Of a DNA stretch of 39,642 nucleotides, positions 1 to 39,642 are shown one piece after another. Numbering within the stretch: the first letter of the stretch is position 1; every line of letters starts with the position of its first letter. The stretch is from Flammeovirga sp. SJP92 (lineage in GTDB: Bacteria > Bacteroidota > Bacteroidia > Cytophagales > Flammeovirgaceae): the NCBI RefSeq assembly GCF_001583495.1, contig NZ_LQAQ01000087.1, forward strand, positions 1 to 39,642, written 5' to 3'. The notes under the pieces were generated by a model, which did not search any database, was not told where the DNA came from, and was given only the letters and a program-made list of their open reading frames with translations. The translations under genes were made by a program, and so were the position numbers.

Positions 1-256
1 TGACAAATCATAAAATGGGTTTTAATAAAAGGTTTGAAGCTGAATCTCTCAAAAAAAGATAATTATCTTTTCCACTTAGACAGTCCGAACTACTGGGGTA
101 ACTATACAGAAACTAGAATTTGGAGATAATTATGAATTTTATTTTATGACTCCTGATAAAATGATTGTTGATGGTTTTTCAAATACTTATGAATTGAAGT
201 ATAGATATACTTTTGATGTAAATAATAATAAGTTGATAAAAACAGAACAATTTTAG
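1..256 (+). pseudogene. 3' remnant of a decayed gene, two frameshifts
   Basis: No intact frame runs through this stretch, but three consecutive frames each give protein-like sequence. Bases 3-56 read like HKMGFNKRFEAESL, about 55-115 read KDNYLFHLDSPNYWGNY, and 119-256 read LEFGDNYEFYFMTPDK and end in KTEQF before a TAG at 254-256. Joining them needs two apparent one-base insertions, one in the A7 run at 51-57 and one near 112-120. The family is not recognised; the alternating aromatic pattern suggests a beta-rich domain. The upstream part lies outside the window. It ends two bases before the next gene, so it may be an eroded member of the same operon. That the frames belong together is inferred from reading sense only. 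Confidence 0.5.
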
Positions 257-258
257 AT

Positions 259-1344
259 ATGCCTCAATTAAAAACAAAAACTAAATTAAATACCAATCCT
301 TCGGATGAAGTTAATCTTAACAATGTCAATAATACCTTAAAAAAACTCATTTCTGAAATAGAAAATGGAAGCTTAGGTGTAGTGGAAGAGTTTCAGAAAT
401 TAGAAAAAATAAAGGAAGAATTAAATTCTACACTTGAGACAGTAAATAATTATCAGAAAACACATAGGGAATTAATAATATCGAAAGTAGAGGATTTTCT
501 TAAAAAGAATAATTTAGAAACTTGGTTCTACAAATTAGTTTGTAATAATTACTTATTTCAAGAAAATCTAGAACTATTATTTCAGGTAATAAGAATTGAG
601 AATTTGATTGAAGAAATTGATTTGTTGATAAAATTAAATTCTGCTGTTAGCTATCAAACTAGTCGATTCCATAAATTTAATTACTCATATAATAATAGTA
701 CAAAGAGTTTACAAATACATAATAGTGAATTCCCATTAAATAATATATCACTTATTTCTAAACATTCATACTTTATAAATTGCAATATTAATGTGACTTG
801 TTCATATAGTAATCAGTTATATCACAGAACGGACTTATATTCAATTTTTAAGAATAAGGAATTGAAAGGTGTGAATATTAGAAATATTCCTTCCAATTTG
901 GCTCCATATAATATTCATGTATTAGAACAGCATAAAGAACTTATTACTGATCAATATTTTTGGGTTAATATTGTACAAAATCAATTTATGAATTGGTCTA
1001 ATGATTTTGCTAATTACTTATATAACAATTTGCCAGAAAATATAAAAACAATTTATCCTGGATGGACATTAGAGTTTTTTATTAATCAAAGTGAAATATT
1101 TTCATCATTAGATATTAATCCATATAAGAATATTGAAAACGTCAATTTTCAAGAATTAACCCTTAACGATTGGAGTAATTTAAGTCAAAATTATGGGGTG
1201 AAATTCTCTTTGGAATTGATTGAAAAATATAAATATCAATGGAATCTAGATTATTTAGCAAACAATCCCTCTGTATGGTATACAGCATTTCAACCAATTT
1301 TGAATGATGAAATGATCTTAAGACTAATTAAACTTTTATTCTAA
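259..1344 (+). CDS. Hypothetical protein, paralogue 1 of a three-gene family
   Basis: Family not recognised. The 361-residue protein is very rich in Asn, Lys, Ile and Leu, with no signal peptide or membrane segment. It opens with MPQLKTKTK, followed by a polar linker and a helical, probably coiled-coil segment (about residues 25-85) that carries the LEKIKEEL pattern shared with the next two genes. The last 70 residues hold the family's C-terminal block: DWSNLSQN, then LIEKYKYQWNLDYLANNPS, then LNDEMILRLIKLL. It overlaps the next gene by one base (TAATG), so translation is probably coupled. A TACTTTTG -7-like box lies at 208-215 inside the upstream remnant, without a convincing -33 partner. 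A soluble partner of the downstream helicase is inferred from operon structure only. Confidence 0.85.
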   Translation: MPQLKTKTKLNTNPSDEVNLNNVNNTLKKLISEIENGSLGVVEEFQKLEKIKEELNSTLETVNNYQKTHRELIISKVEDFLKKNNLETWFYKLVCNNYLFQENLELLFQVIRIENLIEEIDLLIKLNSAVSYQTSRFHKFNYSYNNSTKSLQIHNSEFPLNNISLISKHSYFINCNINVTCSYSNQLYHRTDLYSIFKNKELKGVNIRNIPSNLAPYNIHVLEQHKELITDQYFWVNIVQNQFMNWSNDFANYLYNNLPENIKTIYPGWTLEFFINQSEIFSSLDINPYKNIENVNFQELTLNDWSNLSQNYGVKFSLELIEKYKYQWNLDYLANNPSVWYTAFQPILNDEMILRLIKLLF

Positions 1345-2246
1345 TGCCTTCATTAAAAACTTCAACGAAACGTACAAAGCCTTCAACAGTAAATAAACCA
1401 GATTCAGTATTAAATCTTAATTCAATTATAGATGATATAAATAGAGATTTATCTGAATCCAAAGGAGATTTACTTGCTGAATTTCATAATATTGAAAAGG
1501 CTCAAGATAAACTATTTTCATTTATCTCTAAATTAGATGGATTTATCTTAGAATTAGATGAAATGAAAAAACCTCATGAGGCTCTAATTACTTATAAATT
1601 TAGGGAACTGTTTGAAAAGACTGACTTGAATTTTTCTTCTCTTTTAAAAAAGTTTTATCAAACTGATCTCTTGTTTATTAATAGGTATTTAAGGAAGAAT
1701 AAAAACTCTATTTCTAGAATTAATGAAATAGATATTCTATTATATAGACATTATCATTTCCAAGATCCATTGAAACTTGAGAAAACATTCAACTTTGAAG
1801 ATGATACCATTGATGAATTCTTTTTTTCTTTGGAAGAATTAAAACAATGTAACATAGAAAAATTATATTTTAATGAGATATTTAAAAATCCTTTTTTAAA
1901 GTGGGATAAAGATTTGATAGACTATCTCCTTGAAAATACACCAGATAAAAATAGGAAAGAAAATTTCGAAGATTTTCTTATTGAAAAAGCAACAAATTAT
2001 AAGTCATTAGATAGTTACTTATTTAATGAGTACTCATTTTTAGAAATTAATAAAAATAAAGATGAAATTAATTGGGATCTTTTAAGTGCTAATATCTCAA
2101 TTCCTTTTACTATTGAACTTTTAATAGAGTTTAAAGAATATTGGAATTATGATATTTTACATGAAAATACTCATCTATGGATGACAATTTTTGAAAATAA
2201 TATCAATGATAAAATAGTTACAGACTTAATTAAACTTTTAGACTAA
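1344..2246 (+). CDS. Hypothetical protein, paralogue 2 of a three-gene family
   Basis: Soluble 300-residue protein of the same unrecognised family as its neighbours. The N-terminus is MPSLKTSTKRTKPST, then a polar linker, then a helical region near residues 40-95 with GDLLAEFHNIEKAQDKL and a conserved KPHEALITYKF. The C-terminal half carries INWDLLSANISIPFTIELL, KEYWNYDILHENTHLW and NDKIVTDLIKLL, which align position by position with the other two copies. The middle is shorter than in paralogues 1 and 3, so the variable centre sits between two conserved ends. The start ATG overlaps the previous stop by one base, and the next ATG directly follows its own TAA. Function unknown. Confidence 0.85.
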   Translation: MPSLKTSTKRTKPSTVNKPDSVLNLNSIIDDINRDLSESKGDLLAEFHNIEKAQDKLFSFISKLDGFILELDEMKKPHEALITYKFRELFEKTDLNFSSLLKKFYQTDLLFINRYLRKNKNSISRINEIDILLYRHYHFQDPLKLEKTFNFEDDTIDEFFFSLEELKQCNIEKLYFNEIFKNPFLKWDKDLIDYLLENTPDKNRKENFEDFLIEKATNYKSLDSYLFNEYSFLEINKNKDEINWDLLSANISIPFTIELLIEFKEYWNYDILHENTHLWMTIFENNINDKIVTDLIKLLD

Positions 2247-3281
2247 ATGCCATCAATCAAATCAAATAATACATCTACAAGTAATGTAAAAAGAAGTACC
2301 TCAAATAATTCTAATATCAATTTTAATATTGAGGGAATGGACAATTTTTTCAATAATTTCCAAAATGATATTAATACTTCTGGTGGAGATATCATTTCAC
2401 AATTTCAAACTCTCGAAAAAGCTACTCATGATCTTGAAAAAATGAAGAAACAAGTTCAAGAAATGAAATGGCAACATGAAGCATTTATTGTTCAGAAATT
2501 GAGGAAAGAGTTTGTTGAAAATAAATCTGTTTTCTTTAAAAAACTTATTTCTTTTGCTTATCCTTTAAGTAAAGAACTATACTTGAAACACAAAGATATT
2601 TTGGTTGATAGTCTTATTCAGAAAAATGTACATACATATACTTTTAAAGGGAGACCAGATTATTATGATAATGATAAATATTATTATTATCCGAAATTTG
2701 ATTTAGACTTATCAAAAATGGTTTATTATGAGGATATTGGAAAAAATGAAAATATGTTTTTCTCAGATGAATTATTAACATTATTGTCAACAAAAGAGAT
2801 CTTATTTTCTTATTTGTCAAAAAATAATTCAATAGAATGGAGTTTTGATAGAATTGAACAGTTTAAAGATAGAATAAACTTTAAAAATTTATTACAAAAT
2901 AAAAGTATAGACTGGTCAGAGGACTCAGCTAACATGCTATACGAAAGATTTTATACAGATAAGGAAATAAATGATAAAAAAGGTATTGAACTAAAAGAAT
3001 ATATTTTAGAAACAGCAAAATCAAATAGAATATCATCACTGTACAAATATGGTGAATATTCTGACAAAATTTTAGATGATAATTTAGGTACAATAAACTG
3101 GTCAGATTTATCAAGAAATAAATATTTACCTTTTACTCTTCAATATTTGATCAGATATAAAGACTTCTGGAAATATGATAAACTAGTTTACAACAGAGGT
3201 TTGTACGAAAAAGTATTCGAACCTATATTAAATGACAATATAGTCGATGATTTATTGACACTTTGCTGTTACAAAAAATAA
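2247..3281 (+). CDS. Hypothetical protein, paralogue 3 of a three-gene family
   Basis: Third member of the family, 344 residues, no signal peptide or membrane helix. It begins MPSIKSNNTSTSNVKRSTS; a Ser/Asn/Thr-rich linker of about 30 residues precedes the helical block (GDIISQFQTLEKATHDLEKM, then WQHEAFIVQKLRKEF). It shows the repeat structure best: NNSIEWSFDRIEQFKDRI and NKSIDWSEDSANMLYERF come before the terminal unit TINWSDLSRNKYLPFTLQYL, with YKDFWKYDKLVYN and LNDNIVDDLL at the end. The start is fixed by direct abutment to the previous TAA. The helicase gene begins three bases after this stop. Function unknown; these repeats could be a protein-interaction scaffold (inference). Confidence 0.85.
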   Translation: MPSIKSNNTSTSNVKRSTSNNSNINFNIEGMDNFFNNFQNDINTSGGDIISQFQTLEKATHDLEKMKKQVQEMKWQHEAFIVQKLRKEFVENKSVFFKKLISFAYPLSKELYLKHKDILVDSLIQKNVHTYTFKGRPDYYDNDKYYYYPKFDLDLSKMVYYEDIGKNENMFFSDELLTLLSTKEILFSYLSKNNSIEWSFDRIEQFKDRINFKNLLQNKSIDWSEDSANMLYERFYTDKEINDKKGIELKEYILETAKSNRISSLYKYGEYSDKILDDNLGTINWSDLSRNKYLPFTLQYLIRYKDFWKYDKLVYNRGLYEKVFEPILNDNIVDDLLTLCCYKK

Positions 3282-3284
3282 CCA

Positions 3285-4994
3285 ATGCCAAAGTTACCAT
3301 CAAAGCAAAATAATCTAACTCAGCTAAGAAAAGAGCATATAAAATTTTATGAGAGAGAAATAGCTATTCAAATTCAAGAATTTAAAAATATTGTTGATCG
3401 AAAAGCTATTTCTTTACTTGAAGAAGATGAAGTATTTATTACATCGTATTTTGGAGTTAATCAACAAGGGCATTGTATTTTAGAATTTTCTAAGAAGAGG
3501 GGTTTGCCAAGAATAGGTAGTCATTTATGTGCTTTTTTGGTTACAGATCATTATGCAAACTATCGAAATTGGGGACAGTCTTCTTATTTTGACTTGCACA
3601 AAGAAAAAATTGCAGAACAAGAGTTAAGTTGTGTTTGGCATGGATTATCATTAGATAAACAATATTATATAGCAGGTTTTAAAGGAATAGAAGAAGAGTT
3701 TTTATCAAAATTAAAAAAAGATGTTATCGTTTTATTAGGCCCAAGTTCACCTCCTTTAGATTACCTGAAAAGTTTAAAAGAAATTGTTGAAAAAGAAAAA
3801 ATAGAATCCAGTGCAGGAAGTATTTTGGAGCTAACTTATAGAGATGAAATTTTAAGATTACCGTCTTTTATCAAGCAAAATTCTAAAGCTGATTTTATTA
3901 TTGATCAATTGGAGTTAAATGATACTTTTCTACTACAAGGCCCACCTGGTACTGGCAAAACCTATCTAACTGGTGAGATATGCTCAAAATTGGTAGAGAG
4001 AGGTGCGTCTGTATTAATACTTTCACCAACAAATAGGGCATTATTAGAAGTTGCTTCAAAAGAATCATTAGGAGACACCTTAGGTAAAGGAAAAATTTAC
4101 AAGTTAAACTTGAGCTTAGATGAAGAAAGAAGTGTTCCAAAACTTAATAAAATAAAGGAATTATCATCTATTAAAGGAGGTGTTGTTTTATCTACTTTCT
4201 ATTTGGGGAGCATTACGTCTGTCGATTATATAAATAGTTGTAATCATTTTGATTATGTTATTATAGATGAAGCAAGTCAAGGTTTTTTAGCCACATTTTC
4301 AATGGCAAAATTATTAGGACATAAACAACTTTGGATAGGAGATGTAAATCAATTACCTCCTATAGTTCTACAATCTCTTAAGAATAAAGAAAAAAATAGA
4401 ATGGGACATGGTTTAAAATCTATACTATCTGAAGGATCATATCCTTACTATTCTTTAAAGGAAACCTATAGATTGGGTCCTCGTAGTGCTTTTCAAACTG
4501 GGGTGTTTTATAATGATCAACTCAAATCCTCACATAGAGATTTTAATAATCAAGATGATCTAGATAATAATATCTTTCATAAAAAAGGTGGTACGACTTT
4601 GCATTTGATGAATTTTAACTCATTTACCAAAATACCTATAGTAGGTATTCAAGAGGTAGATAGATTGTTATATCAATTACCCAAAGAAGCAAAAGTAGCA
4701 GTATTGACATTTTTCGTTTCCACAGCAAAAGAGTTGCAAAAAACGTTAACACATCACTCTGTTGGGTTTGGTTCAAATTTAATAATTGAAACTGTTGCTA
4801 GAATTCAAGGTCTTTCTGTAGACTATGTTTTATACCTGATTCCTAATACTGGTTATGTAAGGTCATTGAACCGGGAATTATTTAATGTGGCCACAAGTAG
4901 AGCAAAAAAGAATACGGTTATTATTGCCGATAAATCAATATTGAATAGTAGACATACAGATTGTAGTGTAGTAGAGTACCTGCAAAGAATATAA
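3285..4994 (+). CDS. UPF1/Dna2-like superfamily 1 helicase
   Basis: The 569-residue protein has the full set of SF1 helicase motifs: Walker A GPPGTGKT at residues 219-226, motif Ia near ILSPTNRALLE, motif II as DEASQ (328-332), motif III GDVNQLPP, motif IV area ETYRLG, motif V ARIQGLSVDYVLY and motif VI FNVATSRAKK. The DEAxQ form and overall layout fit the SF1B UPF1/Dna2 group, whose members unwind RNA or DNA using ATP. The first 190 residues form a domain I do not recognise; no nuclease motif is visible. It begins MPKLPSKQ, echoing the starts of the three upstream genes, and lies three bases after the last of them, so it is probably translated from the same message. A role in defence or nucleic-acid repair is inferred from context. 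Confidence 0.9.
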   Translation: MPKLPSKQNNLTQLRKEHIKFYEREIAIQIQEFKNIVDRKAISLLEEDEVFITSYFGVNQQGHCILEFSKKRGLPRIGSHLCAFLVTDHYANYRNWGQSSYFDLHKEKIAEQELSCVWHGLSLDKQYYIAGFKGIEEEFLSKLKKDVIVLLGPSSPPLDYLKSLKEIVEKEKIESSAGSILELTYRDEILRLPSFIKQNSKADFIIDQLELNDTFLLQGPPGTGKTYLTGEICSKLVERGASVLILSPTNRALLEVASKESLGDTLGKGKIYKLNLSLDEERSVPKLNKIKELSSIKGGVVLSTFYLGSITSVDYINSCNHFDYVIIDEASQGFLATFSMAKLLGHKQLWIGDVNQLPPIVLQSLKNKEKNRMGHGLKSILSEGSYPYYSLKETYRLGPRSAFQTGVFYNDQLKSSHRDFNNQDDLDNNIFHKKGGTTLHLMNFNSFTKIPIVGIQEVDRLLYQLPKEAKVAVLTFFVSTAKELQKTLTHHSVGFGSNLIIETVARIQGLSVDYVLYLIPNTGYVRSLNRELFNVATSRAKKNTVIIADKSILNSRHTDCSVVEYLQRI

Positions 4995-5391
4995 CTATTT
5001 GAATATTTTAAGCTCAAGTCTAGCTTCGTTTCCTTACTACATCCGTAAATAACTGGTAAAATACACTTTTTACTTGTGTTGTCCCCTTATTGCTTCTGTT
5101 ATGACAACGTACTTACACCAGTGAAACAAGCTAAAATCGAAGGTTCTACTTTCGTTTAAATTGTACTTTTCAAATGCAATTTCAATGGATAATTTAAAGT
5201 GTTGGTTCCTAAATTTGAATATAAATAGATGAGATCTGATGCTTTTGAGTTTAATCTTACTTTACAAGAAAGATTCAACCGATAAGAATAAGATGATTTG
5301 AAGTATACTTTAAAATACAATTGAAGTATCAGATAGGAAAGGTAGTGAAGCTGGTCAAATAAATGTTACCCCCAATATTATCCCTTAAAAA
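4995..5391. other. Gene-free gap between helicase operon and ssrA
   Basis: I see no convincing coding frame and no terminator with a T-run just after the helicase stop. The one notable point is a 15-bp string, GAAGGTTCTACTTTC (5139-5153), also found at 13295-13309 inside the noncoding repeat next to the susC gene. The surrounding sequence does not align well, so this may be a very eroded copy or chance. Confidence 0.5.
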
Positions 5392-5430
5392 CAAAAAAAC
5401 CGCCCTTACATTACTGTAAACGCGGTTTCT
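5392..5430 (-). terminator. Intrinsic terminator of ssrA
   Basis: Read on the minus strand, AAACCGC pairs with GCGGTTT and the inner arms TTTACA and TGTAAG add further pairs around a GTAA loop. Seven T residues follow (complement of A 5393-5399). It starts three bases beyond the mature tmRNA end, so it fits as the transcript end. Confidence 0.85.
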
Positions 5431-5432
5431 AG

Positions 5433-5838
5433 TGGAGTCGGAGGGAGTCGAACCCTCGTCCAGAGAAGGACTCCGTCAAGCCTTCTACATGCTTAGTTTC
5501 TCTTAAATTTTCGAGACAAGCCCAGCCGGAAACAACCTAAACTTATCCTTATCTGCTTAAAGCTTCATCTTCAACCCACAGCAGGTATCCGACTAGATCA
5601 ATGATTACGGCACCGCCGATTCTTCGCCCAAAGATCAAGGCAAAGGACGATGTAGCTCGGGAACGCAAGTGCGTTCAACCATTTAAGCCCAGATGTCTAC
5701 AACCCTAAGGGAGACTAGGCAGCCATAGCAAACGAATTGTTGCCAACTAGATTTTGGAATTATCTTTCAAGGCTCTCATCCCATGAGCCTGCATGCTTAT
5801 ACTTGCAAAATCTCAGCCTGTCAAAACCAGTCGACCCC
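5433..5838 (-). ncRNA. ssrA: tmRNA (transfer-messenger RNA)
   Basis: The minus strand begins GGGGTCGACTGGTTTTGACA and ends with a T-arm GGTTCGACTCC, followed by CGACTCC that closes a seven-pair acceptor stem with the 5' end, then discriminator A at 5433. The tag frame follows TAGTT: codons at 5744-5715 read GNNSFAMAA then TAG, so the peptide added to stalled proteins would be AGNNSFAMAA, including the charged Ala. With SmpB it rescues stalled ribosomes and marks products for proteolysis. The 3' CCA is not encoded (the next bases are CTA), so it must be added by the CCA enzyme. The length of about 406 nt is normal for Bacteroidota. Confidence 0.97.
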
Positions 5839-5849
5839 AAGTGAACTGG

Positions 5850-5879
5850 CCACTCTCTTTTGAGTGGACTACAAAAGTA
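5850..5879 (-). promoter_or_regulatory. ssrA promoter -7 box and leader hairpin
   Basis: The minus strand carries TACTTTTG (5879-5872), a perfect match to the Bacteroidota -7 consensus TAnnTTTG, 33 bases before the mature tmRNA 5' end. No good -33 TTTG is visible. Just downstream, CCACTC (5867-5862) and GAGTGG (5855-5850) form a six-pair hairpin in the part of the precursor that should be trimmed off the tmRNA 5' end. Confidence 0.6.
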
Positions 5880-6007
5880 GATAAATTGTCTGATTTAGGG
5901 AAGTATTTTAATAAAAATTAATCTTATAAGTTTTTTTCTAATTGAATTTGAGACTATTGAATTTTTTTGACAACCTCTTTTATAGTTCTAAATTGTATTA
6001 CAGGGCT

Positions 6008-6015
6008 TAAGTTTG
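6008..6015 (+). promoter_or_regulatory. Possible -7 box for the exported protein gene
   Basis: TAAGTTTG matches TAnnTTTG and lies 80 bases before the preferred start codon at 6096. A matching -33 element is not clear. Confidence 0.4.
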
Positions 6016-6095
6016 TTATTTTATGAGAATAGTACGAAACCCAAAATAAAGGGCTTCGATTTTTTATGCTTCCACTAATCTTCAAACTTAATTTT

Positions 6096-7637
6096 ATGAC
6101 TAAACCAATTTTTTTAACTATCGTAATGATAACTTTCTCTGTATTTTGTTTCGCACAGGAGAAAGTAGGATTAATCTTTGATGCGGGAGGACAACCTATT
6201 CATGGATATATAGATCCACTCACCTTCTCACCAAGAGTTAGTATTGATAAGGATTTAGAGAATTTAATGCCTGGGTTCCTTTATGGAGAGAATGGGCAGA
6301 TAGAACAAAAGCTCGTGAAATTCGAGCTCGGAAAGTTCTCTATGAAATCAAATAAAGGGAGGATGAAAGCAATACCAATTGAGAAATATAAAAGTGTGAA
6401 AATTGGTGTAGATTCCTTTTTTGTAGCTAAAAATATACATTTCAGAAATCGTGTAAGGCTAAAAGAAACATATGTACAGTTGATAGCAGAGTTTGATGAG
6501 ATTGTCTTTGCTAAAATCTATAGTAATTATGGTTCGGCTTTTCAGATCAATTATATTGCAAAACGTTATGATGAAATGAGATGGGAGGAGTTAAAACTTA
6601 CAAAGAAATCCCTAGAACCAATGGCACAAAATTACCTTTCAAATTATGAAAATGTAATAGCAAAGGCCAATAAAAAAGATAAAGAAAAGAACATGGGCGG
6701 GTTGATTAATCTTGCTTATGTAACGTATAGGTTAGGTAACAATGAAAAAGTTTATTTCGATCAATATTTCAGAGAAACTAAAGATCCTTCTCTCTTTCAA
6801 TACTATTCTTTGATAACAGCTGTTGAAGAAGAGGTTTATATTGAAGAGTATTTTACCATGGACAATCAAAAAGTTTATTCTTTGAGTTGGAGTAATAAGA
6901 AAAAAGGTGTTAGACATGGGAAATCTCAATTCTTCTTCAATAACAAATTGGCAATACAGACAAATTACACCAAAGGTGAATTAGAAACAGGTGAAGTATT
7001 TCATAATGGAAATAGCTGGTACAAATTCAATCTCAAAGAGAAGACAAAAGATAATCGTTCTGAAAAAGTATATGAGTATAGTATGACAAATCTAGAAACC
7101 ACAAAAAGTATAGTAGATGCTATGGATGGAATAAAGAAAATTATCAAACTCAAAGAAAATAAAATCAATGATTATTATATTGAATACAATGATCAACCTT
7201 ATTCCTACATAGTGGATGCTTATAACCCTATAGATGTTAATGAGATTAATAAACGCTTTGATAGTTTTATTGGAGAGGACTTTTTCATTTGGAATGATGT
7301 GTATTCACCATTGTTAGTCCGTTTTTATACGGATGATAAAGGAATGGTGATTGATTATGAAATGCTGAACCAAGTCAATGAAAACTTTGATAATAAGGTG
7401 ATGGCATTTATACAATTGAACATTGCTAAAGGAGGGAAAACGGGAGATTTTAAATTTAAGTTAGAAGATGGGGCAATTAAAAAAACATCTGTCTTTGTAC
7501 TGCCATTCCAATTAAAAATTAATAAGCAATATTGGTTCAATAGAAATAATTATGGTGGGATGATGTATCATGATATATGGTTTCAGCAGCATCAAGAAAC
7601 GATAAATAATGTTAGGTCAATGAATCCATATTTCTAA
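6096..7637 (+). CDS. Exported hypothetical protein with TonB-C-like tail
   Basis: The start at 6096 is preferred over 6066 because MTKPIFLTIVMITFSVFCFA is a standard signal peptide with cleavage before QEKVG; the longer form adds ten residues ahead of it. The mature protein of about 490 residues should be periplasmic or envelope-associated. The first half is helical and not recognised. A short stretch with GVRHGKSQFFFNNKLAIQ and TKGELETGEVFHNG resembles MORN-type beta hairpins. Near the C-terminus, DDKGMVIDYEMLNQVNEN, then DNKVMAFIQ and KTGDFKFKL, followed by a beta strand, have the spacing of TonB C-terminal-like domains found in many Bacteroidota envelope proteins. No TonB-box transporter is directly beside it and no operon partner is evident. 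Both domain assignments are inferred from pattern. Confidence 0.7.
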   Translation: MTKPIFLTIVMITFSVFCFAQEKVGLIFDAGGQPIHGYIDPLTFSPRVSIDKDLENLMPGFLYGENGQIEQKLVKFELGKFSMKSNKGRMKAIPIEKYKSVKIGVDSFFVAKNIHFRNRVRLKETYVQLIAEFDEIVFAKIYSNYGSAFQINYIAKRYDEMRWEELKLTKKSLEPMAQNYLSNYENVIAKANKKDKEKNMGGLINLAYVTYRLGNNEKVYFDQYFRETKDPSLFQYYSLITAVEEEVYIEEYFTMDNQKVYSLSWSNKKKGVRHGKSQFFFNNKLAIQTNYTKGELETGEVFHNGNSWYKFNLKEKTKDNRSEKVYEYSMTNLETTKSIVDAMDGIKKIIKLKENKINDYYIEYNDQPYSYIVDAYNPIDVNEINKRFDSFIGEDFFIWNDVYSPLLVRFYTDDKGMVIDYEMLNQVNENFDNKVMAFIQLNIAKGGKTGDFKFKLEDGAIKKTSVFVLPFQLKINKQYWFNRNNYGGMMYHDIWFQQHQETINNVRSMNPYF

Positions 7638-7688
7638 TTAGGTTCTGGATAAAAGTGGTTGACGAAAAATTAGTGGTTTGTAAACTGT

Positions 7689-7975
7689 TACTCTGTAAAC
7701 TAAGTTTTTATCAAATCTAATGGATATTTTTATGAAAAGTAGATGGTTATGTATTGTGGTTCGTGAGGACGTTGCAATGCAACTTCCCTACATCACAGCA
7801 TTTTAGTAGACCATTACAAAATACCTCTTTTTTGATGTGTAATTAGACAGTAATTTAGCTTTTGCGTTCAAAGCCTAGATTTTTTGCTTCGTTTTTCATC
7901 AATGGAAAAATGAAGAAGAAAGAAGCTTGAAAGTAGCACATAAAAAGCTTGCAGAAATGTGGATTGAAAGTTGAA
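7689..7975 (-). repeat. Noncoding repeat, left copy (incomplete)
   Basis: This stretch matches, in inverse orientation, the element at 13243-13631. Its outer end CTGTAAACTAAGTTTT (7693-7708) is a perfect inverted match to 13613-13628. The inner core, with TTTTTTGCTTCGTTTTT and AAAAATGAAGAAGAA, matches the complement of about 13314-13396, and alignment fades near GAAAGTTGA at 7965-7973. The second terminal repeat is missing. No coding frame is seen; it fills most of the gap between the exported protein gene and the SusC/SusD operon. Confidence 0.7.
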
Positions 7976-7993
7976 AAAAATGCACTTGATGAA

Positions 7994-8029
7994 ATAAAAA
8001 GGGATGCCGTCTGATATCCCGGCATCCCT
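7994..8029 (-). terminator. Intrinsic terminator of the minus-strand SusC/SusD operon
   Basis: GGGATGCCG (8001-8009) pairs perfectly with CGGCATCCC (8020-8028), giving a nine-pair stem with a ten-base loop. On the minus strand five T residues follow. It lies 34 bases past the SusD stop. Confidence 0.88.
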
Positions 8030-8062
8030 CTATCTAATCTATCTGTAAAATTGAAAAAAAAG

Positions 8063-9976
8063 CTATTCTTTAATCAGTTCCACCCCTTTCGCATTGGAGA
8101 ATGTTCCTTTGTAGGATAAGAATTGATCAACAGTATTGAACATTCCTGTGTTGCCATTCGCTTCTGCTCTTTGTCTTTCCACAGCTTCATTATAGTTGGT
8201 GGTGTTGCTTGACATTTCATTATTAGGGTAGTCGAATCTTCTTGATCTCACATAAGAAGTGGTACCCGGTGAGTGGAATGGAATCGTTTTGTAACCTACC
8301 ACTTCTGGCATAGGACGGCCGGCTGTGATTTCATCTCTAGGGTCTACTTTATAAACAGGGATATCGATGTTTTCATAAAGGTTGCGGTCCAGTTCAGGAG
8401 TTACAAACGATGGAAGATGTGTTCTGTTCCAAAGTGTGTAAGTATTGATGCCATTCCCGATTTGAGAAATCCACGCTTGGTAGATGATGTTGTCTAGTTT
8501 ATTGGTAGAAGATGCATAAGCAAATACCTCGTTGGAGATGTAGCTTTCTTTAGAGGCATTGTAATCAAAACCTTTACCTTCTTCTGTTGTTTCGTAAGCG
8601 TCAATAGCTCCTTCAACGTATTCAATCCCAGGATAGAAACGGTTATATTTATCAAACGCATCTCTCATTCCTAATTCAAAATACTGCTGAGAATTACCAC
8701 CAATCAAATTTTTCTCAATGGCTTCCGCAATCATAAAGTGTACTTCATCAGAACCCATGATGATGGTTGGAGAAAGTGGATTGAACACAGTCATGTTATT
8801 CAGCGAAGCGAAAATAAACTTATCACCACCATCAGCTAGTGCATATTTATCATTGACTTTTAATTGTCCATCATTCATTCTGGCAAAGTAACCTGCATTG
8901 ACAGGTGATGCATTTGCGATATCGCCATCCGGTTCTACTGCAAAAACGGCCGTCTGACCATCTTGATCACCCATTCTTGTACCTCTTAAAGAGACAGGTT
9001 TATAAGCAGTTCCCCATTCCTCAGCCATTTCAAATGGATCGAAATCTTTAGAAGGAATCACCATGGTAGAAGGGGAAGAAGAGTAATCGTGCATACCCAC
9101 CAGCCAGAATACACGCGGGTCTTTACGGGACTGCATGGATTTCAAGGAAGTTTCACTGATATAACCATAAGCAAAACCACCCACTTGTGAAGTCATGCTG
9201 GCACCAACTCCATTCATGTGCTGTCCCCAAGGACCGCCGTTTAATGAGTGCTCTAATTTGGCAGATTCGTCTAATGTAGAAATATAACCTGCATTGTGAT
9301 TAAAAGCTTCAGTAAAAATTTCTTTAGCTCTTCCAGCATCGCCTTCAGACATATAAAGTGCCACTTTCATAAGCATAGCGTTGGCTAACTTTTGCCATTT
9401 TAAAGCATCACCTCTATAATAAAAATCATCAGTGAAGGTTTCACCGTTTGCCACCCAATCTCTACCATTTCTTAAGTCGACAACCATTGCTTCTAAGGCC
9501 TCTTTTTGCGTGTCATATTTCGGGTATAAAATATGCTCCACATAGCCAAGTCCTGCTTCTGTGTAAGGAATATCTCCATAAAGAGACAAGACTTTCATCA
9601 TATCAATCACTTTTATGATTTTCACTTGACCTAACTGCGCGGAAGCTTCAGGAAGTTTGGATTCAAGATCAGCTACGTTTTTCATCACATCTTTATAGAT
9701 GTTGTTCCAGGCCCATTCTTTATAAGAGGTGCTAAATGCTTCTCCTGCCGCGTACAAGTTACCAGTGGCTTGAGACATTGGGCCTGTCATGATGATTTGA
9801 GTTCTCCATGCTTCACCTCCGTCTGTATAAGGTTTGTTTTGAATATGAGTGAACTGATACTTAGGGTTCATTTCATCAGAAGCCCAAGGATCTGAGTTCA
9901 TTTCTTCAAATTTATTCGTACAAGAAAACATACTTGTGGCTAAAACAGCCCCCAAAAATAGTTGGTTTGCTTTCAT
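8063..9976 (-). CDS. SusD/RagB-family nutrient-binding lipoprotein
   Basis: A 637-residue SusD-like protein, the surface lipoprotein that forms a lid over a SusC transporter and captures ligand. The start at 9976 is an ATG; four codons further upstream the frame only offers TTG. The N-terminus MKANQLFLGAVLATSMFSC is a lipoprotein signal with Cys19 as the lipidation site, followed by the typical KFEEMNSDPW. The helical TPR-like core includes LSLYGDIPYTEAGLGY, WQKLANAMLMKVALYMSEGD, the acidic-aromatic stretch EVHFMIAEAIEKN and a late WISQIGNG. It best fits the SusD_2-like branch and is clearly paralogous to the gene at 18127. It follows susC by 67 bases, with a small hairpin (stem 10004-10008 and 10022-10026) between. 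Substrate unknown: no degradative enzyme is nearby. Confidence 0.93.
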   Translation of the reverse strand: MKANQLFLGAVLATSMFSCTNKFEEMNSDPWASDEMNPKYQFTHIQNKPYTDGGEAWRTQIIMTGPMSQATGNLYAAGEAFSTSYKEWAWNNIYKDVMKNVADLESKLPEASAQLGQVKIIKVIDMMKVLSLYGDIPYTEAGLGYVEHILYPKYDTQKEALEAMVVDLRNGRDWVANGETFTDDFYYRGDALKWQKLANAMLMKVALYMSEGDAGRAKEIFTEAFNHNAGYISTLDESAKLEHSLNGGPWGQHMNGVGASMTSQVGGFAYGYISETSLKSMQSRKDPRVFWLVGMHDYSSSPSTMVIPSKDFDPFEMAEEWGTAYKPVSLRGTRMGDQDGQTAVFAVEPDGDIANASPVNAGYFARMNDGQLKVNDKYALADGGDKFIFASLNNMTVFNPLSPTIIMGSDEVHFMIAEAIEKNLIGGNSQQYFELGMRDAFDKYNRFYPGIEYVEGAIDAYETTEEGKGFDYNASKESYISNEVFAYASSTNKLDNIIYQAWISQIGNGINTYTLWNRTHLPSFVTPELDRNLYENIDIPVYKVDPRDEITAGRPMPEVVGYKTIPFHSPGTTSYVRSRRFDYPNNEMSSNTTNYNEAVERQRAEANGNTGMFNTVDQFLSYKGTFSNAKGVELIKE

Positions 9977-10043
9977 CGTTTTTATCAATTTATAGGTAGT
10001 TCCGCCACCTGCTTTTCACAAGTGGCAGAAGTGTATGGATTAA

Positions 10044-13000
10044 TTAAAATTTAGCGTTTAGTTTTAAACCGAATGTTCTAGGCAGAGGGTAAGACCCTAC
10101 TTCCATACCTTGAGCATTACCGTAAGAGAAACTAGCGGCAGGGTCAATGTTGTCAGTGCTTTTCCATAAGTAACCTAAGTTAGAAGCTACAAAAGACAAC
10201 TGAAGGTTTTGCATTTTTGCACTTGAAACCATTGTTTTAGGGAAAGTGTACCCCACGGAGATTTCACTGATTCTGATATAAGAAGCATCATAAACGTGTG
10301 CCTCATCAATTCCTGCTGTGGTTTGATAATAGTTTTGAAGGTCTTGGTCTGTTGTGAATCCTTCAAAAGGTTCTCCGTTTTCATAAACCATTCCGCCAGG
10401 ATTGTATACCCCAGTTTCATGCATTGTATTCCTTCCGTCAGCAGTGTCTTGATGCTTACCATTAGAGTACATATTGGCATTGGTAGATGAGTAAATGTCA
10501 CCGCCAAACTTTGCATCGATCACCATGCCGAAAGAGATGTTCTTATATTGGAATTGATTGACCCAGCCGACCATAAATGGCTGTACACCATTACCAATTT
10601 GCTGGTATCCGTCTTCTACCATTGGCATACCATCTTCATTCACAATGATATTCCCATTATCATCTCTCTTATAAGCGGTACCCATGATTGTTCCGTAAGC
10701 TTGACCGGGTGCTGCCACAATATTGACAGGGCCTTCACCTACTAAGTACTGATCCACACCTTCTGATAAGGAAACCACTTCATTGTAATTGTAAGCAAAG
10801 TTGACTTGTGTATGCCAGTTCAGGTCTTGCTTTCTAATTACATGATACCCTAATGCGACTTCCACCCCTTTGTTGATGATTTCACCTGCGTTGATAATGG
10901 CATCTTCATAACCTGATGATTCCGGAATACGTACTTTCATAATCTGATCAACAGAACTTGAATTATAGTAAGTCATGTCTAAATTCACACGGTCGTCAAA
11001 CATTCTTAAGTTCATACCCAATTCATATGAAGTCTGCATTGAAGGTTTCAACTGACTATTGTTGATGGTATTGCCATAGATAGCACCTGTTTGAAGACCG
11101 TCTTGTGTTTGACCATCAATTTGATAGTATTGTTGCAACATATAAGGGTCGGTATCTGAACCTACTTTTGCCCATGATGCTCTCACTTTACCAAATGTCA
11201 GCCAATCAGGTACTGTCCAGTCCATATCCGAAAATACCCAAGAACCGCTGATGGATGGATAGAAATAAGAATTGTTGTCTAATGGAAGTGTTGAAGACCA
11301 GTCATTACGACCTGAAACATCTAAGAACAAGTAACCATCATAACCAATAGACGCAGTGGCATAAACTGAACTGATTGCTTTTTCATAAGTATTGTAAGAG
11401 GCAAAACGGTCGGAGCCCGATTGAGGGTTTTGCTGTAATGGATCTGAGAAATTAGAAGAACCAGTATCAGAATATCTTCTGTAAATATGCATATAAGAAG
11501 TACCTACATTGGCTACTACATCAAATTTTCCAAACTGATTGTCATACATCAACATTGCATCAAAGTTATCTTCTCTGTCTAGCTGTGTTCTCTCATACGC
11601 TCTCCCAGATTCATACCAAGGTGTATACAAAGGCTCTAATACATCGGCTCTCCAAGCAGTATAATCTGTACCTGCTCTACCTTGTACTTTCAAATGGTCA
11701 GTGATATCATAAGTAGCAGAAGCCATACCCAAAATTCTATCTTTTGTATCATGAAATTTGGTTTCATACATGGTCCAATAAGGGTTTTCATTATTCTCAT
11801 TATAACCGATAGGGCGCCCCTCATCATCTTTATAATCCTTCATCCAAGTAATATCATACGTATTTGGAATCGCATTCATATTGCTCATGTAATTATTGAC
11901 GTTGTTGCCCATGTATGGTCTGTTATAGGCTTCCTCTTTGATGTAATTCATTCGAGCATCAATGTGGAATTTATCCGTAATATCACTTGTGCCTCTTAAA
12001 GAAAAAGTATTTCTCTCATAGCTTTGGTTGTCCGTGTTGCCATTGTTGGACATGTTGGAATACGAGAAACGAAGTGTTCCTGCATCCGATACTTTTGTCA
12101 AAGCAACATTGGTATTGGCAGTATAAGAAGGCTTGAAGAACAAATCATAGTTGTCATAAAACTGTACTGTTCTTTCTTCTCCATCATAATACTTGTCAGT
12201 AGTTAATCCTGGCGTCACTTTGGGGCCCCACATCCCATAATCACGTCTTGGATCAGTAGGAAACATGCCATTGGTACCATGAGCATATTCTTCTTGATTG
12301 TCAGGGGTGATGCCTAAAGTACTGATGGTAGACGAGTGTGAAAAATCCACCCCGATTCCTTTCTGTCCACCTTTGCCAGATTTGGTTGTAATCATAATTA
12401 CACCATTAATACCTCTTGAACCGTAGATGGCCGTAGCGGCAGGTCCTTTCAGAACGTTGATGGATTCAATGTCTTCTGCATTGATACCCGACATACCGTC
12501 GCCCGTATCAATACCGCCACTGTCACCATCATTGGCATTGGATACGTTGGAGTTGTTCATCGGGATTCCGTCTATTACATATAACGGTTGATTGGAACCG
12601 TCTAGAATAGCGTTACCACGAATGACCACATTGGATGAAGAACCCGGAGAACCGCCAACCTGATTGATCTGAACACCAGCCACTTTACCTGCCAAATTAT
12701 TCATTACGTTGGAAGAAGAAGTGACGGCGCCAAGATCATCGCTAGAAACTTCCTGAACGGCGTAACCTAACGATCTTTCATCCCTTTCAACACCAAGTCC
12801 AACCACCACTAATTCTTCCATTTCTGTAGCATCAGGCTCCAGCTTGATTGAAATGACATTTTGGTTGTTGACGTTGATCTCTGTGGTTTTATAACCGATA
12901 TACGAGACTTGCAACAGGCTTGTGGGAGTGGCTTGGAGTTCAAAATTACCATCCATATCGGTAATTGATCCTTTTGAAGTCCCTTTGATTTTAATGGACG

Positions 13001-13133
13001 CACCAATAAGCGGTTCACCTGTCATTGCATCCTTAATAGAACCTTTGATGAGTTGTTCCTGTGCATGAAGTGTAAGCATACACGTCATGAACAGTACAAC
13101 CATCACACTGATGGAATGTAAAATTCTTTTCAT
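10044..13133 (-). CDS. SusC/RagA-family TonB-dependent outer-membrane transporter
   Basis: The 1029-residue outer-membrane transporter moves ligand handed over by its SusD partner, using TonB energy. MKRILHSISVMVVLFMTCML...LHAQ is the signal peptide. A carboxypeptidase-regulatory-like domain follows (about 25-110: IKGSIKDAMTGEPLIGASIK, GSITDMDGNFEL, VSYIGYKTTEI), then a TonB-box region EELVVVGLG, the plug (LAGKVAGVQI, QPLYVIDGIPMNNSN, DIESINVLKGPAATAIYGSR, GVIMITTKSG), and the barrel, ending in an aromatic-rich strand with LPRTFGLKLNAKF. The full length is normal. Transcription probably starts far upstream: the best -7 box is at 13730-13737, which leaves a leader of about 590 bases containing a repeat element. 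Paralogous to the gene at 15018. Confidence 0.95.
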   Translation of the reverse strand: MKRILHSISVMVVLFMTCMLTLHAQEQLIKGSIKDAMTGEPLIGASIKIKGTSKGSITDMDGNFELQATPTSLLQVSYIGYKTTEINVNNQNVISIKLEPDATEMEELVVVGLGVERDERSLGYAVQEVSSDDLGAVTSSSNVMNNLAGKVAGVQINQVGGSPGSSSNVVIRGNAILDGSNQPLYVIDGIPMNNSNVSNANDGDSGGIDTGDGMSGINAEDIESINVLKGPAATAIYGSRGINGVIMITTKSGKGGQKGIGVDFSHSSTISTLGITPDNQEEYAHGTNGMFPTDPRRDYGMWGPKVTPGLTTDKYYDGEERTVQFYDNYDLFFKPSYTANTNVALTKVSDAGTLRFSYSNMSNNGNTDNQSYERNTFSLRGTSDITDKFHIDARMNYIKEEAYNRPYMGNNVNNYMSNMNAIPNTYDITWMKDYKDDEGRPIGYNENNENPYWTMYETKFHDTKDRILGMASATYDITDHLKVQGRAGTDYTAWRADVLEPLYTPWYESGRAYERTQLDREDNFDAMLMYDNQFGKFDVVANVGTSYMHIYRRYSDTGSSNFSDPLQQNPQSGSDRFASYNTYEKAISSVYATASIGYDGYLFLDVSGRNDWSSTLPLDNNSYFYPSISGSWVFSDMDWTVPDWLTFGKVRASWAKVGSDTDPYMLQQYYQIDGQTQDGLQTGAIYGNTINNSQLKPSMQTSYELGMNLRMFDDRVNLDMTYYNSSSVDQIMKVRIPESSGYEDAIINAGEIINKGVEVALGYHVIRKQDLNWHTQVNFAYNYNEVVSLSEGVDQYLVGEGPVNIVAAPGQAYGTIMGTAYKRDDNGNIIVNEDGMPMVEDGYQQIGNGVQPFMVGWVNQFQYKNISFGMVIDAKFGGDIYSSTNANMYSNGKHQDTADGRNTMHETGVYNPGGMVYENGEPFEGFTTDQDLQNYYQTTAGIDEAHVYDASYIRISEISVGYTFPKTMVSSAKMQNLQLSFVASNLGYLWKSTDNIDPAASFSYGNAQGMEVGSYPLPRTFGLKLNAKF

Positions 13134-13242
13134 TTTACGATAAGTGAGTTAATAAAATAGTTTACAATAAGAGTGTATATCGTGCATTCATTAGGTTTAA
13201 CAGAAAAAAATGCAGTAAAAATTCATTCAACGTAACTTAAGT

Positions 13243-13631
13243 ACTCTGTAAACTAAATTATCGTCAACTTTCACGCAACATTTCTACGAGCTTTGAAGGT
13301 TCTACTTTCAACCTTCCTTCTTCTTCATTTTTGTCTTGAAACAAAAACGAAGCAAAAAATTCAAGGCTTAGAAGTCAAAAGCTAAATTCCATTCCTTTCG
13401 CCTAAATGATTTTAAACTCGCTAAAGCTCAAACAGGAAAATCATTTTTAAAGGCTCAATTCATGAAATTCTTAACGCTTTTCCCTTCAAGGCCGGAGAGC
13501 ACTACCAAACTATAATGGTAGAAAACTCACTGGCGCGAATGTTAAGCGTAAGCGTCATTCGTGTCCTTCATATCATCAGAAATCTCCTGATTTCTAAATA
13601 CTATAAACAACGAAAACTTAGTTTACAGTGT
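13243..13631 (+). repeat. Noncoding repeat with terminal inverted repeats, right copy
   Basis: A roughly 385-bp element bounded by CTGTAAACTAA (13246-13256) and its exact complement TTAGTTTACAG (13618-13628); weaker similarity extends several bases further each side (TAC before CTG, TCG inside). No transposase or other coding frame is visible, so it resembles a MITE-type nonautonomous element. A diverged, shortened copy in the opposite orientation lies at 7689-7975. It sits between susC (start 13133) and the best upstream promoter candidate. Target-site duplications are not obvious. Confidence 0.65.
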
Positions 13632-13729
13632 ATTAAGGTATCTAAATAAAAATCTAGTAAAAATATAAACTCTGTATGTTTTGATATAACTTGTTTGTCT
13701 ATAAACACTTTAGAAGTGTATTATAAACG

Positions 13730-13759
13730 CAAATGTATACGATGTTTTTGAAAATACAA
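13730..13759 (-). promoter_or_regulatory. Candidate promoter of the minus-strand SusC/SusD operon
   Basis: The minus strand reads TTG (13759-13757), 19 bases, then TACATTTG (13737-13730), matching the Bacteroidota -33/-7 arrangement. The -7 octamer is identical to that proposed for the divergent operon. Transcription would start near 13723, about 590 bases before susC. No better TAnnTTTG was found closer to the gene. Confidence 0.5.
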
Positions 13760-14010
13760 TAACACAATGCACATTGATGCGTGTTTTTGCTTTTGATATG
13801 CCTGTTTATAGTGTCGATATTCATTTGTAATCATTAAAAAACAGTGTTTCTGTATCGTTTTTCTAAACCTTAATAAAAAATGCTAATATTATTTTAAAGA
13901 TGTTATAAACATTGTTATTAGCTACTATACCTTTTGTGAGTAGTGTTATTCAGGCGTGTTTATTTTAATTTTTTGATCCAAAAAGTGAAAATAGATGGTG
14001 TTTTTTCAGT

Positions 14011-14028
14011 GTGCCTATTTATGCATGA
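14011..14028 (+). promoter_or_regulatory. 18-bp repeated motif, copy 1 (possible operator)
   Basis: GTGCCTATTTATGCATGA differs by two bases from the copy at 14634-14651. No good -7 box follows it on the + strand; on the minus strand TATTTTCA lies about 20 bases downstream, one base off consensus. A shared regulator site is an inference. Confidence 0.4.
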
Positions 14029-14631
14029 ATGGAAAAGTAATTAAAAAAGCTCCTCTTCAATACTTGGTCTTTTTACCCTATTTTTTTGAGATGAAATTAA
14101 TTTTACATCATTGAAAATGTATTGTTTGATATTGTGCAATGTTAGTGTGGGGAGTTTTTAGAAGAAAATGTTCATTGTTTGAAAGAGACCGGTTTATCTA
14201 TAACAATAGATTTTCATTATAAGATAAGTAAAAAATGCACTTGAAGATTTCTCGATACATATCACTTGATAATGCTAACTCAATCTTAATGAAGGTGATA
14301 TTTAATATTGACAACTTAAATCTATACGATTTCTAGCTAGTAGTTTTCATGATTTCGCATTATTAGACAAATTTAAGCTATCAGGAAAGAAACAATGCCA
14401 AATGCTTGTAATAAAAGCTTCTCAACTATTCTTCTAAAAGTGTTCTATAATTCAATCTAAAAATGACTTTCATGAGTAAAAAGGAGCACTAAAAATTCAC
14501 TCGTTAATATTAAGTTCATACTCAAAACATGCATATATTTTCTTGTTTATGCTTGTTTATTAAATTTTTCACGCCTATTTACCTGTTTTTAACTATAAAT
14601 TTGCGAATTAATACTAAAAAAACTTATTACG

Positions 14632-14662
14632 TTGTGCCTATTCGTGCATGATGCTACATTTG
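14632..14662 (+). promoter_or_regulatory. Candidate promoter of the plus-strand SusC/SusD operon, containing motif copy 2
   Basis: TTG (14632-14634), 20 bases, then TACATTTG (14655-14662) fits the Bacteroidota promoter pattern. The spacer is almost wholly the second copy of the 18-bp motif, GTGCCTATTCGTGCATGA (14634-14651), so a protein bound there would sit directly between the -33 and -7 boxes. Transcription would begin near 14669. Confidence 0.55.
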
Positions 14663-15017
14663 TAATGTAAACAAGACACTTTTAAAGTTGTCCGACTTAA
14701 TCTCGATGTTATACACATTATAAACAAAATCTCAATAATAAGAAATGAAGAATTTTTACAAGTTTAACCAGAAGAGTTTCTACACTTAACTCAGGTATCA
14801 ATTAATGTAAAATAGATATTGCTTTTTTGGTTTATAAAAGGAGTAATGCTATTTATTCAAATGCTATAGAACTAGACCATATGCTAAAACCAACGAAATT
14901 CTAAAATCAATACAATGTAATTTCTAGCAGTCAATGGACATTGACGCGATAGCATGGTTCAAAAAATTATTTTTGGCTAAGGCCAACTTTAACTACTACA
15001 CTAATCTAATACTGAAA

Positions 15018-18000
15018 ATGAGTAAATTTTACTTAATGCTGTTAAGCATGTTTATGCTTACAACAGGCGCATTGTATGCTCAAGAACGTACTGTCACAGG
15101 TACGGTTACAGATGCGGCCGACAACTCTCCATTGCCAGGTGTGAATGTTTTGATTAAAGGAACAACACTTGGAGCGGTAACAGATTTTGATGGAAACTTC
15201 TCTGTTGTCATTCCATCTCCTGAGAATAATACACTTACATTTTCATTTATAGGCTATAAAACTACAGATTTTAATGTTTCTAACGCTGATAATATTCAAG
15301 TAGGTCTTGAAGCAGACGCAGAAGAATTAGATGAAGTGGTTGTTACAGCACTTGGTATCAAGCGTGAAGAAAGATCGCTTGGTTATGCAGTCTCTGAAGT
15401 GAAATCAGATGATATTGGTGAAAATTCATCAGCCAATTTAATGAACTCATTAAATGGTAAAGTAGCTGGTGTACAGATTACTCCAGTTTCAGGTCCAGCT
15501 TCATCGTCAAACGTAACAATTCGTGGTAATGCAGTACTTTCAGGTTCAAACCAACCATTATATGTAGTGGATGGTGTGCCAATGAGTAACTCTAACTTCG
15601 AAAATGCAGATGACCATGACAACGGTGGTATTGATACAGGTGACGGTCTTTCGTCGATCAACCCTGATGATATCGAGTCAATGTCAGTACTTAAAGGTCC
15701 TGCAGCAACTGCATTATACGGTACACGTGCTATTAACGGTGTAATTTTAATTACTACAAAGTCTGGTGAGAAAAGACAAGGTTTAGGAATTGACTTCTCA
15801 ACAGGTGTAAACTTTGATGTGGTTGGTATTACTCCAACAATGCAAAACCAATATGCTCATGGTACAATGGGTGACTTCCCTGTTGATCCTAGATCTACGG
15901 AAGGTAACAGAATGTGGGGTCCTATGCTTACTCCTGGTATGACTACTAATAAATATTTTGACAATCAAACAAGAACTGTTCAGCATTATAATATTTATGA
16001 TGAATTATACAGAACTGGTGTAACATTCAACAACAGTATTTCATTGACAGGTGGTAACGAATCATCAAATGTACGTTTCTCTTACTCAAACATGAGTAAC
16101 CAAGGTAATGTTGAGAATTCAACTTTCAACAGACATACCTTCAACTTGAGAGGTACAACAAAAATGATCAATGATAAATTGACAGTAGACTCAAGAGTTA
16201 CATATACTCACCAGGAAGCGAATAACAGAATGGCGATGGGTAACTCAGTATACAACTACCAAAATGCTTTAATGGGTATTCCAAATACAATTAGCATGGA
16301 TTGGTTAAGAGACAATTATAAAGATGCAAATGGACGTCCTGTAGGTTATGACCAAATCAACAATAACCCTTACTGGACAATGAATGAAGTACAAAACTAT
16401 GACAAGCAAGATCGTATGTTAGGTATGTTAAGCTTAAACTATGAGTTTAACGAAAACCTTAACTTAGTTGCTCGTGGTGGTACAGACGTTACATCTTTCA
16501 GACAAAATGTTCTTGATCCTCTTTATACTCCAAGATATGAGCAAGGTAGAGCTTTTGAAAGAACAAACCTTAGTACTGAAAACAACTTTGATTTCCTTTT
16601 ACAGTACAGTAAGAAATTTGGAAACTTTGATGTAAATGCTACTGCAGGTGGTTCGTATATGCACCAATTGATTGATGCAACAGATGCAGGTTCTGTAAAC
16701 TTTATTTCTGATGATCAGCAACATCCAGGTGCAGGTTCAGATAGATTCTTAGCATTCAGCAGATACGAAAGAGCAATTGCTTCAGTATACGCTACAGCTT
16801 CAATTGGTTATAAAGGATTCTTATTCTTAGATGTTTCGGGTCGTAATGACTGGTCATCAACACTTCCTTTAGATAACAATTCATATTTCTACCCTTCAGT
16901 TTCAGCATCATGGGTATTCTCAGATATGGACTGGAATACACCTGAATGGTTATCATTTGGTAAGTTGAGAGCATCATGGGCACAAGTGGGTTCAGATACA
17001 GACCCTTACAGCTTGTACTTACAGTATAATGTAAACGGTATGTTAGGTGGACGTCCAGGTTTTGGATTCCCAATGGGTGGTATCGAAGGATCTGTGATTC
17101 CAAACCAGAACTTAAGACCTTCAATGTCTAACTCTTATGAATTTGGTTTAGACTTAAGATTATTCGACAATAAATTAGGTTTCGATATCGCATACTACAA
17201 TCAAGTAGCAACAGATCAGATCTTACCAGTTGACGTTTCTAACGCATCAGGATACAACCAAGCTTTAATTAACGCTGGTGAAATTCAAAACAGAGGTGTG
17301 GAATTAATGATCAATTACAGCCCAGTTCAAACAGACAACTTCCGTTGGGATATGACTGTGACAGCGGCTTACAATGAAAACCAAGTAGTTTCATTGACAG
17401 AAGGAGTAGAGTCTTACTTACTAATGCCAACATCTGGATCAGTTTCAGTTCAAGCGATTCCTGGTCAAGCTTACGGTGTGATTATGGGTAAAACGTATGT
17501 GAGAGATGATGCAGGACATGTTGTAGTAAATGAGAACGGTCTTCCATTAGTATCAGATGAAGTTTCAGAAATTGGTAACTCTATTCAACCTTGGATGGCA
17601 GGTTTAAGAAACACATTCAACTATAAAAACTTCTCATTATCAGTATTGATTGATGGTAAGTTTGGTGGTCAGATCTACTCGCAGACAAACGCATCAATGT
17701 ACTCTAGTGGTAAGCACGTGGATACGATTGAAGGTAGACATGATTTCTACTACGGTAACGGCTGGAACCCTGGTAACTTAGTATTAGAAAGTGGTGAGCC
17801 TTTCAATGGTTCAGTTGATCCAGAATTATACTATAGACAAGTGGCTTTAATTGATGAGCATTTCGTTTATGATGCATCATTCATCAAATTAAGAGAAGTA
17901 TCAATCTCTTACCGCTTACCAGCGAAAACATTAGAGAACACTCCATTCAGAAACTTAGCATTTACTGCTTATGGTAACAACTTAGGTTACTTATGGAGAA

Positions 18001-18116
18001 ATACACCAAATATTGACCCTGAGGCATCATTTACATCAGGTAACGGTCAAGGTATTGAAATGTTTAACATGCCTCTACCTAGAACATTTGGTTTCAAATT
18101 AAACGCTAATTTCTAA
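15018..18116 (+). CDS. SusC/RagA-family TonB-dependent outer-membrane transporter
   Basis: The ATG at 15018 is chosen over 14934 because MSKFYLMLLSMFMLTTGALY...AQ is a complete signal peptide, while the upstream 28 codons would put charged sequence ahead of it. The 1032-residue protein has the regulatory-like beta domain (VTGTVTDAADNSPLPGVNVL, GAVTDFDGNFSVVI, FSFIGYKTTDF), the TonB-box region LDEVVVTALGIKREERSLGY, the plug (QPLYVVDGVPMSNSN, VLKGPAATALYGTRAINGV) and a full barrel ending LPRTFGFKLNANF. Long stretches match the minus-strand paralogue almost exactly, for example SGRNDWSSTLPLDNNSYFYP. Its SusD partner starts ten bases after the stop. Codon choice looks strongly biased (AAC, GGT, ACT/ACA), which suggests high expression (impression, not computed). 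Substrate unknown. Confidence 0.95.
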   Translation: MSKFYLMLLSMFMLTTGALYAQERTVTGTVTDAADNSPLPGVNVLIKGTTLGAVTDFDGNFSVVIPSPENNTLTFSFIGYKTTDFNVSNADNIQVGLEADAEELDEVVVTALGIKREERSLGYAVSEVKSDDIGENSSANLMNSLNGKVAGVQITPVSGPASSSNVTIRGNAVLSGSNQPLYVVDGVPMSNSNFENADDHDNGGIDTGDGLSSINPDDIESMSVLKGPAATALYGTRAINGVILITTKSGEKRQGLGIDFSTGVNFDVVGITPTMQNQYAHGTMGDFPVDPRSTEGNRMWGPMLTPGMTTNKYFDNQTRTVQHYNIYDELYRTGVTFNNSISLTGGNESSNVRFSYSNMSNQGNVENSTFNRHTFNLRGTTKMINDKLTVDSRVTYTHQEANNRMAMGNSVYNYQNALMGIPNTISMDWLRDNYKDANGRPVGYDQINNNPYWTMNEVQNYDKQDRMLGMLSLNYEFNENLNLVARGGTDVTSFRQNVLDPLYTPRYEQGRAFERTNLSTENNFDFLLQYSKKFGNFDVNATAGGSYMHQLIDATDAGSVNFISDDQQHPGAGSDRFLAFSRYERAIASVYATASIGYKGFLFLDVSGRNDWSSTLPLDNNSYFYPSVSASWVFSDMDWNTPEWLSFGKLRASWAQVGSDTDPYSLYLQYNVNGMLGGRPGFGFPMGGIEGSVIPNQNLRPSMSNSYEFGLDLRLFDNKLGFDIAYYNQVATDQILPVDVSNASGYNQALINAGEIQNRGVELMINYSPVQTDNFRWDMTVTAAYNENQVVSLTEGVESYLLMPTSGSVSVQAIPGQAYGVIMGKTYVRDDAGHVVVNENGLPLVSDEVSEIGNSIQPWMAGLRNTFNYKNFSLSVLIDGKFGGQIYSQTNASMYSSGKHVDTIEGRHDFYYGNGWNPGNLVLESGEPFNGSVDPELYYRQVALIDEHFVYDASFIKLREVSISYRLPAKTLENTPFRNLAFTAYGNNLGYLWRNTPNIDPEASFTSGNGQGIEMFNMPLPRTFGFKLNANF

Positions 18117-18126
18117 TCTACATCTC

Positions 18127-19998
18127 ATGAAAAAATTAATCATAAATATATTCGTAGTGGCTTTAGCAGCCCTTACATCTTCTTGTACGGATCTTTTCCG
18201 TGAAATGAATGACAACGACTATACAAGTGGTGATATGGATCCAAAGTACCAGTTTACTTTTATCCAAGCCAAGTTGTTTTCAAGTGGTCATGAAGGATAC
18301 AGAGGTAACTTGATTATGGCAGGTCCAATGTCAGGTTTAACAGCTAACCCTCAATATACGCAAGGGCAAGGTTTCAACAGAAGTGATTCTTTCACAGAAG
18401 CAACTTGGGCATTGTTCTATGGTGATATCGTGAAGAACCTTGAGGATATCCAAGTTCGTCTTAACAAGAGAATGGATGAAGAAGGGGTAGATAACACAGG
18501 TAAGTTAGCACAAGTTTCAATTGTAAAAGTGATTAACTTCTTGAGAATTACTGCTATGTATGGTGATGTTCCTTACTCTGAAGCAGGTAAAGGTTATTCA
18601 GAAGGTGTTTTATATCCAAAATATGATACACAGCAAGAGATCTTTGAGGCAATGGCTGAAGAACTTCTTGAAGCAAGAGAGAACCTTTCTCAAGGTGAAT
18701 TATTCTCAGATGATTTTTACTTCTCTGGCAATGCGGCCGCTTGGGAAAGATTAGCTAACTCATTATTGATGAAAATCGGTCTTTTCATGGCTGAAGGTGA
18801 TGATGCAAAAGGTAGAGAGATTTTCAATGCGGCATATAGCACAGGTAACTATATTTCTTCTTTAACAGAATCAGCAGTATTGGAGCACAACGAAAGTGAC
18901 GGTCCTTGGGGACAAACAGTCAATGGTTCTGGTGTAGCCAACGAAGGTAGAGTAGGTGGACAGTCTTATCAATTTATTTCTCACAACGCATTAGTTTCAA
19001 TGCAAGAGAAAGAAGATCCACGTCTTTTCTGGGTAGCTTCACATATTGATAACAGAGGATCATCAACAGCTGCATTTTTGAATACAGATCAATATACAGA
19101 CTATGATCCATTTGCTTACAATGATAATGAGGGTAACGAATTCAAGAGAATTCACTACCGTGGTGTAAAAGAAGGCGACAGACCTGATGGTAACAGAGGT
19201 ATCTTTATTACAGATGGTAAGATTGAATATTCAGCATATACTATGACGAAAACAGATTCAGATGGTAATGCTGTGAACAACCTTGGTTATACTTTTAAAG
19301 ATGGTGGTCAGTATGGACAGTTAGTGGCTGTGAACCCAGCTACAATTTTAAATGCAACTTCTCCAACAATGATTTTAGCTTCAGATGAAGTTCACTTTAT
19401 GATTGCGGAAGCAGCACAAAGAGGATGGGTTTCAGCAGATATCAGTTCTCACTTTAAAACTGGTGTAGAGCATGCCATCAAAAAGTACCCTACATTCTAC
19501 AGTGGTGCTGATTATGTAAGTGCATTTGTAGATTTATATAAGGATCAAACAAACCCTGGTTATAACTGGGAAGGTGCAGTGCAAGACTACGTAAATCAAG
19601 TAGGTAATGATTTAGGTAAAAACGGAGACGTTCTAGAAGATATCGTTTACCAACATTGGTTGTCTCAAATAGGAAATGGTTATAACTCATTTGCAATTTG
19701 GAACAGAACACATTACCCGTCGTTTGTGAAAGCAAATACAAGAGATGAATCACATGTTCAAATTCCTGTAATGGATAAAAACCCATTAGAAGATGACGAT
19801 GCAATCGCAACTGGTAGCCAATCAGTAGAATTACATACAGGTGGTATTACAGGTTTCTACAGATCAAATAGATTCCCTTATCCAAACAGAGAGTTTACAG
19901 TAAACCCTTCAAATGCGAATGGTGCTGTGGATAACCAAAGTGAGAATCCTTCTTCAGATTTTATTACGGCTTATCAGTTTATGAGTAAGAAAAACTAA
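18127..19998 (+). CDS. SusD/RagB-family nutrient-binding lipoprotein
   Basis: The 623-residue surface lipoprotein is the partner of the SusC just upstream. MKKLIINIFVVALAALTSSC is a lipoprotein signal with Cys20 as the acylated residue, followed by TDLFREMNDND, matching the SusD start pattern. Core features shared with the paralogue at 8063 are AMYGDVPYSEAGKGYSEG, WERLANSLLMKIGLFMAEGD, GPWGQTVNG, SPTMILASDEVHFMIAEAAQ and WLSQIGNGYNSFAIWNRTHY. The last of these also occurs, slightly changed, in the minus-strand copy, so the two pairs arose by duplication of a whole SusC/SusD unit. It is the last gene of its operon; a terminator follows 145 bases after the stop. Ligand class cannot be read from the sequence. 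Confidence 0.94.
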   Translation: MKKLIINIFVVALAALTSSCTDLFREMNDNDYTSGDMDPKYQFTFIQAKLFSSGHEGYRGNLIMAGPMSGLTANPQYTQGQGFNRSDSFTEATWALFYGDIVKNLEDIQVRLNKRMDEEGVDNTGKLAQVSIVKVINFLRITAMYGDVPYSEAGKGYSEGVLYPKYDTQQEIFEAMAEELLEARENLSQGELFSDDFYFSGNAAAWERLANSLLMKIGLFMAEGDDAKGREIFNAAYSTGNYISSLTESAVLEHNESDGPWGQTVNGSGVANEGRVGGQSYQFISHNALVSMQEKEDPRLFWVASHIDNRGSSTAAFLNTDQYTDYDPFAYNDNEGNEFKRIHYRGVKEGDRPDGNRGIFITDGKIEYSAYTMTKTDSDGNAVNNLGYTFKDGGQYGQLVAVNPATILNATSPTMILASDEVHFMIAEAAQRGWVSADISSHFKTGVEHAIKKYPTFYSGADYVSAFVDLYKDQTNPGYNWEGAVQDYVNQVGNDLGKNGDVLEDIVYQHWLSQIGNGYNSFAIWNRTHYPSFVKANTRDESHVQIPVMDKNPLEDDDAIATGSQSVELHTGGITGFYRSNRFPYPNREFTVNPSNANGAVDNQSENPSSDFITAYQFMSKKN

Positions 19999-20143
19999 AA
20001 CGGAAGAATTATATATACTTAGTATAAATATTTTGTAGGAGTTTTTTCTCTATGAATTAAAGCGGTGAATCGCATATTATACACTGTTTTGAAAAAGAGA
20101 AAATAGATCAATGAATGCCTTATTCATGATCAGAATTAAAGTG

Positions 20144-20183
20144 AAAGGTGATACTTCTTTGAGGTGTCACCTTTTCTTTTTAC
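20144..20183 (+). terminator. Intrinsic terminator of the plus-strand SusC/SusD operon
   Basis: AAAGGTGATACTTC pairs with GAGGTGTCACCTTT around a TTT loop, a 14-pair stem with two G-T wobbles, followed by a T-rich run. The 145 bases between the SusD stop and the hairpin hold nothing else I recognise, nor does the stretch from 20184 to the next gene apart from a weak -7-like TATCTTGT at 20292. Confidence 0.8.
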
Positions 20184-20327
20184 TAGATATTATTTCACTA
20201 TTCAAATAAGTATAAAAAAAGTGATGTACTAAACAAAGAATCTATAGTAGAACAGCCTTAGGTATAAACTATTGTATACAAACAATTGGTTATCTTGTAG
20301 TAAGAAATGAAATATATACCCGTACAA

Positions 20328-20870
20328 ATGAAATACTTATTACTTCTTTTATTAATAGTTGGCCTACTTTCCTGTGAAACCTATTCTGATCCGTCCATAG
20401 ATGAATTGCGTAATACGAACATCATCAGTAATTCCACTTGGTCTGTCCAAAGAGCCACATTTATCACTAACTTTGATGGTCAAACTAGAGAACTATCTTC
20501 TTCATTTGAGCATGGTCCAGGAGAAGTCAGTTTCAATTTTACGCTAGATGCTAAAATCGATGGAATGATAGAATGGAATACGCAAAGGAGTTTGGATGAA
20601 ACTGAAGTAAAAAGGTATTTTATCATTGATGAAGAAATACTGTTTGAAGATGGAATCCATGTAGACAGTTGGGAGTGGACCGTCTTAAATTCTGATGCAA
20701 AGGACTCTCTCAATTATATAAGAGCATTTCTAAGAGTAGGCAATACAAGGATCAAAGCGAAGATCTACGAAAACAAGCCCAATGAGATCTATTGTTATTA
20801 TGATAAAGCAAAAAGAATTAATGGATATACTTATAAATACCACGTCAATTTTTGGATGATTAAAGAGTAG
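20328..20870 (+). CDS. Small hypothetical lipoprotein
   Basis: The start at 20328 gives MKYLLLLLLIVGLLSC, a compact lipoprotein signal with Cys16; an alternative ATG at 20307 adds seven residues and cannot be excluded. A -7-like TATCTTGT at 20292-20299 favours the shorter form. The mature domain of about 160 residues reads as alternating strands (NSTWSVQRATFITNFDG, GEVSFNFTLDAKIDGMIEW, TRIKAKIYENKPNEIYCYY), the look of a single lipocalin-like or similar beta-barrel domain. The family is not recognised. It stands alone between the SusC/SusD terminator and an AT-rich gap, so context does not suggest a role. Confidence 0.75.
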   Translation: MKYLLLLLLIVGLLSCETYSDPSIDELRNTNIISNSTWSVQRATFITNFDGQTRELSSSFEHGPGEVSFNFTLDAKIDGMIEWNTQRSLDETEVKRYFIIDEEILFEDGIHVDSWEWTVLNSDAKDSLNYIRAFLRVGNTRIKAKIYENKPNEIYCYYDKAKRINGYTYKYHVNFWMIKE

Positions 20871-21219
20871 AATAAGATTAATAAAATTAACAATTTATTG
20901 AGGGTATTTAACAAAATAAAGTAAGGGAAAATAAAACAATTTTGAGGTGTAGTTTTCAGTAGTTACACGTATTGAGGTATTTGGACTAATTAACAAAGCA
21001 ATTTGATGTATTAAGTAGAAGTTAAATTGACTTTTTAGAAGTTTAAATATTTTATTTGTGTGTTTTTGTATTGTTAGATGCATTTTTTTCACTTTCCTAA
21101 TTGAAATTTTACAAGAATAGTATTAATTGTAGAAAATACACAAATAATCCAACATTGTTCTTAAATTTACGTATATAAATTGTATATTAAGAAATAGAAA
21201 TTTTAAACCTCGTTACTTT
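20871..21219. other. AT-rich gap, nothing recognised
   Basis: No convincing gene, terminator hairpin with T-run, or consensus -7 box was found here. A 65-codon minus-strand frame exists but looks like chance in AT-rich sequence. Confidence 0.5.
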
Positions 21220-21456
21220 ATGAAACCTATTAAATTTGGATCTATACAGTTGATGCCGATAGCGCAGTTTGGAATCGTTTTGACGATCGTATTGTTATTT
21301 GCTTTTGCTTATATTAAGTCGTTATTACTTTCACAGGGAATTGATGTTCCTCAACGTTATTATGTATATGTTCCAATTTTAATATTCAGTGGTATCTGGC
21401 CTTTCATGATTAGTAGAGGTATTGAGCAAAATCCTGAATTTGAACCTGAGAAATAG
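21220..21456 (+). CDS. Small two-helix membrane protein
   Basis: The 78-residue protein has two hydrophobic segments, about residues 13-36 (IAQFGIVLTIVLLFAFAYIK) and 46-64 (YYVYVPILIFSGIWPFMI), joined by a short polar loop with GIDVPQR, and a charged C-terminus ending PEFEPEK. No family is recognised. The open frame is followed by a strong terminator, which supports a real, independently transcribed gene. It converges on the TRIC-type channel gene. Confidence 0.65.
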   Translation: MKPIKFGSIQLMPIAQFGIVLTIVLLFAFAYIKSLLLSQGIDVPQRYYVYVPILIFSGIWPFMISRGIEQNPEFEPEK

Positions 21457-21480
21457 CACACATTATTAATCAATCATACA

Positions 21481-21518
21481 AAGTGCTTCTTCCTTACCTT
21501 GGAAGAAGCACTTTTTTG
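21481..21518 (+). terminator. Strong intrinsic terminator
   Basis: AAGTGCTTCTTCC (21481-21493) pairs perfectly with GGAAGAAGCACTT (21501-21513) around a seven-base loop, followed by T residues to 21517. It ends the small membrane protein gene. Confidence 0.92.
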
Positions 21519-21559
21519 TTTTTAAGTAAATGGAAAGGCCAGTAGAAAAGGTATGTTGG

Positions 21560-22198
21560 TTACCAATCCTCCTCATCTACTGTTTCATGATTTTTATAAA
21601 TTGAAGGTAAGGTGATTTCTTTATACACTACCCATGTTCTTAATATGAAAATAACAAAAACGGGGGCTAACTCAGTTACAAAACGATTGATTTCTAAATG
21701 ATACAATAGGATATAGAAGATAGCCCCAACGATACTGATTGTGGCATATATCTCTTTTTGGAAAACAACCGGAATTTCATTGACTAAAATATCTCTGGAA
21801 ACACCACCAAAAGAACCTGTTATAACACCTAGTATAATACAGATGATATAAGGCAAATCATAAGTGAGTCCAATCTGTACTCCAGCCACTGAAAATAAAG
21901 CAAGACCAATAGTGTCAAAAAGTAAGAGTGAGGTTCTGAAACGATCGAGCCTGTCTTGGAAAATCATAGCACAAACAGCACCAGCTAAAATAAAGTAGAT
22001 ATAACTGGGGTCGGCAATCCAAAAAACATCTCTTTGTTCTATTAAAACATCTCTTAAAGTACCCCCGCCAACAGCGGTTACAAAGGCCACAATGATGACT
22101 CCAAACGGATCCAGCTTCTTCTGCATGCCTACCAATGCACCAGAAATTGCTAATGCAAAAGAACCGATAACACCAATGTAATAGATGATTTCTTTCAC
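21560..22198 (-). CDS. TRIC/UPF0126-family membrane channel protein
   Basis: The 212-residue integral membrane protein has about seven transmembrane helices arranged as two similar halves. Each half carries the family's glycine-rich RD signature: VTAVGGGTLRDVLIEQ and VITGSFGGVSRDILVNE. Prokaryotic TRIC proteins (YicG/YadS type) form trimeric cation-selective, mainly K+, channels in the inner membrane; the physiological role is little known. Translation must begin with GTG at 22198: the protein starts KEIIYYIGVIGSFALAISGA, the expected first helix, and there is no in-frame ATG nearby. Transcribed alone on the minus strand, convergent with the small membrane protein gene. Confidence 0.9.
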   Translation of the reverse strand: MKEIIYYIGVIGSFALAISGALVGMQKKLDPFGVIIVAFVTAVGGGTLRDVLIEQRDVFWIADPSYIYFILAGAVCAMIFQDRLDRFRTSLLLFDTIGLALFSVAGVQIGLTYDLPYIICIILGVITGSFGGVSRDILVNEIPVVFQKEIYATISIVGAIFYILLYHLEINRFVTELAPVFVIFILRTWVVYKEITLPSIYKNHETVDEEDW

Positions 22199-22546
22199 TG
22201 ATAAATTGATTTTACAAAATGAATAATAGTAACTAATAAAAACCTTAGAGCATGTTTGAAATATCTCTTTTAGTAAAAAATCACCCTGTCAGAACGTGAG
22301 TTGATTAATTTCATCAAGTATAGGATCTCTATTTTCTCATAAATTAATTGCCTCACAACCTAAAAAGGAAATGTTTATTTCTAAAATATATATTCAAAAC
22401 ATGCACTTATTAAAAAGGAGTGTTTTAAAACAGGACGCAAAGGAACACATTTCCACCATAGAAGTTACATATTAATTAGATTTATTTACTGAATTCTTCT
22501 TATAACTTTACTATTTTTGTAAACTGAATTAGATAAAAACTCCGCA
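22199..22546. other. Divergent gap between the channel gene and dnaE, with a -7 box
   Basis: TATTTTTG (22512-22519) fits the Bacteroidota -7 consensus and lies 27 bases before dnaE; the -33 side is not clear. The string AGAGCATGTTTGAAA (22247-22261) recurs at 38468-38482. No gene is seen in the rest. Confidence 0.5.
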
Positions 22547-25500
22547 ATGGCATATATCATATACGATACGGAAACCACAGGTTTACCGAAAAATTTTAAT
22601 GCACCTCTTACCGATCTTGACAACTGGCCTAGAGTCGTTCAATTGGCATGGCAACTTCATGATGACCATGGTAAATTGATCAAAGCTCAAAACCTGATTG
22701 TGAGACCGGACGGTTATACCATTCCATTTAATGCAACCAAAGTCCATGGTATTACCACGGAACACGCATTGGAACATGGTCATGACTTGAAGGAAGTATT
22801 AGAAGAATTCCGTATTGATTTAGCAAAGGCGGACCGTCAGGTAGGTCACAATCTTCAGTTTGATATTAATGTTACTGGGGCTGAATTTATTAGAGTTGAT
22901 CTCGAAAGTAAGATTCAGGAAGTAGAGGTGATTGATACCATGATCACTTCCACTGATTTCTGTGCATTGCCAGGTGGTAGAGGAGGTAAATTCAAATCTC
23001 CTTCACTGACTGAACTTCATAATAAGCTTTTTGGGGTTCCGTTTGCAGATGCCCATGATGCCGCTTATGACGTTGATGCTACAGCACGATGTTTCTTTGG
23101 CTTGATTGAGCATGGTGTTGTAACGCCAATCAATGATGTGGCTGTAGAAGCAGTCATTTATGAAGCACCGGAACTGGATGAAGCCAACTTTGCCTTTAAA
23201 AATAAATCCAAAGATTTAGGTAGAGGTAATGTAAGTAAGGAAGAAGGTCTTGCAAGACTGAAAGATGTTAAGTTCACTCATCTGCATACGCACACACAAT
23301 TCTCTATCTTAAGGGCTACTTGTACGATTGGTGATTTGGTTGCTAAATCACAAGAAGATGGCTGTGATGCCGTTTGTTTGACTGATCACGGTAACATGTA
23401 TACGGCTTATCATTTCGTAAGAGATGTATTGAAAGCAGAATTAAAGCCGATTGTTGGTTGTGAGGTGTACTTGGTAAATGACCATAAAAAGCGAAAGTTT
23501 ACACGTGATGATCCAGATAGAAGATCATCTCAAGTATTAATCGCTAAAAATAAAAACGGGTATCATAATTTAGCAAAGCTATCTTCTCAAGGTTTTATTG
23601 ATGGAGCCTACACAGATAGAGATGGTACTTATGCTCGTATTGATAAAGAACTTTTACTGCAATATAAAGGTGACTTGATCGCTACAACAGGCGGTTTGCA
23701 ATCACCAGTAAATAACCTCATTCTGAATGTCGGTGAAGAACAGGCAGAACAGGAGTTTGTTTGGTGGTTAGAAAACTTTCAAGACGATTTTTATATTGAA
23801 TTATGTCGTCATGGACTGGAAGAAGAAGATCACGTCAATGAAGTATTACTTCGTTTTGCAGAAAAATATAATGTAAAATATTTCGCTGCCAATAATGTCT
23901 ATTATATGGATGAGGCAGGGGCGGATGCGCATGATATTTTATTATGTGTGAAAGATGGTGAGAAGAAATCCACACCAATCGGTAGAGGTAGGGGGTATCG
24001 TTTCGGATTCCCAAATAATCAATTCTACTTTAAGTCTGCCGATGAAATGAAAGAATTGTTCTACGATTTACCTGAGGCGATTGAATGTACACAGGAAATT
24101 GTAGACAAGATCGAATCGTATAAATTGGCACGTGATGTCCTCTTGCCTGCCTTCGATATTCCTCAGGAATTTGTAGATCCAGAAGATGAAAAAGACGGAG
24201 GTAAAAGAGGGGAGAATGCCTTCTTAAGACACCTTACCTATGTGGGTGCTGAAAAAAGATATGGTGAGATTACGGATGATATTCGTGAGCGTTTGGATTT
24301 CGAATTAAAAACGATTGAGAATACAGGTTATCCGGGTTATTTCTTGATTGTACAAGATTTTACAACTGAAGCTCGAAATATGGGGGTGTCAGTAGGTCCC
24401 GGTCGTGGATCGGCGGCAGGTTCTGCAGTAGCCTACGCGATTGGTATTACCAACGTTGACCCTATTAAATATGACTTGCTATTTGAGAGATTCTTGAATC
24501 CTGACCGTGTATCCTTACCCGATATTGATATTGACTTTGATGATGAAGGAAGACAAAAAATCATCAACTGGGTAGTCGATAAATATGGTTTCAATCAAGT
24601 GTCTCATATTATCACTTACGGTACTATGGCGGCAAAATCGTCTATTAAAGATACTGCCCGTGTGATGGATTTGCCACTTTCTGATTCTGATCGATTGGCA
24701 AAACTGGTGCCGGATATGAAGCTGAAAAAACTATTTGGAATGTCTGATCAACAATTGGAAGACAAACTGAACAGTGAGCAGATGGAAATGGCGAATCAAT
24801 TGAAAGCGATTTCCGAAGAGCACGGCACTTTAGAAGGTGAGGTAATTAATACAGCAAGAATACTAGAAGGTTCTGTAAGAAACACTGGTATTCACGCCTG
24901 CGGTATTATCATTACGCCAGATGATATTACGAAGTTTATTCCAGTTACTACAGCCAAGGATGCCGACCTGCTCGTAACACAGTTCGATAACTCCGTAGTA
25001 GAGAATGCTGGTATGCTGAAGATGGACTTCTTAGGGTTGAGAACCTTGTCCATCATTAAAGATGCTATAAAATTGATCAAACAACGTCATGGAATTGATA
25101 TCGATCCAGATGATATTCCGTTGGATGATCGCAAAACATATGAACTATACCAGAGAGGAGAAACAAACGGTACATTCCAGTTTGAATCCGCTGGTATGCA
25201 GAAGCACTTAAGATCACTAAAACCCGATGTTTTTGGTGACTTAATTGCCATGAACGCCCTGTACCGTCCAGGTCCATTGGAATACATTCCAAACTTTATT
25301 GCCCGTAAGCACGGTGATGAAGAGATTGTATATGACATTGATAAAATGGATGAGTACCTTGCCGAGACCTACGGAATTACAGTCTACCAAGAGCAAGTAA
25401 TGTTGTTGTCACAGTCATTGGCAGGGTTTACGAAAGGTGAAGCCGATATGCTTCGTAAGGCGATGGGTAAGAAAATTTTCGCCTTGCTAGAGCAATTGAA

Positions 25501-26815
25501 GCCGAAGTTTATTGAAGGTGGTACTTCTAATGGTCATGATCAGAAAGCACTTGAAAAAGTGTGGACGGACTGGGAGGCCTTTGCCGCGTACGCCTTCAAC
25601 AAATCCCACTCGACTTGTTATTCAGTAGTAGCCTTCCATACAGGATATTTAAAAGCAAATTATCCTGCGGAGTATATGGCATCCGTGTTGACGCACAACA
25701 TGAATGACATTAAGAAGGTGACATTCTTTATGGAAGAATGTAGTCATATGGGTATTCCGGTATTAGGGCCAGATATCAATGAATCGGAATACAAATTCTC
25801 AGTTAACGCGGATGGTGCGATTCGTTTTGGGTTAGGTGCTGTAAAAGGTATTGGTACAGGACCGATTAATGCCATAATTGAAGGAAGAGAAGAAAAACCT
25901 TATGAATCTATTTTCGATTTTGTGGAAAGAGTCAATCTTAAAGCCGTTAATAGAAAAGTAATGGAAAGTTTGGCGTATGCGGGTTCATTTGATGAATATG
26001 AATTCCATAGAGCTCAATATTTCCATATTCCAGAAGGAGAGAAGTTTTCAGGAATTGACTTGTTATTAAGGTATGGCAACAGAGTGCAAGCGGATAAAAT
26101 GTCTGCTCAAGCTTCATTATTTGGTGCAAGTACAGGTGGTTCTGTTCCTCCTCCAAAGTTACCTCAATTGGAACCTTGGTCGAAGTTGGTAGAACTACGT
26201 TTTGAGAAAGAAGTAGTAGGTTTCTTTATTTCGGGTCACCCATTGGATATGTACCGAATGGAGTTGGAAAACTTCTGTATTCCTATCAAGCACGTTGATT
26301 TACATAAACAGCAAGAAATTAAAATTGGTGGTATGATCACTGAAGCGAAAATTCTTGAAAGTAAAAACGGTAATAAATTCGGTATTCTGACAGTGGAGGA
26401 TTACGAACAAACGCATCAGATGGCGATGTTTGGTGAGAACTTCAACAAAAACCGACATTTCTTTAATGAAGGAGATTTCGTTTGTGTAATTGGTCAAGTG
26501 AAAGAAAATTACAGAACACCTGGGCAGTGGGAGGTCAACCCTAAAAAGATCATGGCGTTATCTTCTGTTAAAGATCATTTCTGTAGAGGAATTGACTTGT
26601 CAGTGGATGTTGCAATGCTTAGTGACGATACGATCATGGATTTAGTCAATATCGTTGAAGAGCATAAAGGAACTAGAGAAATGTCACTAGAGGTAATTTC
26701 TAGAGAAGATAATATGGTTGTCAACTTATTTTCGAAGAGCTACAAAGTAGACCCCTCTACTGAGTTGTTAAATGATTTAGACCGTTTGGAAGGAATAGAA
26801 TATAGAGTTTATTAG
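22547..26815 (+). CDS. dnaE: DNA polymerase III alpha subunit with fused proofreading exonuclease
   Basis: This 1422-residue C-family replicative polymerase carries its own 3'-5' exonuclease at the N-terminus. The exonuclease (about 1-190) has the DEDDh residues in place: D7 and E9 in DTETTG, D106 in HNLQFD, and H170/D175 in HDAAYD. A PHP domain follows with HLHTHTQFS at residues 245-253 and TDHGNMYTAYHF. The palm includes GPGRGSAAGSAVAY and the catalytic PDIDIDFDD (D659, D661). Near the end is an OB-fold with IGGMITEAKILESKNGNKFG. Plain DnaE is about 1160 residues; the extra length is the exonuclease. I recall this layout from other Bacteroidota. It acts at the replication fork with the beta clamp, and it is a single-gene unit with its own terminator. 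Confidence 0.97.
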   Translation: MAYIIYDTETTGLPKNFNAPLTDLDNWPRVVQLAWQLHDDHGKLIKAQNLIVRPDGYTIPFNATKVHGITTEHALEHGHDLKEVLEEFRIDLAKADRQVGHNLQFDINVTGAEFIRVDLESKIQEVEVIDTMITSTDFCALPGGRGGKFKSPSLTELHNKLFGVPFADAHDAAYDVDATARCFFGLIEHGVVTPINDVAVEAVIYEAPELDEANFAFKNKSKDLGRGNVSKEEGLARLKDVKFTHLHTHTQFSILRATCTIGDLVAKSQEDGCDAVCLTDHGNMYTAYHFVRDVLKAELKPIVGCEVYLVNDHKKRKFTRDDPDRRSSQVLIAKNKNGYHNLAKLSSQGFIDGAYTDRDGTYARIDKELLLQYKGDLIATTGGLQSPVNNLILNVGEEQAEQEFVWWLENFQDDFYIELCRHGLEEEDHVNEVLLRFAEKYNVKYFAANNVYYMDEAGADAHDILLCVKDGEKKSTPIGRGRGYRFGFPNNQFYFKSADEMKELFYDLPEAIECTQEIVDKIESYKLARDVLLPAFDIPQEFVDPEDEKDGGKRGENAFLRHLTYVGAEKRYGEITDDIRERLDFELKTIENTGYPGYFLIVQDFTTEARNMGVSVGPGRGSAAGSAVAYAIGITNVDPIKYDLLFERFLNPDRVSLPDIDIDFDDEGRQKIINWVVDKYGFNQVSHIITYGTMAAKSSIKDTARVMDLPLSDSDRLAKLVPDMKLKKLFGMSDQQLEDKLNSEQMEMANQLKAISEEHGTLEGEVINTARILEGSVRNTGIHACGIIITPDDITKFIPVTTAKDADLLVTQFDNSVVENAGMLKMDFLGLRTLSIIKDAIKLIKQRHGIDIDPDDIPLDDRKTYELYQRGETNGTFQFESAGMQKHLRSLKPDVFGDLIAMNALYRPGPLEYIPNFIARKHGDEEIVYDIDKMDEYLAETYGITVYQEQVMLLSQSLAGFTKGEADMLRKAMGKKIFALLEQLKPKFIEGGTSNGHDQKALEKVWTDWEAFAAYAFNKSHSTCYSVVAFHTGYLKANYPAEYMASVLTHNMNDIKKVTFFMEECSHMGIPVLGPDINESEYKFSVNADGAIRFGLGAVKGIGTGPINAIIEGREEKPYESIFDFVERVNLKAVNRKVMESLAYAGSFDEYEFHRAQYFHIPEGEKFSGIDLLLRYGNRVQADKMSAQASLFGASTGGSVPPPKLPQLEPWSKLVELRFEKEVVGFFISGHPLDMYRMELENFCIPIKHVDLHKQQEIKIGGMITEAKILESKNGNKFGILTVEDYEQTHQMAMFGENFNKNRHFFNEGDFVCVIGQVKENYRTPGQWEVNPKKIMALSSVKDHFCRGIDLSVDVAMLSDDTIMDLVNIVEEHKGTREMSLEVISREDNMVVNLFSKSYKVDPSTELLNDLDRLEGIEYRVY

Positions 26816-26834
26816 AGAATCAAATAAGCTTTTG

Positions 26835-26878
26835 ATCCCCGTATGCACTAGAATTTTAGTGGGTACGGGGATTTTTTA
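26835..26878 (+). terminator. Intrinsic terminator of dnaE
   Basis: ATCCCCGTA (26835-26843) pairs with TACGGGGAT (26864-26872), and CACTA/TAGTG extends the stem inside; a run of T residues follows. It lies 19 bases after the dnaE stop. Confidence 0.9.
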
Positions 26879-27017
26879 TTCGTACACTTTTTAATAGTAA
26901 AAAATACCCGTGAGCTATATATTTTAAAATTACATCAATTGGCTCTCAATCGAAACGAACAAAAGCGTTTGTTTTTTCCAAGAACAGTAATCTGAATACA
27001 TCAAACAGTAATACTAA

Positions 27018-27049
27018 TTAGAGATCATTTTTAACCCTAAGTATCTTTG
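27018..27049 (+). promoter_or_regulatory. Candidate promoter of the hydrolase/dehydrogenase cluster
   Basis: TATCTTTG (27042-27049) matches TAnnTTTG, and TTAG (27018-27021), one base off TTTG, stands 20 bases upstream. Transcription would start about 30 bases before the hydrolase ATG. Confidence 0.6.
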
Positions 27050-27085
27050 TATAAGTAATCTAATGATAATTAAAACAGAGAAATC

Positions 27086-27982
27086 ATGTTTGGAAAAATG
27101 ATTGCAAAAAACCTTGTTATGGCAGGTGAAGCAGCTCCTCTATTCGACAACCCTAGTAACTATAATCTGCAGTATGAAAATGTTTCCTTTCAAGCTAGTG
27201 ACGGTGTTAATCTAAAAGGGTGGCTCATAAAAGGAGATGATGACAAAGTAATTATTCAATCCCATTTTGGACTTTATTGTTGTCGTGCTGGTTATACGAA
27301 TGATATAAAGCGTATAGCAAAAGGATATCCTACCGACGTTAAATTTTTACGTCAGGCAAAATACCTTAATGATGCCGGTTATTCAGTGCTTATGTTTGAT
27401 ATGCGCAATCATGGAGAAAGTGATCCAGCAATGGATGGTTTTGCTTCCTATGGACCAGAAGAGGCAAAAGATATTATTGCGTCCGTAGATTTTATTAGTA
27501 ATCATTCGGTCTATAAAAATGCAAATATAGGATTGTTCAGTATTTGTATGGGACAAGGTGCATCTGTATCTGCCTATGGTAGAGAAGATGGTTTGAAAAA
27601 TTATAGCAATATCAAATGTATGATTTCAGTACAACCATTAGATTATGCTCACTTCATAGATAAAATGAAACTTCCTGGCTTTTTATTAAAAAGAGCAGAC
27701 AGATTTATCAAAAAGAATACAGATTTCGATTATATAAATAATACTTGGCGTCCTTACGTTAAAGATGTCACTGTACCAACATTAATTATCCAAAATAAAA
27801 ATGATGGTTTCCTTGATAAAGACTTTGTTGATGGGGTTTACAATGATTTACAAGTAGAAAAAGAAATGATGTGGATAGAAATACCAGATAAAAAAAATCA
27901 GGGGTTTAATCGTATGGCGGCTTATGACTGGCTAGGTACTCACTCTGAACCTGTTTTGAAGTGGTTCAATAAGTACATGTAA
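27086..27982 (+). CDS. Alpha/beta hydrolase with Cys at the nucleophile elbow
   Basis: The 298-residue cytoplasmic protein has the alpha/beta hydrolase layout: strand pair VSFQASDGVNLKGWLIKG, oxyanion-side loop QSHFGLYCCRAGY, DMRNHGESD, the nucleophile elbow, and a late strand VPTLIIQNKNDGFLD with likely acid D240. The elbow reads SICMG (152-156) where most members have GxSxG, so Cys154 replaces the usual Ser, as in dienelactone hydrolases (GYCLGG). A candidate general base is H286 in GTHSEP. The chemistry, thioester or ester hydrolysis or a non-catalytic role, cannot be settled. The dehydrogenase gene follows 33 bases later, and a regulator and an SRPBCC gene after that, so the four may share a small-molecule pathway. 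Confidence 0.85.
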   Translation: MFGKMIAKNLVMAGEAAPLFDNPSNYNLQYENVSFQASDGVNLKGWLIKGDDDKVIIQSHFGLYCCRAGYTNDIKRIAKGYPTDVKFLRQAKYLNDAGYSVLMFDMRNHGESDPAMDGFASYGPEEAKDIIASVDFISNHSVYKNANIGLFSICMGQGASVSAYGREDGLKNYSNIKCMISVQPLDYAHFIDKMKLPGFLLKRADRFIKKNTDFDYINNTWRPYVKDVTVPTLIIQNKNDGFLDKDFVDGVYNDLQVEKEMMWIEIPDKKNQGFNRMAAYDWLGTHSEPVLKWFNKYM

Positions 27983-28015
27983 TCAAAGTGAAGTCCTATT
28001 GAATAAAGAGATAAA

Positions 28016-29101
28016 ATGGCAATAAAAACAAAATATTTTGAGCGCTGGGTAGATAAAGTCCCTCAAGCAACTGATAAAGTTATGGCAATAACGGGTACGA
28101 CATCTGGTATTGGTTATTGGACGTCAGTTTTTGCAATTCGAAAAAATGTGAAGGCGCTTTTGCTTCTTAATAGAGCCTCGTCAAGGGCTGAAGAAGCTTT
28201 TCAAAAATTGGAAGAGGAGAAAAAATTATGTGGTAGTACAACTATCCTATATAAAGTTGAGTTAGATTTAATGAGTTTTGAATCTGTAAAAAAGGCAGCT
28301 GAACAGGTTAATGAATTAAGCAAAGAGTTAGGTGGTTTAAATATTCTGGCTAACAATGCAGGTTTTGGACCCGTTTCAGATTTTCGCACAGATGACGGGT
28401 ATGATGCCCAAATGCAGGTGAATCATTTATCTCACTTGTTACTTACAAAAAGCGTGTTCCCGTCTTTTGATATAGCTCTAGAAAATGGAAAAGAAGTAAG
28501 AATCTGCCAACAGTCTTCTGGTGTTAGATACATGCAAAAAACTGCTCATGAAGAAAAATTCTTTAAAAAAACAGCTAAAGGAACACTAGGTGGTGATGGA
28601 GTGAATGCAGGTAATGAAAGATATCATCAAACTAAACTTGCTGCAATCACTTTTGCATTGGAGTTCAGTAAAAAGTTAAAAGAAAAAGGCTATGATACCA
28701 ATCAGATAAAAAGTCTTTGTGCTGAACCCGGATTTTCAGAAACAAATCTTGTTTCAAACTCAGCATCAGGCAATACTTGGTTGTTAGGACATCTTTCAAA
28801 AGTTGTTATTTGGGTTATGTCACTGTTCATGAAACGTCAGTCTGCTGCTGATGGAGCACTTCCTTTGTCTCATGCTTGCTTTGCTGAAGATATTTCAAAT
28901 GGCGATTTTATTATGCCAAATGAATATCATGTTGGTACTCCTACAAAATCTATTGCTGAAGGAAAGTTGGCAAATGGTAAAGCTGAAAATGAAGCATTAG
29001 GCCTTGATGTAAATAATCAGGAACTATGCTGGCGTATGTCTGAAGAAGTATTAGGAGACATTTTTGAATTTGCGAAAAGTAAGGAATTGTCTAAAAATTG
29101 A
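28016..29101 (+). CDS. Short-chain dehydrogenase/reductase
   Basis: The 361-residue NAD(P)-dependent oxidoreductase is of the classical SDR fold, closest in feel to the retinol/protochlorophyllide dehydrogenase-like group. The cofactor loop is TGTTSGIG (26-33), NNAG follows in ILANNAGFGPVSDF, the catalytic Ser lies in CQQSSGVRY, and YHQTK supplies Y203 and K207. The extended C-terminus (after about 270) includes NGDFIMPNEYHVGTPTKS and is longer than the 250 residues of minimal SDRs. All catalytic residues appear intact. It is preceded closely by the Cys-type hydrolase and followed 50 bases later by an AraC-type regulator. The substrate, an alcohol or ketone, is unknown. Confidence 0.92.
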   Translation: MAIKTKYFERWVDKVPQATDKVMAITGTTSGIGYWTSVFAIRKNVKALLLLNRASSRAEEAFQKLEEEKKLCGSTTILYKVELDLMSFESVKKAAEQVNELSKELGGLNILANNAGFGPVSDFRTDDGYDAQMQVNHLSHLLLTKSVFPSFDIALENGKEVRICQQSSGVRYMQKTAHEEKFFKKTAKGTLGGDGVNAGNERYHQTKLAAITFALEFSKKLKEKGYDTNQIKSLCAEPGFSETNLVSNSASGNTWLLGHLSKVVIWVMSLFMKRQSAADGALPLSHACFAEDISNGDFIMPNEYHVGTPTKSIAEGKLANGKAENEALGLDVNNQELCWRMSEEVLGDIFEFAKSKELSKN

Positions 29102-29151
29102 TTGCAAAAAATGTTAATTTATAACATCAAAAGTAATGAATTAATACACAA

Positions 29152-30059
29152 ATGAGAGAGATTATTGAGTTTAATAGCATATCTGAAGCTCTACAAGCAA
29201 TGGGAATTAAAAAACCAAAGCATCCTTTAGTTACAGCCTTCCAACATAAGGAAATAAAAAGTGGTTTAGAGATGGCAGGCAAAAGCGTTGTAGGTTCTTT
29301 TTATATGGTTGAATATAAAGAAGTAAAAGACTGTTATTTTGAATACGGTCGTACTACTTACGATTTTGAAGAAGGTTCTCTTATTTTTCTAGCTCCTGGT
29401 CAGGTTCTAAAAGTAGAAGAATGGGATGAAGATGATATTGGCGATAGCTGGACTTTATTCTTTCACCCTGATTTAATAAGAAAGTCACAACTTGGGATTA
29501 ACATTAATGAATATTCTTTTTTTCGTACGATGTAAACGAAGCTTTGCACATATCTGACAGTGAAAAGAAAATAATTGAAGAACTGAGGGATAAAATTGTT
29601 CAGGAATACAGCTTAAACATCGATAAGCAAAGTCAAAAGCTAATTGTAACCAGTATTGAATTACTTTTAGATTATTGTACCCGCTATTATAATCGTCAAT
29701 TCTTAATTCGTGAAAATCTAAATAAAGACATTTTGATGCGATTTGAAGAATTACTAAAAAATTATTATCAATCTGGTAAAGCTTTAGAACAAGGAATACC
29801 CTCGGTTAAATATTGTGGTGAAGAACTGAATATGTCTCCAAATTATTTCAGTGATTTACTTAAAAAAGAAACCGGACGAGGTGCTCAAGATCATATTCAT
29901 TCCTTTGTGATTGAAAAAGCTAAAACACAACTCTTAAATTCAAGAGAATCTATTGCCCAGATAGCATATGGTTTAGGTTTTGAATACCCTCAAAATTTCA
30001 GTAAACTTTTCAAAAAAAGGACGGGGAAAAGTCCTGTTCAATATAGAACTATTAACTAG
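29152..30059 (+). pseudogene. AraC-family transcriptional regulator, frameshifted in a T7 run
   Basis: Two reading frames together make one typical AraC/XylS regulator. The first (29152-29535) encodes a cupin-like effector domain with FEEGSLIFLAPGQVLKVEEW and breaks after NINEYSFFRTM. The second continues without a proper start at YDVNEALHISDSEKKIIEEL and ends with the two helix-turn-helix units (LNMSPNYFSDLLKKETG and IAQIAYGLGFEYPQNFSKLF, then KKRTGKSPVQYR). Restoring one T to the run at 29517-29523 joins them into about 302 residues. It could be a real mutation, a phase-variable homopolymer or a sequencing error. It would be expected to control the hydrolase/dehydrogenase genes next to it. 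Confidence 0.88.
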
Positions 30060-30072
30060 TAGTATAAGTTAT

Positions 30073-30567
30073 ATGAATTTTTTAAAGTCAAAATGGATGG
30101 TCATAACATTAATTATTATCTCGGTATTATTTTTACTTATTCTAACAGGGAGAAAGTCTGTAAAAGCCATAATTAAAATTAAAGCACCGCAAGAAGAGGT
30201 TTGGAGTAAATTAATTGATATTAATGAAGTTAAAACTTGGAATAGGGTTCTTGTTCCCATTCAGGGTGAATTTAAGGTTGGAAATACAATAAAATACGAA
30301 TTTTACCAAGATGAAAATGGTAAAGCCGCAGTAATGAACGCTACTGTAAAAAAAATAATTCCACAAAAAATCATCAATCAGAAAGGTGGCTTTCCAGGTT
30401 TTTTAACCTACAACCACCATTATTTGCTTTCTTCAGATGGAACTTTTACAACTGTTACTATAACTGAAGAATATGCTGGTATATATGTACACTTTTGGAA
30501 CCCAATACTTGTTGAAAAAGCCTACGAAAGACTTTTAACCCTATTAAAGAAGAGGATTGAAGAATAA
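30073..30567 (+). CDS. Membrane-anchored SRPBCC (START-like) protein
   Basis: The start at 30073 gives MNFLKSKWMVITLIIISVLF, one N-terminal membrane helix; a longer frame back to 29980 would overlap the regulator and is unlikely. The remaining 140 residues follow the SRPBCC/polyketide-cyclase-like pattern: IIKIKAPQEEVWSKLIDINE, VKTWNRVLVPIQGEFKVGNT, IKYEFYQDENG and a long C-terminal helix VEKAYERLLTLLKKRIEE. Such proteins bind hydrophobic ligands in a deep pocket; enzymatic activity varies. It starts 13 bases after the regulator frame ends and is the last gene before a terminator, so it probably belongs to the same transcript. A ligand linked to the neighbouring dehydrogenase is a guess. Confidence 0.82.
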   Translation: MNFLKSKWMVITLIIISVLFLLILTGRKSVKAIIKIKAPQEEVWSKLIDINEVKTWNRVLVPIQGEFKVGNTIKYEFYQDENGKAAVMNATVKKIIPQKIINQKGGFPGFLTYNHHYLLSSDGTFTTVTITEEYAGIYVHFWNPILVEKAYERLLTLLKKRIEE

Positions 30568-30674
30568 GATTTAATAGTAAGAGCTAATTTCCAAAATAAA
30601 TTACCAGAGAAAGTGGTAGTGTATTTGATGGGCTTCAGAAGTAGCCTACATCCGCATAAAAGCTTGAAAATATG

Positions 30675-30720
30675 AAAGTGATGAATATTATTATAAAGCA
30701 TAACATCCATCACTTTTTTT
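30675..30720 (+). terminator. Intrinsic terminator after the SRPBCC gene
   Basis: AAAGTGATG (30675-30683) pairs with CATCACTTT (30708-30716), with a T-run to 30720. The loop is long (24 bases). It stands 107 bases beyond the SRPBCC stop; nothing else is seen between them, or from 30721 to the promoter at 30981. Confidence 0.75.
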
Positions 30721-30980
30721 ATTTGATTGAATATTAGAGTCTTACTAAAAAGATTTCATTTCTGACTTCAAATTGATCTGAATAAATTTTTTTCATAATT
30801 ATTTCATGAAATACGAATTATTAAAATCATAGATTTTTTTATATAAAAGTGTACTTACTAAACGAATAATATATAATTAAAAGTCGAAAATTAGTATTTA
30901 ATATTTTGAATTTTTGATTAAATTGTTCTATATACATTTAACGAAATTGAGGAATACCTATAATTTATTATGTCCTAATA

Positions 30981-31012
30981 TTTGCAAAGTGATTGAATAA
31001 CTTCTATTTTTG
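30981..31012 (+). promoter_or_regulatory. Full-consensus Bacteroidota promoter
   Basis: TTTG (30981-30984), 20 bases, then TATTTTTG (31005-31012): both boxes match the -33/-7 consensus. Transcription should start near 31019, which rules out the upstream in-frame ATG at 31015 and supports the start at 31063. Confidence 0.8.
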
Positions 31013-31062
31013 TTATGTTAATGATACAAAAAATTATATCTATTGCATTAAAAATAATTATC

Positions 31063-31317
31063 ATGAGCCAAAGTAAAATTGTTGCTGCCGCAGAAGCTGC
31101 ACTTGACAAATTAACTAAGTTAAACAAGAAAGGAGAGTACGAACAACAAGTAAACGACTTAACATGGGTGTTAGGAAGTTTCAAGAACGACGGAAACCCT
31201 GATGGTGTTTACCAGAAAGTTGCAGAAGCTAAAGACGTGCTGGCAGATCTAAAATCCAAAAAACCTAGAAGCGTAGCGAAAGCATTAATGGATACATTAG
31301 ACGAGGCGTTAGCTTAA
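31063..31317 (+). CDS. Small conserved-looking hypothetical protein
   Basis: The 84-residue soluble protein starts MSQSKIVAAAEAALDKLTKL, continues through KGEYEQQVNDLTWVLGSF and DGVYQKVAEAKDVLADLKSK, and ends AKALMDTLDEALA. It is predicted almost wholly helical with a central glycine-rich turn (FKNDGNPDGV). No family is recognised, but the full-consensus promoter just upstream, the intrinsic terminator just downstream and well-formed codon use suggest a well-expressed single-gene unit. The start is set by the promoter position and by the sequence before it, which would otherwise add a 16-residue hydrophobic stretch. It could be a nucleoid-associated or regulatory small protein; this is speculation. 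Confidence 0.78.
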   Translation: MSQSKIVAAAEAALDKLTKLNKKGEYEQQVNDLTWVLGSFKNDGNPDGVYQKVAEAKDVLADLKSKKPRSVAKALMDTLDEALA

Positions 31318-31348
31318 TCTGATTGACATTGTAAAAATTTAATTTTTG

Positions 31349-31372
31349 GCCATCATTTTGATGGCTTTTTTT
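31349..31372 (+). terminator. Intrinsic terminator of the 84-residue protein gene
   Basis: GCCATCA pairs with TGATGGC around a three-base loop (31349-31365), followed by seven T residues. It lies 31 bases past the stop. Confidence 0.9.
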
Positions 31373-31655
31373 GTATTTCATATTTTTTATGCAATAGTGG
31401 TAGTTCGAGGTAGGTGTGATTTTAAATTTTAAGCAAAAAGTTGTATTTGTTTTGAAATTTACATTAAACACTCTTGTTTGGTGATAAATATGTATTAAAT
31501 AAAGGTTGGTGTTATGTAATTATTAAAATAAATGTGTGGATTTTCTTGATATTCTAGATTTATTTAATTTAACTTGTGGCGAACAATTAAGTGGGGCATT
31601 TTTTCTGAAACCCATCTTGATTTACTAACAACAACGAACAAAAAAATATACTTCA
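31373..31655. other. Leader region of the first ammonium transporter
   Basis: About 280 AT-rich bases with no gene and no full TAnnTTTG match. Some regulatory sequence for the transporter must lie here, but none is recognisable by eye; no PII or nitrogen-regulator gene is present. Confidence 0.45.
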
Positions 31656-33194
31656 ATGTTATTATTCATCTTAACATTTGCAATATTGTTTTCACCTACA
31701 ATGTTATTTGCAAATGAGACTACTACTCTAGACGCCTTTAATGTCCCGGATACATTATGGGTGCTATTTTCTGCAGTCCTCGTATTATTAATGCAAGCTG
31801 GCTTTAAAACTTTAGAGACAGGTCTTGTAAAGAAAGAACACCGATCAAGTGTTGGAAGTAAAAACCTTTTGGATTTGGTGGCAGGCGTATTGGGCTTTTT
31901 CTTGATTGGATTTAGTCTGATGTTTGGCAAATCTTATTTTGGTGTTATAGGTTTCGATTTTGATTTATTTCTTGGACAAAATTTCAACAATGGCGATCAG
32001 CAAATTCCAGGGGTAGTTTTCTTCTTATTTCAATTGGTTTTTGCAGGTACTGCATTGACCATCGTTTCAGGAGCTATGTCTGGCAGAACTGGTGTTTTCC
32101 CTTATTTTATAGGTTCACTTATCACCGCAGTTGTAATTTATCCAATCTTCGGCCACTGGGCATGGGGTAATTTATTTTACACTGACAATTATGCATGGCT
32201 GGCAGAAATGGGTTTCATGGACTTTGCAGGTTCTACAGTCGTACATACTTTAGGAGCATGTGTAGGTCTTGTCGGAATGATCATGGTAGGCCCAAGGATT
32301 GGAAGATTTGATAAAAATGGCAAACCTAAATCGATAAAAGCATCTGATTATTCTTATAGTATATTAGGAGTGATGCTTCTTTGGATTGGATGGTGGGGCT
32401 TTAACGGCGGTAGTACGCTCTCGTTTAATTATAGTGTTTTTGAAATTATTTTAAATACCAATCTAGCAGGAGCCGCCGCATGTTTTTCAGCCTTTTTCTT
32501 TTGCTATTTCTTTCAGGATAGAAGTGAATTGATTGAGAAAATGATTGGAGGAGCACTTACAGGTCTTGTGGCCATAACGGCGTGTTGTAATGTAGTAACA
32601 CCACTGAGTGCTTTAATCATTGGTTTGTTGGCAGGAATTATACACAATCTTGGGTTTGATTTAATTTTAAGAGTATTCAAGCTGGATGATCCTGTGGGAG
32701 CAATTCCTGTGCATGGCTTTGGTGGTATTTTTGGAACACTTTGCGTAGCTCTTTTCGGAAAACAAGAGTTGCTAATTTTACCAAGATGGGAACAGCTATT
32801 GATTCAAACTATAGGTATTGAGGTGTGTTTGACTTTTACGGTAGTGATTTCAATTCTAATGTTTAGAATTATCAAAATTTCTTATGGTCTAAGGGTTTCT
32901 CCTGAGCAAGAATTAAAAGGAATGTTGATGGGTAGACAAATGCCTGAAGAGTTTTACCAAGATAATTCTCAGCAGAAAGTAAGATATGTATCTATGCAAG
33001 TTTCTGATAAAGGCTATAATCTATTAAATGTTGGAGATTTTGCAAGTTTAGATCCGCTGTACAGAACAGAATTGATTGATGCCAAAAAAGTATCATTTAT
33101 TGATGAACATGGAGAGGCGGTTCCATTGATTGATGCGATGAAACAATTGAAAAATTATATTGAAGGAAAACAAGAAGGGGAAACTGCAGCTTAA
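31656..33194 (+). CDS. Ammonium transporter (Amt family) with long C-terminal tail, copy 1
   Basis: The 512-residue inner-membrane protein starts with a signal-like helix ending LFANETT, then about 11 transmembrane helices as in AmtB. Channel residues are present: D189 in MDFAGS, the twin histidines H197 (STVVHTLGA) and H353 (VHGFGGIFG), GAMSGRTG, and GWWGFNGGS. It conducts ammonium/ammonia into the cell. The core ends near residue 410 at YGLRVSPEQELKGM; the usual short tail is replaced by about 102 residues including FYQDNSQQKVRYVSMQVSDK and RTELIDAKKVSFIDEHGEA. No glnK/PII gene is adjacent, although most bacterial amtB genes have one. A near twin follows at 33607. It has its own terminator. 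Confidence 0.95.
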   Translation: MLLFILTFAILFSPTMLFANETTTLDAFNVPDTLWVLFSAVLVLLMQAGFKTLETGLVKKEHRSSVGSKNLLDLVAGVLGFFLIGFSLMFGKSYFGVIGFDFDLFLGQNFNNGDQQIPGVVFFLFQLVFAGTALTIVSGAMSGRTGVFPYFIGSLITAVVIYPIFGHWAWGNLFYTDNYAWLAEMGFMDFAGSTVVHTLGACVGLVGMIMVGPRIGRFDKNGKPKSIKASDYSYSILGVMLLWIGWWGFNGGSTLSFNYSVFEIILNTNLAGAAACFSAFFFCYFFQDRSELIEKMIGGALTGLVAITACCNVVTPLSALIIGLLAGIIHNLGFDLILRVFKLDDPVGAIPVHGFGGIFGTLCVALFGKQELLILPRWEQLLIQTIGIEVCLTFTVVISILMFRIIKISYGLRVSPEQELKGMLMGRQMPEEFYQDNSQQKVRYVSMQVSDKGYNLLNVGDFASLDPLYRTELIDAKKVSFIDEHGEAVPLIDAMKQLKNYIEGKQEGETAA

Positions 33195-33234
33195 AGTAGT
33201 TTTTGACCTCATATATTTATATTGAAAATAGTGC

Positions 33235-33273
33235 AAAGGCAACCATAAACGAATTATGGTTGCCTTTTCTTTT
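33235..33273 (+). terminator. Intrinsic terminator of the first ammonium transporter
   Basis: AAAGGCAACCATAA (33235-33248) pairs perfectly with TTATGGTTGCCTTT (33254-33267) around ACGAA, followed by T-rich sequence. It separates the two transporters into different transcripts. Confidence 0.93.
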
Positions 33274-33606
33274 ATTTTATCAGAAAATAAAACAAAATAT
33301 TGAATTGTAAATGAAGGATAATTCAGTTTAATATTAGTGTATAAATAACATTATATAGTTAATATCTTTTGTAAATAGTAGATGTTGTAAAATATAATTA
33401 TGATTTCAAGTTGTGTATTGGGTTTTGTGGGGTGTTTTTGCTGTGTTTTACAATGCTATTGTCCTGTTTTTTAGCAGTTTTAGTTAGATTTTAGCTTTAA
33501 TTTTTATAAAAAAGCTTCCGATGAACTAATTTTAGAGTACATAAAATGTGCGATGTTTATATAGAGCTCTTATTTACTAGCGAACTGACAACCAAAATTT
33601 ACTCTT
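33274..33606. other. Leader region of the second ammonium transporter
   Basis: No gene is seen. A near-consensus -7 string, TATCTTTT, occurs at about 33364, but the distance to the start codon is long; no other signal stands out. Confidence 0.4.
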
Positions 33607-35166
33607 ATGTTATATTTCACCGTAACTACTATCAGTATTCTATTTTTACCTACAACATTGCTAGCCTCGGAAGCTGTCAATCCTGCATCATTTAATATTC
33701 CAGATACACTTTGGGTATTAATTTCTGCTGTTTTAGTTTTTCTAATGCAGGCTGGGTTTAAAACATTGGAAACAGGCTTAGTGCAAAAGGAACATCGATC
33801 AAGTGTCGGAAGTAAAAACTTGATGGACCTTGTCGCAGGGGTTTTAGGTTTCTTTTTAGTGGGTTTTGGGTTTATGTTTGGGAAGTCTTACTATGGTATT
33901 ATTGGTTTCGAAACAGATTTATTTGTTGGCCAGAATATTCATAACGGAGATTTGACCATTCCGGGTATTGTCTTTTTCTTATTTCAGCTTGTTTTTGCAG
34001 GTACAGCCTTGACAATTGTTTCAGGGGCTATGTCTGGCAGAACAGGAGTAGTTCCTTATTTTATTGGTTCCTTAGTCACAGCTATTATCATTTATCCCGT
34101 TTTTGGTCACTGGGCTTGGGGAAATCTGTATTATAGCAACAATATGTCATGGTTGGCCAATATGGGCTTTATGGACTTTGCAGGATCTACAGTTGTGCAT
34201 ACACTAGGTGCCTGTGTAGGTGTGGTAGGTATGATGATGGTAGGACCTAGAATAGGCCGTTTTGATCATGAGGGAAAACCTAAAAGTATTAAAGCTTCTG
34301 ATTATTCCTATAGTATCTTGGGTGTAATGCTTCTTTGGATTGGATGGTGGGGTTTCAATGGTGGTAGTACATTGACTTTTACTGCAGACGTTTTTGAAAT
34401 TATTCTGAATACCAATGTGGCAGGTGCATCTGCTTGTTTCTCCGCATTTTTCTATTGTTACTTTTTCCAAGATAGAGGAGATCTAATAGAGAAAATGATG
34501 GGCGGAGCTTTGACAGGTTTAGTCGCTATTACAGCATGTTGTAATGTAGTATCACCATTTTCATCATTAATTATAGGTTTGATATCTGGAGTGATTCACA
34601 ACATTGGTTATGATGTAATTCTTAAAGTATTCAAATTAGATGATCCTGTAGGAGCAATTCCTGTACATGGTTTTGGAGGTGTTTTCGGTACAATGTGTGT
34701 AGCTATTTTTGGAAAACAAGAGTTGTTGAATTTACCACGTTGGGAACAATTATTAATACAAATGATTGGGGTAGAGGTCTGTATTACATTTACAGTGATT
34801 ATATCTATTGTCATGTTTAAACTCATTAAAATGTTCTATGGTTTAAGAGTGAGTCCAGAGCAAGAAATTAGAGGAATGCTGATGGGCAGGTCTATGCCAG
34901 AAGAGTTTTATGATATGGAGGAAGAGGAACAAAAAGTGAGGTATGTTTCTGTTAAGATTTCGGAGAAAGGTTACAATCTCCTTGATGTGAAAGACTTTAT
35001 AGCGTTAGACCCTGTTTACCGATTGGAATTATTAGAGTCAAAGAAAGTATCATTTATCAATGATCAAGGTGAAGGAATACCGTTTGTAGATGCAATGAAA
35101 CAGTTGCATTCTGTTTTTGAAAGCTTGAATAACTCATCTTCTTCTCAATCACAGTCTTTGGCATAA
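33607..35166 (+). CDS. Ammonium transporter (Amt family) with long C-terminal tail, copy 2
   Basis: The 519-residue paralogue is clearly more than half identical by eye to the transporter at 31656 along its whole length. The signal-like first helix ends LLASEAVN. The channel motifs MDFAGSTVVHTLGACVG, GAMSGRTGVVPYF, GWWGFNGGSTLTF and VHGFGGVFG are all intact. The tail of about 109 residues is kept (YGLRVSPEQEIRGML, YDMEEEEQKVRYVSVKISEK, YRLELLESKKVSFINDQGEG) and ends in a serine/glutamine-rich stretch. Conservation of the tail in both copies argues that it has a function, perhaps taking over gating normally done by PII. The gene has its own terminator, so the two copies may be regulated separately. 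Confidence 0.95.
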   Translation: MLYFTVTTISILFLPTTLLASEAVNPASFNIPDTLWVLISAVLVFLMQAGFKTLETGLVQKEHRSSVGSKNLMDLVAGVLGFFLVGFGFMFGKSYYGIIGFETDLFVGQNIHNGDLTIPGIVFFLFQLVFAGTALTIVSGAMSGRTGVVPYFIGSLVTAIIIYPVFGHWAWGNLYYSNNMSWLANMGFMDFAGSTVVHTLGACVGVVGMMMVGPRIGRFDHEGKPKSIKASDYSYSILGVMLLWIGWWGFNGGSTLTFTADVFEIILNTNVAGASACFSAFFYCYFFQDRGDLIEKMMGGALTGLVAITACCNVVSPFSSLIIGLISGVIHNIGYDVILKVFKLDDPVGAIPVHGFGGVFGTMCVAIFGKQELLNLPRWEQLLIQMIGVEVCITFTVIISIVMFKLIKMFYGLRVSPEQEIRGMLMGRSMPEEFYDMEEEEQKVRYVSVKISEKGYNLLDVKDFIALDPVYRLELLESKKVSFINDQGEGIPFVDAMKQLHSVFESLNNSSSSQSQSLA

Positions 35167-35392
35167 ACCCTAGCAGAAATAAACTTACTATACTATGTCA
35201 TTATATATGATGTTTTGTATGGATGTCTTTCTTTGATATTCCTACAGTAAGTGACTACTTAAATGTGCATTAAAATGGATTAAAGAGTGCTAAAAAGACG
35301 AGTATCAATATTTGATGAATTACTCAGATACTTTATTCTTCGTACTTAATTCGAAAAGAAGTACACTTTTTGATTTTTAAAACATATATTTA

Positions 35393-35429
35393 TAAGAGAA
35401 GCTAAATGGAACAGGCTTCTCTTATTTTT
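35393..35429 (+). terminator. Intrinsic terminator of the second ammonium transporter
   Basis: TAAGAGAAGC (35393-35402) pairs with GCTTCTCTTA (35415-35424), followed by TTTTTG. It lies 226 bases past the stop. The T-run also forms TATTTTTG (35423-35430), a perfect -7 consensus 26 bases before the porin ATG, so terminator and promoter of the next gene may overlap. Confidence 0.85.
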
Positions 35430-35455
35430 GTTTTGACTCTTCTCTCATTGCACCT

Positions 35456-36808
35456 ATGTTAAAGAAAATACTACTACTTTTTACATTTTTAGCCTTTTAT
35501 TCGAATTTCTTATATGCTCAAAAAACTTTTGAGTTTCATACTTACGGCAGAGTAGGAATATCTTCCTCTTTGGATGGTGATAAAGTGGGTGCAAGATTAA
35601 ACCTGTCAAATCAAGGAGCTTTAGGGGGAAGATTGGAAGAGAATGATTATATAGAGTTAACGGGTGTCACTAACATCGATAAATTGTTACAGATGGAAGA
35701 GGGTGGGCCTAAAATTAAATTCCAGTTGACCACTCAATCCTTTTCTGGTGATAATACTTTTATAGCCAATGAAACAAGGACCAATTTTGTTGAGGTGTTT
35801 TTGGATATCACCGATACACTGTATAATATCCCTATTCATTTGTGGGTGGGAAGTAAGTATTATAGAGATAAGAATATTGATATGGCTGATTATTGGCAGT
35901 TCAATAACTTAACAGGACAAGGTTTTGGGTTGACGATCGGTACTACAACTATTTCATTGATAAAAGCATTAGTCAATCAGGATCAACCAGGAAACCCATA
36001 TGGCGACTCTAATTATGATGATGGAAGGCAAAAACATGTGATTTCATTACAGCATCGATGGCATTTAAACCCACATCACACACTAAATTTTATGGGAGAG
36101 TATCATTTTACGGGAAAAGATTCTCTTACAGAACCTCAATTTATTGTAAAAGAAATTAGTGACTATGGCTGGTTGTTTGGGGTGATGCATCTTTATCAAA
36201 AAGATGATTTTTCAAACAATTCATCCATTCGTATTGGAGCAAGGATAGCCAATGGACCAGGAGATGATGGTTGGTCTTCCCGTTCGTTTATCAATTTTGG
36301 CAACCCCAATATCAAAGGAAAATATGACGGTGCTTATGGTATTAATATTACTGAGAATTTTGTGTATGATATCAATAAATATTGGGGCTTGATGGGGTAT
36401 GGTGTTTTTCGGTATGCAATTGGGGCTGAAGCACCTGTTTTTGTGGCTGACAATAGGCCAAATGAAAAATGGGACTTGTCTGTAGGCATTCGTCCAATGA
36501 TCTACCTTTCTGATAAGTTACAATTAATGTTGGAATACAATTTTCAAATGCGTGATTTTCAAGAATATTCTCAAGGTTTAACTGGTTTTACACCAGGGTT
36601 GGGGCAAATGAATAAATTCACAATTGCACCTGTTTACGTCCCTTCGGGAGAAAGATCTTTGATGGCAAGGCCACATATACGTTTGGTGTATTCTATTGCG
36701 GTCTATAATGATGTAGTGAAAAAGTACGGTCTTTCACAGTATTACGAGGCTGAAAATGATGGAAATGTGGGTAATTATTTAGGTTTGAAATCTGAATGGT
36801 GGTTCTAA
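35456..36808 (+). CDS. LamB/maltoporin-like outer-membrane porin
   Basis: The 450-residue beta-barrel protein has a signal peptide (MLKKILLLFTFLAFYSNFLY, then AQ). The first strand FEFHTYGRVGISSSLDGDK, the GGRLEENDYIELTG stretch, and IHLWVGSKYYRDKNIDMADY followed by NNLTGQGFGL match the order of LamB-family landmarks (in maltoporin the same area reads WAGKRFYQRHD ... GPGAGLE). It ends with Trp-Trp-Phe, the aromatic C-terminus recognised by the BAM machinery. LamB-type porins let sugars diffuse across the outer membrane; whether this one is sugar-specific is uncertain, and its position after two ammonium transporters could instead hint at another small nutrient. It is flanked by terminators on both sides, so it is probably monocistronic. 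Confidence 0.82.
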   Translation: MLKKILLLFTFLAFYSNFLYAQKTFEFHTYGRVGISSSLDGDKVGARLNLSNQGALGGRLEENDYIELTGVTNIDKLLQMEEGGPKIKFQLTTQSFSGDNTFIANETRTNFVEVFLDITDTLYNIPIHLWVGSKYYRDKNIDMADYWQFNNLTGQGFGLTIGTTTISLIKALVNQDQPGNPYGDSNYDDGRQKHVISLQHRWHLNPHHTLNFMGEYHFTGKDSLTEPQFIVKEISDYGWLFGVMHLYQKDDFSNNSSIRIGARIANGPGDDGWSSRSFINFGNPNIKGKYDGAYGINITENFVYDINKYWGLMGYGVFRYAIGAEAPVFVADNRPNEKWDLSVGIRPMIYLSDKLQLMLEYNFQMRDFQEYSQGLTGFTPGLGQMNKFTIAPVYVPSGERSLMARPHIRLVYSIAVYNDVVKKYGLSQYYEAENDGNVGNYLGLKSEWWF

Positions 36809-36809
36809 A

Positions 36810-36852
36810 AAAAGCCCTTGTTCTCGATTTTTACAAAGAACAAAGGCTTTTG
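36810..36852 (+). terminator. Intrinsic terminator of the porin gene
   Basis: AAAAGCC-TTGTTCT pairs with AGAACAA-GGCTTTT, each arm with one bulged or mismatched base, just after the stop codon. The T-run is short (four), so efficiency is uncertain. Confidence 0.7.
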
Positions 36853-36863
36853 ATATAAAGGTA

Positions 36864-37106
36864 GAAGTTTCGAAACTTCAAATTTATAAGTACCAAGTCA
36901 AAAATAATAGGATAAAATACCTTGCACCATGACTAGAAGTCATGGGCTTATGGGAAGCTTTCCCATTTTTCAACTTTTATTATAAACTTGATATGTCTCA
37001 AAGATTTACAGTTTTTACATCTATTTAAATACGAATAAGCCAAATATTAGAATCAAGTATTCAGAAATGAGTTATCTCCCCAAAAGCCCATAATTTCAAT
37101 TATGGG
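36864..37106. repeat. Cluster of four palindromes, possible IS200/IS605-type remnant
   Basis: Four hairpins lie in 243 bases without a gene: GAAGTTTCGAAACTTC (36864-36879, perfect palindrome), CCATGACT/AGTCATGG (36927-36945), ATGGGAA/TTCCCAT (36950-36966) and CCCATAATT/AATTATGGG (37087-37106). None is followed by a long T-run, so they are not ordinary terminators. The second and fourth, about 160 bases apart, resemble the end hairpins of IS200/IS605-derived nonautonomous elements, and the fourth is followed by CTAC (GTAG on the other strand). No tnpA or tnpB is present, so the identification is tentative. Confidence 0.45.
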
Positions 37107-37140
37107 TCTACGAAACACCCGTTTTCTTTTGTCTTAGTAC

Positions 37141-37830
37141 TTATATAGTATCTACATCTAAGGTTTCACCAATATCAGGTAGCAACAAGGACTTTTCTGA
37201 TTGTTTGAAGTAACGCGTTGCTGCTGCTTTATCAATCTTGATTGGAGGGAAAGTATCATAATGATACCCCATAATTGTATTACATTCTAAATATTGAGCA
37301 GCAACTTTAGCATCTTCATAACCCATCGTAAAATTATCTCCAATTGGTAAAATAGCTAAATCAAGATCTCCACAAGTAGCTGGAATTAACTTCATGTCTA
37401 AAGTGAGTGCAGTATCACCTGCAATGTAGATTTTACCTTCTTGATTCATGAGAACAAAACCGCCTGGATTTCCAGCATAAGTACCATCAGGCAACACACT
37501 AGAATGAATGGCATTGACGTACTTTAGCGTGCCAAAGTCAAATTTGAATTTACCTCCATGATTCATTGGATGCCCATTGAACCCCTTTTCCCCATAATAA
37601 GAAACAATTTCAAAATTAGAGATGATAGTGGCACCTGTTTTTTCAGCAATTGCTTCTACATCAACCACGTGATCTTGATGCCCGTGGGTAATTAAAATAT
37701 AGTCAGCTTCTAGCTCGTCAATGTTAATGTCTTTTGCTAGATCATTTGGAGAAATAAAAGGGTCTACAATAAGTTTTTTACCCGCAGTTTCAATCAATAA
37801 CGAAGCGTGGCCTAAATAAGTAACTTTCAT
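37141..37830 (-). CDS. UPF0173-family metal-dependent hydrolase
   Basis: The 229-residue soluble enzyme of the metallo-beta-lactamase fold begins MKVTYLGHASLLIETAGKKL and carries the zinc-binding motif HGHQDH (H49, H51, D53, H54). Further ligands are expected in NAIHSSVLPDG, AGDTALT and GYHYDTFPPI. The protein matches the UlaG/UPF0173 group, whose members hydrolyse small phosphate esters or lactones; the precise substrate is not known for most. All metal residues seem present, so it should be active. Transcribed alone on the minus strand, converging on the palindrome cluster; no separate terminator with a T-run was seen. Confidence 0.92.
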   Translation of the reverse strand: MKVTYLGHASLLIETAGKKLIVDPFISPNDLAKDINIDELEADYILITHGHQDHVVDVEAIAEKTGATIISNFEIVSYYGEKGFNGHPMNHGGKFKFDFGTLKYVNAIHSSVLPDGTYAGNPGGFVLMNQEGKIYIAGDTALTLDMKLIPATCGDLDLAILPIGDNFTMGYEDAKVAAQYLECNTIMGYHYDTFPPIKIDKAAATRYFKQSEKSLLLPDIGETLDVDTI

Positions 37831-38020
37831 GAAGTTTCTAGATTAATGTGTTTTTAATTTTTCAATTAAAGTTACTTCAAAATCCAACAATTAAAAAATC
37901 AATTTCTTAAAAAAAGAAGGAAGGAAATAGTGCTTGGATTCAAAAATTTGCATTTAATTTTAATAAATCATACATTTATAAAGACTATAAATACAGCACT
38001 CTTTATCAAACTATAATGTT

Positions 38021-38308
38021 ATGACCACAATGTTTGTGTATGATGCCCTAAATTACTCTTTAATAGCAAAGCTCAATAAGCGATCTATTCTCAAAAGAGA
38101 TTTAGGTATCACATTAAATTCTAACAAGGTAAAATTATTGAAATCAGGACATCCTGTAATGATTTTATCGGGCTCAAATCATACTAAACGCCCTTTATTT
38201 ATGTCTTTTGACCCTATTCAAGAGGAACAAATTGAAGAGCTTTTTGTTAAATATCAACTAGAGCGTTTTCATGAAGAGGAAGAAGCGAAAGTAGATATGG
38301 CAGTTTAG
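38021..38308 (+). CDS. Short hypothetical protein
   Basis: The 95-residue soluble protein starts MTTMFVYDALNYSLIAKLNK; an internal Met4 is a possible alternative start. It has a central VKLLKSGHPVMILSGSNHTK, a strand FMSFDPIQEEQIEEL and an acidic, helical C-terminus (FHEEEEAKVDMAV). No family is recognised and no membrane segment is visible. It stands divergent from the metallo-hydrolase and convergent with modC. Codon use looks normal for the window, but with no partner genes its role is open. Confidence 0.6.
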   Translation: MTTMFVYDALNYSLIAKLNKRSILKRDLGITLNSNKVKLLKSGHPVMILSGSNHTKRPLFMSFDPIQEEQIEELFVKYQLERFHEEEEAKVDMAV

Positions 38309-38465
38309 TTAAATTTGTAATGCAAAAAAAGTAATAAATTGTAAATAATTAAGTGAACTAAAAGCTTTATCATAAACCAATTATGAAAGAAAAGCAAACG
38401 TAAAGATTTTACTCAAATGATATGGAAACAGTATCATCAATAATACTTAATGATTTATGGTTTAA

Positions 38466-38510
38466 AAAGAGCATGTTTGAAACCTATAGAATGGTTTAGG
38501 GCATGCTCTT
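38466..38510 (-). terminator. Terminator of the molybdate transporter operon, overlapping the modC stop
   Basis: AAGAGCATG (38467-38475) pairs with CATGCTCTT (38502-38510), and AAACC/GGTTT extends the stem inside. On the minus strand T residues follow. The modC stop codon (38511-38509) overlaps the stem by two bases. Confidence 0.75.
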
Positions 38511-39306
38511 ACTTTTGTGAAATAGATAACTGAATTGTATCTCCTTCTTGTATGTTCTTTTGAAGAGGTATCACAAATTTCTGTTGGTTCATTTCCACCT
38601 CCATAGATTGATTTTCAAGGTTAACTTTTAAAACAATGCCTAACATTGAAGTGGGTTCTTTTTGATGGAGTAATACTAACTTTTCAGCATTCAATTCATA
38701 AACTGTATTTGTTAAAGCAGAAAGCTCATGAATTTGATGCGTATTGATCACTATCGGTATTTTATACTCCAGATTGTATTGTTTGATGTAGGAGATAACT
38801 TGTTCCTTGATTCTAAAATCTAAAGCAGAAAATGGTTCGTCCATTAATAAGATATTGGGTAATTGTACCAATGCTCTTGCAATAGCAACTCTTTGTTTTT
38901 GACCTCCGGATAATGTATTTACTTTCTGATCTAAAAGAGCTTTAATTTCAAAACACTCCAAAAGCTGATGAAGCTTGTGATCATCAAAAATGGGTTTTCT
39001 AGCGAAGTAAATGTTCTGAAGTACATTCATATTAGGGAAAAGAGCGTAGTCCTGAAATACAAAACCGATATCCCTTTTACTAGGAGGAAGGAACACTTTT
39101 GATGATGTATTGAGCCAGCTGTTATTATTATAGACAATTTCACCTTCATCACATTCAGTGAGTCCTGCAATGACTTTTAAGAATGTAGTTTTACCTTTTC
39201 CGGAAGGACCCGTAATCCCAATGATGTCACCAGTGGTGAATTCAAGCTGGAAGTGACTTGCTACTTTATTTTCACTGATTTTCTTATGTAAACTAATAGT
39301 AATCAC
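38509..39306 (-). CDS. modC: Molybdate ABC transporter ATP-binding protein
   Basis: The 265-residue ABC ATPase powers molybdate (or tungstate) import through the ModB permease. It shows Walker A GPSGKGKTT (33-41), the Q-loop FVFQDYALFPNM, the signature LSGGQKQRVAIARAL, Walker B ILLMDEPFSALD and the switch His in INTHQ. The C-terminus (VLKVNLENQSMEVEMNQQ, then KNIQEGDTIQLSI) looks like a single TOBE/MOP-type oxyanion-binding segment, as expected for ModC but shorter than the two-copy version of E. coli. The start is GTG at 39306, overlapping the ModB stop by four bases (GTGA), so the two are translationally coupled. The assignment as modC relies mainly on ModB next to it; a sulfate or other anion specificity is less likely. 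Confidence 0.87.
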   Translation of the reverse strand: MITISLHKKISENKVASHFQLEFTTGDIIGITGPSGKGKTTFLKVIAGLTECDEGEIVYNNNSWLNTSSKVFLPPSKRDIGFVFQDYALFPNMNVLQNIYFARKPIFDDHKLHQLLECFEIKALLDQKVNTLSGGQKQRVAIARALVQLPNILLMDEPFSALDFRIKEQVISYIKQYNLEYKIPIVINTHQIHELSALTNTVYELNAEKLVLLHQKEPTSMLGIVLKVNLENQSMEVEMNQQKFVIPLQKNIQEGDTIQLSISQK

Positions 39307-39642
39307 TTGATGTTGAAGTTGTTTTTACGGTTGAAAAAATAAAGGAGGAAAAGAATCGTAAAAGAAAAACAAAGCAATATAAACGCATATTGATGTGCAC
39401 TTTCATATTGCATACTTTCTACATAATCATAAATGGCAATTGAAGCAACTTTGGTTTTTTCTGGGATGTTGCCACCTATCATAAGCACAACCCCAAACTC
39501 ACCAATAGTATGAGCAAAGGTGAGTACTAAACCACTCAAAATTGCACTTTTCATATTGGGTAATACCACCTTAAAAAGTATTGTGCTCTCTTTTTTACCC
39601 ATTAATCTTGCAGCGTGAATTAGATCTTCAGAAATCGTGGAA
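39303..39642 (-). CDS. modB: Molybdate ABC transporter permease, partial (5' end beyond window)
   Basis: The frame is open to the right edge, so the first part of the gene is outside. The visible 112 residues begin STISEDLIHAARLMGKKEST, which contains the EAA-loop signature of binding-protein-dependent permeases (AARLMG, then VVLPNMKSAILSG). They continue with GEFGVVLMIGGNIPEKTKVA and SIAIYDYVE, the ModB/CysT-type segment typical of molybdate permeases, and one last membrane helix before a basic tail. An apparent ATG at 39602 is internal, in the EAA loop, not a start. It overlaps modC by four bases. A modA gene for the binding protein is expected upstream, outside the window. Confidence 0.88.
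   Translation of the reverse strand, partial: STISEDLIHAARLMGKKESTILFKVVLPNMKSAILSGLVLTFAHTIGEFGVVLMIGGNIPEKTKVASIAIYDYVESMQYESAHQYAFILLCFSFTILFLLYFFNRKNNFNIK

Follow-up and report, generated by a model that had tools for sequence, protein, structure and literature searches.

UPF1-like helicases include housekeeping enzymes. Among the described systems with which the locus reported here was compared, Mokosh is defined by the full-length architecture of MkoA or by MkoA with MkoB, DarTG by DarT with a macrodomain, and Tiamat by the presence of a gene for a TmtA-type GHKL ATPase. A 2023 survey places Tiamat among systems of unknown mechanism (PMC10482375). In the window, by which we mean the whole 39,642-nucleotide stretch analysed, an operon of four genes lies beside ssrA (Table 1). 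By sequence comparison, its helicase, P0004, belongs to a distinct prokaryotic subfamily tied to TmtA-type loci, and three small repeat proteins stand in the place of TmtA beside it. The operon is probably a defence module.

Table 1. Features of the operon and its surroundings, in window coordinates
Feature	Position	Strand	Basis
End (106 bp) of a ~1.39-kb multicopy insertion sequence; IS3-type by eye, OrfA of 94 aa and DDE OrfB	1–106		
3′ gene scrap, apparently cut by the insertion sequence; stop 2 bases 5′ of the first operon ATG	107–256	+	Frame translations
Paralogue 1, P0001, 361 aa; diverged WxxLSxN-repeat family	259–1344	+	ORF, alignment, BLASTP, hhalign
Paralogue 2, P0002, 300 aa	1344–2246	+	ORF, alignment, BLASTP
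Paralogue 3, P0003, 344 aa; clearest N-cap and C-cap (by eye against relatives)	2247–3281	+	
P0004, 569 aa; UPF1/IGHMBP2-like SF1 helicase of the Tiamat-associated subfamily, with intact motifs	3285–4994	+	
N-terminus of P0004, ~218 residues up to the P-loop; long helix followed by strands and a further helix in a low-confidence model	3285–3938	+	
Conserved island-edge sequence from operon to ssrA; common to 3 of 8 congeneric genomes	5028–5430		
tmRNA gene ssrA; 3′ end faces the operon	5432–5838	−	

The four genes contain no internal stops and meet at junctions of −1, 0 and +3 bases, which confirms the tight packing reported in the preliminary description; the AT-richness noted there was also borne out, the GC content of the operon genes being 24–31% against 34% for the window. 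Because 200 single-base shuffles of positions 259–4994 gave no ORF longer than 132 residues, the four ORFs of 300–569 residues are not due to chance. All four proteins, the unrelated helicase included, begin with MPx[L/I]. This start occurred in none of 13 relatives, and an MP start in none of 72 other ATG-start ORFs of at least 150 residues from the window and eight genus loci, with starts assigned mechanically. The joint start, absent from those 72 ORFs, hints that the four genes evolved as a set. Searches with Pfam found no nuclease or toxin domain in the four proteins, and among the sets searched the exact four-gene combination was seen in this genome only.

P0004 matches the Pfam models AAA_11 and AAA_12 and retains its motifs (GPPGTGKT at 219, DEASQ at 328, GDVNQLPP at 352, RIQGL at 506 and VATSRA at 535), in agreement with its first description as a UPF1/Dna2-like SF1 helicase; the best solved relatives in the PDB are SMUBP-2 and UPF1. 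In alignments, it matches the Tiamat-associated subfamily over its full length, N-terminal region included, with 28–42% identity to the 13 other aligned members. The N-terminus had been described as an unassigned domain of 190 residues. However, the region occupies what we take to be the position of the UPF1/IGHMBP2-like stalk/1B region, and an IGHMBP2-like profile alignment is colinear through it (P-loop at 219 versus 208), with low confidence there. It was modelled as helix-strands-helix with pLDDT mostly below 50, and the best PDB stretches stop short of it. Going by the colinear alignment, which is not decisive, the region is probably not a new domain and looks ordinary.

Of 390 genomes from the order, at least 13, the window's own included, encode a helicase of this subfamily, and a genome-contig scan (at least 590 stretches) added at least three full-length copies among 80 loci retained from at least 182 relatives; the genome searches scored the best 3–5 candidates per genome, so that these tallies are lower bounds. 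Upstream of the helicase lies a gene for a TmtA-type giant ATPase in 15 of the 16 copies listed outside the window, the 16th being cut by a contig end, and PADLOC recognised all 15 as TmtA at an E value of 4e-77 or better. The gaps between the two genes range from −65 to +35 bases; in locus L051, the TmtA frame is split, with a 388-residue piece between. An HsdR-like gene (by eye) accompanies two of these loci and pAgo one. The window operon holds no TmtA-type ORF, its contig ending 258 bases upstream, and a single query of its own genome, run without a positive control, gave no TmtA match at E ≤ 1e-5. The operon lacks the gene that defines Tiamat. No full-length helicase relative was found in the other eight genus genomes, and helicase queries of plasmids and phages returned nothing at E ≤ 1e-15 and 1e-8.

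The three genes upstream of the helicase had been described as one family with conserved ends and a variable middle. Pairwise BLASTP (E = 8e-16 for P0001/P0002, 5e-13 for P0001/P0003 and 3e-22 for P0002/P0003) and the alignment support this. They belong, in diverged form, to a family of repeat proteins built from a WxxLSxN unit of 25 residues between an N-cap and a C-cap; membership follows from a C-terminal profile match and the C-cap, while the middle has diverged. Only the C-terminal part aligns well with canonical repeats (hhalign probability 96%, E = 2e-9, 142 columns), and just 2–3 matches to the WxxLSxN motif occur in each protein. No Pfam model fits the repeat, and the family is apparently unnamed. 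Against Pfam, NCBIfam, PHROGs and PADLOC, the paralogues gave nothing convincing (best PADLOC 0.014, best PHROG 0.021). Queries with them found no match in viral contigs and phages and one weak Salinibacter match in plasmids. Scans of viral contigs with the paralogue, helicase and repeat alignments confirmed no relative, nor did a weak genome-contig scan with the paralogues, which used two peptide patterns only. The AlphaFold models made for the operon proteins reached mean pLDDT values of just 42 and 46, too low for a fold search. Separately, the possibility that the paralogues are TmtA fragments was rejected, since their profile had no match at E ≤ 10 in the ORFs of 11 loci.

In the preliminary description, recurrence of the family with the helicase in variable loci was to count in favour of a system, and homologues mostly without one against it. 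On the latter point the result is unfavourable: an SF1 helicase is fused or adjacent in 6 of 22 readable repeat loci, and 16 are without one. Recurrence with UPF1-like helicases is seen in a DarT-containing operon. The six helicase-linked loci represent four types, because three of them share one architecture, an MkoA-like helicase with a repeat-DarT protein (G684, G397 from the genus of the window, and a Hymenobacter plasmid). A macro-type gene lies near this operon in G684 and G397 (by eye); PADLOC did not recognise a DarT in the Hymenobacter repeat protein. In G339, a PIF1-like helicase is fused to WxxLSxN repeats in a protein of 830 residues, and in a Salinibacter plasmid a UvrD-type helicase and a PD-(D/E)XK gene lie upstream of the repeat gene. 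On a Prevotella plasmid, a gene related to helicases comes four genes later, and it was not scored as adjacent.

The 22 loci are those of the window, G339, G154, G397, G423, G495 (two), G490 (two), G509, G529, G547, G684, G720, G722, G759, G783 and G799, and of the Salinibacter, Acinetobacter, Hymenobacter and Prevotella plasmids. Two loci of G448 were counted as one with their near-identical G495 counterparts. Left out were G492, G526 and G512 (matches to other profile parts), G699 (a MeaB-like GTPase, false match) and G485 (a 63-residue frame at a contig end). Phage loci stand outside the count; LPJP1, the only one viewed, has no helicase annotated in its stretch. Absence of a neighbouring helicase was called by the helicase A5 profile with a P-loop pattern, by the P-loop pattern alone, by annotation or, for G154, by eye over ~700 upstream bases only. 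Profile searches with the repeat family likewise scored the best 3–5 candidates per genome and give lower bounds. The labels TIR, FRG, WYL, PLD, GIY-YIG, macro, HsdR, McrC and integrase were assigned by eye.

The neighbours had been described as a gene remnant and ssrA. The tmRNA gene was confirmed, whereas the remnant consists of two things, the end of an insertion sequence, inside which the contig starts, and a gene scrap. The insertion sequence occupies 12 places in the genome including that of the window; 8 of the 11 others end at query base 106, and three full copies were read. Its insertion could have deleted a gene or the operon promoter. On the other side, the ~400-bp edge lies beside ssrA in G399 (94.6%) and G401 (87.6%) and at a second copy of the ssrA tail in G397 (84.5%); it was not found in such a position in G395, G396, G398, G400 or G402. 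The edge borders other defence-type cargo in three congeners, and the ssrA-side slot holds defence-type cargo in five of the eight other genus genomes, one of the five by eye. The helicase and repeat-DarT operon of G397 occupies this same slot.

The tie of the helicase subfamily to TmtA, the links between repeats and SF1 helicases, including UPF1-like ones, and the ssrA-side slot together make defence cargo likely. The defence reading of the preliminary description thus holds in part, as the exact set was seen once and the usual partner of the helicase is TmtA. We give an even chance to the fuller reading, in which the operon forms the defence cargo of an island slot at ssrA and its helicase works with the three diverged repeat proteins in the place of TmtA. 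The locus could instead be an incomplete or decaying island, in which a helicase stranded from a Tiamat-type module stands beside unrelated repeat genes without joint action. The insertion sequence and scrap directly upstream point that way, as does TmtA, kept by nearly all listed relatives and not found by the single query here; but the four intact, AT-rich, tightly joined ORFs and their shared start, foreign to the 13 relatives, make such decay somewhat unlikely.

The operon might also serve replication, repair or counter-defence for a mobile element integrated at ssrA rather than defend the host. Integrases (by eye) and att-like copies of the ssrA tail at the slot in two congeners fit such a helper, and matches to canonical repeat proteins occur in the jumbo phages LPJP1, G and BpSp and in four plasmids. 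We consider it improbable, however, since what PADLOC recognises in this slot in G399, G402 and G395 is defence-type cargo and the stretch from operon to ssrA contains no integrase, though on its other flank the operon runs into the contig end. A host operon for RNA or DNA metabolism outside conflict, in which the repeats would provide a general protein scaffold, appears highly improbable: several helicase-free repeat loci sit amid ordinary-looking genes and some UPF1-like helicases are housekeeping enzymes, but the other genus genomes have no full-length helicase relative, the helicase of the relatives tracks TmtA and the locus differs among congeners.

If the operon is a defence module, then in the most likely mechanism the shared N-terminal coiled-coil and C-cap would dock the three repeat proteins on the helicase or on one another, and their differing middles would bind distinct targets made by the invader, whether proteins or nucleic acids. 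Target binding would recruit or switch on the helicase, which would then translocate on, strip or unwind invader DNA or RNA. More tentatively, and rather unlikely as a whole, the operon could be a multi-receptor helicase immune module, with one UPF1-like helicase and several diversified repeat receptors whose conserved ends dock and whose variable middles recognise different invaders. It would then be a form of a wider unnamed immunity, in which WxxLSxN repeats give specificity to SF1 helicases (UPF1-, PIF1- and UvrD-like) with or without a DarT warhead.

Compared with known proteins, P0004 shares SF1 motifs with UPF1 and IGHMBP2 (SMUBP-2) but is of a prokaryotic subfamily. Its helicase core matches MkoA of Mokosh at 7e-26, although the match covers residues 300–558 against a 1112-residue model, and no accompanying Mokosh domains were seen. 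Likewise, the four window proteins have no DarT or macro match in Pfam, DarT occurring in the operons of relatives. Tiamat-type loci, with their GHKL/sacsin-like ATPase TmtA, have the same helicase subfamily in the same position, directly downstream and tightly packed, whereas the window has three small repeat proteins instead of TmtA. P0004 also lacks the C-terminal PIN domain of at least two Tiamat-associated helicases, those of L030 (by Pfam) and L057 (by alignment). The natural replacement of TmtA beside this helicase would allow a direct test of the role of each half. In the helicase and repeat-DarT operons, a UPF1-like helicase adjoins the same repeat family, as in the window, but the helicase is of another subfamily (just 82–89 bits to the A5 profile of the window's subfamily) and the repeat protein has 1511–1714 residues and a C-terminal DarT-type domain. 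The G339 fusion also joins the family to an SF1 helicase but, unlike the window, one of PIF1 type in a single polypeptide. Taken all together, one apparently unnamed repeat family recurs with three kinds of SF1 helicase, and with a DarT-type domain in three loci, which suggests that bacterial immunity reuses these repeats as a recognition module.

The segment at 259-4994 holds four plus-strand ORFs of 361, 300, 344 and 569 aa with junctions of -1, 0 and +3 bases, and the longest ORF across 200 shuffles of this segment was at most 132 aa, which bears out the four tightly packed genes of the preliminary description. The first three proteins were likewise confirmed as one family, with 26-29% identity and pairwise BLASTP E values of 5e-13 to 3e-22. 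The fourth, P0004, is a UPF1-like SF1 helicase, as had been proposed: its motifs are intact and its closest solved structures are SMUBP-2 and UPF1. Because a profile alignment with IGHMBP2-like proteins runs from residue 16 onward, with the P-loops falling at 219 and 208, the N-terminal ~200 residues, earlier called an unassigned domain, are most likely the usual stalk/1B region. The predicted structure of the region (helix, strands, helix) is of low confidence, and the best PDB stretches do not extend over it. All four proteins, the helicase included, start with MPx[L/I]. The window and eight loci of the genus contain 76 ATG-start ORFs of at least 150 aa (starts assigned mechanically), of which only these four begin with MP, and the start was absent in 13 of 13 helicase relatives examined. 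The common start, a hint short of proof, may be a signal for docking or for processing, or may be left over from the way the operon was put together.

Based on sequence comparison, the three paralogues are members of an unnamed WxxLSxN repeat family. Canonical members are built of successive 25-residue units with WxWxxLSxN at their core, seen in the motif spacing, and have an N-cap and a C-cap in common (by eye); the paralogues retain the caps and a few repeats, together with an N-terminal tail and coiled-coil of their own. At E<=1e-3 the paralogue profile matched in at least 3 of 395 genomes of the phylum, and at E<=0.01 in at least 18 of 380 genomes of the order, the window's own included in each; a few of the weaker matches are to non-repeat proteins. 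No Pfam model fitted the repeats, and a canonical member that was searched against the PDB gave no match. A Sigma_1s Pfam match on one repeat protein looks spurious. Repeats are also encoded by four plasmids and three jumbo phages (LPJP1, BpSp and G), with WxxLSxN matches at 3-7 places per record in Listeria phage LPJP1 (L186) and the two Bacillus phages.

Homologues found mostly without the helicase had been named as evidence against a joint system, and this objection holds in part. An SF1 helicase is fused or immediately adjacent in 6 of the 22 readable repeat loci, window included, and 16 have none, a raw count from loci that were not sampled blind. In genomes G684 and G397 and a Hymenobacter plasmid, a UPF1-like helicase is followed by a 1511-1714 aa protein with WxxLSxN repeats and a C-terminal DarT-type domain. 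The DarT assignment is based on Pfam in G684, similarity in G397 and record annotation in the Hymenobacter protein, where PADLOC, a defence-gene profile set, did not detect DarT. A macro-type gene (by eye) comes after the repeat-DarT gene in G684 and G397, and the operon appears to be a so far undescribed defence system based on DarT. In addition, a PIF1-like helicase is fused to repeats in G339, and a UvrD-type helicase lies 157 bases upstream of the repeat gene on a Salinibacter plasmid. The link between repeats and helicases is real enough for notice, with four architectures, and far from universal. Such systems are rare: when the genera to which G339 and G684 belong were searched, 3 of 121 genomes had the repeats, and 1 of 48, G684 itself, had the repeat-DarT protein of G684. 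No repeat protein was found among the 80 loci kept from a genome-contig scan.

Features and their locations (L, loci and G, genomes compared)
Feature	Location	Remark
End of insertion sequence	window:1-106	
ssrA 3' flank	window:5028-5838, L200-L207	
MkoA-like UPF1 helicase + repeat-DarT operon	L177:7733-17812 (G397)	MkoA, Mokosh helicase
Same	L170:7560-16169 (G684)	
Same	L184:2898-11196 (Hymenobacter plasmid NZ_CP043645.1)	
PIF1-like helicase-repeat fusion	L031:9973-12465 (G339)	roughly 12 WxxLSxN repeats
Two or three related repeat proteins in tandem (by eye)	L178:8087-12691 (G490)	perhaps another multi-paralogue array
Repeat protein directly 3' of TIR-like gene (by eye)	L173:8134-11011 (G722)	possible other effector partner
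Repeat protein directly 3' of PLD-like gene (by eye)	L213:1195-4023 (G799)	possible other effector partner
TmtA-matching gene then dedicated SF1 helicase	L028, L030, L047-L049, L051-L057, L059-L061	15 loci
HsdR-like and nuclease-like genes (by eye), pAgo (PADLOC), TmtA, helicase-PIN protein in one row	L030:2-13012 (G194)	
ssrA slot, DruE-like, UvrD/GajB-like, TmtA genes	G399	
ssrA slot, DrmMI- and DpdE-matching genes	G402	
ssrA slot, type I restriction	G395	
ssrA slot, helicase + repeat-DarT system	G397	
ssrA slot, two leading genes same as G399	G401	by eye

Judging from its relatives, P0004 belongs to a defence-linked helicase subfamily. A full-length-relative profile, with three candidates scored per genome, found the subfamily in at least 13 of 390 order genomes (own included, E<=1e-45) and no full-length relative in the other eight genus genomes, where a separate search scoring nearly all candidates gave a best match of E 3e-9. 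At least three further full-length copies were among the 80 scan loci, and the two sources together gave 16 copies besides the window's, a lower bound. In 15 of these, the upstream gene matches the PADLOC model of TmtA, the giant GHKL ATPase of Tiamat, at E 4e-77 or better, with gaps of -65 to +35 bases to the helicase gene; at the sixteenth (L050), the upstream side is a contig-end fragment only. The TmtA frame of L051 is split, the 1076-aa piece being the one tested and a 388-aa piece lying between it and the helicase. Some helicases of the 15 loci carry a C-terminal PIN domain, and subfamily loci include HsdR-like genes at two (by eye) and a prokaryotic Argonaute at one. Tiamat may often be a two-gene module of TmtA and SF1 helicase in the searched group. 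In the window's genome, one congener TmtA query, run without a positive control, gave no match at E<=1e-5. A 2023 survey (PMC10482375) names Tiamat among systems of mechanism unknown.

The tmRNA 3' end points toward the operon. In G397 and G395, integrase-bearing elements (integrase by eye) lie at the ssrA 3' side, with att-like ssrA-tail copies of 25 and 21 bases, respectively, at their far side. When ~19.5 kb was read at this slot, defence-type cargo was present in five of the eight other genus genomes, and the slots of G396, G398 and G400 were ordinary-looking, judged by eye alone. Within the genus, the ssrA 3' flank seems to be a hotspot for integration and defence. The ~400 bases from helicase to ssrA match G399 (94.6%) and G401 (87.6%). 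The same edge in G397 (84.5%) lies at the second ssrA-tail copy, right beside the repeat-DarT/helicase system, so that two congeners hold two different repeat-protein and UPF1-like-helicase systems at one edge sequence; it was not found beside ssrA in the other five genus genomes. The insertion sequence at the window start, which matches at 11 further places in the genome, cut off whatever stood 5' of the operon, and the contig probably broke because of it.

Considering that the paralogues have conserved ends and divergent middles and that repeat-helicase pairing recurs, the repeat proteins may act as adaptors with different targets and the helicase would serve as their motor. The literature accessible to us, in which subscription journals were thinly covered and the repeat family had no name to query, held no description of this family or of a Tiamat-helicase pair. 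In Tiamat-linked helicase modules TmtA stands upstream of the helicase, whereas the window's operon has three repeat proteins instead. The best interpretation is that the operon represents a variant form of these modules, carried as defence cargo, in which the giant ATPase would have been replaced by three diverged repeat proteins.
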